Source: Nesterenkonia sp. PF2B19 (GTDB taxonomy: Bacteria; Actinomycetota; Actinomycetes; Actinomycetales; Micrococcaceae). From it: a stretch of 64,000 nucleotides of DNA. The stretch is from the NCBI RefSeq assembly GCF_001758425.2, contig NZ_MDSS02000001.1:1-64000 (forward strand), in the 5' to 3' direction. Positions 1 to 64,000 of this stretch are shown here, one piece after another. Below the pieces are notes generated by a model. The model made no database searches. It was not told the DNA's origin and saw nothing but the letters and a program-made list of their open reading frames with translations. A program made the translations under genes and the position numbers. The stretch's first letter is position 1, and every line of letters starts with the position of its first letter.

Positions 1-584
1 GCCTCGCGGCCGCCGGGCAGGATCAGGCCGCACACGGCCACGGCGGGCAGGACGACCAGAAGCCGCAGGAGGTCGCCGGCGGCGGAGACACCCCGGTGCT
101 GACGATCGGCGGCGAGCCGGTCCCGGTGCCTCGAGGGGGCGAGGAGATCGCGGCCCCGTCGTCCGACGAGCGTGCCGCCACGGTCTCGCTGGATTCGCTG
201 GACGAGGCCCTGGCCTCCCGGTCCGAGGCGTCCTCGGCAGACGAGGGTCCCTCGCGGCGCACTGCCGACTCAGAGGCCTCCGGCCGCCCTCGGGGGCGCC
301 GGCGTCGCCGAGCCGCAGGCTCCGCTCAGGGTGCCGCCGGTGAGGTGCAGGAGGTCTCGGCCGAGGTCACCGGGCCGAGTCGGACGTTCAGCAGCACCGA
401 AGCGGGGTCCGCTGACTCCGCGGATGCGCAGGCCGGCTCGGGATCCCGGGGCGGGCCGGCCGGTTCAGGAGCCGGTGAGCCGGTGATGCTCGGCGTGGGT
501 GTCAGCGCGGAGGAGATCAGCCAGATCTCCTCCGACGGCGGCTCGGAGTCGGAGACCGAGAACGGTGACGCGCCCTCGACATGA
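1..584 (+). CDS. rne: Ribonuclease E/G, C-terminal end (partial)
   Basis: The reading frame is open from the window edge (frame of base 3) and stops at 582-584. Only the disordered C-terminal tail is present: acidic and Ala/Gly/Ser-rich, with a basic patch around PRGRRRRRAAG and a terminal block containing MLGVGVSAEEI, both of which recur in actinobacterial RNase E tails. The catalytic S1 and DNase I-like domains lie upstream of the window. RNase E/G processes rRNA and initiates mRNA decay. Its position directly before rplU-rpmA-obgE is the standard actinobacterial order and supports the call; the tail alone would be too low in complexity to identify it. Confidence 0.75.
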   Translation, partial: LAAAGQDQAAHGHGGQDDQKPQEVAGGGDTPVLTIGGEPVPVPRGGEEIAAPSSDERAATVSLDSLDEALASRSEASSADEGPSRRTADSEASGRPRGRRRRRAAGSAQGAAGEVQEVSAEVTGPSRTFSSTEAGSADSADAQAGSGSRGGPAGSGAGEPVMLGVGVSAEEISQISSDGGSESETENGDAPST

Positions 585-609
585 TCGGCGTGTCGGAGGG
601 GCCGCTCAG

Positions 610-638
610 TTGCTGCTGGGCGGTTCTTCCCGTAAAGT
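610..638 (+). promoter_or_regulatory. Promoter of rplU-rpmA(-obgE) operon
   Basis: TTGCTG at 610-615 and TAAAGT at 633-638 are separated by 17 bp, a good housekeeping sigma-70-type match. It lies about 190 nt upstream of the rplU start, so the transcript has a long leader. Confidence 0.65.
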
Positions 639-828
639 AGATCCCTGGTGTCATCGGCACCAGCACGTCTTCTGTGCTCGGAGATGAACGAGTAGACCGC
701 CAGTCAGACGATCCGCATTCCTGAGATGCTCAGGCGTGATGCGAATCCCGCCTGACCGTGGTCGAGTCCTCGTGTCCGACCAGATCAGGAATTTGTCCAT
801 ATTTGTCATCGAGAGAAGTGAGTCCCAA
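639..828 (+). promoter_or_regulatory. Long 5' leader of rplU
   Basis: About 190 nt lie between the predicted promoter and rplU. A small hairpin, CTGGTG (645-650) with CACCAG (658-663), sits near the expected 5' end. Ribosomal-protein operons often carry autoregulatory leaders, and L21 leaders are known in several phyla. Function here is inferred only from length and position; no known motif was recognised. Confidence 0.35.
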
Positions 829-1137
829 GTGGTGTACGCGATTGTCCGCGCTGGCGGCCGCCAGGAGAAGGTTTCCGTCGGAGACCTCGTGACCCTTGAC
901 CGCGTCCCCGCCGAGGCAGGCAGCACCATTGAGCTGCCGGCAGTGATGCTGGTGGACGGGGACAAGGTCACCACCGCAGCCGACGACCTCGCCAAGGTCA
1001 CGGTCACTGCCGAGGTTCTGGAGAACGTCCGCGGCAAGAAGGTGGTCATTCACAAGTTCAAGAACAAGACCGGCTATCACAAGCGCCAGGGTCACCGTTC
1101 TGAGCTGACCCGCGTGAAGGTCACCTCCATCGCCTGA
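829..1137 (+). CDS. rplU: 50S ribosomal protein L21
   Basis: L21 binds 23S rRNA domain VI in the large subunit. The 102-residue product starts [15 protein letters not shown] and contains the family signature region [16 protein letters not shown] near the C terminus, matching the usual length of about 102. An upstream ATG at 736 is in frame, but the GTG at 829 is preferred because the protein then begins at the conserved L21 N terminus; a purine-rich stretch (GAGAGAAG, about 811-818) serves as a loose ribosome binding site. It is followed 64 nt later by rpmA. Confidence 0.95.
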
Positions 1138-1201
1138 GCGGCGAGACGACGCACGCTCATCCCGTTCCACACAACCATCCAGCTGAGAGGCAGGCAGACC
1201 T

Positions 1202-1459
1202 ATGGCACACAAGAAGGGTGCGAGCTCGACTCGCAACGGCCGTGACTCGAACGCACAGCGCCTCGGCGTGAAGCGTTTCGGCGGCCAGACCGTCAACGCC
1301 GGTGAGATCCTGGTGCGCCAGCGCGGCACCAAGTTCCACCCCGGCACCAACGTCGGGCGCGGCGGGGACGACACCCTGTTCGCCCTGGCCGACGGCGCCG
1401 TGGAGTTCGGCAGCCGCCGCGGCCGCAAGGTCGTCAACATCGTCCCAGCCGCACAGTGA
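1202..1459 (+). CDS. rpmA: 50S ribosomal protein L27
   Basis: L27 reaches into the peptidyl transferase centre of the ribosome. The 85-residue product begins [16 protein letters not shown] and contains [20 protein letters not shown], hallmark segments of L27, at the usual length. The mature-like N terminus AHKKG is encoded directly, without the cleavable extension seen in Firmicutes. A Shine-Dalgarno-like GAGAGG lies upstream at about 1184-1189. Co-transcribed with rplU. Confidence 0.97.
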
Positions 1460-1520
1460 GTGCGGCGCCGGGCTGAGCTGGGCGCCTTGCGCCCTGCGGG
1501 CCCGGACGACTGACTGACAG

Positions 1521-1562
1521 CAGATCGAGGACGGGCCATCACGGTCCGTCCTCGATCTGTCT
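1521..1562 (+). terminator. Intrinsic terminator after rpmA
   Basis: A perfect 14-bp stem (1521-1534 with 1546-1559) encloses an 11-nt loop and is followed by TCTT. It separates the L21/L27 genes from obgE and probably attenuates read-through. Confidence 0.7.
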
Positions 1563-1613
1563 TAACAGCCGGAGATGAGACCGGCCCATCGGCCCCTGAG
1601 AAGGAGCATCACC

Positions 1614-3272
1614 ATGGCACACTTCGTCGATCGCGTCGTGCTGCACGCCGCAGGCGGTGACGGCGGGCACGGCTGCGTGTCCGTCCACCGGGAGAAGTTC
1701 AAGCCGTTGGGCGGCCCGGACGGGGCCGACGGCGGCGACGGCGGCGACGTCGTGCTCGTCGTCGACCCGCAGACCACGACGCTCCTGGACTACCACCACC
1801 GGCCGCATCGTCGGGCGGAGAACGGCGGCGTCGGCCAGGGCGGACTGCGTCACGGGCGCCGCGGAGCGACTCTGGAGCTGCCGGTGCCCGACGGCACAGT
1901 GGTGAAGGATCGCGACGGCACTGTGCTGGCGGACCTCGTCGGCGCCGGGGCTCGGCACACGATCGCCGACGGCGGACAGGGGGGCCTCGGGAACGCCGCG
2001 CTGGCCTCCAAGAAGCGCAAGGCCCCCGGCTTCGCGCTGCTCGGAACCCCCGGCGAGGAGCGCGAGGTCGTCCTCGAGCTGAAGACCGTCGCCGATGTCG
2101 CCCTGGTCGGGTTCCCCTCGGCGGGCAAGTCGAGTCTGATCGCTGCGATGAGCGCGGCCCGCCCGAAGATCGCGGACTACCCCTTCACGACCCTGGTGCC
2201 GAACCTCGGTGTGGTGCAGGCGGGTGAGACGAGGTTCACCGTCGCCGACGTGCCCGGCCTCATCCCCGGCGCGGCGCAGGGCCGGGGTCTGGGACACGAG
2301 TTCCTGCGGCACGTCGAGCGCTGCGCGGCACTGGTGCACGTGTTGGACTGCGCCTCCCTGGAGACCGACCGTGACCCGCTGAGCGACTTCGAGGCGATCG
2401 AGGCGGAGCTCGCGGCCTACGCGCCCGACGCCGTCGTCGATGCCTCCGGGCACACGGGCGAGGCCGCGATCCCGCTGAATGAGCGTCCGCGTCTGGTGGC
2501 GCTGAACAAGACCGACCTGCCGGATGGGGAGGCGATGGCGGACATGGTCCGCGAGGAGCTGGAATCCCGCGGTCTCCGGGTCTTCGACGTCTCCGCGCTG
2601 AACCGGTCCGGGCTGCGGGCGATGGGCTTCGCCATGGCCGAGATCGTGGAGGAGGCCCGCCGCCAGCGGGAGGCGCCCTCCGCTCCCGTGCAGGTCACGG
2701 TCCGACCGAAGGCGGTGGACTCGAAGCCGTTCACCATCACCCGCGAGGAGAAGGGCGGAGAGCCGCTCTTCCGGGTGCGTGGGGCCAAGCCCGAGCGCTG
2801 GATCCAGCAGACCGACTTCAACAATGACGAGGCGGTGGGCTATCTGGCCGACCGCCTGGCGAAGCTCGGCATCGAGGACGAGCTCTTCCGCCAGGGAGCG
2901 ACTCCCGGAGACGCCGTGGTCGTCGGGGGAGAGGACGGCGTGGTCTTCGACTGGGAGCCGACGATGGTCGGTGGAGCCGAGCATCTGGCTGGACCCCGGG
3001 GGAGTGACCTCCGCTTCGAGGATACGAACCGTCCCACCCGGGAGCAGAAGCGTGCCGAGCAGCAGGCCCGCCGTGACGCCAAGGCCGCGGTGCGGGCCGA
3101 GATGGAGGCCCAGTACGCCCACTGGGATGCTGAGGAGGACGAAGGCGCCGGTGGGGACGAGGACGAGGTGGAGGTCGTCTACACCCACGGCGATCCTGAG
3201 GAGGACCTGCGCATCGAGCACGGTGGACGCTCTGCGGAGGAGGCGGAGGAGACGGGGGAGGGCCGTCGATGA
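1614..3272 (+). CDS. obgE: GTPase Obg/CgtA
   Basis: Essential ribosome-associated GTPase acting in 50S assembly and stress control. The 552-residue product has the glycine-rich Obg domain (about 1-158), a G domain with P-loop GFPSAGKSS, switch region FTTLVPN, G3 DVPG, G4 NKTD and G5 SAL, and then a C-terminal OCT domain (about 365-455), as usual in Gram-positives. An acidic tail of about 90 residues follows. The start chosen is ATG 1614 ([15 protein letters not shown]), preceded by GAGAAGGAG; an in-frame ATG at 1575 would add 13 atypical residues. The stop overlaps the proB start (ATGA). Confidence 0.96.
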
Positions 3273-4425
3273 GCACTCCTCGCCTCACCCAGTCTGTCAT
3301 CACCGAGCGTTCCGAGATCACCCGCGCCCGACGGCTCGTGGTCAAGGTGGGTTCCTCCTCGCTGACGACCCTCGACGGCGGGATCTCCGTGGACGCGCTG
3401 AACCGCCTGGTGGACGCGCTGCAGCTGCTGCGTTCCCGAGGGACGCAGATCGTGCTGGTCTCCTCCGGCGCGATCGCGGCCGGACTGGCCCCGTTGGGAC
3501 TGGAGCGTCGGCCCCATGACCTGGCCACGCAGCAGGCCGCGGCCGCCGTGGGACAGGGGCTGCTGCTGGCCCACTACAACCGGGCGTTCGCCACATACCG
3601 AACCACGGTCTCGCAGGTGCTGCTGACGGTGGAGGACCTGATCAGGCGCACCCACTACACCAATGCCCTGCGGGCGATCGAGAAGCTGCTGAGCCTCGGA
3701 TCGGTGCCGATCGTCAATGAGAACGACGCGGTGGCCACCCATGAGATCCGTTTCGGAGACAACGATCGCCTCGCGGCGCTGACGGCGAACCTGATCCGCG
3801 CCGACGGCCTTGTGCTCCTCTCCGACGTCGACGCCCTCTACGACGGGCCTCCGGAGCAGGGCGGACGCCCTGTGCCCACCGTGCGGGGCCCGAGGATCTG
3901 GAGGGGGTGACGCTGGGCCGACGCGGCAAGGCCGGCGTCGGCACCGGAGGCATGGTCACCAAGGTCGAGGCTGCGCAGATCACAGCCGGCAACGGCATCC
4001 CGGCGATGCTGACCTCTGCGGCGCAGGCTCCGCGGCTCTTCGCCGGCGAGGATGTGGGCACCTATTTCGTGGCCCAGGGCCGCCGCCGCGGTGCGCGTTC
4101 GGCCTGGCTGGCGCATCTGGCCCACGTCAAGGGACGCCTGACCATCGACGACGGTGCTGTCGCCGCCGTCGTGGACGGGCGACGCTCACTGCTGCCGGCG
4201 GGGATCCTGCGGGTCAGCGGCGAGTTCGAAGCCTCAGACCCAGTGGAGATCGCCGACCCGCGAGGCGTGGTGCGTGCCCGCGGACTGGTGGGATATGCCT
4301 CCACGGAGCTGCCCGGCATGCTGGGACGCTCCACGGCGGACCTGGGCCGGGACATGGGAACCGACTACGAGCGACCGGTGGTCCACACCGATGACATGGT
4401 GCGCGTGCCGGTGCTGGGTGGATGA
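3269..4425 (+). pseudogene. proB: Glutamate 5-kinase, frameshifted (probable one-base deletion)
   Basis: ProB phosphorylates glutamate, the first step of proline synthesis. The N-terminal kinase part (VVKVGSSSL, VSSGAIAAGL, NENDAVA, LLSDVDALYDG) reads in one frame to a stop at 3910. The rest (GKAGVGTGGMVTKVEAA and a C-terminal PUA domain) continues in the next frame to 4425. Adding one G near 3891 restores GPEDLEGVTLG, as expected at this place, and gives a 385-residue protein of normal length. The sequence as given encodes a truncated enzyme, but the lesion fits the homopolymer-indel pattern of the window. Start ATG 3269 overlaps the obgE stop. Confidence 0.9.
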
Positions 4426-4525
4426 CACTGCTGAGAGGACGATCCCCGACGGCGACGGCAGGACCGACCGCCGCATGTGACGCCCGGGGGTGGTCCCCGG
4501 GACGACGAGGACTAGGCTGGAGAGC

Positions 4526-5982
4526 ATGAGCGAGAAGCAGAGCACGGAGCAGCAGAGCACGGAGCAGCAGAGCACCGAGAAGCTGACCACCGAGCAGGAC
4601 GCGGGCCGGGAGTTCGAGGGCGAGACGACCCGGACCGAGGACCAGGACCTGCCAGGAGCGATCCGGGAGCTGTCCGAGCGTGCCCGTGCGGCGTCGAGAC
4701 GCCTCGCTCAGCTGGATCGGGAGCGGAAGGACCGGACGCTGGCTGCTGTGGCCCAGGGGCTGCGTGAGTCGCGGGCCGCCCTCATCGAGGCGAACCAGAA
4801 GGACCTGGATCGCGGTCGGGAGTCGGGGCTGAGCCGTGCCCTGCTGGACCGGCTGGCCCTCGACGAGGCACGCATCGAACAGCTGGCCGCCGCCGTGGAG
4901 GAGATCATCGCCCTCGACGACCCTGTGGGTCGCGTCGTGCAGGGTCGCACGTTGCCCAACGGCCTGCGACTGAGTCAGGTGACGGTTCCGCTGGGCGTCA
5001 TCGGGGTCATCTACGAGGCCCGCCCCAATGTGACGGTCGACATCGCCGCGTTGGCGCTGAAGTCCGGCAACGCGGCGCTCCTGCGCGGCGGCTCGGCGGC
5101 GCAGAGCACCAATGAGACGCTGCTGGCCGTGATCCGGGACGCCTGCGGGCCACGGCGGCGCCGGTGGACGCTGTGCTGAGCATCGATGCGCACGGACGAG
5201 ACGGCGCGACCGAGCTGATGACGCAGGTCGGCTCGGTGGACGTGCTGATTCCGCGCGGAGGCCGGGAACTGATCCAGCATGTCGTGCGCACCTCCCGTGT
5301 GCCGGTCATCGAGACCGGTGAGGGCAACGTCCACGTGTTCGTCGATGCCAGCGCCGACCCGTCGATGGCTCGAGACATCGTGGTCAACGCCAAGGCGCAT
5401 CGGCCCAGCGTGTGCAATGCCGCGGAGACCCTGCTGCTGCATCGGGATGCGGAGGCCGCCGGCCGTGAGGTGCTGCGCGGTCTGCTCCGTGCCGGCGTGG
5501 ATCTGCATCTGGACCCCCGAGCCCAGGAGTGGCTGCCGGTTCAGGAGCCGGAAGATCCGGCGCGCAGCGGCGTCGAAGGCCAGGTCCTGGAGCTGACGGA
5601 CGAGGACTTCGCCACGGAGTACCTGGATCTGCAGATGGCTGTGGGCGTCGTCGACTCCCTGGAGGAGGCGATCGAACACATCGGCCGGTGGAGCACCGGA
5701 CACACCGAGGCGATCATCACGGATTCGGTGGCCCATGCGGACCGGTTTGTGGCGGAGATCGACGCGGCGGCGGTCGTGGTCAACGCGTCGACCCGGTTCA
5801 CCGACGGCGGAGAGTTCGGCCTGGGGGCCGAGGTGGGGATCTCGACGCAGAAGATGCATGCCCGCGGCCCCATGGGCATGGGCGAGCTGACCACCACCAA
5901 ATGGATCGTTCGCGGTGAAGGTCAGGTGCGTGGGGCCCGTGCCGAGAGCTCCGCGTTCCCGGGATCCTGCCCGGGGGACTGA
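4526..5982 (+). pseudogene. proA: Gamma-glutamyl phosphate reductase, frameshifted (probable one-base deletion)
   Basis: ProA reduces glutamyl-5-phosphate to the semialdehyde with NADPH, the step after ProB. The first frame covers IEANQKDLDRGRESGLSRA, YEARPNVTVD and LLRGGSAA, then stops at 5179. The second frame covers the DVLIPRGG and ETGEGNVHVFVD regions and the catalytic-cysteine segment PSVCNAAETLLLH, ending at 5982. Adding one C near 5142 joins them as VIRDALRATAAPVDAVL, giving 485 residues. ATG 4526 is the likely start; a -10 box TAGGCT (4513-4518) lies 7 nt upstream, so it may also have its own promoter. The N-terminal extension carries a short STEQQ repeat from a 15-bp tandem duplication (4541-4570). 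Confidence 0.9.
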
Positions 5983-6036
5983 CGCGCTGACGGTAGACGC
6001 CTGCCAGGGCCTTCGGTAGCGTATGTGATGTCGGCC

Positions 6037-6078
6037 ACTCCTTCGCGAGCGGCTGACCACCGCAGACGACGAAGGAGT
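6037..6078 (+). promoter_or_regulatory. Inverted repeat overlapping a Shine-Dalgarno site
   Basis: ACTCCTTCG (6037-6045) can pair with CGAAGGAGT (6070-6078), leaving a 24-nt loop. The downstream arm contains the ribosome binding site GAAGGAG of the gene starting at 6083. The pairing would hide that site, so it may reduce translation; this is inference from pairing alone. Confidence 0.4.
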
Positions 6079-6082
6079 CATC

Positions 6083-7519
6083 ATGAACCTGGGCGACTAC
6101 GACTGGCTGGGGCTGGTCGAGAAGGTCGTCATAGCTCTGGTCATCCTTCTGGTCACATGGATCGTGGCCAAGGTAGTCCGATGGGCTGTGGCGAAACTGG
6201 TCAGAAGCGTTCCTCTCCTGCAGCGTGGAGGTGATGGCGGCCAGTCCTTGGGCGAGGGGCTCGGCCAGATCGCCTCATTGCTGATCTGGCTGTTCGGCCT
6301 GGTGGCGGTCCTGCAGGTGTTCGCCCTGGAACAGGTCCTCACCCCGGTGCAGGAGCTGCTGCAGGTCTCTCTGGGCTTCCTGCCCAACATCATCGCCGCC
6401 GGTGTGATCTTCTTCATCGGTGTGGTGATCGCCCGCCTCGTCAAGCAGCTCATCGAGGCGACGGTCGGCAGGGTGAACTTCCACGGGCTGGCGAACCGGG
6501 CCAGGTCTGCCGCTGACCGCACCAGTGAGGCGGCAGGGGCTCCGGGTACGGCGGCACCCGCGGGGCAGAGCGGTCCACCGCCTGGCCAGGCGCCGGGTGG
6601 CGCCTCAGCCGAGGCCGTCGACGTCAATCGCAGGATCACCTCGACGATCGCCAACATCGTGTTCGCGATCATCGTCATCGTGGTCGGCATCGCCGCTCTG
6701 CAGGTACTGGGCATCTCGGCGATCTCGGAGCCTGCCACCGCGATGCTCGACATGATCCTCAACGCCATCCCGGCGATCATCGCCGCAGCGCTGATCCTCG
6801 GCGTCGGCGTCCTGATCGCGAAGTTCATCGGAGGCCTGCTCGAGTCGACCTTGGGCAGCATCGGCACCGACCGGTTCGCCGCCACCTTGGGCGTCGAGCC
6901 GCAGCAGTCCAGTGTCTCGTCGATCCTCGCGAAGATCGGGCAGGTCGCGATCGTTCTCTTCTTCGCCATCATGGCGGCCAGGGCTCTGAACTTCCCGGAG
7001 ATCACGCTGATCCTCAACGAAGTCCTGGCGCTCGGCGGCCGGGTCCTCTTCGGCGCGATCATCATCGGAGTCGGCTTCTTCATCGCCAACCTCCTGGCCC
7101 GCACCGTGGGAGGCGGGACCGCGAGCACGATCATCCGCTACGGCACGCTCGCGCTGTTCGTGGCGATGGGTCTGCAGTACATGGGGATCGCGGACTCGAT
7201 CATCAATCTGGCCTTCGGCGCCGTCGTCGTCGGAGGGGCTCTGGCCGCGGCCCTGGCCTTCGGCCTGGGAGGCCGGGACACGGCGGCCCGCACCCTGAAG
7301 AGGCTCGAGGACAACAGGGCGAGCACGTCGACGCCGGCTACCGCGAGTGCCGACGCCACCCGACGGACGGGCGGCGCAGCCCAGGCCGGCGGCGGAACAG
7401 GGTCGACGGGCGGAACAGGGTCGACCGGACGCCCTGCGACGCCGCCGCAGTCGCCCCCGAGGACGCCCCCGCAGTCGCCTCCGGGGACTCCACCGTCCGC
7501 GCCGCCGCAGGCTCCATGA
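6083..7519 (+). CDS. Mechanosensitive-channel-type TM-helix-repeat membrane protein
   Basis: The 478-residue product is an integral membrane protein with about ten hydrophobic segments arranged as repeated units of the pattern LPNIIAAGVIFFIGVVIARLV, NAIPAIIAAALILGVGVLIA and LGGRVLFGAIIIGVGFFIAN. This is typical of the conserved TM-helix repeat family related to MscS channels. No clear MscS beta-domain is seen after the last helix. A Gly/Thr/Pro-rich tail of about 75 residues (repeats such as PPQSPPRTPPQSPPGTPP) follows. The likely role is a membrane channel or scaffold under osmotic stress; the substrate is unknown. ATG 6083 follows a strong GAAGGAG. Confidence 0.8.
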   Translation: MNLGDYDWLGLVEKVVIALVILLVTWIVAKVVRWAVAKLVRSVPLLQRGGDGGQSLGEGLGQIASLLIWLFGLVAVLQVFALEQVLTPVQELLQVSLGFLPNIIAAGVIFFIGVVIARLVKQLIEATVGRVNFHGLANRARSAADRTSEAAGAPGTAAPAGQSGPPPGQAPGGASAEAVDVNRRITSTIANIVFAIIVIVVGIAALQVLGISAISEPATAMLDMILNAIPAIIAAALILGVGVLIAKFIGGLLESTLGSIGTDRFAATLGVEPQQSSVSSILAKIGQVAIVLFFAIMAARALNFPEITLILNEVLALGGRVLFGAIIIGVGFFIANLLARTVGGGTASTIIRYGTLALFVAMGLQYMGIADSIINLAFGAVVVGGALAAALAFGLGGRDTAARTLKRLEDNRASTSTPATASADATRRTGGAAQAGGGTGSTGGTGSTGRPATPPQSPPRTPPQSPPGTPPSAPPQAP

Positions 7520-7558
7520 GGCTGCCGCTGACGCGAGCCTGACAAGGGGTCGGTTCGA

Positions 7559-7596
7559 CCTGTCGGCGCATCGGATCGCTCCGGTGCGCCGACAGG
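7559..7596 (+). terminator. Hairpin terminator after the channel gene
   Basis: A perfect 12-bp stem (7559-7570 with 7585-7596) contains a further inner 4-bp helix (7572-7575 with 7580-7583) closed by TCGC. No U-tract follows. Confidence 0.6.
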
Positions 7597-7657
7597 CGAG
7601 TCGGCCCCGTCTTCGCGTAGACTTGCGGTGTTCTGAATCGTCCGTAGAGGGAGAGGC

Positions 7658-7843
7658 ATGCTCAACCTGCCGTTCGCCGCCGAGATGCTGGCCGCCGAGG
7701 CTGAAGAGGAGATCGCCCTCTTCATGCCCGCCGAGTGGTTCGGCATCATCATGTTCATCGTGCTGATGCTGCTCCTGCTGATCACCGTCGGATTCTCCAG
7801 CAAGAGCAAGAGCCCCGCCGCCCGGGAGCACGAGGACCACTGA
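7658..7843 (+). CDS. Small single-pass membrane protein
   Basis: The 61-residue product has an acidic N-terminal half, one transmembrane helix (about 27-46, [20 protein letters not shown]) and a charged tail ([14 protein letters not shown]). ATG 7658 follows GAGGGAGAGG. A -10-like TAGACT lies at 7618-7623. It ends 5 nt before the nadD start and so is probably co-transcribed with it. Function unknown; its good ribosome binding site, membrane topology and operon position make it a real gene rather than a chance frame. Confidence 0.65.
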
Positions 7844-7848
7844 ACGCA

Positions 7849-8595
7849 GTGCCTCCACAGTCCGCCGCCACCTCCGACCCCGGACGCCGCAGGATGCGGC
7901 TCGGGCTCATGGGTGGGACCTTCGACCCCATCCACCACGGTCACCTGGTGGCTGCCAGCGAAGTCGCCAGCGAGTTCGAGCTCGACGAGGTCATCTTCGT
8001 CCCGACCGGCCAGCCTTGGCAGAAGGCGGAACGTGATGTCACCGCACCGGAGCACCGGTACCTGCTCACTGTGATCGCCACGGCGGCCAACCCCCGGTTC
8101 ACCGTGTCGCGGGTGGACATCGATCGCGGAGGACCGACCTTCACGATCGACACGCTCCGGGATTTCCGCCACCTCTATCCCGAGGCGGATCTGTTCTTCA
8201 TCACCGGGGCGGATGCGATGGCACAGATCATGTCCTGGAAGGACGTCGACGAGCTGTGGGAGCTGGCACACTTCGTGTCCGTCACTCGGCCTGGCTACGT
8301 CTCCGAGGACTTCGGGCGCACCGATCACATCTCGCTCATGGAGATCCCGGCGATGGCGATCTCCTCCACCGACTGCCGAGAACGGGTCCGGGACGGCAAA
8401 CCGGTCTGGTATCTGGTGCCGGACGGGGTGGTGCAGTACATCGCGAAGCACAGGCTGTACCAGGATCTCTCCAGTGCAGACGAGTCGTCTGTCACGTCCG
8501 GCGAGGCGGCCACGGGCGAGGACGACTCCCGGCATAGCATGGACGAAATCCCGCAACCCCGGACGACACACAGTCCGCAGGAGGCTACGACATGA
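7849..8595 (+). CDS. nadD: Nicotinate-nucleotide adenylyltransferase
   Basis: NadD converts nicotinate mononucleotide and ATP to deamido-NAD, the penultimate step of NAD synthesis. It shows the nucleotidyltransferase signature [12 protein letters not shown] near the N terminus, then [22 protein letters not shown] and the C-terminal [10 protein letters not shown] motif. GTG 7849 is chosen, giving 248 residues; ATG 7894 would also leave the fold intact but has no spaced ribosome binding site. The tail after HRLYQDL is an extra 40 residues or so. The stop overlaps the next start (ATGA at 8592). Confidence 0.93.
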
Positions 8596-9932
8596 GTGCA
8601 GAGAACCCCGAGCAGGGCGACGGCGGCGATCTCCGCGCCCGCTATCTGCCCGTGTCCCGGAAGGAGCTGCGCCGTCGTCGTGAGGCTGAGCTGGCCGCCC
8701 AGCAGGCCGACGGGCGTCCCTCGGGGACCCAGGACGGCGGCTCCGTCGACACGCCTTCTGACGAAGATTCTCAGCCGACGCCCCCGGCTGGGCCGGTCTC
8801 TGCCGCCGTCGTGCTCGACGAACAGACCCAGACGGCGAGCACGCCCGTGGTGAGTCCCCACGACCAGGCAGACGCCGCGGTGCTCGATGCTGACGATGAC
8901 GAGGCGGTTGCCGGCAGCGAGGATGCCGCCGGTGAGGACGGCGCGGCTGACGACAGTCAGGGCGTCGAGGACGTTGCGGCAGAGGTCACCGACGTGACGT
9001 TGCCGGCGGTTCGGGAGGAAGACGCAGCCCACGACCTGGCCGACAGCGAGGACCTGGCGGACAGCGAGGGCCTGGTGGATGTGGATGCCGCGGAGACCGG
9101 AACTCTTGAGGTGGTCCCCGTTCCCCCTTCCGAGGACGGCGACCAGGCTGAGGCATCGGACGCCGACGATCTCGACGATGACGACGGCGATGACGACGAC
9201 GGGGATGACGACGGCGATGACTTCGACGGCGACGATCTCGAGGACGCCGACGACGTCGGCCTCGGAGCCGGCGACCCCGGCGGTGAGACGGCCGACGCGG
9301 GTCTGCCTGAGGACGAGGCAGATGATGCCGACGACGTGGACGACGACGCAGATGACGCGGACGACGACGAGGCGGACGGCGGGGAGGACTCCGAGGATTC
9401 GACGGAGGAGACGGCACCCGTGCCCGCGTCGCGCAAGGCACGGCGCCTGCTGAGAGAGACCGGCAGCCTCCAGGCGCTGACCGATGACAAGCTGCAGGAG
9501 ATCGACCAGCTGACGGCAGCGATCGCGACGCAGTCGTCCCAGGACCCGCATCGGGTGGATCCTGAGCTGCTGAAGAAGCAGCAGGCACTCGCTGCCAAGG
9601 CCATGCAGGCCAACCAGGAGCGCCGTCGTCGGGAGATCGAGGAGGAGGAGCGTGACCGCCGACGTCGTCGTCGGGAGCGGCCTGAGTCTGAGGTCATCAC
9701 TCGCAAGGCGCTCCGCGCCTACGCCACCTCGGACGACCAGGAGTACGTGGACGTCCCCACCGGGGAGATCGACCCGATCGAGGCCAGTGGCGCCCACGGC
9801 CTCGAACTTGACGACATGGTGGAACAGACCACCCGGCAGGCCTCCCGGCAGGCCCTGCTTCTCTGGCTGGTGATCATCCTGGCAGCATTGCTGCTGATCG
9901 CCGTCGGCGTCGTCCTGTTCACCGTTCTCTGA
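8592..9932 (+). CDS. Acidic tail-anchored membrane protein of unknown function
   Basis: The 446-residue product is dominated by Asp/Glu/Ala-rich low-complexity sequence, with an extreme Asp tract around residues 190-280. It then has a basic coiled-coil-like segment (about 335-375, [20 protein letters not shown]) and one C-terminal transmembrane helix (about 423-446). The N terminus [18 protein letters not shown] is basic. Architecture suggests a cytoplasmic acidic domain anchored at the C terminus. Genes of this kind occur between nadD and rsfS in Micrococcaceae; no function can be assigned. Translationally coupled to nadD. Confidence 0.75.
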
Positions 9933-9990
9933 CACGACCACACCACACTTCGGCGGGGATCTGCCGACAACTGAGGAGCTTCGACTCGAC

Positions 9991-10380
9991 GTGACCATCT
10001 CTGATGCGGTCCTGACCGAACTGCGCACAGCCGCCGCCGCGGCTGCGGACAAGCTTGCCACAGACATCGTGGGCCTCGACGTGGGGGAGAGGCTGGGCAT
10101 CACCGACGCCTTCCTCCTCTGCTCGGCGCCGTCAGAGCGTCAGATCGGGTCGATCGTGGATGAGATCGAGCGTCAGCTGCGTGAGCAGCACGACTCCGCG
10201 CCGCTGCGCCGGGAGGGACGGGGGTCCGGCACGTGGGTGCTTCTCGACTATGGGCATCTCGTGGTCCATGTGCAGCACGAAGAGGAGCGCGTCCTGTACG
10301 GGCTGGATCGTCTCTACGCGGATGTGGACCGGGTGGATCTGCACCTGCCAGAGGCCGGACCAGCCGCAGCGGGCGAGTGA
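9991..10380 (+). CDS. rsfS: Ribosomal silencing factor RsfS
   Basis: RsfS binds L14 on the 50S subunit and blocks subunit joining under nutrient limitation. The 129-residue product has the family core: ADKLATDIVGLDV, ITDAFLLCSAPSERQIGSIVDEIE, and WVLLDYGHLVVHVQHEEER with the final YGLDRLYADVDRV. Length and the nadD neighbourhood are standard. The start is GTG 9991. The preceding TGAGGAGCTT gives a ribosome binding site. Confidence 0.93.
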   Translation: MTISDAVLTELRTAAAAAADKLATDIVGLDVGERLGITDAFLLCSAPSERQIGSIVDEIERQLREQHDSAPLRREGRGSGTWVLLDYGHLVVHVQHEEERVLYGLDRLYADVDRVDLHLPEAGPAAAGE

Positions 10381-10433
10381 TCGCCCCAGGTCAGGAGCCG
10401 ATGGCGATGTGGCGAGCGCCACGTCATCCCGAT

Positions 10434-10463
10434 TTGCATCGGCACTGGGCGGATGAGTAAAGT
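10434..10463 (+). promoter_or_regulatory. Promoter of tRNA-Ala
   Basis: TTGCAT (10434-10439) and TAAAGT (10458-10463) with an 18-bp spacer lie 36 nt before the tRNA. Confidence 0.6.
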
Positions 10464-10499
10464 ATAGGAGTCGCCACGGCGGCGGAGAGAAAAACATAC

Positions 10500-10572
10500 G
10501 GGGGTATGGCGCAGCTGGTAGCGCGTCTGCATGGCATGCAGAAGGTCACGGGTTCGAGTCCCGTTACCTCCA
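10500..10572 (+). tRNA. tRNA-Ala (anticodon GGC)
   Basis: A full cloverleaf can be drawn: acceptor GGGGGTA with TACCTCC (one G-U), D arm GCGC/GCGC, anticodon stem TCTGC/GCAGA with loop ATGGCAT giving anticodon GGC, variable loop AGGTC, and T arm ACGGG/CCCGT with TTCGAGT. The discriminator is A. A complete CCA is not encoded (the sequence continues CCG). Confidence 0.97.
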
Positions 10573-10594
10573 CCGATAGATGAATTACCCAGAG

Positions 10595-10622
10595 ATGCCT
10601 CGTCAGATGACGGGGCATTTCT
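10595..10622 (+). terminator. Intrinsic terminator of tRNA-Ala
   Basis: A 10-bp stem (10595-10604 with 10609-10618, one G-U pair) with loop AGAT is followed by TT and CTG. It is one of the clearest factor-independent terminators in the window. Confidence 0.75.
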
Positions 10623-10663
10623 GCGTCTGGAGATGATCCGCTCCCAGAGGGGCGCAGGCGGGC

Positions 10664-11428
10664 TCACCCCGCGGCGGCGCTCGCCTCCTCGATCCGCACC
10701 TCAAGTCCGTCGAGCACCAGGTCGAGGCCGTGGATGAACTCTCTCCTCTCGGTGACCTGCGTCGGCTCGTCCGTCTCGGGGAAGACGCTCGAGGCGAGCA
10801 TCTCGGCCACCTGGGGGAAGCGGTCCGCTGTGACGAGCTGCGTCAGCGCCGACCCGTACTCGTGCTCGGCCTCAGCCTGGGCCTGACCTGCGGGGCGGCC
10901 GTCGTGGAGGTCCTGCATGAGCAGGATGGACTGCCGCACGAAACCGCTGAGCAGAGTGATCGCGCGGATCTTCTCGCGCCACGTCAGCCGGGTCGCGGCC
11001 AGGGGTTCGAGGCCACGTTCCAGCCAGGCGATCTGATGCGGGCCTGAGGGCGCGCGATGCACCGGGATCCGAGGGATCCATGGGCGCCGGACGTACAGGT
11101 CCCAGAGGTCAAGCGCCCATTGGCGCAGGCCGGGGCGCCATCCGGCAGGGGGTGCCGACGTGCCGGGCAGTTCGCTCGCGGCATCCATCATCAGGTGGAG
11201 CAGATCCTCTTTGGAGCCGATGTGCCGGTACAGCGACATGGCCGTGACGCCCAGCTGGTCGGAGATGCGGGGCAGAGTCACGGCATCCAGGCCTGACGTG
11301 TCAGCCAGCTCCACCGCCGTCGTGATCACCGTCTCGAGATCCAGTCTCGGCTTGCGTCCCTGGCGCGCCTGGCTCGCAGGGAGCCGCCACTGGCGGCGCA
11401 TGAGGTCAGGCACGGTGCTGTCGTTCAT
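10664..11428 (-). CDS. TetR/AcrR-family transcriptional regulator
   Basis: The 254-residue product has an N-terminal TetR HTH (about 30-85): ITTAVELADTSGLDAVTLPRI followed by the recognition helix region GVTAMSLYRHIGSKEDL. A long C-terminal ligand-binding domain follows, of the TetR_C type found with tetracycline- and drug-responsive regulators (WALDLWDLYVRRPWIPRIPV, LSGFVRQSILLMQDL). It is divergent from the DUF418 membrane protein gene with 103 bp between, and so is the natural candidate to control it. Ligand unknown. Confidence 0.88.
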   Translation of the reverse strand: MNDSTVPDLMRRQWRLPASQARQGRKPRLDLETVITTAVELADTSGLDAVTLPRISDQLGVTAMSLYRHIGSKEDLLHLMMDAASELPGTSAPPAGWRPGLRQWALDLWDLYVRRPWIPRIPVHRAPSGPHQIAWLERGLEPLAATRLTWREKIRAITLLSGFVRQSILLMQDLHDGRPAGQAQAEAEHEYGSALTQLVTADRFPQVAEMLASSVFPETDEPTQVTERREFIHGLDLVLDGLEVRIEEASAAAG

Positions 11429-11531
11429 GGTCCCGATCCGGTGGCTGGTCCGCCCGATGGCTTCGGGCGCGTCCCAGGATACCTGAGGCCATTTAGTATA
11501 CGAGATATAGTTTAGCTGTTATAGTTCCCGC
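11429..11531. promoter_or_regulatory. Divergent promoter/operator region, TetR and DUF418 genes
   Basis: The region has an AT-rich island (11491-11526) against high-GC surroundings. TATAGT at 11520-11525 lies 6 nt before the DUF418 ATG, a -10 box placed for a leaderless mRNA. A second TATAGTT copy lies about 16 bp upstream, so the direct repeat may be the TetR binding site. On the minus strand TATCCT is a possible -10 for the TetR gene. Confidence 0.5.
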
Positions 11532-12734
11532 ATGGCCCCAGAATCTCCCCAGACGGCGCGCAGCGCCACACACCAGAGGCTGCATGACGTCGACGCCCTG
11601 CGCGGCTTCGCCCTGCTCGGCATCTTCGTCGTCAACATCACCTTCATGGCATCGGCCTACTCGGGGAACCTGGTGGACGACCCGTCGTTCTCGTCGCCGG
11701 TCGACCACATCGCACGCTTCCTCGTCGCGGTGCTGTTCTCGATGAAGTTCTACCTCCTGTTCTCCTTCCTCTTCGGCTACAGCTTCGTCCTCCAGATGGA
11801 GGCGTCCCGACGAGCGGGGAAGGCCTTCGTCCCGCGGATGCTGCGCAGGATCCTCGGCCTCTTCCTGCTCGGGGTCGGGCATATCGTGGTGCTGTACGGC
11901 GGAGATGTGCTGACCACATACGCCGTGGTGGGTCTGATCCTGGTGGCCATGCACCGCGTGAGAGACGTCGTCGCGCTCCGCGCCGCCGGGGCGATCTACG
12001 CCTTCGTGCTGCTGTCCCTGATCATGAGTGCTCTGTTCATCGATCGCTCGACGTTCATGCCCGAAGAGGCTCAGCGGTTGACCATCGCCGCGGAGCAGAC
12101 TCAGCTCCTGCTGGGCGGTCCCGCCGACGTTGTGGCGCACCACCTCAGCGGACTCGATCTGCTGGTGGTGCAGGCGGCATCACTCCAGGGACCCACTGCC
12201 CTGGCGATGTTCCTCCTCGGGATGGTCGCGGCACGGCGCGGCCTGTTCACCGCGCTGAGCGAACGCCCTCGTCTGCTGCGGCAGGCCCAGGTCGTCGGTT
12301 TCCCGGTGGGCCTCGGCGGAGGCATCGTCTACGCCCTCTTGGGCGCCGACAGCAACACAGTCGCCGTCGCCGTGAGCGTCGCGACGGCGCCGTTCCTGAC
12401 CGCCGCCTACGTGTCGACCCTGGTGCAGCTCATGCACCGGGCGGCCTGGATCCGCGAGGCGTTCGCACCGGTCGGTCGGATCGCGCTGTCGAACTATCTG
12501 GCGCAGTCGGTGGTCGGCGTCCTCCTGTTCACCGGAGTCGGACTCGGGCTGGCCGGCCGAGTGTCGCCGCCGCTGCTGATCCTGACGGCCTGCATCGTGT
12601 TCGCCGGGTCCGTCGTGGCGAGCCGATGGTGGCTGCGGCGCCACCGATACGGACCCGCGGAGCATCTTCTTCGCTGGTTCACGAACTGGAGCCGCCCGAG
12701 CAGTCCGCGAGCGACCAGACCGCTGACACGCTGA
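11532..12734 (+). CDS. DUF418 domain-containing membrane protein
   Basis: The 400-residue polytopic membrane protein begins with the DUF418/YeiB-type N terminus HDVDALRGFALLGIFVVNI. It contains MKFYLLFSFLFGYSFVLQM and the C-terminal DUF418 region (GRIALSNYLAQSVVGVLLF, RWWLRRHRYGPAEHLLRWFT). About ten transmembrane helices are visible. The family is related to acyltransferase-3 and YeiB proteins and is often next to TetR regulators; no substrate is established. The mRNA may be leaderless. The divergent TetR gene suggests inducible expression. Confidence 0.88.
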   Translation: MAPESPQTARSATHQRLHDVDALRGFALLGIFVVNITFMASAYSGNLVDDPSFSSPVDHIARFLVAVLFSMKFYLLFSFLFGYSFVLQMEASRRAGKAFVPRMLRRILGLFLLGVGHIVVLYGGDVLTTYAVVGLILVAMHRVRDVVALRAAGAIYAFVLLSLIMSALFIDRSTFMPEEAQRLTIAAEQTQLLLGGPADVVAHHLSGLDLLVVQAASLQGPTALAMFLLGMVAARRGLFTALSERPRLLRQAQVVGFPVGLGGGIVYALLGADSNTVAVAVSVATAPFLTAAYVSTLVQLMHRAAWIREAFAPVGRIALSNYLAQSVVGVLLFTGVGLGLAGRVSPPLLILTACIVFAGSVVASRWWLRRHRYGPAEHLLRWFTNWSRPSSPRATRPLTR

Positions 12735-12749
12735 AGGAGCCGTTCCGTC

Positions 12750-13091
12750 ATGGATGTGATCACCGCGAAGACCACGGGCGAATGGGAGCGCTGGCTCGAG
12801 GCCCATCATGACACCGCACCGGAGGTGTGGATCCTGATCGGCAAGCGGGCCTCCGGCATCCCCTCGATCCAGCCGGAGGAGGCGACCGAAGCGGCCCTGT
12901 GCTTCGGATGGATCGACAGTCACCGGCGCGCCGTCGACGACAAGACTTATCTGCAGCGCTACTCGCCCCGTCGTCGTGGAAGCCGTTGGTCATCGCGCAA
13001 CGTCGCCCTGGCGGAGAGACTCATCGCTGAGGACCGCATGCGGCCAGCAGGGCTGGTCGAGTACCAGAAGAGGAGGCCGCCCGATCCCTGA
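12750..13091 (+). CDS. YdeI/OmdA-family protein, C-terminally truncated
   Basis: The 113-residue product matches the N-terminal part of the YdeI/OmdA (bacteriocin-protection-like) family: WERWLEAHHDTAPEVWILI, ATEAALCFGWIDSHRRAVDD, YLQRYSPRRRGSRWSSRNV and AERLIAEDRMRPAGL. Family members are typically near 190-200 residues, with a GRW motif and an alpha-helical C-terminal domain after this point. Here the frame ends within about 10 residues (EYQKRRPPDP) and no other frame continues the homology before the next gene at 13137, so the end appears deleted rather than frameshifted. Possibly non-functional. A ribosome binding site AAGGAG precedes ATG 12750. Confidence 0.75.
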   Translation: MDVITAKTTGEWERWLEAHHDTAPEVWILIGKRASGIPSIQPEEATEAALCFGWIDSHRRAVDDKTYLQRYSPRRRGSRWSSRNVALAERLIAEDRMRPAGLVEYQKRRPPDP

Positions 13092-13136
13092 ACGCCTCGG
13101 AGAGCCGCGGCCCCACAGACGACCGAAAGGAACACC

Positions 13137-13571
13137 ATGCTCCACGGATTCACCACCATCACCTTCTACGTCGACGACGTCGCAGGCGCCGCGAGCTGGT
13201 ACCGAGAAGTGCTGGGCATCGAGCCCTATTTCGTCCGACCGTCGAGGGAGGACCCGGCCTACGTGGAATTTCGGGTCGGCGACCAGGATGCCGAACTTGG
13301 CCTGATCAGCAGTCAGTACCGTCCCGGAGGTCATGGAGAGGCCCGTCCAGCGGGAGCGGTCATGTACTGGCATGTGGATGATGTCTCCGGCGCGGTCGGG
13401 CGCCTCCTCGAGCTCGGCGCCACGGAGCTCGAACCTCCGACGCCACGGGGCACCGAAGGGTGGGAGACCGCCCAGGTGGCCGACCCGTTCGGCAACATCC
13501 TCGGCCTCATGTACAGTCCACACTTCCTCGAGCTGCGGGATCGCCGAGCAGCCGAGAGCTCGCGGGACTGA
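13137..13571 (+). CDS. VOC-superfamily (glyoxalase/bleomycin-resistance-like) protein
   Basis: The 144-residue single-module pair of beta-alpha-beta-beta-beta units starts with TTITFYVDDVAGAASWYREVLGIEPYF, continues with YWHVDDVSGAVGRLLELGA and ends WETAQVADPFGNILGLMYSP. These are the usual metal-ligand-bearing strands of VOC proteins, though first-strand His is replaced here. The substrate cannot be told from sequence. A good AAAGGA ribosome binding site precedes ATG 13137. It is 45 nt after the truncated YdeI-like gene and probably co-transcribed. Confidence 0.85.
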   Translation: MLHGFTTITFYVDDVAGAASWYREVLGIEPYFVRPSREDPAYVEFRVGDQDAELGLISSQYRPGGHGEARPAGAVMYWHVDDVSGAVGRLLELGATELEPPTPRGTEGWETAQVADPFGNILGLMYSPHFLELRDRRAAESSRD

Positions 13572-13713
13572 CCTTCAGGCATCGGCTCCTCGGCTGCTCG
13601 CAGGGACCGTGGCGTGTGACGACCGGATTATGTCCTGCGGAAGGACTAGAGTTGACCTCGGCGGCCGGATCGATCGCGCCGCCACATGTCGTCGACACCG
13701 CACAGGAGCACAC

Positions 13714-14703
13714 GTGGACCACAGGATTCTGGGCAGGACTCGTCGGGAGGTCTCAGCCATCGGCCTGGGGACTTGGCAGCTGGGAGCGGACTGGGGCGAT
13801 GTGGAGGACTCCGCCGCCCTGGCCGTCCTGGATGAGGCCGCCGAGTCCGGGGTGACCTTCTTCGACACTGCAGACGTCTACGGGGACGGGCGCAGCGAGA
13901 CCCTCATCGGGCGCTGGCTCCAGCAGAATCCGGCATGGGACGGAACCGTCGCCACGAAGATGATCCGCAGGGCGCCTGAGCCCGACCTCGCTCACGCCAC
14001 CTACGACAACTTCCGTGCATGGACGGACCGTTCCCGCCGCAACCTCGGAGTGGACACCCTGGACCTGGTCCAGCTGCACTGTCCCACCAGCGACGTCATC
14101 GCCTCCGATGCGGTCTATGAAGCCCTCGACCGCCTCGTCGAAGACGGTGCGATCGCTTCCTACGGCGTCAGCGTGGAGACCTGCCGGCAGGCCCTCGACG
14201 CGATCGCGCGGCCCCACGTGGCGACAGTGCAGATCATTCTCAACGCTTTCCGGCGCAAGCCCCTGGATGAGGTGCTGCCCGCCGCTCAGTCCGCCGGCGT
14301 CGGGATCATCGCTCGGGTTCCTCTGGCCAGTGGGCTCCTCAGCGGCCGCTACACCACCGAGACCGTCTTCGCGGAGAACGACCATCGCAGCTTCAACCGC
14401 GGCGGGGAGGCGTTCGACGTCGGGGAGACGTTCTCCGGGGTGGACTATGCGGCCGGCGTGGAAGCAGCCGCGACGTTCTCGGAGCTGGCCCGCGGCGTCG
14501 GCCTCGAGCCGGCGACCGCCGCGCTGGCCTGGGTCGCTCAGCAGGAGGGCGTGAGCACTGTGATCCCGGGTGCCCGTTCCACGGAGCAGGCTCGGGCCAA
14601 TGCCGCCGCCGGAGAGGTCGAGCCGCTGTCTCAGGAGTTCCTGGACGCCGTCCGGGACCTCTACGACACGACGTTCCGGGAGGTCATCCACCCCCGCTGG
14701 TGA
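13714..14703 (+). CDS. Aldo/keto reductase
   Basis: The 329-residue TIM-barrel NADPH-dependent oxidoreductase begins LGRTRREVSAIGLGTWQLG. The catalytic tetrad is visible: Asp-Tyr in FFDTADVYGDGRSE, Lys in VATKM and His in LVQLHCPTSD. The cofactor loop near the C terminus contains VIPGARSTEQARANAAA. The start is GTG 13714 after CAGGAG; longer in-frame extensions upstream show no homology. A -10-like TAGAGT lies near 13647. Substrate unknown; it is convergent with the FGGY kinase gene (19 bp gap). Confidence 0.9.
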   Translation: MDHRILGRTRREVSAIGLGTWQLGADWGDVEDSAALAVLDEAAESGVTFFDTADVYGDGRSETLIGRWLQQNPAWDGTVATKMIRRAPEPDLAHATYDNFRAWTDRSRRNLGVDTLDLVQLHCPTSDVIASDAVYEALDRLVEDGAIASYGVSVETCRQALDAIARPHVATVQIILNAFRRKPLDEVLPAAQSAGVGIIARVPLASGLLSGRYTTETVFAENDHRSFNRGGEAFDVGETFSGVDYAAGVEAAATFSELARGVGLEPATAALAWVAQQEGVSTVIPGARSTEQARANAAAGEVEPLSQEFLDAVRDLYDTTFREVIHPRW

Positions 14704-14722
14704 CGGTGGCGGTGGGGCGGAT

Positions 14723-16327
14723 TCAGCGTCTCCAGGCGGAGAACGTGCTCTCCAGCGCACCGTGGAGCTCTCGGTGCATCCGCCGCCGATGCTGATGCTC
14801 AGCCACCAGGGGAGAGGGGCGCGTCGGCACCTCCGACGATGTCGCCGCAGCGGCTCCTGCCGTGGGTGAGTCCTCCCCAGCGTCCTGAGCGGGGCGCGAC
14901 TGGTCCGCCAGCGGTCGGATCTGGTGCCGATGGAGCACGGTCTCGGCCGCTGCGCGGGCCGCGTGGCGTGCCGCGGCGTCCTCGCCCCCGCGGACGTGCA
15001 GGACGTCCATTCCGGTGGCGTCCGCCAGGAGCTGTCGCCACACTCTGCTGGAGGCTCCTCCGCCCACCGTCGGCAACGTGGGTTGGCGCAGGTTCAGCTC
15101 GTCGACGCCGCAGGCCAGGGAATAGGCGACGCCACCGAGGACCGCCAGATAGAGGTCGACCGCGGTCGTCTCCGGAGTGATCCCCACGAACGCTCCGCGG
15201 GCCGCCGCGTCTCTGACCGGGTAGCGTTCCCCGGTCAGAGACGGCAGGCAGAGGGGGCGCGGCGCCAAGACGCCGAGTCGGGTGGCCGCAGCCTCGTCGG
15301 CCTCCTGCGGGGTGGCTCCCGCCAGGAGCTCTCGGCGCGCCCATTCGGCCACGGTCCCGGCAGACTGCACCGCCACGATCCTCAGGTCCGCGTCACCGGA
15401 GAGGGCCAGGCGATGTATGGGCGAAGCCGTGTCCGCCGGGCGTCCCACGTCGTGATCACCGGTGACGGCGGCGATCCACCCGGAGCCGCCCAGGGAGGCG
15501 TAACCCCGGCCGGGGGAGTCCCCGCTCACCCCGTCGGTCGAGGCGCCGGCGTCGCCCAGCCCCAGCACCACCGGTGTGTCCGCGGCCAGTCCGAGCTCGG
15601 CCGCGTCCTCGGAACGGAGGCGGCAGGCCACGCTGCCTGGCCCGACGAGAGAGGGGAGGAGGTCCGGCAGGCCTGCGGCCAGGCGCGCTGACCGGCTGCG
15701 GCTCTGCAGCGCCCGGAGTCCGCCGGTCCACCAGCGGCGGGACTTCAGCTCGAGCAGCCCTGTGGTGGAAGCGGTGGTGGGGTCGGTCAGCGCCGGCGCG
15801 CCGAGGCGGCGGGCGATGGCTGCGGCCGGCCCGAAGACGACGTCGGCGGCGGCCTCGAGGACATGGGGTCGGTGACGGTCCAGCCAGAGCAGCTTCGGCA
15901 TCAGTCCGCTGGCGTCCTGGAGGCTGCCGCTGCGTGCCGCCCAGTCGGGAAGGTCCCCCGCCAGCTCGTCGAACTCCTCGTGGGCGCGGACGTCCGAGTA
16001 GAGGATCGCCGGGGCCACGGGCAGGCCTGCCGCATCGAGGAGGACCACGTCCTGCATCTGGCCGGTGAGGCCGATGGCGACGACGCGCTCGGCCAGGCCG
16101 GGGCGCGTCACGGCGGCGGCGATCACCGCGCGGAAGGCGTCCCACCAGTGCTCGGGATCCTGCTCCGTCATCACGTCCCCAGACGCGGACGGAGGGTGCG
16201 CAGTCGGGTAGTCCTCGCGGTGGGAGGACCGATGCCGACCCTGCTGATCGACCACCACGAGTTTCACTCCGGAGGTGCCGAAGTCCACTCCGACGATGAG
16301 GGCGTCCTGGAGGCTGTGCATCCGCAT
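14723..16327 (-). CDS. FGGY-family carbohydrate kinase (xylulokinase-like)
   Basis: The 534-residue product has the FGGY fold: N-terminal phosphate loop GVDFGTSGVKLVVVD, substrate-site GLTGQMQDVVLLD, the segment LTDPTTASTTGLLELKSRRW, and C-terminal ATP-binding parts VVLGLGDAGASTDG, GGSGWIAAVTG and VGGGASSRVWRQLLADATGMDV. The signature most resembles xylulokinases. A nonconserved tail of about 70 residues follows. It probably phosphorylates a pentulose or similar sugar. It is divergent from an FAD-dependent alditol-oxidase-like gene, which could supply a ketose or aldonic product; this link is inference. Confidence 0.85.
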   Translation of the reverse strand: MRMHSLQDALIVGVDFGTSGVKLVVVDQQGRHRSSHREDYPTAHPPSASGDVMTEQDPEHWWDAFRAVIAAAVTRPGLAERVVAIGLTGQMQDVVLLDAAGLPVAPAILYSDVRAHEEFDELAGDLPDWAARSGSLQDASGLMPKLLWLDRHRPHVLEAAADVVFGPAAAIARRLGAPALTDPTTASTTGLLELKSRRWWTGGLRALQSRSRSARLAAGLPDLLPSLVGPGSVACRLRSEDAAELGLAADTPVVLGLGDAGASTDGVSGDSPGRGYASLGGSGWIAAVTGDHDVGRPADTASPIHRLALSGDADLRIVAVQSAGTVAEWARRELLAGATPQEADEAAATRLGVLAPRPLCLPSLTGERYPVRDAAARGAFVGITPETTAVDLYLAVLGGVAYSLACGVDELNLRQPTLPTVGGGASSRVWRQLLADATGMDVLHVRGGEDAAARHAARAAAETVLHRHQIRPLADQSRPAQDAGEDSPTAGAAAATSSEVPTRPSPLVAEHQHRRRMHRELHGALESTFSAWRR

Positions 16328-16449
16328 CAGCGTATCGGGTGGGAGGTGCGCACTGGAATCACCGGGCCGCGGGAGGCTGACCTGGGCGACCGCTGGTGGC
16401 TACGGTGGCGGCGGTGCCCCGTGCCGTCTGCCCAGCCGTCAGGAGATCC

Positions 16450-17706
16450 ATGACTGAGCCCAGATTCACCAATTGGTCCGGCAGCGTGTCATGCAGCCCC
16501 GCCCGGTGGCTGCGCCCCGTCGGCGTGGACGAGTTGGCGGAGACCGTCGCCGAGACGGCGGCCCACGGGGGCACTGTGCGTCCTGTGGGATCCGGACATT
16601 CCTCCATGCCGCTGATGAGCACCGAGGACGTGCTCGTCAGCCTGGACGACTTCTCCGGGGTCTGCGGCGCCGACGTCGACTCGGGCCGGGCCACAGTGCT
16701 GCCGGGCACGGGGCTTGCCGAGCTCGGGGCGCAGCTGGCCGTACACGGAGTCGCGTTGGAGAACCTCGGTGATGTGGACTACCAGGCCATCGCGGGTGCC
16801 GTCGGGACGGGGACGCACGGTTCCGGCGTGCGGCTGGGCAACCTGTCCTCGACGGTGGTGGGCGGAGAGCTCATCGACGGTCGGGGAGAGGCCGTCGCCT
16901 TCGGCGAGGATGCCGGCGGCGACACCGACGACCCCCTGCTGCGAGCCGCTCAGGTCTCCCTCGGCGCCTTGGGGGTCCTCACCCGCCTGACCCTGCGCGT
17001 CGAACCTGCCTATCAGTTGCACCGGGTCAATGTGATGACGCACGTGGACTGGGTGCTGGAGAACTTCGACGCGCTCATCGCGGCGCACCGCAGCGTCGAC
17101 TTCTACTGGTATCCGCGCAGCGATCTGGCCCAGGTGCGCATGCTGAACATCCCGGGCCATGAGCCGGACCCCGACCAGCCGGGGGCTGTCCCGGCCGGGA
17201 CTGTGAAGACCGAGGAGACGGGGCCGTCCTACGAGATCATCCCGAATGCCCGCGATCTGCGGTTCGAGGAGATGGAGTACATGCTCCCGCTAGACGCGTC
17301 GTTGGAGGCGTTCCGGCGCGTTCGGGAGCGCGTGAAGGCCCGTCATCGGGCACGCGTGGGCTGGCGGATCCTGGTCCGGACGGTCGCACCGGACCGGGCG
17401 ATGATCAGCAACGCGCAGCGACGCCCCACGATGACCATCGCTCTGCTGCAGAACGCCACGTTGGATCACCAGGCGTATTTCGCGGACATGGAGCCACTCC
17501 TGCGAGCCTTCGGAGGACGGCCCCACTGGGGGAAGAAGCATTCGCTCCGAGCCCCGGAGCTGCGAGAGCTCTATCCAGAATGGGAGGACTTCCTGGAGGT
17601 GCGAGACCGGATGGACCCGGAACGCGTCTTCCTCAACGACCATCTGGGAGAGATCTTCGGCGTGGAGACCCACGGAGGACGTCCTCGACGACAGGAGACA
17701 GGATGA
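16450..17706 (+). CDS. FAD-dependent alditol / sugar-1,4-lactone oxidase
   Basis: The 418-residue product has an N-terminal FAD-binding PCMH domain (FTNWSGSVSCSPARWLRPV, VRPVGSGHSSMPL, GTGLAELGAQLAVHG, AGAVGTGTHGSG with the His that flavinylates in relatives). Its C-terminal domain is of the D-arabinono-lactone oxidase/alditol oxidase type (FYWYPRSDLAQVRMLN, GGRPHWGKKHSL, FLEVRDRMDPERVFLNDHL). It oxidises a polyol or aldonolactone with oxygen, releasing peroxide. ATG 16450 follows AGGAGA. It overlaps the next gene by ATGA and is divergent from a sugar kinase, suggesting a sugar-alcohol catabolic unit. Confidence 0.88.
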   Translation: MTEPRFTNWSGSVSCSPARWLRPVGVDELAETVAETAAHGGTVRPVGSGHSSMPLMSTEDVLVSLDDFSGVCGADVDSGRATVLPGTGLAELGAQLAVHGVALENLGDVDYQAIAGAVGTGTHGSGVRLGNLSSTVVGGELIDGRGEAVAFGEDAGGDTDDPLLRAAQVSLGALGVLTRLTLRVEPAYQLHRVNVMTHVDWVLENFDALIAAHRSVDFYWYPRSDLAQVRMLNIPGHEPDPDQPGAVPAGTVKTEETGPSYEIIPNARDLRFEEMEYMLPLDASLEAFRRVRERVKARHRARVGWRILVRTVAPDRAMISNAQRRPTMTIALLQNATLDHQAYFADMEPLLRAFGGRPHWGKKHSLRAPELRELYPEWEDFLEVRDRMDPERVFLNDHLGEIFGVETHGGRPRRQETG

Positions 17707-18107
17707 GGCACTCACCCCCTGGAGGAGATGCCGCCGCAGGACCCGGCCACCGTCGGTGGGCGTTCTCCGCCGGGTGGATCCCGCCGGAGAGCACCGGGCA
17801 CGAACCGGAGTTCACCAGCCGAGACGTGCTGTGTCTGCTCAACGCCGAGGCGGCTGACGCCTGTGTGGAGGTCACGGTCCACCACGCCGCACGCGAGCCG
17901 GTGGGGCCCTACCGGATCAGGGTGGGCGCCGGCCGGGTCACCCATGTGCGGATCAATGACCTCATCGACCCCGAGGCCGTCCCGCTGGGGGAGCCTTATG
18001 GCCTCTGCCTGGTGAGCGACGTTCCGGTGGTCGCCCAGCTGGCGCATCTCGACAGCCGCAGGGGCGGTCTGAGCACGGCGGTGACCACCGGAGTCCCTGG
18101 CGACTGA
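17703..18107 (+). CDS. Sensory rhodopsin transducer (ASRT)-like protein
   Basis: The 134-residue product contains the ASRT-family core: GWIPPESTGHEPEFTSRDVL, CLLNAEAADACVEVTVHHA, EPVGPYRIRVGAGRVTHVR, NDLIDPEAVPLGEPYG and SDVPVVAQLAHLDSR. Anabaena sensory rhodopsin transducer is a soluble tetramer that binds rhodopsin and can bind DNA. Many homologues occur without rhodopsin in carbohydrate gene clusters, as here next to an alditol-oxidase-like gene and FGGY kinase. No rhodopsin gene is seen in this window. A role as sugar- or promoter-binding accessory is inference. The start overlaps the upstream stop. Confidence 0.85.
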   Translation: MRHSPPGGDAAAGPGHRRWAFSAGWIPPESTGHEPEFTSRDVLCLLNAEAADACVEVTVHHAAREPVGPYRIRVGAGRVTHVRINDLIDPEAVPLGEPYGLCLVSDVPVVAQLAHLDSRRGGLSTAVTTGVPGD

Positions 18108-18134
18108 GGTCTGGCCGCTTCGACGGGCTCCGGT

Positions 18135-18150
18135 GCGGGCACGTGCCCGC
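18135..18150. terminator. GC-rich palindrome between convergent genes
   Basis: GCGGGCACGTGCCCGC is a perfect 16-bp palindrome located 27 nt after the ASRT-like stop and before the convergent downstream gene. It could form a short terminator hairpin; no U-tract. Confidence 0.35.
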
Positions 18151-18227
18151 CGAGCTCGCCTGCGCCGCGGCCGAGGCGAGTCGTCCCGCCGGGAGGGTGA
18201 GCGGTCGCAGATCAGTGGTCGCGCAGG

Positions 18228-18485
18228 TCAGTGGTCGCGCAGGGCCGAGATCAGTTCGTCCTTGGTCATGTCGGAGTAGCCGGTGATGCCGAGCTCCTGG
18301 GCGCGGTCCCGCAGCTGATCGACGGTGCGGTCCTCATAGTTCGATGACTTCCCGCCCTTCTCACCGACTTCGCTGCGGCCCTCGTCCGCCGCCTGGTTGG
18401 CGATGCGTGCAGCCTTCTCCTTGGACTCGCCCTCATCGCGCAGCCGCTCGTAGAGCTCTTCGTCCTTGATGCTGTCGCGGGCCAT
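18228..18485 (-). CDS. Small Rho-N-like domain protein (DUF7218 type)
   Basis: The 85-residue hydrophilic product starts [19 protein letters not shown], continues [24 protein letters not shown] and ends with a Rho termination factor N-terminal-like helical motif ([30 protein letters not shown]). The family is a small putative nucleic-acid-binding stress protein of unknown function. ATG 18485 is chosen for its AAAGGGG ribosome binding site 7 nt upstream. It overlaps the end of the SDR gene upstream, so the two form an operon. A 16-bp direct duplication (18213-18227 and 18229-18243) spans the stop codon and repeats the coding end LRDH. Confidence 0.8.
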
Positions 18486-18486
18486 C

Positions 18487-19392
18487 TCAGAACCCCTTTC
18501 CACCGGTCACCGGGATCACGGAGCCGGACACATAGGATGCTTCCTCACTGGCCAGGTACACATAGGCGCCGGCCAGCTCGGCCGGCTGTCCGGGCCGACC
18601 CAGGGGAGTGTCCTGTCCGAACTGTTCGACGGCGTCGTCGGGGAACCCGGTCGCCGGGATGAGCGGAGTCCAGATGGGCCCCGGCGCCACCGCGTTGACG
18701 CGGATGCCCTTCTCGCCGAGCTCCAGCGCCAGGGCTTCCGTGAAGGCGACCTGTGCCGCCTTCGTCATCGCATAGTCGAAGAGCGGGGGCTTCGGGCCGA
18801 CCGCCTGGATCGAGGTGGTCGTGATGATCGAGGCCCCTGGCTTCAGATGCGGCACAGCTTCGCGGGTCATCACCACATGGGCGAGCAGGTTCGTGTCGAA
18901 GACGCGGCGCACCTCCTCAGTGGGCACGGTGTCGATGCCGTCACGTTGCCGCTGGTAGGCCGCGTTGAGGATGAGGACGTCGAGCCCGCCCAGGTCCTCC
19001 ACGGCACGTACGACGACGTCGACCGCGTTCTGCTCATCAGTGATGTCGGCAGGGTAGGAGAAGGCATTCCGACCCGCGCTCTCGATGAGTCGGCGGGTCT
19101 GTGCGGCGTCCTCGGCCTCCTCGGGAAGGTGGACGAAGGCGACGTCGGCGCCCTCCCGGGCGTAGGCGATCGCCACCGCCCGGCCGATGCCGGAGTCTCC
19201 TCCGGTGATCAGGGCCTTCTTCCCGGTGAGCCGACCGTGGCCGACCCAGCTCTCCTCGCCGTGGTCCGGCGTGGGCGCCGTCGGGCCGGTCAGTCCCGGC
19301 TGGTCCTCCTGCTGCTGGGCGGGGAGCTCGTCCCCACGGTGCTTGGTGCGTGGGTCCTGCTGGGTGTCGTGATGGGGGTGATGCGATGTCAC
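18487..19392 (-). CDS. SDR-family oxidoreductase (YghA/YhdF-like)
   Basis: The 301-residue short-chain dehydrogenase has the longer N terminus typical of the YghA/YhdF group ([20 protein letters not shown]). It then shows the Rossmann glycine motif [26 protein letters not shown], the Ser-Tyr-Lys triad in [11 protein letters not shown] and [13 protein letters not shown], and the C-terminal [22 protein letters not shown]. It uses NAD(P)H on an unknown alcohol or aldehyde; relatives are stress associated. The start is GTG 19392 after GAAGGGAG. Co-transcribed with the small Rho-N-like gene. Confidence 0.9.
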
Positions 19393-19605
19393 CGGAAGTC
19401 TCCCTTCTTTCAGCTCTCTGGCACGCGTCAGCGGGATCCTGCACTCACCAACCTACGCCGTCGGCCTCCGCAGTCAACGGGGTGGGGACGTATTGTGAGG
19501 GAACTCCCAGGAAATCAGCAGAAAGTTCTGGGGAGCGGGCCACCGAGACGCCAGCGGGACAGGTGCGGGGCACGGACAGGGTCCGTGACCAAGATGTCGA
19601 AGAGC

Positions 19606-20034
19606 TCAGGCCCGGCCGGGGCGCCGGATCAGGCTGGTCAGTGCGCGACGTCCCAGGAGGAAGACGGCCAGGGTCACGGTGGTGACCAGGACGAAGGACA
19701 CCGGTGCACCGCCCAGCCCCAGCAGGACGCGCAGCAGCATGCCCAGGGCCACCGTCACTCCGAGCACCACGACGCCGTCGGGCCAGATCCGAGACGGCCG
19801 ACGCCACGTCCGGACCAGGGTCGAGGCGAGCGCCCAGGCGAGGAGGAACGGGAAGGCGGTGGAGAGGATGTCGAGCAGGCCCAGGCCGCTCACATGTGTG
19901 CGGTTCCCCAGCGCCGCGAACAGCGTGATCAAGAGCGCGTCCGCTGCGAGGAGCCACGCGGCGTGCCGCGGAGCGGGCGCTGGTGCGGTTCGGACGGGGC
20001 CGGGGGTGATGTCAGAGTCGTCGGCGGTCTTCAT
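19606..20034 (-). CDS. DUF3054 membrane protein
   Basis: The 142-residue product has four transmembrane helices. DUF3054 features are AWLLAADALLITLFAALGNRTH near the N terminus, TAFPFLLAWALASTLVRTWR, and a middle segment WPDGVVVLGVTVALGMLLR preceding PVSFVLVTTVTLAVFLLGRR. Function unknown; widespread in Actinobacteria. It is divergent from the satD-like gene, sharing an intergenic region of 96 bp with a clear palindrome. The 210 bp downstream of it, to the SDR start, hold no recognisable gene. Confidence 0.85.
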   Translation of the reverse strand: MKTADDSDITPGPVRTAPAPAPRHAAWLLAADALLITLFAALGNRTHVSGLGLLDILSTAFPFLLAWALASTLVRTWRRPSRIWPDGVVVLGVTVALGMLLRVLLGLGGAPVSFVLVTTVTLAVFLLGRRALTSLIRRPGRA

Positions 20035-20064
20035 CGCAGCCCAGCTTAGACCGTCCTTCCTGGA

Positions 20065-20086
20065 GGTTGTACCGCAATTTACAACC
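20065..20086. promoter_or_regulatory. Palindromic operator GGTTGTA-N8-TACAACC
   Basis: Perfect 7-bp arms (20065-20071 and 20080-20086) are separated by 8 bp, between divergent DUF3054 and satD-like genes. A TACAAT -10-like box (20108-20113) and further half-sites TACAA (20108) and GTTGT (20122) follow toward the satD-like start. The same TTGTA-N8-TACAA design recurs at 59661-59679. Confidence 0.55.
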
Positions 20087-20130
20087 CCTCAAGGGTGTTC
20101 CTGTAGATACAATCTGCTAAGGTTGTGCAC

Positions 20131-20826
20131 ATGATCATCATGACGCTCGACCAGAAGGACTCGCGGCGGCAGCCCGATCTGGTGAACCGAGTCGTCGCGG
20201 AGCTGGATGCGATGGCCGGACCGCATCTGGTGCGCCGATTCCAGCGCACCGCCGGGGACGAGGTGCAGGGAGTGCTGGACGACGCGCAGACGGTGTTGGA
20301 GATCGCCCTCGCCGTGGCGCGCACCGAGCAGTGGAGCACCGGCATCGGCATCGGGGCGGTGCGCACCCCGTTGCCTGAGGAGACGCGCGCAGGGAGCGGC
20401 CCCGCGTTCGAAGCGGCTCGCGACGCCGTCACCCGGGCCAAGCGGGCATCCGGGGGAGTGGCGCTCACAGCCTCCGACGCCGAGGCGGCGGAGCAGGCCG
20501 AGGCGCTGGTGCAGCTGCTCTGCGAACTTGAGCGTCGGCGCACGGACTCGAGCCAGGAGGCTGGGAAGCTCGTGGACGAGGGGCTCTCGCAGTCGGCCGC
20601 CGCGGAGGAGCTGGGCACAAGTCAGCAGGCGGTCTCCAGGCGCCTGCAGAGAGGGCTCTGGACAGAGACTCGCCGGGTCCTGTCGGTGGCTGCTGGCATC
20701 ATGAAGGACATGGATGCCACCGATGGAGTCGATGCCACCGATGCCACCGATGCCACCGATGCCACCGATGCCGCTGACATCCCGGAGGATCGCGTCGGTG
20801 ATGGGCGGCCGGAAGGGGAGGCATGA
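20131..20826 (+). CDS. SatD-family protein with C-terminal HTH
   Basis: The 231-residue product matches the SatD family: an N-terminal TLDQKDSRRQPDLVNRVVAE, the strongly conserved FQRTAGDEVQGVL, TGIGIGAVRTPLPEETR and GPAFEAARDAVTRAK. A C-terminal helix-turn-helix follows (GLSQSAAAEELGTSQQAVSRRLQRG). The GDE and GIG motifs recall the palm core of nucleotide cyclase-like domains, which is only suggestive. It ends in an Asp-Ala-Thr repeat. It overlaps the downstream membrane protein gene by ATGA. ATG 20131 is chosen over GTG 20125. Function unknown; possibly DNA-binding and self-regulated through the upstream palindrome. Confidence 0.8.
   Translation: MIIMTLDQKDSRRQPDLVNRVVAELDAMAGPHLVRRFQRTAGDEVQGVLDDAQTVLEIALAVARTEQWSTGIGIGAVRTPLPEETRAGSGPAFEAARDAVTRAKRASGGVALTASDAEAAEQAEALVQLLCELERRRTDSSQEAGKLVDEGLSQSAAAEELGTSQQAVSRRLQRGLWTETRRVLSVAAGIMKDMDATDGVDATDATDATDATDAADIPEDRVGDGRPEGEA
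20713..20766 (+). repeat. 9-bp tandem repeat in the satD-like coding region
   Basis: The unit GATGCCACC occurs four times perfectly at 20731-20766. An earlier copy lies at 20713-20721 with one degenerate unit between. It encodes Asp-Ala-Thr repeats and keeps frame upon unit gain or loss, so length variation between strains is likely. Confidence 0.85.
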
Positions 20827-21440
20827 TCCTCGTCGTCGTGATCCTGCTGCTCCTGTCGGCGGCCCCCGCCGCCGGCTCACTCCTCCCGCGGGTCGCGCGC
20901 CCACCTGTGGGTCTGATGAACCTCGCCGCGGCGGCTCAGCTGGCCCTGCTCGGAGCCGCCGCCCTGTGCGCCCTGCAGGTCTCGGACCTCGGGGACCCGT
21001 GGTGGCGTGCCGGACTGGTCATCGCCGCAGCGACGGCGGCCTGCCTCGGTGGCTCCGGCATCTCCACCGCAGTGCTGGACACGGCGACCCGTCACGATGC
21101 ACGCCGCCGCCCGGACGTAGGGGCGGAATCCTCAGGTGACGCCTCCTGGGGTGCCGTCGCGCCGCGCAGCAGGCCGCTTCAGGACCTTGCCGAGGATGAC
21201 CGTCCTGTCCTGCGAGGAGGTGCATGGATCGGCTTGCTCGAGCGCCTCGCGGTGGTCTCCACTCTGCTCGCATCCTGGCCGGAGGGGTTGGCTGTGGTGC
21301 TCGCGGTCAAGGGACTCGCGCGCTACTCCGAGCTGAAGCGGCCCAATGGGGCGGCGGAGAGATTCATCATCGGTACGTTCTGCTCTGTGCTGTGGGCGGC
21401 GGCCTGTGCCGGCGTGGCCGCACTCGGCCTGACGGGGTGA
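20823..21440 (+). CDS. Membrane partner of the SatD-like protein
   Basis: The 205-residue protein has about five hydrophobic segments: residues 1-20, 32-54, 62-85, around 135-160 and 180-203. A polar cytoplasmic or periplasmic loop lies at 88-130. No enzymatic motif is evident. The conserved-looking C-terminal part (GLARYSELKRPNGAAERFIIG) contains the charged residues most likely to matter. It is translationally coupled to the satD-like gene (ATGA), so the two probably act together. Similar gene pairs are common in Actinobacteria, but I know of no established role. Confidence 0.75.
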   Translation: MILVVVILLLLSAAPAAGSLLPRVARPPVGLMNLAAAAQLALLGAAALCALQVSDLGDPWWRAGLVIAAATAACLGGSGISTAVLDTATRHDARRRPDVGAESSGDASWGAVAPRSRPLQDLAEDDRPVLRGGAWIGLLERLAVVSTLLASWPEGLAVVLAVKGLARYSELKRPNGAAERFIIGTFCSVLWAAACAGVAALGLTG

Positions 21441-21471
21441 TGGGGGCCGCGTGCGCATCACATCCTCATTG

Positions 21472-21537
21472 TGCAACCACATGTTGCATATCTGGCCACC
21501 CGGAGGTATGGTGAGCGCTATGCAACTTTAGGTTGCA
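21472..21537 (+). promoter_or_regulatory. Promoter with two identical operators TGCAAC-N5-GTTGCA
   Basis: Operator 1 is at 21472-21488 and operator 2 at 21521-21537; both are 17-bp inverted repeats with identical 6-bp arms and 49 bp between equivalent positions. The -35 TTGCAT (21484-21489) overlaps operator 1 and the -10 TATGGT (21507-21512) lies 17 bp on, putting the transcription start at operator 2. The layout suits repression by the ArsR-type regulator encoded second in the operon. Confidence 0.75.
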
Positions 21538-21580
21538 CATCCGGGGTCCGGATGTCGTCACTCGTCACAGGGAGCAGGCC

Positions 21581-22084
21581 ATGGAAGACCGTAGGCAGGG
21601 CATCACAGAGCTCGAGCTGGGCACCATCACCCGAACCATGGAGATCGCCGCGCCGCCGGAGATCGTCTACGAGGTCCTCAGCACCCCCGGCCACCTCGTG
21701 AAGTGGTGGCCGGATGGGGCGGACTTCACGCCCCAGGCGGGGGAGATCGGCACACTGACCTTCGGTGAGACCAGCGCATGCGGTCATGCAGAGACAGTGC
21801 CGATGGCCGTCGTGGAGGCGGATCCGCCGCAGCGCTTCGCGTTCCGCTGGGTCTATGACGCTGACGCATCCGCCGAACCTGGGAGCTCGCTGCTGGTGAC
21901 CTTCGACATCCGGCCCGGCGAAGCTGAGCAGTCGAGTGTGGTCACCATGACCGAGGCCGGATTCCGGGAGCGCGGCTGGAGCGAGGCGTCCGTGCAGGCT
22001 GAGTACGAGGACCACGTGCACGGATGGACCACCTACCTGCCGCGCCTGACCAGCTATGCGGAGACGCTGGTGTCGGCGGCATGA
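21581..22084 (+). CDS. SRPBCC / AHSA1-like domain protein
   Basis: The 167-residue START-like ligand-binding protein of the Aha1/SRPBCC group opens ITRTMEIAAPPEIVYEVLSTPGHLVKWWPDG. It continues FTPQAGEIGTLTFGE and ends GWTTYLPRLTSYAETLVS. Such proteins are typically paired with an ArsR regulator, as here (ATGA overlap with the next gene). They are thought to bind small hydrophobic ligands; the ligand is unknown. ATG 21581 is preferred over upstream in-frame codons because GGGAGCAGG precedes it and the upstream codons fall in operator DNA. Confidence 0.88.
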   Translation: MEDRRQGITELELGTITRTMEIAAPPEIVYEVLSTPGHLVKWWPDGADFTPQAGEIGTLTFGETSACGHAETVPMAVVEADPPQRFAFRWVYDADASAEPGSSLLVTFDIRPGEAEQSSVVTMTEAGFRERGWSEASVQAEYEDHVHGWTTYLPRLTSYAETLVSAA

Positions 22085-22449
22085 CGGCCACCTCTGAACG
22101 CAGCGGCGGCGAATCGTCCAGGATCGACGACACGCTGTGGGATGCCGTGGGGGATCCGACCCGCCGGGCTCTGATGGATGTGATGATCGCCGCGGGTCCG
22201 AGCAGCGCCACGAGGCTCAGCGAGCAGATGCCGGTGAGCCGACAGGCGGTGGCCAAGCATCTGGCCGTCCTGGAGAGGGCCGGGCTCGTGGAGGCTCGCC
22301 AGGAGGGTCGAGAACGACGCTTCACTGTGGATCCGGAGCAGCTGTCCCGCGCGACGGCGCAGCTGCAGGATGTCGGGCGGCGCTGGGATGCACGACTCGA
22401 CCGGATCCGCCTGCTCGCCGAGGAGATCCACCGATCGCGGGCGAACTGA
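22081..22449 (+). CDS. ArsR-family winged-helix repressor
   Basis: The 122-residue product is a compact winged HTH: WDAVGDPTRRALMDVMIA, ATRLSEQMPVSRQAVAKHLAVLERAGLVEARQEGRERRFTVD, then a helical C terminus. No Cys or His metal cluster is visible, so this belongs to the non-metal ArsR subgroup commonly paired with SRPBCC proteins. It probably represses its own operon through the two upstream TGCAAC-N5-GTTGCA sites; that pairing is inference. Start overlaps the SRPBCC stop. Confidence 0.88.
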   Translation: MTATSERSGGESSRIDDTLWDAVGDPTRRALMDVMIAAGPSSATRLSEQMPVSRQAVAKHLAVLERAGLVEARQEGRERRFTVDPEQLSRATAQLQDVGRRWDARLDRIRLLAEEIHRSRAN

Positions 22450-22487
22450 GCATCCTGGAGTGCTCGCCTGAAGTGCTCACCTGGAGT

Positions 22488-22511
22488 GATCACCGGCCCG
22501 CTCCGGTGATC
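22488..22511 (+). terminator. Hairpin after the ArsR operon
   Basis: GATCACCGG (22488-22496) pairs with CCGGTGATC (22503-22511) around a 6-nt loop, 39 nt after the arsR-type stop. No U-tract. Confidence 0.45.
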
Positions 22512-22813
22512 GCGGGGAAGGCGGCGGGCGCCGGACGGGGCAGGGGCCTCCGGGCATGGTACGGCCTCCTGAGGATGCCGCCCTCATCGGTAGATTGACA
22601 TAATGTAGATTATCGGCGATCGAGCGTGATGTGGTTGTGCGCGATTCGGGCTCCGTCACGCCCACAGTCGATCTCCCGCAGCTGGAGTCGATCTCCCGGA
22701 GTTGATCTCCCGTGACCTGGCCGTGGGTCTCAGGCGCGGTGCCGCAGGTCATGCCACCGGATACGCTCGGTGGCATGACCTGCTCGCCCCAGAGTTTCGA
22801 CCAGATCGACCCG
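22512..22813 (+). promoter_or_regulatory. Intergenic leader of the RlmA-like gene with AT palindrome and hairpin
   Basis: There is no gene here. An AT-rich block has TTGACA (22595-22600) overlapping a short palindrome ATAAT-GTAG-ATTAT (22600-22613). Three direct copies of GATCTCCCG follow around 22670-22710. A perfect 15-bp stem with 8-nt loop lies at 22745-22759 / 22768-22782, 31 nt before the preferred start. Together they look like a promoter, possible operator and structured leader, but no known riboswitch was recognised. Confidence 0.45.
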
Positions 22814-23698
22814 ATGCGTGAAGACCGCTGGCCGCTGCGCTGCCCGTTGCACCTGTCAACTGCGCCGACCCCACTGACGGTGCTGACAGAGCTGAGAGAG
22901 GCGGACGAGTTGCATGCCAGGTCGCGCATCAGGGGGCTCACCTGCGCCGCAGGGCATCGCTTTGATGCGGCACGTCAGGGTTATGTCAATCTGCTGGTCG
23001 GCGCAGGATCTCGGGCCACACCCGACACGGCGGCGATGATCATGGCTCGCGAACGCATCCAGGATGCCGGGGTGTTCTCGGCGCTGACCTCGGCTCTCCG
23101 AGAGATCGCCGACATCAGGATGCCTCAATCGTCGAGGCCCGTGCTGCTGGACTGCGGGGCCGGGACCGGACATCACCTGCGGAGCCTGCTGGAGGGGCAC
23201 CCTTCCGCCCGCGGCATCGCTCTGGACCTCTCCCCCGCCGGGCTGAAGCGTGCGGCGCGGCATCCCCGCACGCTCGCGCTGGCCTGGGACCTGTGGCGCG
23301 ACCTGCCTCTGCAGAGCTCTTCGGTGGATCTGCTGCTGGACATCTTCGCTCCGCGGAACGTGGACGAGTATGCCCGCGTGCTGGCCCCCGGTGGGGCTGC
23401 CGTCGTCGTCACTCCGCGGCCGGGGCATCTGGCAGAGCTCGCTGACGGCGGACTGCTGGCCATGCGTCCCGACAAACATGCGGACCTCACGGCCCACATG
23501 GGGCGGCGCCTCGGAGATGCCGTGGAGCGCCGCAGGGTCCGCGCGCACGTGCCGGTGGCCGAGTCCACGGCGGTGGATCTGGTGATGATGGGCCCGGCCG
23601 GCCATCATCGTGAGGCCCCCGACGTGGCCGCCGCGGTGGCCGAGGCCGGTGTGCACGAGGTGACGGTGGACCTGGATGTGACCGTGTGGATCGCATGA
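22814..23698 (+). CDS. RlmA-like 23S rRNA (guanine-N1) methyltransferase
   Basis: The 294-residue SAM-dependent methyltransferase has an RlmA N terminus (LRCP, then LTCAAGHRFDAARQGYVNLL) and SAM-binding motif I LLDCGAGTGHHLRSLL. Further motifs are IALDLSPAGLKRAARHP, LPLQSSSVDLLLDIFAPRNVDEYARVLAPGG and VVVTPRPGHLAEL. Relatives methylate G745 or G748 of 23S rRNA and can affect tylosin or viomycin sensitivity. One expected zinc-ligand Cys of the N-terminal finger is missing (CPLH instead of CPxC), so metal binding may be altered. ATG 22814 is preferred; ATG 22775 lies inside the upstream hairpin. Confidence 0.85.
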   Translation: MREDRWPLRCPLHLSTAPTPLTVLTELREADELHARSRIRGLTCAAGHRFDAARQGYVNLLVGAGSRATPDTAAMIMARERIQDAGVFSALTSALREIADIRMPQSSRPVLLDCGAGTGHHLRSLLEGHPSARGIALDLSPAGLKRAARHPRTLALAWDLWRDLPLQSSSVDLLLDIFAPRNVDEYARVLAPGGAAVVVTPRPGHLAELADGGLLAMRPDKHADLTAHMGRRLGDAVERRRVRAHVPVAESTAVDLVMMGPAGHHREAPDVAAAVAEAGVHEVTVDLDVTVWIA

Positions 23699-23859
23699 GC
23701 CGGCGGGTTGTGCACAGTTCGGCTGTGATGGGGATGACGGGAGCACTGTCGTCAGGCAGAATGAGGAGCACAAGCGGCTCACCTGTGGGTTTTCTCTACG
23801 TACTGGATGCACGCACTGGATGAGTCGGCGACGAATCGGGGTCAGGAGGAGGCGATCGC

Positions 23860-24345
23860 ATGATCGAATGGTTCGGCGAGAATCTGTGGGCGGCCTGGCT
23901 CTCCCTGACCTTCGTCCTCCTCGTGCTCGAGCTGCTGATGCTCGACCTGCTGTTTCTGATGCTGGCCGCGGGGGCGGCCGCCGCGACCACTGTCGCTCTG
24001 GCCGGAGGCCCTGGGTGGATGCAGGTGGTCATCGGGTCGGCGACGGCGCTGCTGATGCTCGGCGCAGTGCGCCCTGTCGCGCTTAAGCATCTGAAGAAGG
24101 GCTCCCAGGAGCAGCTCACCAATGTGGACCGGATGACAGGCATGGAGGCCCAGCCGCTGGAGACCGTCACCCGGGACGCCGGCCTGGCGGAGGTCGACGG
24201 CGACACCTGGACCGCGCGGGCGGCCGGCGACTTCCGCATCGAGCCCGGCATGGCCGCCGTCGTGGAGTCCGTGGACGGTGCCATCGTCTACCTGCGGCCC
24301 GCCGCAGGCATCGCCTGGGAGGACCCCGAACCCCGAGAAGCCTGA
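23860..24345 (+). CDS. NfeD-family membrane protein
   Basis: The 161-residue protein has two to three N-terminal transmembrane helices (WAAWLSLTFVLLVLELLMLDL and following). A C-terminal soluble OB-fold NfeD domain (about 87-150) includes LTNVDRMTGMEAQPLETV, EVDGDTWTARA and IEPGMAAVVESVDGAIVYL. NfeD proteins partner SPFH/stomatin proteins, and the SPFH gene follows 74 nt downstream. The pair likely organises membrane microdomains or controls a membrane protease. Confidence 0.9.
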   Translation: MIEWFGENLWAAWLSLTFVLLVLELLMLDLLFLMLAAGAAAATTVALAGGPGWMQVVIGSATALLMLGAVRPVALKHLKKGSQEQLTNVDRMTGMEAQPLETVTRDAGLAEVDGDTWTARAAGDFRIEPGMAAVVESVDGAIVYLRPAAGIAWEDPEPREA

Positions 24346-24419
24346 CCGACGGCGCAGAGGCGACCGGTTCGGCAGGACCAGACCACCCCACCGAGAACCA
24401 CACGAGGAACGGAAACCCC

Positions 24420-25874
24420 ATGGATGTAGCACTTCTCTTCGTCCTTCTGGCGCTCATGGCGCTGGTCGTCATCATCCTGGTGCGCAGCGTGCGGATCATT
24501 CCGCAGGCCCGTGCCGGGATCGTGGAGCGCCTCGGCAAATACCAGCGCACGCAGGGGCCCGGACTGACCCTGCTGGTGCCATTCATCGACAGACTCGTCC
24601 CCCTGCTGGACATGCGTGAGCAGGTCGTCTCGTTCCCACCGCAGCCGGTGATCACCGAGGACAACCTGGTGGTCTCCATCGACACCGTGGTCTACTTCCA
24701 GATCACCGATCCGAAGGCCGCCACCTACGAGATCCAGAACTACATCCACGCCGTCCAGGAGCTCACCACCACGACGCTGCGCAACGTGGTCGGGGGCATG
24801 CACCTCGAAGCCGCGCTGACCTCCCGTGACACGATCAACGGTCAGCTCCGCGGTGAGCTGGACAAGGTCACAGGCCGCTGGGGCATCCGCGTGGCCCGAG
24901 TGGAGCTCAAGGCCATCGAGCCGCCCCTGTCCATCCAGGACTCCATGGAGAAGCAGATGCGTGCCGAGCGTGACCGGCGTGCCGCGATCCTCACGGCCGA
25001 GGGCACCAAGCAGTCGGCCGTGCTGACGGCCGAAGGTGAGCGTCAGGCGGCCATCCTTCAGGCCGAGGGTGAGGCGCAGGCCCGCATCCTGGCCGCCAAC
25101 GCGGAGGCCCAGGCCATCGAGACCGTCTTCAACGCGGTCCACGACTCCGAGCCGGGCCCCGAGCTTCTCTCCTACCAGTACCTGCAGACCCTTCCGGAAC
25201 TGGCCAAGGGAGACTCCAACACCATGTGGGTGATCCCCGGCGAGTTCGGAGACGCCCTCAAGGCGTTCTCCGGAACGTTCAGCGGCCAGGCCCAGTCCTC
25301 CGACGGGCGTTCTCCTGAGGAGCGCGAAGCTGAGCGTGCTGCCCGCGAGGAGCGACTGCGCGAGCGGCGCGAGCGCCGGGAGCGCGAGGCTCGTGAGCGC
25401 AAGGGCAAGCCGGCGATCTCCGATGCCATCGCGGACATGGCCTCCTCGGCCCGGTCCACCTCCGTCACCGACGAGCACCCCCACTATGAGGGCACCCAGG
25501 AGATCGAGGAGGAAGCACGGAAGGCACAGAGCGCCGGCTCAGGACGCCGCGCCTCGAGTGCGACGGAGGAGTCCAGCGCGGATGCGCTCAAGCGGGTGGC
25601 AGAGACGGCTCCCCCGGAGGCGGATCCGTCCATCGGCTCTGGCCGCGGCATCGGCGATGACTCCGGCCAGCGGTCGTTGCCGCAGAACCCGGAGCCCCCC
25701 GCCTACGACCCGTACCAGCAGCCCCAGCCGGGACAGCAGCCGCAGCCCGAGCCGGGCCACCCCCAGGGACAGCAGCCGCCACGGCCTCAGCAGGGGCAGC
25801 AGCAGTGGCCGCCGCAGCAGCCGGGTCAGCCGGGTCAGGGTCAGCCGGGAGGCCGGCCGCCGCGCCAGGGCTGA
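24420..25874 (+). CDS. SPFH/stomatin-like protein with long Gln-Pro tail
   Basis: One N-terminal membrane helix (about 3-22) precedes an SPFH domain: VRIIPQARAGIVERLGKYQR, GLTLLVPFIDRLVPLLDMRE, VITEDNLVVSIDTVVYFQI, YIHAVQELTTTTLRNVVGGM. A helical, Ala/Glu-rich coiled coil follows (AERDRRAAILTAEGTKQSAV and repeats). Typical stomatins end near residue 310; here about 170 more residues form a charged then Gln/Pro/Gly-rich disordered tail (residues about 400-484). It probably oligomerises at the membrane with the upstream NfeD protein. Confidence 0.9.
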   Translation: MDVALLFVLLALMALVVIILVRSVRIIPQARAGIVERLGKYQRTQGPGLTLLVPFIDRLVPLLDMREQVVSFPPQPVITEDNLVVSIDTVVYFQITDPKAATYEIQNYIHAVQELTTTTLRNVVGGMHLEAALTSRDTINGQLRGELDKVTGRWGIRVARVELKAIEPPLSIQDSMEKQMRAERDRRAAILTAEGTKQSAVLTAEGERQAAILQAEGEAQARILAANAEAQAIETVFNAVHDSEPGPELLSYQYLQTLPELAKGDSNTMWVIPGEFGDALKAFSGTFSGQAQSSDGRSPEEREAERAAREERLRERRERREREARERKGKPAISDAIADMASSARSTSVTDEHPHYEGTQEIEEEARKAQSAGSGRRASSATEESSADALKRVAETAPPEADPSIGSGRGIGDDSGQRSLPQNPEPPAYDPYQQPQPGQQPQPEPGHPQGQQPPRPQQGQQQWPPQQPGQPGQGQPGGRPPRQG

Positions 25875-26000
25875 GCCGATCCTCGGCCCGGGGCCGACGG
25901 ACGCCGGCGGGACTGAGCGGGTGCGTCGCGGAATAACCGCGCCGCACCCGCTGTTGGCCTGTGGGACAACGTGTGTCCCCGTCAGTGGAGGAGAATGCCG

Positions 26001-26345
26001 ATGAGCGACCGCAGTCTGCGCGGAATGCGCCTGGGTGCGCAGTCGATGGAGACCGAGTCGGGTGTGGAGCCTGCTCCGCGTCAGGACGTCGAGTACGTGT
26101 GTGAGGACGGCGAGAAGATCACCGTCACCTTCGCCGCCGACGCGGAGGTCCCGGCCACCTGGACCTCGCCCACCGGCAAGGAGGGTGTCCTCGTGGACGG
26201 CACCAAGCCGGACGAGACCCCGGAGAAGCCCGTCCGTACGCACTGGGACATGCTTCTGGAGCGTCGTTCCGTGGAGGAGCTCGAGGACATCCTCACCGAG
26301 CGGCTCAGGAAGCTGCGCGAGCGCCGCGGCGAGAAGGTCTCCTGA
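26001..26345 (+). CDS. rbpA: RNA polymerase-binding protein RbpA
   Basis: RbpA binds the sigma-A region 2 and stabilises open complexes in Actinobacteria. The 114-residue product has the core domain (VEYVCEDGEKITVTFAADAEVPATW), the basic linker and the sigma-interaction domain (THWDMLLERRSVEELEDILTERLRKLRERRG). Only one of the zinc-ligand cysteines is present, so this is the zinc-independent type seen in Micrococcaceae. ATG 26001 is preferred to ATG 25995 because GGAGGA then has an 8-nt spacing. Confidence 0.95.
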   Translation: MSDRSLRGMRLGAQSMETESGVEPAPRQDVEYVCEDGEKITVTFAADAEVPATWTSPTGKEGVLVDGTKPDETPEKPVRTHWDMLLERRSVEELEDILTERLRKLRERRGEKVS

Positions 26346-26385
26346 CCGGCTCACCCGCCTGAGCGGCTCGACTCACTGTGCAGCG

Positions 26386-26431
26386 ACGTCAGAGGGCCCG
26401 TCACCTGGTGGTGACGGGCCCTCTGACGTCG
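26386..26431. terminator. Bidirectional terminator between rbpA and ppm
   Basis: A perfect 21-bp stem (26386-26406 with 26411-26431) closed by a 4-nt loop lies between two convergent genes. It is the longest perfect hairpin in the window. No strong T-run on either side. Confidence 0.75.
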
Positions 26432-26490
26432 GGACGGGGTTCTCTCACGGACCGGGTCCTCGCACAGATCCCGGCCCTCACGCGGGAGGT

Positions 26491-27225
26491 TCAGCCCAGG
26501 CCCAGACGACCGGCCAGCGTCTGGGCGCGCGCGGCCAGGCCCCAGCGTGTGACGTTGAGCATCGCTTCCACCACGATGTCGGAGCTCATCTTCGAGGCAC
26601 CCAGCGTGCGTTCCACGAAGGTGATCGGGACTTCCACGATGGTCTTGCGCTGCCGCGCCACACGGAAGGTCATGTCCACCTGGAACCCGTATCCGACCGA
26701 CTCGATGCTGCCGAGGTCGACGTCCTCCAGCGTGGAACGACGGAAGACGCGGTAGCCGGCCGTGATGTCTCGCACGTCCAGACCCAACATGGTGCGCGAG
26801 TACAGCGACCCGGCGCGCGAGATGAGCTCGCGGTGGAACGGCCAGTTGACCACGGCTCCTCCGGGCACCCAGCGCGAGCCGATCACGAGGTCGGCCTCGT
26901 CGATCTTCGCGATGAGGTCCGGCAGCTGCTCCGGCTGGTGGGAGCCGTCGGCGTCGAGCTCGATCAGCACGTCATAGCCCTGGTCGAGCCCCCAGCGGAA
27001 CCCGGCGATGTAGGCGCCGCCCAGCCCGTTCTTCGCGCGCCGGTGCAGCACATGGATCTGGGGATCTTGGTGCCCCATCCGCTCGGCCAGCTGTCCGGTG
27101 CCGTCCGGGCTGTTGTCATCGACGACGAGCACGTCAGACTCAGGCACCGCGGCCCGCAGCCGCTGCACCGTGATCGGCAGAGCCTCGATCTCGTTGTAGG
27201 TCGGGATGATCGTCAGGATCTTCAC
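26491..27225 (-). CDS. Polyprenol monophosphomannose synthase
   Basis: The 244-residue GT2 enzyme transfers mannose from GDP-mannose to polyprenyl phosphate, feeding lipomannan and glycoprotein synthesis at the membrane. Motifs: ILTIIPTYNEIEALP, VLVVDDNSPDGTGQLAERM, GLGGAYIAGFRWGL, DVLIELDADGSHQPEQLPDL and DITAGYRVFRRS, typical of dolichol-phosphate-mannose synthases (Ppm1 catalytic domain, without fused acyltransferase). GTG 27225 is chosen because homology begins there; the longer frame from 27330 adds 35 low-complexity residues. Confidence 0.9.
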   Translation of the reverse strand: MKILTIIPTYNEIEALPITVQRLRAAVPESDVLVVDDNSPDGTGQLAERMGHQDPQIHVLHRRAKNGLGGAYIAGFRWGLDQGYDVLIELDADGSHQPEQLPDLIAKIDEADLVIGSRWVPGGAVVNWPFHRELISRAGSLYSRTMLGLDVRDITAGYRVFRRSTLEDVDLGSIESVGYGFQVDMTFRVARQRKTIVEVPITFVERTLGASKMSSDIVVEAMLNVTRWGLAARAQTLAGRLGLG

Positions 27226-27360
27226 GGGTGGCCTCGTGCCCCTTCTGTCTCGTGCGGTCTCATGCCGCGTCCCTGGCAGCCCTGGATTTCCGCTGGGACG
27301 GGCGTGGTGCTCGCCGGGGTTCGACGGCACTCGATGTATTGTGCACCCCTCAGGGCGGGA

Positions 27361-28782
27361 TCAGGAATCCTGGGCCCCGGAGTGTCGGGCGTCCGCCGTA
27401 CCGTGAACTTCGACACCGGAGACCACGGTCGCCCGGAGCCGGGGCAGCGCAGCAGGCTCCGCGGCCGTGCCGAGGAACGGCAGCAGGGGCGTGCGGGCAC
27501 GCGCATCGGTGCTCCAGGCCGCGGTCCGTGCGTCGGGCGTCTGCACGGCCAACGACTCGACCTCCCAGACGGTGTAGGTGGCCACGGCGCCCGGCGCCAG
27601 CTGGGCCGCCAGCCCGGCCGTCCCGGGCCCGAGGCCGTCAGGCGCGGGCAGCGACCGATGGGCCGCGCGGGTCTGCGCATTGAAGGCGGCCCGCACCGAC
27701 ACCGCCGCCTCACTGCGGTGCACATGAGTCGCCACCATGGCCCATGGATCGACGTCGGCACCCGGTGCCACCGACGTCGGGATTCCGGCGCTCAGGGCCA
27801 GGCCGAGATGGCCGGGGGCTCGCATCAGCACATGGTGGGCCGTGCCCACCAGCGCCTCCCAATCGGCGCGCCGGGCGGAGTCGAAGTCGACCAGCACGGT
27901 CGGTCGGTCAGGGCGCGGCGTGGTCCTGCGCTCCTGGAGGCGTCGGCGGGTGTCGACGACGACGGCGGCCACGGCGTCCGGGGCATGGCCCGCGACGTCG
28001 AGCAGCATCTGACGGGATGCTTCAGCCAGGGGGGCAGAGACCTCCACCAGATGGTCGACGATGTGCTCGTGGGTCTCCGGGCTCACTGCAGATCCGGCCG
28101 GGAGGACGCCCCCGGAGATCTCGCCCAGGCTCAGTTCGATTCCCACGGGTGCCCCTGCGGCGTCGTCACAGTGCTCCACGAGCGCGATCAGTCGCTGGAT
28201 CTTCTGTGCAGGGCCCGGGAGCCCTTCCTGACCGGCTCCGCCGTCGGAGGTGGGGACGTCGGCGGCCAGCCCCGTCAGCCGCACCACCGGAAACGCCACC
28301 ACGGGATGCCAGTACGCGGCCTTGAGGACCTCCACCAGGCGAGTCCGAGTGCCGGGATCACCCTCCAGGGACGCGGTCGTGACGTCGAGGACCAGGCGCA
28401 GGGCGCCCTGACCATGGGCGGCGGCCTCGTCCAGGAGCGTCGCCACCGCTGATGCATTCAGGGCTCGCAGGTCGGAGTCGACGCGCCCGACGAAGGCGGG
28501 GGCGACCAGACCCCGGTCGAGCTCCTGGCGCTCGTGGTCCCCGCGGATGACGTGCTCGGCCGACTCCGGCGCTCCGATCCAGGAGATCAGGCCGTCCTGC
28601 ACGAGCATCGCCTCCGCGTAGGGTTCAGCCGTGCTGTGGATCGTGCCGTCGACCAGCAGCCGAGGCACTCCTGCGGCCCGAGGGGCCTGGTCGTCGTGAT
28701 GTTCGCGGGATCGGGCGTCGTCGGTCTGCCGCCCGGCTGGTGTGCTGCTCATCGCTGTGCTCTCATCCTCACTGCGCGTCAT
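27361..28782 (-). CDS. Amidohydrolase-like protein lacking the N-terminal HxH motif
   Basis: The 473-residue protein has the layout of a metal-dependent amidohydrolase: a beta-sandwich start (LLVDGTIHSTAEPYAEAMLVQDGLISWIG), a barrel beginning LVAPAFVGRVDSDLRALNAS, and a C-terminal beta region (LAPGAVATYTVWEVESLAVQ). Where active family members show PAFVDxHxH, this protein has PAFVGRVDSD, so the first two metal ligands are missing and hydrolase activity is doubtful. ATG 28782 overlaps the end of the helicase gene by 14 nt; ATG 28752 is an alternative start. Possibly a structural or regulatory paralogue. Confidence 0.7.
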   Translation of the reverse strand: MTRSEDESTAMSSTPAGRQTDDARSREHHDDQAPRAAGVPRLLVDGTIHSTAEPYAEAMLVQDGLISWIGAPESAEHVIRGDHERQELDRGLVAPAFVGRVDSDLRALNASAVATLLDEAAAHGQGALRLVLDVTTASLEGDPGTRTRLVEVLKAAYWHPVVAFPVVRLTGLAADVPTSDGGAGQEGLPGPAQKIQRLIALVEHCDDAAGAPVGIELSLGEISGGVLPAGSAVSPETHEHIVDHLVEVSAPLAEASRQMLLDVAGHAPDAVAAVVVDTRRRLQERRTTPRPDRPTVLVDFDSARRADWEALVGTAHHVLMRAPGHLGLALSAGIPTSVAPGADVDPWAMVATHVHRSEAAVSVRAAFNAQTRAAHRSLPAPDGLGPGTAGLAAQLAPGAVATYTVWEVESLAVQTPDARTAAWSTDARARTPLLPFLGTAAEPAALPRLRATVVSGVEVHGTADARHSGAQDS

Positions 28783-31700
28783 CGTCTGCAGGGTCCTGTC
28801 GGAGGAGATCGTGCTCCGTCACGTCATCCTCGGTGCTGTCCAGATCGTCCAGGTCGTCACTGTCGTCCAGGTCGTCACTGTCGTCGGTCTCGTCGATGCC
28901 GGGGAGCGTCGCCACCGCAGAGTAGGACACCACTCCCCTGGCGATCAGGTCCACCGCCTCCTGGCAGCGTGCGGCCAGCTTGGCGGAGGTGTGCGGCGCG
29001 CGACCGAGCTGATCGAGCGAGTCGATGCACTGTTTCGCCCACCGGACGAAGTCTCCGGCCGCCAGAGGGGAGTCCTCCAGAGCCTGACGCAGGTTCCTGC
29101 CGGAGGCCCAGGCGTACATGGGCGGCACCAGACCCAGCTCGGGCGCGGAGGTGGGCTCCAGGTGGTGCTGCTTCTCCAGAGCTTCGAGATCGGCGTGGAC
29201 GTCGACGGCCGCTCGCACGGCGGAGGTCAGTCCCTTCGTGGGCATCTGCGGCATCGCGCCCTCATCCTCACGCTTCGCCTGGTAGATCAGCACAGTGGAG
29301 AAGGCGGCGAGCTCCGCGGCGCTCAGGCGCATCAGGACGCCCTGATGCTGCAGCATCTCGGTGAACAGGTCCCGTTCGCCGTAGATGCGCCGCAGCCGGT
29401 GGCCGCGCGGGGTCACCGTGAACTCCACCGCACCCGGAGCATCCGACTCGTCGTGACTGGACGGATCGGCGCTGGACAGTTCGGGGCCGGGCTCGGCGGC
29501 TGACTCGGGCAGGGCGGCCGTCTCCAGGTGGCCGAGCTCCACGAGCACTCCGCAGATCCTGTCGAAGGTCTTGGCGATGGAGCCGGTGCGGCGGCTGATC
29601 CGCTCCCGGATCTGGTCCGTCTCCCGGCGGAGCTTCCACCACCGCTCCGCCCACCTCGCGTGCTCCTCGCGGTCGCCGCAGCTGTGGCAGGGATGACGGC
29701 GCAGCCGTGTCTGCAGCGACTCGACCATCTCCTCATCGGGCTCGTGGACGAACCCGAAGCCCGGCGCGGGAGCGTCGGACCGCGGCGGCACCCGATCGTG
29801 CAGCGCGCTGCGCATGCTCGAGGCCAGATCCCGACGGACCTTCGGCACCTTGATCTGCGGCTTTCGGGGCAGGCGGATGCTCGCGAGGACCTCGGGAGGC
29901 TGGCTGAAGTCCTCCACGGTGATGCGCCGCAGCTGGCCGGCACCGGTGATGACGCCGGGACGGGGGTCGTGCTCCGGGGCGCTGTGGACCACCAGACACT
30001 CCCCCAGCCTGCGCCGCCCGGCCACCTCGATGACGTCACCGGGCTGCAGGGCGGCGAGCACGCGGATCAGCTCGCGACGTCGCTGCCTGCCGCGGGACTT
30101 GGCCTGCCCCTTCTGCAGGTCGGTCAGCCGTCGACGAAGCTCGGCGTACTCGCGGAAGTCGCCCAGATGGCACGACATGGCCTTCTCGTAGCCGGCCATC
30201 GACGATTCACGCTGGGCGACCTCTCGAGCCAGGCCGACCACCGACCGGTCGGCCTGGAACTGGGCGAAGGAGGACTCCAGGATGGTGCGGGCACGTTCCC
30301 GACCGAACTGGGCGGTCAGGTTGACCGCCATGTTGTAGCTGGGACGGAAGCTGGAGTTGAGCGGGTATGTCCGGCGGGAGGCCAGGCCGGCCACCTGGCG
30401 TGGGTCCATTCCCGGCTGCCAGACGACGACGGCGTGGCCCTCCACATCGATGCCGCGCCGTCCGGCTCGCCCGGTCAGCTGGGTGTACTCCCCCGGGGTG
30501 ACGTCCACATGGGACTCCCCGTTGAACTTGTCGAGCTTCTCGAGCACGACGGTGCGTGCCGGCATGTTGATGCCCAGGGCCAGGGTCTCCGTGGCGAAGA
30601 CCACTTTGAGCAGTCCAGCGGCGAAGAGCTCCTCCACGAGCTCCTTGAACGGCGGCAGCATGCCGGCGTGGTGGGCGGCGACGCCGTTGACCAGGGCCTC
30701 CCGGAAGCTGTCGTATCCCAGCACCGAGAGGTCCTCGGCAGGCAGCTCCCACCCCATCTGCTCCACCCGTGAGGCGATCTCGGCCGCCTCCTGCCGGGTG
30801 GTGAGCTGGATGCCCGCCTGCAGACACTGCTCGACGGCGGCTTCGCAGCCAGCCCGCGAGAAGATGAACGCGATGCAGGGCAGCAGACCGTCCCGGTCCA
30901 ACGCGCGGATCATGCGAGGCCGGTTGAGTCGGGCCCGGCCCCGGGAGGAGCCGGAGATCCCGGAGGCCTCGGCGGTCATGTGCCGCGAGGAGCGCCGCTC
31001 CGAAGGACGGTGCCTGCGCTGGTCCTGTCGTCCCCGGCCCCGCGACCGGTGCCCGCCGGAGCGACGCGAGGGCGGAGCCTGCTGCCGCTGTGCCAGGCGC
31101 TGCAGCTCGGGATTGACCAGCAGCTGGCCACCTGAGGCGGCGTCGTGCTGGTCGTCGTCGGTGATGAACAGGTCGTGGAGCTCATGGTCCACCAGCATGT
31201 GCTGCCACAGCGGGACGGGCCGGTGCTCGGAGACCACCACGGCGGTCTCGCCCCGGACCGTGTCCAGCCAGGCCCCGAACTCCTCGGCGTTGGAGACCGT
31301 CGCGCTGAGGGCCACCACCTGCACGTGCTCGGGCAGGTGGATGATGACCTCCTCCCACACGGCACCGCGGAACCGGTCCGCCAAGTAGTGGACCTCGTCC
31401 ATCACCACATGGGCCAGGTTCTGCAGGGCCTCCGAGTCGGCGTAGAGCATGTTGCGCAGCACCTCGGTGGTCATCACCACGATCTGCGCGTCGGAGTTGA
31501 TGGAGGTGTCCCCTGTCAGGAGGCCGACCCGCTCGGTCCCGTGGTCCGCCACCAGGTCCTGGTACTTCTGGTTGGACAGCGCCTTGATGGGCGTGGTGTA
31601 GAACGTCTTGGTGCCCTGGGCCAGGCCCAGATGGACCGCGAACTCGCCGACGACGGTCTTGCCGGCCCCGGTGGGCGCGGCCACGAGGACCGCCTTGCCT

Positions 31701-31837
31701 GCTTCCAGGTGCCGACAGGCTTCGAGCTGGAACTCGTCGAGCTCGAAGCTCTGCGCCCGGCGGAAGGCGCCCAGCTCGGTCCTGGCTTCCGCTGATCGGC
31801 GTCGCGCCTCGGCGTACCGCTCGGCCGGTGAACTCAT
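28769..31837 (-). CDS. helY: Ski2-like DEAD/DEAH helicase HelY
   Basis: The 1022-residue helicase, related to yeast Mtr4/Ski2, is probably an RNA-processing ATPase. N-terminal RecA domain motifs: APTGAGKTVVGEFAV, TTPIKALSNQKY, VMTTEVLRNMLY, DEVHYLAD (DEVH box), ALSATVSNAEEF. Second domain: VFATETLALGINMPARTVV and QLTGRAGRRGIDVEGH. The C-terminal helical part follows. A low-complexity Arg-rich insert (about residues 245-295) lies between the two RecA domains. The -10 TAGGCT lies 6 nt before the ATG, suggesting a leaderless mRNA. C-terminus ends in DDSDDLDD repeats. Confidence 0.93.
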   Translation of the reverse strand: MSSPAERYAEARRRSAEARTELGAFRRAQSFELDEFQLEACRHLEAGKAVLVAAPTGAGKTVVGEFAVHLGLAQGTKTFYTTPIKALSNQKYQDLVADHGTERVGLLTGDTSINSDAQIVVMTTEVLRNMLYADSEALQNLAHVVMDEVHYLADRFRGAVWEEVIIHLPEHVQVVALSATVSNAEEFGAWLDTVRGETAVVVSEHRPVPLWQHMLVDHELHDLFITDDDQHDAASGGQLLVNPELQRLAQRQQAPPSRRSGGHRSRGRGRQDQRRHRPSERRSSRHMTAEASGISGSSRGRARLNRPRMIRALDRDGLLPCIAFIFSRAGCEAAVEQCLQAGIQLTTRQEAAEIASRVEQMGWELPAEDLSVLGYDSFREALVNGVAAHHAGMLPPFKELVEELFAAGLLKVVFATETLALGINMPARTVVLEKLDKFNGESHVDVTPGEYTQLTGRAGRRGIDVEGHAVVVWQPGMDPRQVAGLASRRTYPLNSSFRPSYNMAVNLTAQFGRERARTILESSFAQFQADRSVVGLAREVAQRESSMAGYEKAMSCHLGDFREYAELRRRLTDLQKGQAKSRGRQRRRELIRVLAALQPGDVIEVAGRRRLGECLVVHSAPEHDPRPGVITGAGQLRRITVEDFSQPPEVLASIRLPRKPQIKVPKVRRDLASSMRSALHDRVPPRSDAPAPGFGFVHEPDEEMVESLQTRLRRHPCHSCGDREEHARWAERWWKLRRETDQIRERISRRTGSIAKTFDRICGVLVELGHLETAALPESAAEPGPELSSADPSSHDESDAPGAVEFTVTPRGHRLRRIYGERDLFTEMLQHQGVLMRLSAAELAAFSTVLIYQAKREDEGAMPQMPTKGLTSAVRAAVDVHADLEALEKQHHLEPTSAPELGLVPPMYAWASGRNLRQALEDSPLAAGDFVRWAKQCIDSLDQLGRAPHTSAKLAARCQEAVDLIARGVVSYSAVATLPGIDETDDSDDLDDSDDLDDLDSTEDDVTEHDLLRQDPADDDAQ

Positions 31838-31843
31838 GGCCCC

Positions 31844-31939
31844 AGCCTATGGCATCGCCCCTGGTCCGCGGGCATGGTCGGCCCATGCGCCTCGAGAGGA
31901 GCCACCCGCCCAGCGCCGTCCAGGGCGTGCGAGTAGGCT
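31844..31939. promoter_or_regulatory. Divergent leaderless-type promoters of helY and the MFS gene
   Basis: On the minus strand TAGGCT (31849-31844) is 6 nt from the helY ATG. On the plus strand TAGGCT (31934-31939) is 7 nt from the MFS GTG. Both are -10 boxes at the spacing expected for leaderless transcripts. Confidence 0.6.
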
Positions 31940-31946
31940 GTCGGAC

Positions 31947-33233
31947 GTGCACGTCCACGGCCGCCCCTCCCCCGATCCGGCAGGTTCGGCCCGTCTCGGC
32001 GCGCTCTTCCCGCTGCAGGCGGTCGTGCTCGGGGCACTGGTGCCGGCCTTCATCTTCAGCATCGGCATCGGGGCGATGCTGCCGGTCATCGCACCGCATG
32101 CGGTCCAGCAGGGCGCTCCGCTCGCGGTCGCGGGAGTCATCGCAGCGATGCTCCCGGTGGGGCAGATCCTCGCCGACATCCCCGCCGGAGCCCTGGCCGC
32201 CCGCATCGGGGACCGTCGAGCGATGCTGGCGGCCGGCGGCCTGGCCGGTCTGGGACTGCTCGCCGAGGCCGCGGCCCCCACGCTGGTGACGCTGGGGCTG
32301 GCGGTGCTGCTGGTGGGTGCCGCGAATGCGGTGTTCCACCTGGCGCGGCATTCCTACCTCACGGAGATCACCCCGGCTCTGCATCGCGCCCGAGTCCTCT
32401 CCACCCTGGGCGGGGTGCATCGCATCGGGCAGTTCGTCGGGCCGTTCCTGGGGGCGGTCGTCCTCCATGCCGGGGACCTGCGGCTGGTCTTCGTGCTGGC
32501 GGCTGGGACGGCGGCCGCGGCCACCGTCACCGTGGCGCTGGCTCGACCGGACCCGTCAGCCGAGACTCTGGATGCGCCCGTCGCCGGAGACTCCCGACGC
32601 CGTCCCCGGCTGGCCGCCGTGCTCGGTCAGCACCGCAGGCTCCTGCTCACCCTGGGGGCACCTGTGCTGCTGGTGGGCGCGATCCGCGGGGCCCGGCAGC
32701 AGGTGATTCCGCTCTGGGGCGAGCACATCGGCCTGGATCCGGCGACCATCTCGATCATCTTCGGGATCGCCGGCGGCATCGACATGCTGCTGTTCTACCC
32801 GGCGGGGAAGATCATGGACCGGTTCGGCCGTCTGTGGATCGGGGTCCCGGCCATGATCACCCTCGGCGTGGCCATGGCGCTGGTCCCGTTGACGCACAGC
32901 ACGACCCAGATGGTCTGGGTGGCCGTGGCACTCGGTCTCGGCAACGGTCTGGGGTCCGGGATCATGATGACCGTCGCCTCCGATGTCGCGCCGTCGCAGG
33001 GGCGGCCCCAGTTCCTGGGGGCCTGGCGGCTCTTGCAGGACCTGGGCATCGCCGCGGGCCCGCTGATCGTGGCCTCCGGAGCGGCTCTGGGCTCGTTGGC
33101 GGCGGGCATCTGGGTGGCGGCCACGATGGGCCCCTGCGCCGCCGGCGCCCTGCAGCGTTGGCTGCCGCAGTGGTCAGTGCATGCGAACCGGACCACTCGG
33201 CGGCGGGCAGGGCTGTCGGCGGATCAGCGGTGA
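31947..33233 (+). CDS. Major facilitator superfamily transporter
   Basis: The 428-residue protein has twelve predicted transmembrane helices. MFS features include the loop 2-3 motif GALAARIGDRRAML after IPA and the second-half equivalent FYPAGKIMDRFGRLWIG. A long central loop (about residues 190-225) is basic. It resembles drug or metabolite exporters; the substrate is unknown. GTG 31947 is chosen: no ribosome binding site, but a -10 TAGGCT 7 nt upstream fits a leaderless start. Downstream lies the convergent LacI gene, 27 nt away. Confidence 0.87.
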   Translation: MHVHGRPSPDPAGSARLGALFPLQAVVLGALVPAFIFSIGIGAMLPVIAPHAVQQGAPLAVAGVIAAMLPVGQILADIPAGALAARIGDRRAMLAAGGLAGLGLLAEAAAPTLVTLGLAVLLVGAANAVFHLARHSYLTEITPALHRARVLSTLGGVHRIGQFVGPFLGAVVLHAGDLRLVFVLAAGTAAAATVTVALARPDPSAETLDAPVAGDSRRRPRLAAVLGQHRRLLLTLGAPVLLVGAIRGARQQVIPLWGEHIGLDPATISIIFGIAGGIDMLLFYPAGKIMDRFGRLWIGVPAMITLGVAMALVPLTHSTTQMVWVAVALGLGNGLGSGIMMTVASDVAPSQGRPQFLGAWRLLQDLGIAAGPLIVASGAALGSLAAGIWVAATMGPCAAGALQRWLPQWSVHANRTTRRRAGLSADQR

Positions 33234-33260
33234 TGCTCCGGGAGCGGTCCGGGTGCGAGC

Positions 33261-34301
33261 TCAGTGCGGGGCGCTGACCGATTCGATCCGGGGTGCGGAG
33301 GTGGAGGAGCGCACCACCAGGTCATAGGGGAGGTCGGCGTCGGCGTCGTCGGTGGGCAGCGCCTCGGTGCCCTCGATCAGCTCCAGGATCTCCCGTGCTG
33401 CACGGCCTCCCTGACCCAGCGGATGCTGATCCACCGTGGTGAGTCCGAAGAGGGGGCCCAGGTCATGGCCGTCGATGCCGATCACCGAGACGTCTCCGGG
33501 GACCTCCAGGCCCAGGTCGCGGGCCGCCAGCAGTGCTCCGATGGCCATCTCGTCGGAGAAGGCCACCACCGCGGTGGGGGCAGATGTTGAGCGGCCCAGC
33601 ACGGACTTCGCCGCTCGATGACCGCCTTCCACCGTGAAGTCCGCAGTCACGCACAGCTGCCGATCCGCTGAGAGTCCAGCCTCTGCCAGTGCATCACGGA
33701 ATCCGTTCTCCCGCCGCGCCGGCACATGGAAGTCGCGGTTGAAGCTGGCCTCTGCTCCGATGCGGCCGATCCTCCGGTGGCCCAGACGCAACAGGTGCTC
33801 CACGGCGAGGTGGGCGACGCCGTGGTCGTCGATGGCCCGGCCGGGCAGGCGGGGGTTCGATCCGCCCAGCGTCAGCACAGGAATGCCGAGACCCGTGAGC
33901 TGGTCGATCTCGTCGGCGTCGAGCTCCATGGCCACCACGATGAGGCCGTCCACGCGTCGCCGGCGGAGGAACGAGGAGAAGATCTCCTGTCGGACCTGGG
34001 CGTCGTCGGTGACGTTGTAGAGCGTGAGATCGTAGCCGCGACGGCTGAGCTCCTCGGAGATCCCGGTGAGCACCGTGGAGAAGAACCAGCGGTGCAGATC
34101 CGGCAGCATGACCCCGATGTTGCGGGTCCGCCCGGAGGCCAGGCTGGAGGCAGCCGAGGACACCACGTAGCCGAGCTCATCGGCCACCTGGAGGACCTTC
34201 TGCCGCGTGGCCGGCGAGACATGGCCTCGTCCGCTGAGCGCGCGAGAGACGGTCGCGGACGACACTCCCGCCGCGCGGGCGACCTCATCGATGCTGACCA
34301 C
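33261..34301 (-). CDS. LacI-family regulator of the maltodextrin locus
   Basis: The 346-residue product has an N-terminal LacI HTH (MVSIDEVARAAGVSSATVSRAL, hinge helix around SSAASSLASGRTRNIGVM). A periplasmic-binding-like effector domain follows (VLTGISEELSRRGYDLTLYN, RRVDGLIVVAMELD, DVSVIGIDGHDLGPLFGLTTVDQ). It is immediately downstream (12 nt) of the alpha-glucosidase gene in the same direction, so it belongs to that transcript and is probably autoregulated. Likely operators: 36085-36100 and 36185-36202. Effector, probably maltose or maltodextrin, is inferred. Confidence 0.92.
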   Translation of the reverse strand: MVSIDEVARAAGVSSATVSRALSGRGHVSPATRQKVLQVADELGYVVSSAASSLASGRTRNIGVMLPDLHRWFFSTVLTGISEELSRRGYDLTLYNVTDDAQVRQEIFSSFLRRRRVDGLIVVAMELDADEIDQLTGLGIPVLTLGGSNPRLPGRAIDDHGVAHLAVEHLLRLGHRRIGRIGAEASFNRDFHVPARRENGFRDALAEAGLSADRQLCVTADFTVEGGHRAAKSVLGRSTSAPTAVVAFSDEMAIGALLAARDLGLEVPGDVSVIGIDGHDLGPLFGLTTVDQHPLGQGGRAAREILELIEGTEALPTDDADADLPYDLVVRSSTSAPRIESVSAPH

Positions 34302-34313
34302 GGTGGCGATTCC

Positions 34314-36071
34314 TCAGATCAGGGGGACGTTCTCCGGCGAGACCAACCATACAACGGCGTCCTGCGGCAGCAGGGGCGCTCGGTCCTCCCGGTCCGGAGC
34401 GCCGGACTCGGCGACCAGCTCGGTGCTGGACGCCAGGACGTGGCGCCCGGGCGGCAGCGGGATCGGCGTGGCGCCGAAGTTCGCGAGCACGACGACGTCC
34501 TGGTTGCTCAGCGCCAGGACATCTTCGCTCTGCCCCTCAGCGACCCCGGGCAGCTCGCCCGGATCGAGCCAGCGCAGCGTCCCCTCCCCCAGGCCGTGGG
34601 CGCGACGGACCTCCAGCAGGCGCCGATACAGCGACAGCGTCGAGCCGGCGTCGTCGCGCTGACAGTCGCGGGCGAACGTCCCCCAGCCCTCCGGCTGAGG
34701 CAGCCAGGAACGGCCCGAGGAGCTGAAGCCCGCCGCCGGCGCATCCGACTCCCAGGGAATCGGCACGCGGCATCCGTCCCGGCCGTACCGTTCGCCGCGG
34801 GTGCGGAACCATGTGGGATCCTGCCGGGCCTCGTCAGGGATGTCGAGCACCTCCGGCAGGCCCAGCTCCTCACCCTGGTACAGGTAGGCCGAGCCGGGCA
34901 GCGCCAGCATGAGCGCCGTGGCGGCGCGCGCCCGGCGGAGGGCATGCTGCGGCTCGGGCAGTCCGGGGAAGTCCGGACCGATGCCCGTGCCCTGCGGGTT
35001 CTCCGCCGTGAGTCCCAGACGGGTGGCGTGCCGGACGACGTCGTGATTGGACAGCACCCACGTGCTGGGCGCACCCACCGCGCCGAAGGCACGCAGCGAG
35101 TCGTCGATGATCCTGCGCAGGGCCGCCGGCTCCCAGGGAGTCTCGAGGTAGTGGAAGTTGAAGGTCTGGTGCATCTCGTCGGGGCGGACCCATAGGGCCG
35201 TCTTCTCGATGGTGGAGACCCAGGCCTCACCGCACAGGGCGCGGTCGCCGTCATACTCGGCCAGCAGCCGGTGCCAGTCTCGGTAGATCTCGTGGACGCC
35301 AGGCTGCTCCCAATACGGCGCGGGGGCGCCGTCGCCGCCCATGGAGGCCGCCTCCGGATTCGGGCTCCAGTCGGGGAAGGAGGGGTCCTTGACCATGCCG
35401 TGGGCGACGTCCACGCGGAAGCCGTCGACGCCGCGATCGAGCCAGAAGCGCAGGATCCGGCGGAACTCCTCCCGGACCTCCTCATTCTCCCAGTTGAAGT
35501 CCGGCTGGCTCGAGTCGAACAGATGCAGGTACCACTGGCCGGGGCTGCCGTCCTCCTCGGTGACGCGCGTCCACGCCGGTCCGCCGAAGATCGAGTCCCA
35601 GTTGGTGGGCGGCTGGTCACCGCCGGGACCGCGTCCGTCCCGGAAGATGTAGCGGGCCCGCTCGGCTGATCCCGGTGCTGCCCGGAGCGCCTCCTGGAAC
35701 CAGGGGTGCTGGTCCGAGGAGTGGTTGGGGACCAGGTCCACGATGATCCGGATCTCGCGGGCATGGGCGGCGGCGAGCATCTCGTCGAAGTCCGCCAGCG
35801 TGCCGAAGAGCGGATCGACGTCGCAGTAGTCGGCCACGTCGTAGCCGGCGTCCTTCTGGGGCGAGACCATGAACGGGCTGAGCCAGAGCGCGTCGACGCC
35901 GAGGTCGGCCAAGTCGTCCAGCCGCCGAGTGATGCCGCGCAGATCCCCCACTCCGTCGCCGGAGGCGTCCGCGAAGGACCGCGGGTAGATCTGGTAGATG
36001 ACGGCGGTCCTCCACCACTCGGGGGCGGTGAGAGTCTGCGTGGTGTGGCGTGCGTCATGGCGGGTCTGCAT
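34314..36071 (-). CDS. GH13 alpha-glucosidase / oligo-1,6-glucosidase
   Basis: The 585-residue cytoplasmic glycoside hydrolase family 13 enzyme hydrolyses alpha-glucosides such as maltose. Conserved regions: WWRTAVIYQIYPRSFADASG, region I DLVPNHSSDQHPW, region II GFRVDVAHGM (nucleophile Asp), region III LCGEAWV (acid/base Glu), region IV LSNHDVVRHATR. ATG 36071 is chosen: an earlier in-frame ATG at 36107 would put the LacI-type operator inside the coding region. A -10 TACAGT is 6 nt upstream, fitting a leaderless mRNA. Confidence 0.92.
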   Translation of the reverse strand: MQTRHDARHTTQTLTAPEWWRTAVIYQIYPRSFADASGDGVGDLRGITRRLDDLADLGVDALWLSPFMVSPQKDAGYDVADYCDVDPLFGTLADFDEMLAAAHAREIRIIVDLVPNHSSDQHPWFQEALRAAPGSAERARYIFRDGRGPGGDQPPTNWDSIFGGPAWTRVTEEDGSPGQWYLHLFDSSQPDFNWENEEVREEFRRILRFWLDRGVDGFRVDVAHGMVKDPSFPDWSPNPEAASMGGDGAPAPYWEQPGVHEIYRDWHRLLAEYDGDRALCGEAWVSTIEKTALWVRPDEMHQTFNFHYLETPWEPAALRRIIDDSLRAFGAVGAPSTWVLSNHDVVRHATRLGLTAENPQGTGIGPDFPGLPEPQHALRRARAATALMLALPGSAYLYQGEELGLPEVLDIPDEARQDPTWFRTRGERYGRDGCRVPIPWESDAPAAGFSSSGRSWLPQPEGWGTFARDCQRDDAGSTLSLYRRLLEVRRAHGLGEGTLRWLDPGELPGVAEGQSEDVLALSNQDVVVLANFGATPIPLPPGRHVLASSTELVAESGAPDREDRAPLLPQDAVVWLVSPENVPLI

Positions 36072-36084
36072 GCTGACACTGTAC

Positions 36085-36100
36085 TGGCAAGCGTTTGCAA
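36085..36100. promoter_or_regulatory. LacI-type operator at the alpha-glucosidase promoter
   Basis: TGGCAAGCGTTTGCAA closely follows the LacI/CcpA-type consensus TTGCAAGCGCTTGCAA. It falls in the spacer just upstream of the minus-strand -10 TACAGT (36082-36077), where binding would block transcription. Confidence 0.7.
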
Positions 36101-36158
36101 TTCGCATCTCGACATCTCTTCAGCGATCTGGGCGTCACAGGATTGCCGGCGACCAGGC

Positions 36159-36202
36159 TTGCACTGGAAGGTGACCTGCTTCATACTGGAAGCGCTTGCA
36201 GT
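36159..36202 (+). promoter_or_regulatory. Promoter and LacI-type operator of the maltodextrin transport operon
   Basis: TTGCAC (36159-36164) and CATACT (36183-36188) with an 18-bp spacer form a promoter. ACTGGAAGCGCTTGCAGT (36185-36202) is a near-perfect palindrome (one mismatched pair) of LacI type that overlaps the -10 and start site. The transport operon begins at 36271. Confidence 0.75.
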
Positions 36203-36270
36203 GAGATGGCCCACGAGCTGTCTCCTTTCACCGCACCTGTCATGCCACATCGACGATCAGAGGACACACC

Positions 36271-37521
36271 ATGAGGGCGAACTTCACCCGAGCCCGCGGC
36301 GCCGGCGCCGCGCTGGCCGCCAGCGCGCTGCTGCTCACCGCCTGCGGCGCTGACGAGCCCACCACCGACGGAGACGGCGAGAACGAGGCGCTGGAGGCCA
36401 CGGGAAGCCTCACCGTCTGGGTCGACGCCGACCGCGCCGACGTGCTCGGCGACGCCGCCGCCGACTTCACCGACGACACCGGCATCGACGTCGAACTGGT
36501 CCAGCAGGACTTCGGAGACATCCAGGACCAGTTCGTCTCCCAGGTTCCCACCGGAGAAGGCCCGGACATCGCCGTCGGTGCCCACGACTGGCTGGGCACC
36601 CTGGTCACCAACGGGGTGGTGGCCCCCATCGAGCTGGGCGACGCCGCCGCCGACTTCCAGGACGTCGCCCTGGAGGCCTGGACCTATGAAGGCAACGTCT
36701 ACGGCCTGCCCTACTCGATCGAGAACATCGCGATGCTGCGCAACGCGGAGCTCGCCCCGGAGGCGCCGGACACCTATGACGACATGATCGCCATGGGCCA
36801 GGACGCCGACGTCGACTACCCGTTCCTGGTGGGTCTGGACCCCACTGAGGCTGACCCCTACCACCTCTACCCGTTCCAGATGTCCTTCGGCGCTCCGGTG
36901 TTCGGCACCGACGCCGACGGCTCCTATGACGCCGACGACCTGCAGATCGGCAACGACGGTGGACTCGAATTCGCCGACTGGCTCGCCGAGCAGGGCGCAG
37001 AAGGTCTGATGAACACCAACATCGACGGAGATCTCGCGCGCGAGAACTTCATCGATGGGAACACCCCGTTCCTGCTCACCGGGCCGTGGAACGTCCCCGC
37101 CGCACTGGAGGCCGGCATCGACCTCGAGGTGGACCCGGTCCCCTCCCCCGGCGGTGAGGACGCTGCGCCCTTCGCCGGCGTGCAGGGCTTCTTCCTCTCC
37201 GCCCAGAGCGAGAACGTCGTGGCCGCCACCACCTTCCTGACTGAGTACATCGGTTCCGCCGAGGTGCAGACCGCGCTCTACGAGGTCGGCGGCCGTGCCC
37301 CGGCCCTGACGGAGTCCTTCGATGCGGCGCTGGCCGATGACGAGATCGTCGCCGGGTTCGGCGAGGTCGGCGCCGAGGCCGTGCCGATGCCCAACATCCC
37401 CGAGATGGGCGCCGTCTGGGAGTTCTGGGGCACCACCCAGGGTGCGATCCTCAACGGTGACGGCGACCCCGCTGAGCTCTGGGAGGACATGGCCGAGGAC
37501 ATCGCCGGAGCCATCGACTGA
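36271..37521 (+). CDS. malE: Maltodextrin ABC transporter substrate-binding lipoprotein
   Basis: The 416-residue lipoprotein has signal peptide and lipobox ALLLTAC with the acylated Cys about residue 25, then a MalE-type fold: GSLTVWVDADRADVLGDAAADF, VSQVPTGEGPDIAVGAHDWLG, NVYGLPYSIENIAMLRN, PFLLTGPWNVPAALEAGIDLE, PFAGVQGFFLSAQSENV. The surface is very acidic. It captures maltose and maltodextrins outside the membrane for the two permeases that follow. The symbol is given by family and context; specificity is not proven. Confidence 0.88.
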   Translation: MRANFTRARGAGAALAASALLLTACGADEPTTDGDGENEALEATGSLTVWVDADRADVLGDAAADFTDDTGIDVELVQQDFGDIQDQFVSQVPTGEGPDIAVGAHDWLGTLVTNGVVAPIELGDAAADFQDVALEAWTYEGNVYGLPYSIENIAMLRNAELAPEAPDTYDDMIAMGQDADVDYPFLVGLDPTEADPYHLYPFQMSFGAPVFGTDADGSYDADDLQIGNDGGLEFADWLAEQGAEGLMNTNIDGDLARENFIDGNTPFLLTGPWNVPAALEAGIDLEVDPVPSPGGEDAAPFAGVQGFFLSAQSENVVAATTFLTEYIGSAEVQTALYEVGGRAPALTESFDAALADDEIVAGFGEVGAEAVPMPNIPEMGAVWEFWGTTQGAILNGDGDPAELWEDMAEDIAGAID

Positions 37522-37527
37522 TCCCTG

Positions 37528-39179
37528 ATGACCACCACCACTCCCGCTCCCGGCCAGACCCCGCCGTCGCTCCCGACACGCGGGCCCTCTTCCGGCGGCT
37601 CCTCACAGCGGAGGCGGAGTCGGCGTGCCCAGCGCATCGCCGACACCGCCTCCGCGGGGTGGAAGCTGCTGGTGTTCAAGATCCTCGTCCTGGGTGTGCT
37701 CAACGCCCTGGGCGTCTATGCGGCGCTCGTGCTCTACGCCAGCGGCCGCCCCGTCATCGCCGCGCTCGTCGTCGCCGCAGGGATCTTCATCTCCTGGGTA
37801 TACTTCCGACGCGGTGGCCTGCCGGTAAAATACCTCCTGCCCGGAGTCGCGTTCCTGCTGATCTTCCAGATCTTCATGGTGCTCTACTCCGGCTACGTGG
37901 CCTTCACCAACTATGGGACCGGCCACAACAGCTCCAAGGACGACGCGGTCCACGCGATCATGCTGCAGAGCCAGGAGCGCGTCCCGGACTCCCCCACCTA
38001 CCAGCTGGCGGTGGCCGAACGTTTCGGCGAGCTGTCCTTCGTGGTGACCGACCCGGCCGGCGACGTGTTCATCGGTGCTGAGGAGCAGCCGCTGGAGGCC
38101 GTCGACGGCGCCGTGCTCGACGCCGGCGTGGTGGTCGACGTCCCCGGTCATGACGTCCTGGACTTCGCCGAGGTGCTTCAGCGCCAGGGCGAGATCACCC
38201 AGTTGGCGGTCCCCTTCAGCGAGGACCCCAACGACGGGATGCTCCGCACCCAGGACGCCCGCTCGGCCTACCTGTACACCTCCCGCTACGTCTACGACGT
38301 GGACGCCGACACCATGACGAACTCCGAGACCGGCACTGTCTATGCCGACGTCGGAGACGGCGCCTTCACGTCGTCGGCCGGCGAGCAGCTGATGCCCGGC
38401 TGGCGGATCCACGTCGGCATGGACAACTTCGTGCGCGCCGCCACCGAACCGGCCATCCGCGGACCACTGATCTCGGTGACGATCTGGACGTTCGCCTTCG
38501 CCTTCCTCTCCGTGGCGACGACCTTCGTGCTCGGGCTGTTCCTGGCGATCGTCTTCAACGACCCGCGGATGCGCAGTCGCAGGTACTACCGGCTGATCAT
38601 GATCCTTCCCTACGCCTTCCCCGGATTCCTCTCGGCGCTGGTGTGGGCCGGAATGCTCAACCAGGAGTTCGGCTTCGTCAACAACGTGCTCTTCGGCGGC
38701 GCCAGATCCCCTGGCTGACGGATGCCCTGCTGGCGAAGGTCTCCATCCTGCTGGTGAACCTGTGGCTGGGCTTCCCCTACATGTTCCTGGTGTGCACCGG
38801 AGCGCTGCAGGCGATACCCGACGACCTCACCGAGGCGGCGCAGATGGACGGGGCCCGTCCGTTCCAGGCGTTCCGCCTGATCAAGCTCCCCCTGCTCCTG
38901 GTGTCCTTGGCCCCGCTGCTGATCTCGGCCTTCGCGTTCAACTTCAACAACCTGACTCTGGTGTACATGCTCACCGGGGGCGGGCCGCGGAACCTCGATG
39001 CCGACATCAACGTGGGCGCCACGGACATCCTGATCACCCTGGTGTACAAGGTCGCCTTCGTGGGCGCCGACCGGGACTACGGTCTGGCCAGCGCCTTCGC
39101 GATCCTGATCTTCCTGCTGGTGGGGACCGTCTCGGTCATCGCCTTCCGGCAGACCAAATCGCTCGAGGAGCTGAACTGA
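37528..39179 (+). pseudogene. malF: Maltodextrin ABC permease MalF-like, frameshifted (probable one-base deletion)
   Basis: The first frame runs to a stop at 38718: N-terminal helices, a MalF-type periplasmic P2-like insert (about residues 130-290), then TIWTFAFAFLSVATTFVLGL and the segment FPGFLSALVWAGMLNQEFGFVNNVLFGGA. The second frame continues as IPWLTDALLAKVSILLVNLWLGFP with the EAA loop EAAQMDGARPFQAFRLIKLP, ending at 39179. Adding one C near 38702 restores GGAQIPWL, giving 550 residues. The break falls in the C-terminal membrane domain, so the sequence as given would be inactive, but a sequencing error is likely. Spaced 6 nt after malE. Confidence 0.9.
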
Positions 39180-39180
39180 C

Positions 39181-40104
39181 ATGTCCGTGCAGACCTCAGC
39201 CGGCACGACCACCGTGCCGGCCGCAGAGCCCCGGCTCGTCCGGACCAAGCGTCCCTTCCGCGTCTGGATGCGCCAGACCGGCTGGCGTCACCTCGTCGGC
39301 GCCGGAATCGTCGTGTTCTCCGTGTTCCCGCTGGTCTATGTGTTCTCCGCCTCGCTGAACCCCGGCGGCACGCTGATCACGGCGAACACCCTGTTCGGAA
39401 ACCTCAGCCTGGACAGCTACATCGACCTGTTCAACCGACCTCAGCAGCCGTATGCGGCCTGGTTCGGCAATACGCTGTTCATCGGCCTGACAGCCTCCGC
39501 GGGCAGCGTGCTGCTGGGGGCGCTGGCCGCCTACGCGTTCTCCCGGATGCGGTTCACCGGGCGACGCGTGGGCCTCATCACGTTGCTGCTGGTGCAGATG
39601 TTCCCCCAGCTGCTGGCCATGGTGGCGATCTTCCTTCTGATGCTCGCCATCGGCGACGTCTTCCCGGCGATCGGTGTCAACAGTCAGCTGGGTCTGATCA
39701 TGGTCTACCTCGGCGGAGCATTGGGAGTGAACACGTACCTGATGTACGGGTTCTTCAACACGATCCCCCAGTCCATCGATGAGGCGGCGCGCATCGACGG
39801 GGCCGGTCACGCCCGGATCTTCTTCACGATCATCCTGCCGCTGGTCTCCCCCATCCTGGCTGTGGTGGCGCTGCTGTCGTTCATCGCGACCACCAACGAC
39901 TTCGTCGTGGCCTCGGTGCTGCTCATCGATCCGGAGAAGCAGACCCTGGCTGTGGGCCTCTACCAGTTCATCTCTCAGGAGACCTCGCAGAACTGGTCGA
40001 TCTTCGCCGCCGGCGCCGTGCTGGCCGCGATCATCCCGGTGGCGCTGTTCCTGGCCCTGCAGAAGTACATCATCGGCGGCCTGACCGCCGGCAGTGTGAA
40101 GTGA
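39181..40104 (+). CDS. malG: Maltodextrin ABC permease MalG-like
   Basis: The 307-residue inner-membrane protein has six transmembrane helices. The EAA loop EAARIDGAGHARIFFTIILP is the docking site for the ATPase. Other MalG-type parts are VFSVFPLVYVFSASLNPGG and FIATTNDFVVASVLLID. It pairs with the MalF-like protein. No ATP-binding subunit is encoded in the locus; many Actinobacteria use one shared MsiK/UgpC ATPase encoded elsewhere. Starts 2 nt after the malF stop. Confidence 0.92.
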   Translation: MSVQTSAGTTTVPAAEPRLVRTKRPFRVWMRQTGWRHLVGAGIVVFSVFPLVYVFSASLNPGGTLITANTLFGNLSLDSYIDLFNRPQQPYAAWFGNTLFIGLTASAGSVLLGALAAYAFSRMRFTGRRVGLITLLLVQMFPQLLAMVAIFLLMLAIGDVFPAIGVNSQLGLIMVYLGGALGVNTYLMYGFFNTIPQSIDEAARIDGAGHARIFFTIILPLVSPILAVVALLSFIATTNDFVVASVLLIDPEKQTLAVGLYQFISQETSQNWSIFAAGAVLAAIIPVALFLALQKYIIGGLTAGSVK

Positions 40105-40110
40105 GGACTC

Positions 40111-42114
40111 GTGACCGTCTCCCCCGTGCCGCGTCCCCTCCCCCACCATGACGGGTCCCCGCTCCACGTCTCCGAGGACGCCCCGGCGCTCGGGGACGTG
40201 GTGCGGCTGCGCCTGCGCGTTCCCACGACGTGGGATCCGCTGGTCTCTGTGACCGTGCGATCCAACCCAGACCGCGAGCCGGTCTGGGACGAGGCCGTCC
40301 TCCTCGGGGAGGCCGGAGGCTGGCAGTGGTGGGAGGCGACGGTCACCGTCCACAATCCCCGCCACGGGTACCGGTGGCTGCTGCGGCAGCACGATGGAGC
40401 CGTCCGCTGGCTCAACCAGGCCGGTCTGCACGCCGGAGAGGTGCGCGACGTCGACGACTTCGTCCTGCTGGCCACCCCTCCGGCGCCGAGCTGGCTCGCG
40501 GAGTCGGTGATGTACCAGATCTTCCCCGATCGCTTCGCCCGGTCCGCGGCTGCGGACGGACGTCCCACCCCGGACTGGGCGATCCCCGCCGCCTGGGAGG
40601 ACCCCGTGGATCCGGTCATGCCCGCCCGGACCCAGCAGCTCTACGGCGGCGACCTGGACGGGGTCGTAGAGAAGCTCGACCACCTGGCGGACCTCGGCGT
40701 GGATCTGCTGTACCTGACCCCGATCTTCCCCGCGGCCTCCAACCACCGGTACGACGCCGCCAGCTTCGACCACGTGGACCCGCTGCTCGGCGGCGACGAC
40801 GCCTATGTGCGGCTCGTGCAGGCCGCCCACGCCCGCGGAATGCGGGTGATCGGCGATCTCACCACGAACCACTCCGGAGAGCGGCATGAATGGTTCCAGA
40901 CGGCGCTGGCCGATCCCGAGTCTCCGGAACGGACGTACTACTACTTCACCGAAGATGAGGAGAACGGGCGGTCCGTCAGCGCCGAGGACCCGGGCTATGA
41001 GGCGTGGCTGGGCGTCCCCTCGCTGCCGAAGTTCGACTGGTCCTCCCAGGAGCTGCGGAAGCGCTTCATCCAGGGGCGCGACTCCGTGGTCGCACGTTGG
41101 CTGCTCCCGCCCTTCGAGGCCGACGGGTGGCGCATCGACGTCGCCAACATGACCGGACGCCTGCGCGACGTGGATCTGAATGCCCAGGTGCGGCAGATCA
41201 TGCGCCGCACCATGGAGGAGATCGACCCCGACACGGTCCTGCTCGCGGAGTCCACCAACGACGCCACCGAGGACCTGCAGGGGGACGCCTGGCACGGGGC
41301 CATGACCTATCCGGCCTTCACCCGGCCGCTGTGGTCCTGGCTGAGTGAGCCCACCGGGGAGCCCTGGACGACCGCCCAGGACGAGCAGGTCGTGGAGCCC
41401 TGGTTCTTCGGTCAGCCGCTGGGCGGCATCCCGAGGGCCACGGCGGCGGAGTTCGCCGAGGCGGTCACCCGGTTCACTGCGGGGATCCCCTGGCGCATCC
41501 GGCTGGGGAACATGCAGCCGCTGAACACCCATGACACCGCCCGGTTCGCCACCCACGCCGCCGACGGCGCCATGCCGCTGGCCCTGGGCCTGGCGATGAC
41601 GCTGCCCGGCGTCCCCGTGCTCTTCGCCGGGGACGAGTTCGGTCTCACCGGGGCCGACGGGGAGACCAGCCGCACGCCGATGCCCTGGGGAGCCGAGGCG
41701 GACCCCCCGGTCGCCGAGCGGCTGTCCCTGTGCCGACGGCTCGTCCGGCTGCGCCGCGGGCATCAGGTGCTCGCCCGCGGCGGGATGCGGTGGCTCCACA
41801 CCGACGATGACGCCGTCGTCTTCCTGCGCGAGTCGGCCTCCGAGACCCTGCTCGTCGTGGCGACCATGGGCGACCGCATCTGGGAGTCCTCCCGGGAGGC
41901 GGTCCCGGGACTGGTCGCCGAGGAGGGTCTGGGCACCGACGACGTCTCACGCGTGTTCGGAGAGGCTCAGCTGAGACTCGGCGCTGACAGGGTGCGGGTC
42001 TCCGCCCCGGCCCGCACGTTCACCGTGTGGCGGCTTCCCGGAGTGCCTGTGCCCGGAGAGGCTGCCGTCATGAGCTCCGCTGATGCTCAGGAGAAGTCCA
42101 GGTTCCGTTCATAG
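40111..42114 (+). CDS. GH13 cyclomaltodextrinase / neopullulanase-like alpha-amylase
   Basis: The 667-residue enzyme has an N-terminal CBM34-like beta domain (about 1-135) typical of neopullulanase and cyclomaltodextrinase. The GH13 barrel follows: VMYQIFPDRFARS, DLGVDLLYLTPIFPAASNHRYD, region I DLTTNHSGERH, region II GWRIDVANMTG, region III LLAESTND and region IV NTHDTARF. No signal peptide is seen, so it acts on imported maltodextrins. It follows malG by 6 nt and completes the operon. Confidence 0.9.
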   Translation: MTVSPVPRPLPHHDGSPLHVSEDAPALGDVVRLRLRVPTTWDPLVSVTVRSNPDREPVWDEAVLLGEAGGWQWWEATVTVHNPRHGYRWLLRQHDGAVRWLNQAGLHAGEVRDVDDFVLLATPPAPSWLAESVMYQIFPDRFARSAAADGRPTPDWAIPAAWEDPVDPVMPARTQQLYGGDLDGVVEKLDHLADLGVDLLYLTPIFPAASNHRYDAASFDHVDPLLGGDDAYVRLVQAAHARGMRVIGDLTTNHSGERHEWFQTALADPESPERTYYYFTEDEENGRSVSAEDPGYEAWLGVPSLPKFDWSSQELRKRFIQGRDSVVARWLLPPFEADGWRIDVANMTGRLRDVDLNAQVRQIMRRTMEEIDPDTVLLAESTNDATEDLQGDAWHGAMTYPAFTRPLWSWLSEPTGEPWTTAQDEQVVEPWFFGQPLGGIPRATAAEFAEAVTRFTAGIPWRIRLGNMQPLNTHDTARFATHAADGAMPLALGLAMTLPGVPVLFAGDEFGLTGADGETSRTPMPWGAEADPPVAERLSLCRRLVRLRRGHQVLARGGMRWLHTDDDAVVFLRESASETLLVVATMGDRIWESSREAVPGLVAEEGLGTDDVSRVFGEAQLRLGADRVRVSAPARTFTVWRLPGVPVPGEAAVMSSADAQEKSRFRS

Positions 42115-42187
42115 TGTGGCAGGGCTCACCGGGGCTGAAGGCACCGGGGGCGGCCCTGCACCGCACCCAAGGAGAACGACCCTGTCG

Positions 42188-44631
42188 ATGCAGTTGGACA
42201 TCCTGGGCCCGATCCGGGTCTGCCACGAGGATCGGAGTCCGGTGGTCCTCACCGGCCTCCAGGGGCTGCTGCTGGCCATGCTGGTGGCGGCCCGCGGACG
42301 CCCTGTCCCCACGGACCGACTCCTCGACGCGATGTGGGGAGACAACCCCTGCCCCCGGGCGGCCCACCGCCTGCAGACCCATGTGCACCGGCTGCGCCGC
42401 ACACTCGGGGGCCCCGACGTGCTGCAGGCGGTGGGCGGCGGCTATGTGCTGCAGGTGCCGCCGGGCGCCACGGATGTGGAGCGGTTCGAGAACCTGATCG
42501 ATGAAGCCGCCGTGACGGCCGATGCGGACCCGCGCCGCGCGCAGGAGCTGCTGGGTCAGGCCTGCGGACTGTGGCGGGGACGACCCTTCGACGGGCAGAC
42601 CGGCGCCGGGCTCAGCATCGAGGCGCAGCGACTCGACGGACTGCGGCTGACCGCGCGGGAGAGGCTGAACGCGGCGCGCCTGGCCTGCCGAGAGCCGGAG
42701 GCGGTGATCGAGGAGGTCCCTTCGCTCATCGCCGAGCATCCCCTGCGGGAACGGCTCTACGAGCTGCTGATGGCCGCTCATGCCCTGCAGGGCCGGCCCG
42801 CTGAGGCCCTCGAGGTGCACCGGCAGGCCCGCCATCGGCTGGCCGAGGAGCTCGGACTCGACGTCGGCCCTGGTCTGCGTCGGCTCCAAGAGCAGGTGCT
42901 CCGTGGAGGGGCGCCGGCGCCGGAGACCTTCCTCACTCCCCGTCGGTCTCCTGCCCCGGCCGCCGGTGCCCCCGCAGCTGGCGTCTCTGCAGCTGGTGGC
43001 TCTGTGACCGATGTCTCTGTGACCGGTAGCGCCTCAGGTCGCGCGGCCACGTCCGGCGCGGTCCCTCCCCCGGCACAGCTGCCGGCGCCACCCCGCGGCT
43101 TCCACGGTCGGGAGGAGCTGCTCGCCCGGTTGGACGAACTGCTGGGCGCCGCGCCCGCAGGGGCGTCAGAGGCCGCTCCGGGCGACGCCGCCGGGTCCGG
43201 ATCGTGGCACTCACGGGAGGCGGCGGCACCGGCAAGACCGCACTGGCTCTGCACTGGGCCCACGGGGCTGTCACCGACTTCCCCGACGGGTGCCTCTACG
43301 CCGATCTGCGGGGCTTCGGTCCGGAGGCTCCCCTGGATCCTTCTCGCATGCTCGCATGGTTCCTCATCGCGCTGGGTGTGGACGCCGCCGGTGTTCCGGC
43401 CTCTCGCGCAGAGAGATCCTCACTCCTGCGCTCACTGACGAGCTCCCGTCGCATGCTCATCGTGCTCGACAACGCCCGCGATGCCGACCAGGTCCGTCCT
43501 CTGCTGCCCGGGTCGCCTCGCTCCGCGGTGCTGGTCACCAGCCGAGCCGACCTTCGACCTCTGGTGCTCCACGACGGCGCCCATCAGCTGACGGTCCCTC
43601 TGATGTCCCCGGCGGAGTCCCGCGCGCTGCTGGGCGGGACCCGTGGCCCCCGTCCCTCCGAGGAGCTGCGGGACTCCCTGGCGGAGGCCTGCTCCCATCT
43701 GCCGCTGGCCCTGCGGATCATGGATGAGCGGCTGCGACTGGAGACCGTCGAGACGGCCCCCGCCCTCCTGCGGGACCTCCAGGATGAGAGGCTGAGGCTC
43801 GACCTGCTGGACTCCGGGGATGAGGCGACCTCGGTGCGCACGGTCTTCTCCTGGTCCTGTCAGCGACTCTCCACCTCCTCGGCCCGTCTGTTCCGACTGC
43901 TGGGGACGGCCCCCGCCCGGTGGCTGGACGTCCCGGCCGTCGCGGCGCTGGCCGGACTGGGACCGGCCGAGGCGCGCCGTGGGATCGAGGAGCTCGACAG
44001 GGCCTGGTTGCTGGAGAGTCTGGAGACGGACCATGTCCGACAGCATGATCTGCTGCGTGACTATGCCGCCGAACTGGCGGAGGAGCAGGAGAGTCCTGAG
44101 GAGATCCGGGCGGCGTTCGATCGGCTCTGCTCCCATCTTCTGACCGTCACGGCCGCCGCCGTGCGGTCGGTGACGCGACCGCAGGCCTCAGAATCTGCTG
44201 AAGCTGTGGAGCCTGCTGAACCCGGCGCCTCTGGTGCGCCGGCCGCCTCAAGCAGGCCGGCGGAGCGGTTCGACGACCCTCAGGCGGCGGAGGACTGGCT
44301 CGCGCGGACCATCGACACCCTCGCCCTCGTCGCAGATCGGGCTGCCGACACCGGGCCCCGCTGGTTTCCGACCGAGCTGGCACGTCTGCTGGATCGTCAC
44401 CTGGATGATCGACGTCAGCTGGACTGCGCCCACCGCCTCCACCGGGCTTCGGCCACTGCGGCGCGACGCATCGGCGAGCTCGAGGCCGAGGCCCATGCCG
44501 AGCTCGGGCTCGCCGTGGTCGCGCTCCGGCGGAGTCGGCGGAGCGAGGCTGAACCGCATCTGGAGCGGGCGATGGCGCTGTTGGAGGAGGTCCACGACCC
44601 GGTGTGGCCGGAGACCGGGCCGTCGAGCTGA
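42188..44631 (+). pseudogene. AfsR/SARP-type BTAD-NB-ARC regulator, frameshifted (probable one-base deletion)
   Basis: The first frame encodes a winged-helix DNA-binding domain (LDILGPIRVCHEDRSPVVLTG, HRLQTHVHRLRRTLGGPD) and a bacterial transcriptional activation domain (about 95-240), ending in a disordered linker before a stop at 43438. The second frame starts within the NB-ARC ATPase: ALTGGGGTGKTALAL (P-loop), MLIVLDNARDADQ (Walker B), SWSCQRLSTSSARLFRLLG, WLLESLETDHVRQHDLLRDYA. One C missing near 43197 explains the break and gives 814 residues. The C-terminal TPR region is short, so AfsR-type sensing may be reduced. Target genes unknown. Confidence 0.8.
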
Positions 44632-44675
44632 GCGGCGACCCTCGGTGCCTGTCAGAGGGCTCTCGTACCCTCCCT

Positions 44676-44705
44676 TTGTATTCGAAGATGTGTTCGAACT
44701 ACGAT
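44676..44705 (+). promoter_or_regulatory. SOS promoter with LexA box in the spacer
   Basis: TTGTAT (44676-44681) and TACGAT (44700-44705) are 18 bp apart. The spacer is almost filled by TCGAAGATGTGTTCGA (44682-44697), one mismatch from the actinobacterial LexA box TCGAAC-N4-GTTCGA. LexA binding would directly occlude RNA polymerase, giving damage-inducible expression of the DUF6504-dnaE2 pair. Confidence 0.8.
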
Positions 44706-44817
44706 GGAGGGGACGTACGGCGGCGCCTCTGCCCTGACCGCCGCCCGCGTCTCTTCCCATCGTCAGCGAACACTGCACCTGTGCGCCTCCGGGCGCTGGA
44801 TCAAGGGAGTAGAGCTG

Positions 44818-45333
44818 ATGAGCCCCACCTCGACCACCCCCGCCCTGCCCGGCGTCGTCCGCCTCCTGGCCCCGGAGGAGGGCCGGCGTCTCGCCGCAGC
44901 TCGGCATCGGGCGGCGGAACGCCTGGACTCTTCAGACGCCGCAGGACACCGGTCCCCTGCTGACGTCGACGGCATGCGCCCCCCTGCCTCGGCCGCGCAG
45001 CATCTGAGCACCCAGCATCTGAGCACCCAGCGTCTGAGCACCCAGCTGACGGTGGAATGTGACGACGCTGAGATCCCCCGGCGACTCTGTTGGCGAGACC
45101 GCTGGCATGTCGTGGTGGAGGATCCGGTCCGCTGGTTCGAGCGGCGCCGCTGGTGGTTGGAGGACTCCCGCGCGGAGCGCGGGCGCGGACCGGGCGTGGT
45201 CGACCATGAGATCTGGCGCCTCCAGATCCGCCTGGAGGCGGCCCCCCGTGCCATGCCGCGCACTGTCGACCTGAGTCGGCACACCGGGTCGGGACGATGG
45301 CGGCTGCTGAGGGTCCACGATGTGGCGGCCTGA
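44818..45333 (+). CDS. DUF6504-like protein upstream of dnaE2
   Basis: The 171-residue product has a disordered N-terminal half containing a tandem HLSTQ repeat. Its C-terminal region resembles DUF6504 (RDRWHVVVEDPVRWFERRRWW, VVDHEIWRLQIRLEAAPR, VDLSRHTGSGRWRLLRVHDVA). Proteins of this type accompany DnaE2 and ImuB in actinobacterial mutagenesis cassettes; no enzymatic role is known. ATG 44818 is preferred over ATG 44704, because AAGGGAG precedes it and 44704 overlaps the promoter -10. Same transcript as dnaE2, 39 nt downstream. Confidence 0.7.
   Translation: MSPTSTTPALPGVVRLLAPEEGRRLAAARHRAAERLDSSDAAGHRSPADVDGMRPPASAAQHLSTQHLSTQRLSTQLTVECDDAEIPRRLCWRDRWHVVVEDPVRWFERRRWWLEDSRAERGRGPGVVDHEIWRLQIRLEAAPRAMPRTVDLSRHTGSGRWRLLRVHDVAA
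45001..45045 (+). repeat. 15-bp tandem repeat encoding HLSTQ
   Basis: CATCTGAGCACCCAG is present at 45001-45015 and 45016-45030, with a third copy (CGTCTGAGCACCCAG) at 45031-45045. The repeat keeps reading frame. Confidence 0.85.
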
Positions 45334-45372
45334 GCCGTCCGTCCCGGCCGCCGGATCCCGGAGATTCCACTG

Positions 45373-48300
45373 ATGGGCGGCTTCGTGCATCTCGACGTGG
45401 CCACCGCCTACAGCGCCCACCACGGTGCCAGCTGGCCGGAGGACCTGGTGGCGGCCGCGGCGGCCGACGGCGCCGGAGCCGCCACCTGCGTGGATCGGGA
45501 CGGTCTCTACGGGGCGGTCAAGCATGTCATCGCCTGTCAGGGCCATGGCGTCGCTCCGATTCTCGGGGTGAACCTTCCGGTCGCCGAGGAGCGTCCCGAC
45601 GGCGGCCTGGAGGAGCGTGGACGGGTGGTCCTGCTCGCCCACGGCTCAGCGGCAGGCTACTCCGCCCTGTGCCGGGCGGTCTCCGCCGCTCATCTGCAGG
45701 ACCGCGGGGCGGGGCCTCGGCTCCCCCTGGCCCGTCTGGTGGAGCTCGCCTGCCCGGAGGGGCCCCGGGCGATCGCCGGGCAGGCTGAGCCGGCCCTGTT
45801 CGTGCTGCTGGGCCCGGAGAGCGACGTGGGCGTGGCGGCGGCCTCTCGTCGCTATGCCCAGGCGCGGCGTCTGCTGCGCGGCTGGGTCTCCACGCTGGGT
45901 GCGGGGACGCTGCGGGTCGAAGTGGTCTCTCATCTGGCGCCTCCCGGAGAGCCGCTCTCCACCGCCCATGCTGCGCGGATGCTCGCCGTCGCGGAGGACT
46001 GTGCGGTGGCTCCCGTGCTGACCAACATGGTGCGCTTCCTGCATGAGGACGATGCCACGACCGCCGACGTCCTCGACGCCGTCCGGGTGCTCTCCAGCCT
46101 GCAGGTCACGGAGACCCTGCAGCCCAACGGGCAGGGCTGGCTCAAACCTGCCTCCATGATGGAGCGGATCGCTGAGGAGATCTGCACGTCCAGCACGGCC
46201 GCCCGCATCGGGGCCGTGGAGCTGCTGGAGCGCACTCGGGCGCTGGCGCAGCGCTGCCTGCTGGACCCGGAGGCCCATATGAGCTTCGGGGCCCCGAAGG
46301 TGCCTGAGGCGCGAGTCATCGGGCTGGGGGTCTCAGGACGGTGCACAGACCCCCAGCGGGAGCTCGCCCAGCGGTGCGAAGCGGGACTGACCGCCCGCTA
46401 TCCCCGGCAGTCCCCCGCCGAGGCGGCGGCGCTGCGCGACCGCCTCGAGCATGAGCTGAGGATCATCGAGGACCTCGGCTTCGCCAGCTACTTCCTCACC
46501 GTCGCCGAGGTGGTGGACATGGTCGAGCAGATGGGGGTGCGGGTCTCCGCCCGCGGCTCCGGGGCATCCTCACTGGTGAACCATCTGCTGCGGATCAGCG
46601 CCGTGGACCCGATCGAGCATGAGCTGGTCTTCGAGCGCTTCCTCTCCCGAAGGCGCTCGACCCTTCCGGACATCGACATCGACGTCGAGTCCGCCCGACG
46701 CCATGAGGTCTATCACCGCATCGTGGAACGCTTCGGAGCGGAGCGCACCACGTTGATGAGCATGCAGAACAGCTACCGGATCCGTGGGGCGGTGCGCGAC
46801 GCCGGCCTCGCCCTGGGGCTTCCCGAGGAGGAGATCGCGCAGATCGCCGAGACGATGTGGCGCTTCCCGGCACGTCAGTTCCGTGAGGCGCTGGCAGAGA
46901 AGCCGGAGCTGCGTGCCCTGGCCGCCCGCCTGGACTCCGAACGGGAGCAGGGCCGGCAGCAGCTGGACCTCCTGGTGGACCTCACCGAGCGGCTGGACCG
47001 TCTGCCGCGCCACATCTCCACCCATCCGTGCGGGATCATCCTGGGTGATCAGCGGCTGCTGGACCTCACTCCGGTCCAGCCCTCGGGGGTGGACGGTCTG
47101 CCGATGAGCCAGTTCGACAAGCACGACATGGACCCCATGGGCTTCCTGAAGCTGGATGTGTTGGGCGTACGTATGCAGTCCACCATCGCCCATGCCCTGC
47201 AGGAGATCCGCCGCACCACCGGGGAACGGATCGACCTGGAGTCGGTGGACCGCGATGATCCGGACACCTACCGACTCATCCAGTCCACCCACACCCTGGG
47301 CTGCTTCCAGATCGAATCCCCCGGGCAGCGGGAGCTGGTCGGCAAGCTGGTCCCGGAGCGGCTGTCCGACCTGGTGGTGGACATCTCGCTGTTCCGGCCG
47401 GGCCCGATGGGCTCGGGCATGGTGACCCCGTACCTGGAGCGACGGCACGGCTTTGAGCAGGTGCGGTTCCCTCACCCGGACCTGGCGCCGGTGCTGTCCG
47501 AGACCCATGGGGTGGTGATCTTCCATGAGCAGGTGCTGCGGATCCTGGACCGGATGACCGGCTGCGGGCTCGACCGCGCCGACGAGTTCCGGCGTGCCCT
47601 GGGCGGGCCGGAGGAGGATGCCGTAGAGACGTTCTTCCGCAGCCGGTCGGCACGACGGGGGTACTCCCCCCGAGGTTGTCGATGAGGTGTGGGAGATCCT
47701 GGCAGGCTTCGGCTCCTTCGGATTCTGCAAGGCCCACGGGGCGGCGTTCGCCGTGCCCACTTTCGAGTCGGCCTGGCTGAAGACCCATCACCCGGCGGCC
47801 TTCCTGGCCGGGCTCTTCGAGCATGATCCGGGGATGTACCCGCTGCGGCTGCTGGTGGCTGAGGCCCGCCGCCTGGGTGTGCCGCTGCTGGGCATGGACG
47901 TCGACCGCTCCACCGAGCACTACGTGCTCGAGCCGACTCCGTCGCGGAGCCCCCGCGGGGAGCACACCCTGGGCATCCGCATGGCGCTGACCAGTCTCTC
48001 GGGCATCAGCGAGGCGGAGGTCCAGCGGATCGTGGAGGCCCAGCCCTTCGACTCCCTGGCGGACCTGCGGGACCGGGCCCGTCCGAAGCGCCCCACGTTG
48101 CGCGCGCTCGCCCAGGTGGGCGCGCTGGACTCTCTGATGCCCGGCGGTCGACGGCGCCGGGGCGATCTCGTCGCCTCCGTGGTCGAGCGCACCCGCACGG
48201 CGTCCTCCCCGAGGCGGCGCGAAGTGGTGGGGCAGCTGCCCCTGCCGATGGCCGACGTCGAGGTCTCCGCCCTGCCGCAGAAGCATCCGGAGCCGAGCCG

Positions 48301-48814
48301 GGAGGAGCTGATCAGCGATGAACTCCTGCTGACCAGCATCGACGTCACCGGTCATGTGATGGAGACCCATCGGCACACGATGGACCGTTTCGGTGTGACC
48401 CGGGCGGAGGACCTGCTGACGCTGCGCAGCGGCTCCACCGTCCGGGTGGCCGGCATCCGGGTGGCCACCCAGACGCCTCCGATGGCCAGCGGACGGCGGG
48501 TGGTGTTCATCAGCCTCGACGACGGCACCGGCTGTGCCGACGTCGCCTTCTTCGACGAGGCGCAGGGCAATGCCGGGGAGATCCTGTTCACCGCCCAGCT
48601 GATGCTGGTGGAGGGCACGATCCGCCGCACCGGGCCCCGGGCGGTGAACATCCAGGCCCACGAGGCGTGGGATCTGCGCCGCGAGGACCACGTGGAGCAG
48701 CTGTCCCGACGTCGCGCGCCGCAGGCCGCCCGCTCGACTCAGCCGGTCCGGACCGGCTCCAGATCCTCGGCCTCCTCATCGGTGAAGAGGCGGGAACGGA
48801 TCATGAACCGATGA
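45373..48814 (+). pseudogene. dnaE2: Error-prone DNA polymerase DnaE2 (ImuC), frameshifted (probable one-base insertion)
   Basis: DnaE2 is the translesion polymerase of the SOS mutasome. The first frame contains the PHP domain (HLDVATAYSAHHGASWPEDLV) and the polymerase core with PDIDIDVESARRHEVYHRI and VSARGSGASSLVNHLLRI. It stops at 47685. The second frame resumes VVDEVWEILAGFGSFGFCKAHGAAFAVPTFESAWLKTH, then the OB domain. A six-C run at 47666-47671, where five would restore RGYSPEVVDEVWEILAGFG, explains the break and gives 1146 residues. The last 25 or so codons overlap the convergent DUF779 gene. No imuB is in the window. Confidence 0.9.
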
Positions 48815-49128
48815 CCGGTGGGCCCCTCGATGGAGAATCCTGCACCGCGGCCTGCGGTGACGTCGATCGTGATGTGGGTGTGCGACCAGTACTCGAACTG
48901 CGCCCGGGAGATCCACACCGGGACGGGTTCGCCCGTGCCGGCGTCGAGCTCTCCGAGCAGGACGTCCGACGATCCGGTCAGGAACGTCCCCTGCGTGTAA
49001 CACATGGGGGCGGAGCCGTCGCAACAGCCACCGGACTGGTGGAACATCAGCGGCCTGCCGTGCTCCTGCCTCAGCCGTCGCAGCAACGCAGCGGCATCCT
49101 CGGTCACGCTGACCCGTGGGTACGCCAT
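48739..49128 (-). CDS. DUF779 protein
   Basis: The 129-residue product carries the DUF779 core PLMFHQSGGCCDGSAPMCY, a Cys-rich motif likely to bind metal, then WISRAQFEYWSHTHITIDV and a C-terminal region FSIEGPTGHRFMIRSRLFTD. DUF779 genes are nearly always beside an NAD aldehyde dehydrogenase, as here (79 nt downstream of the ALDH stop), so an accessory role in aldehyde oxidation is inferred. ATG 49128 is chosen with AGAAGGGA spaced 9 nt; ATG 49137 abuts the ribosome binding site. It overlaps the 3' end of dnaE2 by 76 bp. Confidence 0.88.
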   Translation of the reverse strand: MAYPRVSVTEDAAALLRRLRQEHGRPLMFHQSGGCCDGSAPMCYTQGTFLTGSSDVLLGELDAGTGEPVPVWISRAQFEYWSHTHITIDVTAGRGAGFSIEGPTGHRFMIRSRLFTDEEAEDLEPVRTG

Positions 49129-49207
49129 GGCCTTCATTCCCTTCTGGGCTCCGGCGGCGGCTCCCCCGTCCTGCAGGAGCCGCCACCGAGCGACGTCGCC
49201 CGGCGGC

Positions 49208-50731
<1,524 letters not shown>

Positions 50732-50794
50732 CGGGACTCCTTCGTCGTGATGGTCAGTGACGTCGCTCACGACTGTGACCGTAGCTCCGCCGAC

Positions 50795-50811
50795 GTTGCA
50801 CCTTCGTTGCA
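50795..50811. promoter_or_regulatory. Direct-repeat operator GTTGCA-N5-GTTGCA (ALDH side)
   Basis: GTTGCA at 50795-50800 and again at 50806-50811 with a 5-bp spacer, 64 bp upstream of the aldehyde dehydrogenase start. In the direction of transcription it reads TGCAAC-N5-TGCAAC, identical in design and orientation to 52273-52289 upstream of adhP. Confidence 0.7.
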
Positions 50812-51034
50812 TGCCCGTCGAGTCATCACAGGGCGGGCCCTCAGCTCCGGCAGATGACGGCACCGCTGTGATGCTCGTCTCCTCTGCGTGGTCTATCCTG
50901 ACCGCATCACGTGCACCATCGGAGCCGTCGTCGGATCGGTGTGCGACGGCCCTGCCGGCTGACGAGCATCTCGCGCAGGCCCCATCGGCGGCCCGAACCT
51001 CACCAGCCCATGTCCCACCACCACAGGAGGTCTC

Positions 51035-52237
51035 ATGGGGCGAGAGCCCGTCCCCGATGATCCGCAGACCTGGTCTGTCCTGCCGCCGGTGCTGCGCGAG
51101 TCCTGGCTGCGTTCGGCGAGCTACCTCGACGACCCCGTGAGAGCCCAGGCGCCGATCGACCTGGACGAGGGCGACCTGAACACGCTGCGTCGCGAACATC
51201 CGCTCTCCGCAGCCATGCCGCTGCTGGACAGGCTGCTGGTCCAGCCCGCGAAGGACGCGGGTCTCGTCGTCGCCATCGGCGACGCCCAGGGGCGCCTCCT
51301 CTGGGTGGACGGTTCGCGCCAGGCGATGCGCCGGGCCGAGACCAGTGCCTTCCAGGCGGGCGCCAACTGGTCGGAGCGCGCCGTCGGCACCTCGGCTCCC
51401 GGCACTGCGCTGGCCACCGGACGGGCCGTCCAGGTGAATCAGGAGGAGCACTTCGTCCCTGCAGCCCACCAGTTCTCCTGCTCAGCCGCGCCGATCCGCT
51501 GCCCGCAGACCGGTGACCTGCTCGGCGTGGTGGACATCACCGGCGGTCCTGCAGCCGTGGAGACGCACGCGCTGCCGCTGGTGCTCGCTGCCATCACCGC
51601 GGCCCAGGGTGAGCTGCGCTCCCAGCCCCGATCCGCCCCACGGCTCAGATTCTCCGTGCTGGGCTCGGAGACCGGCACGGTCACGGCTGGAGCGTCGAGC
51701 TGGCGATTGAGTCTGCGTCACGCAGAGCTGCTGACCCTGCTGACCTGGGAGGAGTCATCGTCCTCCGGAGGCGGCGCCAGCGCTGCCCGTCTGGCCGAGG
51801 ACATCTTCGGTGAGACGGGGCATGAGGTCGCCCTGCGCGCGGAGGTGACTCGGCTGAGGCGACTCCTTGTCGGCCTGCCGGGACACGCGGACCCGCCCAG
51901 GCTGAACTCTCGGCCGTACCGCCTGGATCCGCCGCCGTGGCTGGACGCCGTCGGTGTCGTCCATGCCCTCGCCGCCGGTGATCGCACCGCGGCGTTGGAC
52001 CTGTACTCCGGGGAGCTGCTGCCTCGGTCCGAGGCGCCGGGGATCGTCAGGATCCGTTGGGAGCTCTCAGCGATGCTCCGAGAGTCCATCCTGCAGGACG
52101 GCTCCCCGTGGGAGATCTGTCGATATCTGCAGCTGCCGGAGGCGCGCGGTGACGGCGAGGTCCTCCGGGAGGCACTGCGCGTGTTGCCTCCGGACTCGCC
52201 GCAGCGAGCCCTGCTGATCGCCCGCTCGAACCTCTGA
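51035..52237 (+). CDS. GAF-domain transcriptional regulator (AcoR-like)
   Basis: The 400-residue product starts like AcoR/sigma54-activator N termini ([24 protein letters not shown]). It has a GAF sensor domain (about 60-185; [49 protein letters not shown]). The C-terminal half is a DNA-binding region of winged-helix type ([39 protein letters not shown]). There is no AAA+ sigma54 domain, which suits Actinobacteria. It lies between the divergent ALDH and downstream adhP, both bearing TGCAAC-N5-TGCAAC sites, so it is the likely activator. ATG 51035 follows AGGAGG. Confidence 0.85.
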
Positions 52238-52272
52238 ACGGCAGTGCTCGGCTCTGTGGAGCATTGGGCTGG

Positions 52273-52289
52273 TGCAACCTCACTGCAAC
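52273..52289 (+). promoter_or_regulatory. Direct-repeat operator TGCAAC-N5-TGCAAC (ADH side)
   Basis: TGCAAC at 52273-52278 and 52284-52289, 58 bp upstream of the alcohol dehydrogenase start. Same spacing and orientation to the gene as the ALDH-side copy at 50795-50811. Confidence 0.7.
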
Positions 52290-52294
52290 GAGAA

Positions 52295-52310
52295 TGTGAC
52301 TAGCGTCACG
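52295..52310. promoter_or_regulatory. CRP/GlxR-like site upstream of adhP
   Basis: TGTGACTAGCGTCACG matches the CRP/GlxR half-sites TGTGA and TCAC with 6 bp between; only the last base of the second arm deviates. It lies 6 bp downstream of the direct-repeat operator. Global cAMP-type control is inferred. Confidence 0.45.
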
Positions 52311-52347
52311 GTCGTCATCGTTCATCGAACAGACGAGGAGCACGATC

Positions 52348-53379
52348 ATGAGCACCATGACAGCAGCAGTCGTCGAGGAGTTCGGCGCAGAACTCACCGT
52401 CCGAGAGCACGAGCTGCCCGATCCCGGCCCGGGGCAGGCCCTGGTGCGGCTGCTCGCCTCAGGCGTCTGTCACACTGACCTGCACGCCGCCGAGGGTGAT
52501 TGGCCGATCAAGCCGACGCCTCCGTTCATCCCCGGACACGAAGGCGTGGGCGTGGTGGAGAAGGTCGGGTCGGACGTCACGGACGTCGAGGTCGGGCAGA
52601 CTGTGGGCAATGCCTGGCTGTGGAGCGCCTGCGGGTCCTGCGAGCACTGCCGCACCGGGTGGGAGACGCTCTGTGAGGAGCAGATCAACGGTGGATACTC
52701 CGTCGACGGATCCTTCGGGGAGTACATGATCGTCGACGCCCGCTTCGCCGCGGCGATTCCCGAGGGCGCGGATCCGTTCGAGGTCGCACCCGTGCTCTGT
52801 GCCGGCGTGACGGTCTACAAGGGACTGAAGATGACCGGAGTCCGGCCCGGCCAGTGGGTGGTGATCTCCGGGATCGGCGGCCTCGGGCACCTGGCGGTGC
52901 AGTATGCCGTGGCCATGGGGATGCGGGTCGTCGCCGTGGACATCGCCGACGACAAGCTGGCCCTGGCTTCCCGCCACGGGGCGGAGATCACCCTCAACGC
53001 GATGGGCTCCGATCCTGCCGAGGAGATCCATCGCCGCACCGGGGGCTCCCACGGAGTCCTGGTGACAGCGGTGCATCCGGATGCCTTCGGGCAGGCGATC
53101 TCGATGACGCGCCGCGGCGGAACCATCGTCTTCAACGGACTGCCGCCCGGGGAGTTCCCCGCGCCGATCTTCGACATCGTCCTCAAAGGGCTGACCATCA
53201 GAGGATCGATCGTCGGCACCCGCCAGGACATGGTCGAAGCTCTGGAGATCTATTCCCGCGGCAAGATCCACCCGACGGTCTCCACTCGGCCTCTGAGCGA
53301 CATCAACGCGGTGTTCGACGAGATGCACCATGGAAAGATTGACGGCCGGGTGGTCATCGACTTCTCTCAGCGGGACTGA
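52348..53379 (+). CDS. adhP: Zinc-dependent alcohol dehydrogenase AdhP
   Basis: The 343-residue medium-chain dehydrogenase interconverts primary alcohols and aldehydes with NAD. Catalytic zinc ligands sit in GVCHTDLHAAEGDW, GHEGVG and LCAGVTVYKG; the structural zinc ligands are the cysteines of WSACGSCEHCRTGWETLC. Cofactor motif GIGGLGHLAVQYA is followed by an acidic residue (AVDIADDK), favouring NAD. ATG 52348 follows GAGGAG by 7 nt. With the ALDH gene it forms an ethanol-to-acetate route. Confidence 0.93.
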   Translation: MSTMTAAVVEEFGAELTVREHELPDPGPGQALVRLLASGVCHTDLHAAEGDWPIKPTPPFIPGHEGVGVVEKVGSDVTDVEVGQTVGNAWLWSACGSCEHCRTGWETLCEEQINGGYSVDGSFGEYMIVDARFAAAIPEGADPFEVAPVLCAGVTVYKGLKMTGVRPGQWVVISGIGGLGHLAVQYAVAMGMRVVAVDIADDKLALASRHGAEITLNAMGSDPAEEIHRRTGGSHGVLVTAVHPDAFGQAISMTRRGGTIVFNGLPPGEFPAPIFDIVLKGLTIRGSIVGTRQDMVEALEIYSRGKIHPTVSTRPLSDINAVFDEMHHGKIDGRVVIDFSQRD

Positions 53380-53403
53380 CTTCTCTCAGCCGGACCGACC
53401 CGC

Positions 53404-55062
53404 TCAGCGGGACTCAGCCAGGAGAGGGGCCCCGAGGAGGGAGACCAGCGCGGCGACGGCGGCGAGGACCGCCGTCGCCGCCACCTGCGTCCACGGTTCG
53501 TGGATGAGCACGGCAAGGGCCCCCAGCATCGCTGCCGCGGTGAGGACACCGCGAATGCTACCGAGCAGCAGCAGCACCCCGGTGAGGTCCCCCACGGGAG
53601 TGGGGACGGGCGGGATCCCCAGCAGGGGTGCGTCGCGGGAAGTCACCTCCTGCAGCAGGCGACAGCTGAACATCACGACGACGGCGGCCACCGCCCAGCA
53701 GGCTCCCTGTGCTGCGGCTTCGAGGGAGGACCAGCCTCCTGCGCCGATGCCTCCCTCGTGCTCAGGCCACCAGAGGCCGGCGACGACGCAGCCGATCAGC
53801 ACGCAGGGCGACGCGACGGCCACGGGCCACAGACCATGGCGCACCGTCAACTCGCGCCGGGACCAGCCGAAGAGCGGGGCGGCCTGCAGCTCCTCCTGCA
53901 GGCCGCGGAGCCCAGGACTGACTCCGGCGAGACCGGCGTCGAGCAGCAGACACAGGGCCAGCATCGCTGCGGTGCCAGAGACGACATCCTCACCGCCGTA
54001 TCCGGTCGTCGGGCCGACGAGTCCTGCGACCATGCCGGCGGCCATCAGCAGCACGACGCTGCGCAGCGCCTGACCAGGATGCCGGAGGGAGGCTGCCGCA
54101 TCCTGTCGCCACCCGACCGACACAGCGCTGAGCCGGCGATGCGTGGCCTTCTGCACTGAATGCCCCAGCCTCATGGGTGGGTGTCTCCGGGGAGGGGAAC
54201 GCGTCGCCTCCGCGGCGCGGCGCAGATCTCCGCCTCCGGCCAGGAGCAACGCAGACTCGACGCGCTGCGCCTGAACCATGATCCTGGTGGTCGGCACCGA
54301 ACTGAGGCCTGAGGGCAGTGCCCGATACATCACCCAGGCACATGCCGTCAGCGCCCCAGCCGCCGCCAGCAGCATCCAGTCAGCAGGCGTGGGCACCTGC
54401 CCTGTCGCCAGCAGCCCGTACCAGCCTCCGGTCGTGAGCAGTATTGTCGGGGACCACAGGGTCGCCGAACCCGAGAGCACCAGGATCAGGGCGACGATAC
54501 CGGACGCGGCACCCGGGCCCACGCGCTGCCCGACAGCCCATGCCAAGCTCGCCTGCCCGCCGAGGACCACACTGGCCAGAACCACCAGCAGGGTCGGGCC
54601 CCCGGCGGCACCCTGTTCCAAGGATCCGCGGGAGGCGCTCAGGATGAGGCTGGCTGAGGTGATGCCGACGAGCAGCGTGCCCAGCGTCATGTTCCTGAGG
54701 GCGGCGCGCCCCAGCACCTGAGCGCGCGGTATTCCGGTGGCCATCAGGATGTGCGCGCTGAAGGGCGACATCAAGGCGGGGCCGCAGCGGATCCCGGCCC
54801 AGAGTCCGAGCGCCTGCACTGCGGAGGCGCCCAGGGCGACTCGATCAGCCCCGGCCCTGACGACACCGTGAAGCGGCTCCGCCAGCAGCTCTCCGAGGAC
54901 CCAGAAAGCGGGGAGGACTCCGAAGACCACCAGGATCCCCCCGACGTACAGCGCCGGTCCTGTCCCGCCGTCACGGAGGAGGCCTCGCAGGACCAGTCGG
55001 GTGCGGCGCAGGCGGAGTCGATGCATCGCCTTCTCGTCCCTCTGCATCGCCCTGACGTTCAT
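53404..55062 (-). CDS. Polytopic membrane protein, probable ABC exporter permease
   Basis: The 552-residue protein has about twelve hydrophobic segments in two halves, separated by a basic central region (about 255-325). It has no enzymatic motif. It overlaps by ATGA with the upstream ABC ATPase gene, so it is inferred to be the membrane part of that transporter. It may fall in DUF6297-like actinobacterial permeases, but this was not verifiable. The cargo is unknown. Confidence 0.7.
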   Translation of the reverse strand: MNVRAMQRDEKAMHRLRLRRTRLVLRGLLRDGGTGPALYVGGILVVFGVLPAFWVLGELLAEPLHGVVRAGADRVALGASAVQALGLWAGIRCGPALMSPFSAHILMATGIPRAQVLGRAALRNMTLGTLLVGITSASLILSASRGSLEQGAAGGPTLLVVLASVVLGGQASLAWAVGQRVGPGAASGIVALILVLSGSATLWSPTILLTTGGWYGLLATGQVPTPADWMLLAAAGALTACAWVMYRALPSGLSSVPTTRIMVQAQRVESALLLAGGGDLRRAAEATRSPPRRHPPMRLGHSVQKATHRRLSAVSVGWRQDAAASLRHPGQALRSVVLLMAAGMVAGLVGPTTGYGGEDVVSGTAAMLALCLLLDAGLAGVSPGLRGLQEELQAAPLFGWSRRELTVRHGLWPVAVASPCVLIGCVVAGLWWPEHEGGIGAGGWSSLEAAAQGACWAVAAVVVMFSCRLLQEVTSRDAPLLGIPPVPTPVGDLTGVLLLLGSIRGVLTAAAMLGALAVLIHEPWTQVAATAVLAAVAALVSLLGAPLLAESR

Positions 55063-55694
55063 GGAGTCCGGTCTGCGGCCGCGAGGCAGATCCGGCGGTC
55101 GGCCTGCTCCAGGAGTCTGTGATCATGCGTCGCGACCACCACCGTGGTCCCAGCCTGCGCCCGGTGCTTCAGCAGGGCTCCGAGCTGAGTGATCCGCTCC
55201 TCGTCCAGATGGCGCTCCGGCTCATCGAGGAGCAGCAGGCTGGATGGGCGATGACAGGTGAGAGCGAGCATGACGAGCTGCAGCTCCCCGGCAGAGAGTT
55301 CATGGATGAAGCGCCCGGAGAGATGAGCGGCGTCCAGAGCGATCAGCTGGTCATCTGCTCCGGCCCACGGGTCCCGATCTGCCCACCAGGACGCACCCAC
55401 CACGGCCAGCTGCTCCCGGACGGTGAGGTCCCGGGCCAGCGGAGGCGTATCGATGAAGGAGGCCACGGCTTCGCGGAATCGCCCACTGGTCTCATCGGGA
55501 GGTCGCCCGTCAACGAGGCAGAGGCCGGAGCTGAGGGGACGTCGGCCCGCGATCACCGAAAGGAGGGTCGACTTTCCTGAGCCGTTGGGGCCGCTCACTG
55601 CGCTGAGCAGACCTGCAGGCAGGTCCGCGTCAAGGGGTGCCAGCATCGTCACCCCACCGGCGGATACGGCGGCACGTCGGCAGAGGACATCCAT
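55059..55694 (-). CDS. ABC transporter ATP-binding protein
   Basis: The 211-residue ATPase has Walker A GPNGSGKSTLL, Q-loop region, ABC signature ELSAGELQLVMLAL (a variant of LSGGQ), Walker B SLLLLDEPERHLDEE and switch His in VVVATHDHRLL. ATG 55694 is chosen because homology begins there. A -10 TACGCT (55707-55702) is 7 nt upstream and suits a leaderless transcript. It is a compact single-domain subunit that works with the permease gene overlapping its 3' end. Confidence 0.87.
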   Translation of the reverse strand: MDVLCRRAAVSAGGVTMLAPLDADLPAGLLSAVSGPNGSGKSTLLSVIAGRRPLSSGLCLVDGRPPDETSGRFREAVASFIDTPPLARDLTVREQLAVVGASWWADRDPWAGADDQLIALDAAHLSGRFIHELSAGELQLVMLALTCHRPSSLLLLDEPERHLDEERITQLGALLKHRAQAGTTVVVATHDHRLLEQADRRICLAAADRTP

Positions 55695-55761
55695 CGAGGT
55701 CAGCGTACCAGCGCGCGTCAGCGAACGACGTCGACACGATCGGGGACCTCCAGGGGCGTGC

Positions 55762-56160
55762 TCACATGTCCCGGGATGAGAGCACGCAGAACTCGTTGCC
55801 CTCGGGGTCGGCCAGCACCGTCCAGGTGGCGTCGTCGCCCGCACCGACGTCGATGCGCCGCGCGCCCATGTCGATCAGCCGCCGGATCTCGGCGTCGCGG
55901 TCGTCACTGGTGTGCGGAGCGAAATCCCAGTGCAGCCGATTCTTGGTGGTCTTGGCATGTTCCACCGGGACGAACACCATGCCAGGCGGGACGTGATGGA
56001 ACTCGAGGATCCTCACGAACTCGCGCGCCCAGGGCGGCAGCACGACCGCTTCTTCGTCCGTGGCGATCGCGACGTCCCAGCCGAGCGCCTCAGCCCACCA
56101 CCGAGCGAGCGCGTGGTGGTCCTGGGCCTCGACCACGGTGGAGTACCAGCGCAGCGCCAT
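55762..56160 (-). CDS. VOC-family protein
   Basis: The 132-residue glyoxalase-like protein has the strands RWYSTVVEAQDHHALARWWAEALG, RLHWDFAPHTSDDRDAEIRRLIDMGARRID and WTVLADPEGNEFCVL. This is the two-module form often annotated as glyoxalase-like domain (Gly_oxidase_6 type). Substrate unknown. ATG 56160 follows GGAGGGG; ATG 56196 would add 12 unconserved residues. Confidence 0.82.
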   Translation of the reverse strand: MALRWYSTVVEAQDHHALARWWAEALGWDVAIATDEEAVVLPPWAREFVRILEFHHVPPGMVFVPVEHAKTTKNRLHWDFAPHTSDDRDAEIRRLIDMGARRIDVGAGDDATWTVLADPEGNEFCVLSSRDM

Positions 56161-56230
56161 CGTCGCCCCTCCTGCTCCTGCCGCTCCGATCGCCACCGAC
56201 GGTTCATCCGTGGGCGGCCGGGAGCTCAGG

Positions 56231-57220
56231 TTAGCCCATGAGCGGGGCGCCGATGAAGGGATCGATGGCCAGTCCGATGAAGAGCAGCGTCAGGTACATG
56301 ATGGACAGGTGGAAGACCTTCATGGCCTTCTTGTCGGTCACGGCTTCACGCTGAGCCTGACGGTGGAGCACATGGCACTCGTAGAGGAACCAGCCGCCGG
56401 AGACCGCGGCGAAGGCCGTGTACGTGATCCCGGCCCATCCCATGGGCACCAGCAGCAGGGAGCACACCACAGTGGCCCAGGCGTAGAGGACCACCTGGAC
56501 GGAGACCGTCTTGGCCGTGGCCACGGCACCCAGCATGGGCACGTCCGCTGTCTGGTAGTCCGTCCGGTACTTCATGGACAGCGGCCAATAGTGAGGCGGA
56601 GTCCACAGGAAGATGATGAAGAACAGCACCAGCGCGGGCCATTCGACGGTCTCCCGGACGGCCGCCCACGCGATCAGCACGGGGAAGCACCCGGCGAGGC
56701 CGCCCCAGATGATGTTCTGCTCGGTCCGCCGCTTGAGCACCATCGTATAGATGACTACGTAGAAGAACATCGCCGCGGCGCCCAGTCCGGCGGCCATCGG
56801 ATTCGCACCGAACCACAGGACCACGAGCGCGAGGACTCCCAACAGCGAGGCGAACACGAAGGCCTCGCGCGGACTGAGCTCGCCCGTGACGAGCGGGCGC
56901 TTCTTCGTCCGGTTCATGAGCTTGTCCATGTCCCGGTCGATGTAGCAGTTGAACGCTCCCGCCGAGCCAGCGGCGAACGCGCCTCCGACCATAGTGGAGA
57001 GCACCAGCCAGAAGTCGGGGAACCCCCGCTGGGCGAAGAACATCGTCGGCAGCGTGGTCACGAGCAGCAGCTCGATCACCCGCGGCTTCGTCAGCGACCA
57101 GTAGGCCGCGGCCTTGCGTCGCCACTGCGGCCGCGTCTCACCGGCCGGACGGCCCGGCGTCGGCGAGGGGGCGGTCTCACGGGGCGCGCCGGACACGGCG
57201 GCGGAAGAGTTCTGGGTCAC
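56231..57220 (-). CDS. ctaB: Protoheme IX farnesyltransferase
   Basis: CtaB adds a farnesyl group to heme B, giving heme O for cytochrome oxidase. The 329-residue UbiA-family membrane enzyme shows the first Asp-rich prenyl-PP site [19 protein letters not shown] and the segment [19 protein letters not shown] typical of CtaB, with about nine transmembrane helices. An N-terminal cytosolic extension of about 30 residues is present. The start is GTG 57220. A minus-strand -10-like TAGACT lies near 57271-57266. Confidence 0.93.
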
Positions 57221-57370
57221 GTCTGGGGCTCACAATGGGTCAAGGTGCAGTCGCGGTCAGAGGACAGTCTATCGCCAGAACTCGGCTGGTCGCGCTGTCA
57301 CGCGCCAGTGAGGCAGAGTGTTTCGACACGTTGTAGAAGAGATGCTCCACCCTCACCGGCGACGGCGACC

Positions 57371-59452
57371 TCAGGCGTCGATGCGCTCCCGGTCCAGCGC
57401 CTTGGATCCCTCGATGATGAAGTCCTTGCGAGGTGCGACCACGGAGCCCATGAGCAGGTCGAAGACCCTTTCAGCGGCCTCAGCATCGGCGACGCGGATA
57501 CGCCGCAGGGACCGATGAGCGGGGTCCATGGTCGTCTCGGAGAGCTGGTCGGCATCCATCTCACCGAGACCCTTGTACCGCTGGATCGGTTCCTTGTACC
57601 GGAGCCCTTCGTCCTCGAGCTGGGCGAGCAGCCGGTTCAGCTCCGTCTCCGAGTAGGTGTATCGGACCTCATTGGACCTGCGCCCCGCGTGGATGACCTC
57701 CACCCGGTGCAGCGGGGGCACGGCGGCGAACACCCGCCCTGCCTCGATCATGGGACGCATGTAGCGGAAGAACAGCGTCAGCAGCAGGGTGCGGATGTGC
57801 GCGCCGTCGACGTCGGCATCGGTCATCAGCACCACCTTGCCATAACGGGCGGCGTCCAGATCGAAGGTCCGGCCCGAGCCAGCACCGATGACCTGCAGCA
57901 GCGCCGCGCATTCGGTGTTGGAGAGCATGTCCGAGACCGAGGCCTTCTGGACGTTGAGGATCTTTCCTCGGATCGGCAGCAGCGCCTGATAGTCGGAGGA
58001 GCGCGCGAGCTTCGCGGTGCCGAGGGCGGAGTCTCCCTCCACGATGAACAGCTCGGTGTTCTCCACGCCCTTCGACCGGCATTCCACCAGCTTGGCCGGC
58101 ATCGAGGAGTTCTCCAGGGCGTTCTTCCGGCGCTGGGTCTCCTTGTGCATCCGCGCGGAGATGCGCGACTTCATCTCCGAGACGACCTTCTCCAGCACGG
58201 CAGTGGACTGCTGCTTGTCACCCCGCTTCGTGGAGTTCAGCCGCTGTGCGAGCTGCTTCTCCACCACCTTGGAGACGATCTGGCGCGCCGCCGAGGTGCC
58301 GAGGATCTCCTTGGTCTGCCCCTCGAACTGCGGCTCGGCGATCCGCACGGTGACGACGGCGGTCAGTCCGGCCAGGACATCGTCCTTCTCGAGCTTGTCG
58401 TTCCCCGCCTTGAGGCGACGCGCGTTGGCCTCCACCGTCTTGCGGAAGGTCTTCAGCAGCGCCTGCTCGAAACCGGTCAGATGCGTCCCGCCCTTGGGGG
58501 TGGCGATGATGTTGACGAAGCTGCGCACCGTGGAGTCGTAGCCGATGCCCCAGCGCAGGGCGATGTCGACCTCGCAGTCCCGTTCCACGTCCTCCATGTG
58601 ACTGCGGCCGTCCTCGCCGATCACCGGCACTCTCTCGGTGAAGCTGCCGTGGCCCTGGATCCGCCAGATGTCGGTCACTGCCGAGTCTGTGGAGAGGAAG
58701 TCCACGAACTCGCTGATGCCGCCGTCGTACTGGAAGACCTCTTCAGAAGGGGTCTCGCCGCGAAGGTCGCGCACCGTCAGCCGCAGACCGGGGATCAGGA
58801 AGGCGGTCTGTCGAGCGCGGTTGCTCAGCTCCTCATCGTCGAACCGCGCATCCGGGGTGAAGATGTGGCGATCGGCCCAATAGCGGATGGTCGTGCCGGT
58901 GGCTCCCCGCTTGGCCTTGCCGACGACCTCCACCGGGGACCCTTCTGCGGCAGGGCTGAACTCGGCATCCGGGTTCGCCGTCGATCCGGCGAATGTGCCG
59001 GGCTCGCCGCGCCGGAAGGACATCTGATGGACCTTGCCCCCGCGGGTGACTCGCGCATCGAGGCGCGCCGACAGCGCGTTGACCACCGAGGCCCCGACTC
59101 CGTGAAGGCCCCCGACGGCGTTGTAGGAGCCGCCTCCGAACTTTCCTCCGGCATGAAGCTTGGTGAAGACCACTTCGAGGCCCGAGAGGCCGGTGCGCGG
59201 CTCGACGTCGACAGGAATGCCTCGGCCGTCGTCGGTGACCTCCACGGAGTCGTCCGGATGGAGCGTGACGGTGATGGTGGAGGCGTACCCTGCCAGCGCC
59301 TCATCCACAGAGTTGTCGATGATCTCCCACAGACAGTGCATGAGGCCGCGCGAATCCGTGGAGCCGATGTACATGCCGGGGCGCTTGCGGACCGCCTCCA
59401 GGCCCTCGAGCACCGACAGGTGTCGAGCGTCGTACTCGGATCTCTTCGCCAC
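57371..59452 (-). CDS. parE: DNA topoisomerase IV subunit B (ParE)
   Basis: The 693-residue type IIA topoisomerase ATPase subunit has a GHKL ATP site (NSVDEAL, VTDDGRGIPVD, GGLHGVGASVVNALS) and a TOPRIM domain (FIVEGDSALGTAKLARSSDYQALLPIRGKILNVQ and LMTDADVDGAHIRTLL). It also has the C-terminal GyrB-like region (PIQRYKGLGEMDADQL). Position next to DUF7455 and sigA favours ParE over GyrB, which usually sits at the origin. The start is GTG 59452 after AGGAGGAG; longer frames are not conserved. The ParC gene is not in the window. Confidence 0.92.
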   Translation of the reverse strand: MAKRSEYDARHLSVLEGLEAVRKRPGMYIGSTDSRGLMHCLWEIIDNSVDEALAGYASTITVTLHPDDSVEVTDDGRGIPVDVEPRTGLSGLEVVFTKLHAGGKFGGGSYNAVGGLHGVGASVVNALSARLDARVTRGGKVHQMSFRRGEPGTFAGSTANPDAEFSPAAEGSPVEVVGKAKRGATGTTIRYWADRHIFTPDARFDDEELSNRARQTAFLIPGLRLTVRDLRGETPSEEVFQYDGGISEFVDFLSTDSAVTDIWRIQGHGSFTERVPVIGEDGRSHMEDVERDCEVDIALRWGIGYDSTVRSFVNIIATPKGGTHLTGFEQALLKTFRKTVEANARRLKAGNDKLEKDDVLAGLTAVVTVRIAEPQFEGQTKEILGTSAARQIVSKVVEKQLAQRLNSTKRGDKQQSTAVLEKVVSEMKSRISARMHKETQRRKNALENSSMPAKLVECRSKGVENTELFIVEGDSALGTAKLARSSDYQALLPIRGKILNVQKASVSDMLSNTECAALLQVIGAGSGRTFDLDAARYGKVVLMTDADVDGAHIRTLLLTLFFRYMRPMIEAGRVFAAVPPLHRVEVIHAGRRSNEVRYTYSETELNRLLAQLEDEGLRYKEPIQRYKGLGEMDADQLSETTMDPAHRSLRRIRVADAEAAERVFDLLMGSVVAPRKDFIIEGSKALDRERIDA

Positions 59453-59659
59453 GGATCTCCTCCTGGTGGACTCTGATGGGACGCCGTCAGGGCGTCCCGT
59501 TCGGGCACAGTCAAAGCCACCGTATCGGGCTTGAGCGTGCAACTTCGGCAGAACCGCCGCAGACCCTGGGATCCGCGGAAACACAGCGAATCACGCGTAC
59601 GCGGTGAGCGAAAGATCGCCGAAACGGGCGCCGAGGGCGAATGAATCGGCCCTCGACGT

Positions 59660-59680
59660 GGTTGTATGGGTACCTACAAT
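59660..59680. promoter_or_regulatory. Palindrome GGTTGTA-N8-TACAAT upstream of the DUF7455 gene
   Basis: TTGTA (59662-59666) and TACAA (59675-59679) flank 8 bp, matching the operator at 20065-20086 in spacing and arms, including the preceding GG. TACAAT (59675-59680) could also be the -10 box of the gene at 59702. Confidence 0.5.
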
Positions 59681-59701
59681 TCACGTGAGGAGGCGAAGAG
59701 C

Positions 59702-59923
59702 ATGACCGGCACGACTGGGACACTCGAAGCACACACGAACACTCTGACTGCCCTCGACCGCTGTGACCGCTGTGGAGCACAGGCCTACGTGCGCGCGGTC
59801 CTGACCTCCGGCGCCGGTGATCTGCTCTTCTGCGTGCACCATGCTCGACAGGTTCAGGACAGCCTGCGGCCGAAGACCTCCGAGTGGGTCGACGAGTCGG
59901 AGCGACTCGCCCAGGCTCGATGA
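59702..59923 (+). CDS. DUF7455 small zinc-ribbon-like protein
   Basis: The 73-residue product has a RCDRCGAQAYVRAVL motif and the second Cys-His pair LLFCVHHARQVQDSL, a likely zinc site. It is the small conserved protein located between parE and sigA in many Actinobacteria; function unknown. ATG 59702 follows GAGGAGGCG. A palindrome that may act as promoter and operator lies just upstream. Confidence 0.88.
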   Translation: MTGTTGTLEAHTNTLTALDRCDRCGAQAYVRAVLTSGAGDLLFCVHHARQVQDSLRPKTSEWVDESERLAQAR

Positions 59924-59991
59924 GACGCCGAGCGACGAGCTGACGGCAGGCGTCGCACGGCATCATCCGTGGACGCCATGAGTCGACTTCA

Positions 59992-60030
59992 GACGAAGGG
60001 CCCGGGGGATCTCCCTCCGGGCCCTTCGTC
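59992..60030 (+). terminator. Terminator of the DUF7455 gene
   Basis: A perfect 14-bp stem (59992-60005 with 60017-60030) around an 11-nt loop that can pair further lies 68 nt after the stop codon. Confidence 0.65.
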
Positions 60031-60115
60031 ATGCTCGCGTCGGGCGGTGTCCGGTGTTGGGGTGGGCGACACATGCCCGCAACGTCACAGGGCTGGAAGA
60101 CATGTGCTCGAACGA

Positions 60116-60163
60116 CATATGGCCGGTGGGCGACGGAGCAGTCCGTCGTCCACCGGCCATATG
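60116..60163 (-). terminator. Terminator of sigA
   Basis: A 21-bp stem (60116-60136 with 60143-60163, one G-T pair) with a 6-nt loop lies 100 nt downstream of the sigA stop. It could also act on transcription from the plus strand. Confidence 0.65.
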
Positions 60164-60263
60164 CGTGACGTCGAGTCGAGCTCGACGCTGACGGGCCTGT
60201 CAAGCCGGAGGTCCGGGAGCCGTGGCTTCCCGGACCTCCACGGTCAGGCGGCGTCGCCGGTGC

Positions 60264-61697
60264 TCAGTCGAGGTAGTCGCGGAGCACCTGCGAACGACTC
60301 GGGTGGCGCAGCTTCGACATCGTCTTGGACTCGATCTGTCGGATGCGCTCCCGGGTGACGCCGTAGACCTTGCCGATCTCGTCTAAAGTCTTCGGCTGTC
60401 CGTCGGTGAGGCCGAACCGCATCGCGACGACCCCGGCCTCCCGCTCGGCGAGGGTGTCCAGCACCGAGTGGAGCTGCTCCTGCAGCAGGGTGAAGCTGAC
60501 CGCGTCGGAGGGCACGACCGCTTCGGAGTCCTCGATGAGGTCGCCGAACTCCGAATCGCCGTCCTCACCCAGGGGCGTGTGCAGCGAGATGGGTTCGCGA
60601 CCGTACTTCTGGACCTCGACGACCTTCTCCGGCGTCATGTCCAGCTCCTGGGCAAGCTCCTCGGGGGTCGGCTCCCGCCCGAGGTCCTGCAGCATCTGAC
60701 GCTGCACCCGGGCGAGCTTGTTGATGACCTCCACCATGTGCACCGGAATCCGGATGGTGCGCGCCTGGTCCGCCATGGCGCGGGTGATGGCCTGACGGAT
60801 CCACCACGTGGCGTAGGTGGAGAACTTGAAGCCCTTGGTGTAGTCGAACTTCTCCACAGCGCGGATGAGTCCGAGGTTCCCCTCCTGGATGAGGTCCAGG
60901 AACAGCATGCCGCGGCCCGTGTAACGCTTGGCCAGAGAGACGACGAGGCGCAGGTTGGCCTCGAGGAGGTGATTCTTGGCGCGCCGGCCGTCGGCGACGA
61001 TGAGTTCCAGGTCTCGCCGCAGGCGGCGGTCGGAGATCTCCTCGGTGGCGAGCTTGTGCTCGGCGAAGAGGCCCGCCTCGATGCGCAGCGCGAGGTCGAC
61101 CTCCTGCTCCGCGTTGAGCAGCGCGACCTTGCCGATCTGCTTGAGGTAGTCCTTGACCGGGTCCGCCGTGGCGCCGGCGGAGACCACCTGGACCGCGGGG
61201 GCGTCGTCGTCGTCCGCGTTGGAGATGACGAATCCGCGGCCCTTGGTCTCCTCCTCCTCGGCCTCTTCACCCTTGGCTGCCTTCTTGGCGTTCTCGACGA
61301 TCGCCTCGGCGTTGTCGGAGTCGCCGGCCGCGGCCGCGACCTTCTTGGCAACCTCCTCCTCGTCTCCGTCCTCCAGGGCTTTGGCCACGGCCTGCTCGAG
61401 CACCGCTGTCGGAGCCTCCTGCTCCTGGGCGGCCTCGGCCAACACCTCGTCGACCGGGTCGGCCGCCTTCTTCCGGCCTCCGGTCTTCCTGCCGGAGCCC
61501 TTGGCGGTGGACTTCTTCGCGGCGGTGCTGGACGTTGAGGCGGCGGACCGCTTCGACGTGGAGCTGGACTTCTGGGCCGCGGCGCTTCCCCCTGGCGCTG
61601 AAGTGCGCGAGGACGAGCTACTGGTGGCAGCGGACGACTGTTCCGCCTCTGCCGCGGCTGCGTTCTCTTCTGTGGACTGGGACGCAGTAGTGGGCAC
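60264..61697 (-). CDS. sigA: Principal RNA polymerase sigma factor
   Basis: The 477-residue primary sigma factor (RpoD/HrdB type) has region 1.2 ([22 protein letters not shown]) and region 2 ([55 protein letters not shown]). Region 3 ([20 protein letters not shown]) and region 4 ([41 protein letters not shown]) follow. An N-terminal tail of about 150 residues is Ala/Lys/Ser/Glu-rich and disordered. GTG 61697 follows GGAAGG. It recognises the TTGnnn/TAnnnT promoters listed here. Confidence 0.96.
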
Positions 61698-62091
61698 GAT
61701 GACCTTCCGACTAGGACGTGTGAAGGCGGTGGCCGACCCGTGGTCAACACACCTATGACCCTGTCAAGTCCGTCGTCCGTCTCACACCTGCTGTCCGGGC
61801 GGCCGCCGAGGCACACCTGACGGTGTGCATACGACGCCGGTCTCCCGGTGCGTGATGAGCGACCTGACGATGGTTGCAGGGTCTCAGCAGTTCACAACAT
61901 ACCCCTTGCCAGGATCATTCCCGCGTGGGGGAAAAAGTTTGCCAGGAGTTCGTCGGGCCGTCCTGAGCCCGGGTTCCGTGACCGGCCACGCGAGGTCGCA
62001 GCACTGACGGCATGATCCTGGCATCCGGAGAAGTCCTGGAACCCGGAGAAGTCCTGGGATCCGGCGGCGATCCCGCCTCAGCGCCGGTCCG
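61698..62091 (-). promoter_or_regulatory. sigA upstream region
   Basis: No gene is seen in this 394-bp stretch. It should hold the sigA promoter and a leader. A small hairpin GCACACC-TGAC-GGTGTGC (61811-61828) lies about 115 nt upstream of the start. A possible minus-strand -10 TATGTT is at 61901-61896 without a good -35. Two copies of CCGGAGAAGTCCTGG (62025-62039 and 62043-62057) form a short direct repeat near the DUF4192 end. Confidence 0.4.
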
Positions 62092-63565
62092 TCATGACCA
62101 GGAATGGGCCTTGACCATCGCCCAGGGGCAGATGATCGGCTCCTTCTGGCCGACGGCGAGACGCCGGGCCAGCGGATGATCGGCGACCAGCCGCAAGGAT
62201 CGGTCCAGGAAGGCGCCGCTGACCGTCCCCCTCCCCCGGGTCCACTCGATCCAGGCCATCATGGCCAGCGACGTCGACGTCGCCTGCACGCCCAAGAACG
62301 GCTGCAGCGATGAAGGACCGAGGCGAGAGCGTCGATGGACGCCCATCGCGGGCGAGTGCCGGTGGCGCCGGCCAGTACCTGCTGATATCGCCGGAGATGG
62401 AGTCGCAGCAGGTTCTCGACCTCCGCCTCGTCTCCTTCGAACGGCTGGTCGGGCACGCGATCGCTCGCGGGCGCAGGCGCCACGAGCGCTTCGGCGCAGG
62501 GCGGACCCCCGTGATCCATCAGGTGATCTGTCCACAGTCGAGCCAGGGACCTCCACATGCCGTGGGCGTCTTCGGGCTCCGGGCCGTTCCAGAGCCCCTC
62601 CCGCTCCGCGAGACCGAGTGCCTCGACAGCGACCGCCACAGACTCCGGTCCGTCAGCGGCAAGCGCCAGCACGGCCTCGGCGAGATCCGGCGACTCCAGA
62701 ACGGCCACGAGCGGGACCAGACGGTCGCAGTACCGTTCGGTCCAGGATGTGCCCGACGGAACGGCCCCCTCGGCCGCGCCGTCGTCTGTGAGGTGGGCCA
62801 TGTCCGTCACTGCACCCTCGAGCGCCTGCTCCTGGATCACCTCGTCCCAGGTGAGGAGCGCCTGTGCGACGGCCGGCACGTCGGCGAGGCTCAGGCTCAT
62901 GTCCATCGCCTCGAGGTCGACCTCGGCCACGTGGTCTCCCTCGGGAGGCGCTCCAGGCTCCAGGAAGTCCTCGACGAGCTGCGAGGGCTGACGCGGCACC
63001 CTGCCGCGCACGGCCATGTGGGCTGCGACGACGCTGCTCTCCGCCCGCTCGAGACGGATTCCGGGGAAGGGACAGCACCGCGGGTCGAGGCAGTCATAGT
63101 CCCGGACCCAGCCGCCGCCGATCCACCACGTCTGGACGATCTGGAGACAGTGGTCCTGGCGCAGAGCCGAGCAGAGGGAGGCATGCAGCGCGGCCCAGGG
63201 GCGCAGAGCCGGATCCTCCAGGTGGGAGGCGCCGGCTCCTCATCCGTGAACAGGAAGATGACGGCGCCGTCGGGCGCCGGCGTCACCTCGGAGCCCAGCA
63301 GATGCCTGCCGACCCAGTGGGCGAGCCTGTCAGGGTGGTCCACACCGGCGCTGAGGTCGATCCGCAGATGGGCGCCGGTCCGTCCTGCGTGCAGTCCCAT
63401 GACCACCAGGGAGTCCTCCGGCAGGAACCCTAAGGTGTGGTGGACCAGAGCGACGGCGTCCTCGGGACCCGAGACGGTGATGACCTGCTGCTCTGCCCCA
63501 TCCGTCGGAAGGGGGTGCGTGTCGGACGGTGTGTGATCGTCCTGGGGGATGCGTGGAGTGCTCAT
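62092..63565 (-). pseudogene. DUF4192 protein, frameshifted (two probable one-base deletions)
   Basis: The protein is spread over three frames. Frame 1, from ATG 63565, holds the DUF4192 start (LGFLPEDSLVVMGLHAGRTG, AVIFLFTDEEPAPPTW). Frame 2 continues as RDYDCLDPRCCPFPGIRLE and the middle region. Frame 3 holds the end (MMAWIEWTRGRGTVSGAFLDRSLRLVADHPLARRL) and stops at 62092. One missing base near 63218 and another near 62318 explain both breaks and give 491 residues. Function unknown; the family commonly sits next to sigA in Actinobacteria. Confidence 0.8.
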
Positions 63566-63723
63566 GGCCCCAGTCTCGAAGGACGTGCGCGTGCCGGACA
63601 GGCCCCCGCCGGAGCTTGTGGACGGCCCCGCGTGTCGGGTTCGGACAGCGGGACCTGTGGAGGAGCGAACGCCATGAGGCCCGGCCCGGTGCACTCACTG
63701 CTGTGCACTCAGCCACGGGCGAA

Positions 63724-64000
63724 TCAGAACAGCGTCGACGGAGGGTCGTCCTGCTGATCGTCCGACCGCTCGTCTGTCGCCTGAACATCTGGCTGGCCCT
63801 CTGACGGGCCCACTGACGGTTCGCCGGATTCAGCGGGTCGGACGGCGTCGACTCCTCGGTCAGCCGCCGGTGACTGCGTGCGCAGGAAGGCCTCCACCGC
63901 GGCTCCCAGCTCCTCCGCGTCCGGGACGACGTCGTCCTCCTTGACCAGCAACGACCGCTGCTCCGTGGTGGCGTGCTGGTCGAACGTGCTCTCCAGGCGC
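63724..64000 (-). CDS. C-terminal end of a probable PAC2-family protein (partial)
   Basis: The frame is open to the window edge and stops at 63724. The visible 91 residues start RLESTFDQHATTEQRSLLV and continue DAEELGAAVEAFLRTQSP, like the last helices of actinobacterial PAC2 (proteasome assembly chaperone-like) proteins. An acidic Gln/Asp-rich tail follows. Its position beside DUF4192 and sigA supports that reading, but the diagnostic core is outside the window, so the identity is tentative. Confidence 0.5.
   Translation of the reverse strand, partial: RLESTFDQHATTEQRSLLVKEDDVVPDAEELGAAVEAFLRTQSPAADRGVDAVRPAESGEPSVGPSEGQPDVQATDERSDDQQDDPPSTLF

Follow-up and report, generated by a model that had tools for sequence, protein, structure and literature searches.

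A GAF–SARP-like regulator and a predicted direct-repeat operator shared by alcohol and aldehyde dehydrogenase genes in Nesterenkonia and other Actinomycetota

SARP-type effectors are best known from antibiotic clusters; the binding of direct repeats is also a property of PhoB. The sigma54 activators DhaR and AcoR carry an N-terminal GAF region of the DhaR type. A GAF-containing activator of alcohol dehydrogenase genes, AdhR of Clostridium beijerinckii, has been described; it belongs to the sigma54 class, has the domain order GAF-PAS-AAA+-HTH and is served by three sites upstream (PMC7017808). As to the SARPs, PMC10936776 gives the rule that their targets hold direct repeats 11 or 22 bp apart, the 3' repeat being 8 bp from the -10 element; in the case of AfsR, the box measures 22 bp and extends from -40 to -19, with the first repeat at -40 to -30, and the activator contacts region 4 of sigma.

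AfsR-like activation at 11-bp repeats, DhaR-type GAF sensing and GAF activators of adh genes are already known; the fusion of a GAF domain with a SARP-like half, joined to an alcohol-oxidation regulon, is a new combination of known parts, and a literature search of titles and the beginnings of abstracts, where absence weighs little, returned no description of such a fusion with this regulon and operator. The regulator considered here resembles AfsR and EmbR in the predicted fold of its DNA-binding half and in the use of direct repeats of 11-bp period just upstream of the -10 box, the arrangement given in PMC10936776; it differs in that the SARP-like part is C-terminal, behind a GAF sensor, in that the Pfam BTAD model finds no match, in that the targets are alcohol and aldehyde oxidation genes and in the distance between half-site and -10 box, which is 11 bp and not the 8 bp given in the same paper. 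With DhaR and AcoR it shares the N-terminal GAF region of the DhaR type, but no AAA+ sigma54 domain or Fis-type HTH was found in it by the Pfam search described below, and its promoters carry TAnnnT -10 boxes; compared to AdhR (PMC7017808), the output would be SARP-like and would operate beside the -10 box. Response regulators of the PhoB/OmpR type have in common with it the winged helix (Z about 6-8), whereas the present protein has no receiver domain and possesses an extra helical domain aligning with AfsR/EmbR.

The window, that is, the whole stretch of 64,000 nucleotides analysed from Nesterenkonia sp. PF2B19, contains the genes of an ExaC-type acetaldehyde dehydrogenase (ALDH) and of the alcohol dehydrogenase AdhP, members of two families that together convert ethanol to acetaldehyde and acetate (Table 1). 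The DUF779 gene that follows the ALDH gene is found in 36 of the 39 ALDH-holding loci (among L036-L089) and probably belongs to the same transcription unit. The sequence-only reading had placed TGCAAC-N5-TGCAAC before both dehydrogenase genes, with equal spacing and the same orientation relative to each gene, and the GAF regulator gene between the two sites; all of this is borne out, coordinates included, and the sites end 63 bp from the start codon of the ALDH gene (50731) and 58 bp from that of adhP (52348). The repeat is rare, with 2 matches in the window, compared to 0 in 100 dinucleotide shuffles, and random occurrence throughout the genome, named in advance as the outcome that would speak against an operator, is not what the search returned: the pattern TGCAACNNNNNTGCAAC has exactly 2 matches in the 3,696,919 bases (134 contigs) and its reversed control 0. 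Elsewhere in the window, upstream of the alcohol-oxidation locus, a BTAD-type SARP gene lies at 42470-42901, and a DnaE2-like polymerase frame (45373-48814) appears by eye to be split into two ORFs near 47685.

Table 1. Genes and predicted control elements of the alcohol-oxidation locus (window coordinates).
Feature	Position	Strand	Remarks
DUF779 protein gene	48739..49137	minus	next downstream of ALDH; PF05610, E 2.5e-42
ExaC-type acetaldehyde dehydrogenase (ALDH), 507 aa	49208..50731	minus	NF050026, 948.7 bits (cut-off 900); PF00171
Predicted -10 box TACGGT (ALDH)	50778..50783	minus	11 bp past second half-site
Predicted operator, ALDH side, TGCAACGAAGGTGCAAC	50811-50795	minus	TGCAAC-GAAGG-TGCAAC; two half-sites, 11-bp period
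Regulator gene, 400 aa, GAF and SARP-like halves	51035..52237	plus	predicted structure, fold and profile matches
Predicted operator, adhP side, TGCAACCTCACTGCAAC	52273-52289	plus	TGCAAC-CTCAC-TGCAAC; two half-sites
Predicted -10 box TAGCGT (adhP)	52301..52306	plus	11 bp past second half-site; inside palindrome TGTGACTAGCGTCACG
adhP, zinc alcohol dehydrogenase, 343 aa	52348..53379	plus	NF006940, 368.6 bits (cut-off 344)

Exactly 11 bp beyond each site of the window stands a TAnnnT hexamer, a feature absent from the sequence-only reading. Upstream regions were collected wherever a tblastn match reached 60% identity and began within the first 30 residues; the best repeat match in them is exact in 43 of 65 ALDH genes, with one mismatch in 9, two in 5 and three or more in 8, the corresponding figures for 27 adhP genes being 10, 8, 1 and 8. 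Among promoters whose site has at most two mismatches, TAnnnT is found at offset 11 in 54 of 57 ALDH and 19 of 19 adhP cases, and at any other offset from 0 to 25 in at most 1; the offset played no part in choosing the sites. Since choosing the best match is itself biased toward the repeat, the argument is carried by this phasing and by unselected pattern counts. Indeed, nnCAAC-N5-nnCAAC occurs within 300 bp upstream of 67 of 70 ALDH genes and 20 of 30 adhP genes (mean 0.2 and largest value 2 in shuffles, which preserve base content only), and GCAAC pairs peak solely at the N5 spacing (58 ALDH, 20 adhP; at most 4 at other spacings). The nnCAAC pair was not found upstream of 3 of the 70 ALDH genes, two of them in loci with R-type and one with K-type regulators (see below); one of the R-type loci (L066) has a one-mismatch version. 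In the consensus, the spacers are far less conserved than the half-sites, which were themselves selected.

With the -10 box assumed at -12 to -7, the half-sites would begin at -40 and -29, the positions at which the two AfsR repeats begin according to PMC10936776. The 11-bp period of the target promoters agrees with the SARP spacing; the interval to the -10 element does not, although it is counted from the end of a hexamer that need not be the edge of the bound repeat. A further element, TGTGACTAGCGTCACG (52295-52310), encloses the adhP -10 box and is a CRP/GlxR-like palindrome of the form TGTGA-N6-TCACA; of the 21 adhP promoters that have their own operator, 16 show it at an unchanged offset and with no more than 2 mismatches in 10 positions, and it suggests a second control acting over the adhP -10 box. 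Four HTH_Crp_2 matches above the cut-off are present in the genome.

Across 58 related genomes, the repeat followed by TAnnnT at 11 bp (base 1 of each half-site being C or T) is found at 57 places, versus 1 for the reversed control, and all 57 lie upstream of an ExaC-type ALDH gene (37) or adhP (20). Window shuffles, the whole-genome count and these control counts rule out a chance origin of the repeat pair. The regulator, scored as present at E 0.001 or better, occurs in 40 of the 58 genomes and so does the exact repeat: both are present in 37, the regulator alone in 3, the repeat alone in 3 and neither in 15. The combined repeat and -10 pattern is found in 37 of the 40 genomes with the regulator versus 0 of the 18 without it (Fisher p 3e-12, a value that overstates independence, the genomes being related); the strict pattern was not found in three regulator-bearing genomes (G030, G041, G052). 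Of 54 exact repeats in the same set, 44 precede ALDH or adhP, one precedes the regulator gene (L083) and nine lie elsewhere (L036, L037, L038, L040, L047, L049, L052, L058, L067). Because the reversed control yields 8 exact matches in these genomes, the nine were discounted as fortuitous; what lies next to them was read from ORF lists only, and two of them (L036, L058) lie upstream of regulator-looking genes. No TAnnnT was found 11 bp from the L083 repeat, and autoregulation is therefore not claimed.

The distribution of sites before adhP follows the arrangement of the genes. Twenty of 30 adhP upstream regions match the repeat and -10 pattern and ten do not; it was not found in nine of the latter (L045, L046, L048, L084, L120, L128, L129, L140, L162), in which adhP directly follows ALDH, in the same direction, at a distance that the match coordinates put at about 50 to 215 bp, while the tenth (L080) has a repeat with two mismatches. 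Where adhP is not directly behind ALDH, 20 of 21 genes have the site and 1 of 21 the two-mismatch version. One operator per predicted transcription unit is what is expected of a regulon, and the adhP pattern fits it. In four genomes, adhP lies remote from the regulator locus and has the repeat upstream, exact in G017 and G018 and with one mismatch in G011 and G025, the last a fragmented assembly. A shortened adhP (L054, 3247-3524) in G029 has kept a one-mismatch operator, and G013 (L066) contains the locus twice, the second copy being apparently broken.

AlphaFold models of the regulator (whole protein, pLDDT 91.6 and pTM 0.58; C-terminal half, 95.1 and 0.89) divide it into a GAF domain (about 16-199) and a SARP-like half (about 200-400) with a recognition helix at about 264-279, the two parts taking up all 400 modelled residues. 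Residues 16-199 match DhaR(N) in the fold search (Z 24.1, rmsd 2.0, 182 aligned), in agreement with a profile match to the DhaR-type GAF region (E 1e-15). The best fold matches of the C-terminal half are AfsR (8k60_J, Z 14.4, rmsd 4.3, 182 aligned; 8hvr_I, 13.9) and EmbR (2ff4_A, Z 12.9, 186 aligned; 2fez, 12.5), aligned over residues 1-197 of that half; the next entries are CadC (8.6) and OmpR-type domains (about 6 to 8), which cover the winged helix alone. Foldseek likewise returns 8hvr_I (E 1.7e-4, TM 0.53 by query length), and hhalign against five own-genome SARPs gives a probability of 85.6 and E 5.5e-6 over 146 columns. The C-terminal half thus looks like the AfsR/EmbR (SARP) fold, an OmpR-type winged helix followed by a helical domain, although other folds may apply to the helical part.

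The OmpR-type winged helix of the SARPs is therefore present by both fold match and hhalign, but in the SARPs it belongs to an N-terminal domain and here to the C-terminal part. The regulator is absent from the seven own-genome matches to the BTAD model (PF03704) up to E 10, and in a Pfam search of 26 family members at E 0.01 the counts were GAF 8, Trans_reg_C 1, PAS_4 1 and BTAD 0, with no AAA+ sigma54-interaction domain and no Fis-type HTH. Since domain order, lack of a BTAD sequence match and distance to the -10 box all differ, the protein is named SARP-like and not SARP. The sequence-only reading had seen in it an AcoR-like family member without a sigma54 domain; this holds for the GAF part, which is DhaR/AcoR-like, and for the missing AAA+ domain, but not for the C-terminal half, whose own fold match led us to reject a plain AcoR relative. 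The CxAxP motif of the GAF domain is confined to 74 of the 86 regulators, and the case for one constant ligand chemistry is the weaker for it; a cysteine serving as aldehyde sensor was weighed as an explanation and set aside. Shorter relatives also exist: four paralogs of 356-373 aa (L062 2706-3776, L078 7158-8264, L080 6589-7656, L087 3984-5102) are neighbours of the locus in three Nesterenkonia genomes and lie at another place in a fourth, and contig C68 of the present genome (L088 3541-5043) encodes a second GAF-winged-helix protein with a short C-terminus, divergent by eye from an FMO-like monooxygenase ORF.

Positions 268 and 273 of the recognition helix vary together with base 2 of the downstream half-site: they are R/R in 57 loci with G (R type) and K/(H, Q or Y) in 8 loci with C (K type), helix and operator matching in 65 of 65 loci with no exceptions. 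Counted were loci in which the helix could be read and an operator precedes ALDH, a pair with TAnnnT being preferred where present; 15 rows lacking ALDH, 3 lacking a repeat (2 R-type, 1 K-type), 1 with an unreadable helix and the four short paralogs were left out. In the upstream half-site, base 2 is G in 56 and A in 1 of the R type, and C in 6 and T in 2 of the K type. The K type accounts for 13 of 86 rows and forms a single clade (support 100/100), so that a single evolutionary change, preserved as lineages later separated, underlies the match. PMC10936776 names R87, T88, S91, R92, R94 and K95 of AfsR, with R87 at the backbone and R92 contacting a base; by residue pattern, R268 and R273 would correspond to R87 and R92, the alignment having been made through the RLRR pattern from published residue numbers and own-genome SARP sequences, without the AfsR sequence itself.

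Beyond the genus, a regulator profile (26-row alignment, cut-off 1e-15) has matches in 42 of the 396 genomes sampled from the phylum. A selection of 36 loci around profile matches (L120-L155) was fetched; 25 of them contain an ALDH with 60% identity or more, preceded by a TGCAAC pair with, at best, 0, 1 or 2 mismatches in 9, 6 and 3 and by an nnCAAC pair in 23. At this scale the exact repeat alone is not specific and is a weak marker, occurring in 89 of 396 genomes, i.e., in 21 of 42 with a profile match versus 68 of 354 without. Streptomycetes and Mycobacteriales are included, by tree placement beside the plasmid loci of Streptomyces sp. NBC_01324 (L164) and Tsukamurella tyrosinosolvens (L163). 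Two Acinetobacter plasmid records show divergent ALDH and regulator genes and the sequence TCCAAC-CTTTC-TCCAAC, with TATCCT or TATGTT 11 bp further on; a Deinococcus record (L167) contains the regulator, and no ALDH match was found nearby. That a widespread GAF-SARP one-component class is the main switch for ethanol and acetaldehyde oxidation in many Actinomycetota, reaching into Gammaproteobacteria, and that the spacing was kept while operator base 2 passed from G to C together with two helix residues, a natural specificity switch in a SARP-like helix, seems to us somewhat better than an even guess. At a distant regulator locus (L142, about 5685-5735, in G401), TGCATC pairs precede a different, 44%-identical ALDH and are possibly a further operator variant; in family f34, the matches listed include repeated copies of TGCAACCGTACTGCAAC, the spacer being constant and several copies often being present in one genome.

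Taken together, it is highly probable that the genes of alcohol and aldehyde oxidation are turned on by a ligand-gated GAF-SARP-like activator, which binds direct repeats of 11-bp period across the -35 region. Sequence and models show where the site lies, how it is spaced and how well it is conserved, that it occurs together with the regulator, that the fold matches and that helix residues vary with the operator; from these we infer that the protein binds directly, with two copies on each site, that it activates and does not repress, and which kind of ligand it senses. The one-component activator would consist of a DhaR/AcoR-type GAF sensor fused to a SARP-like DNA-binding half, a fold that suits an operator made of direct repeats of 11-bp period just upstream of the -10 box. 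Two copies would lie side by side on TGCAAC-N5-TGCAAC, one half-site per DNA turn, and in the manner of AfsR would recruit RNA polymerase to the TAnnnT box 11 bp downstream; a pathway molecule bound by the GAF domain, presumably ethanol, acetaldehyde or another short alcohol or aldehyde, would turn the regulator on, so that AdhP, for the step from alcohol to aldehyde, and ExaC, for that from aldehyde to acid, would be made together. A shared operator and a small alcohol-oxidation regulon, both put forward by the sequence-only reading, are backed by the site and its conservation, the regulon being predicted to serve ethanol and acetaldehyde; the proposed link to the GAF regulator is backed by co-occurrence, by the site before unlinked adhP genes and by the helix/operator co-variation.

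The same protein could instead be a repressor that its ligand releases from the site, where RNA polymerase might be blocked by the overlap with the -35 region; the fixed 11-bp phasing to the -10 box and the SARP fold, both of which suit an activator contacting sigma region 4, make this unlikely. The chance that some other regulator binds the repeats and that the GAF gene is a mere neighbour is smaller still: candidates exist, since the genome also encodes the GAF-winged-helix paralog on contig C68 and five BTAD-type SARPs, but the operator-promoter is missing from all 18 relatives lacking the GAF regulator, helix residues and operator base co-vary without exception, and, with the operator standing before a remote adhP in four genomes, adjacency alone is an insufficient explanation. 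That the repeat is a special core promoter, a -35 motif of some sigma factor, is hardly credible in spite of its constant spacing from the -10 box, a pair of half-sites with 11-bp period being unlike a single -35 hexamer, only two exact copies existing in the genome and the presence of the repeat tracking the regulator.

Under the activator reading, a poorly annotated protein, entered in plasmid records as 'GAF domain-containing protein', 'helix-turn-helix domain-containing protein', 'transcriptional regulator' or 'hypothetical protein', gains a predicted regulon, operator, promoter geometry and DNA-recognition code, and a SARP-type effector appears in one protein with a GAF sensor and in connection with alcohol oxidation. 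The two residues co-varying with one operator base offer a direct test of how a SARP-like helix reads DNA, and the GAF sensor could become an alcohol or aldehyde biosensor for actinomycetes.
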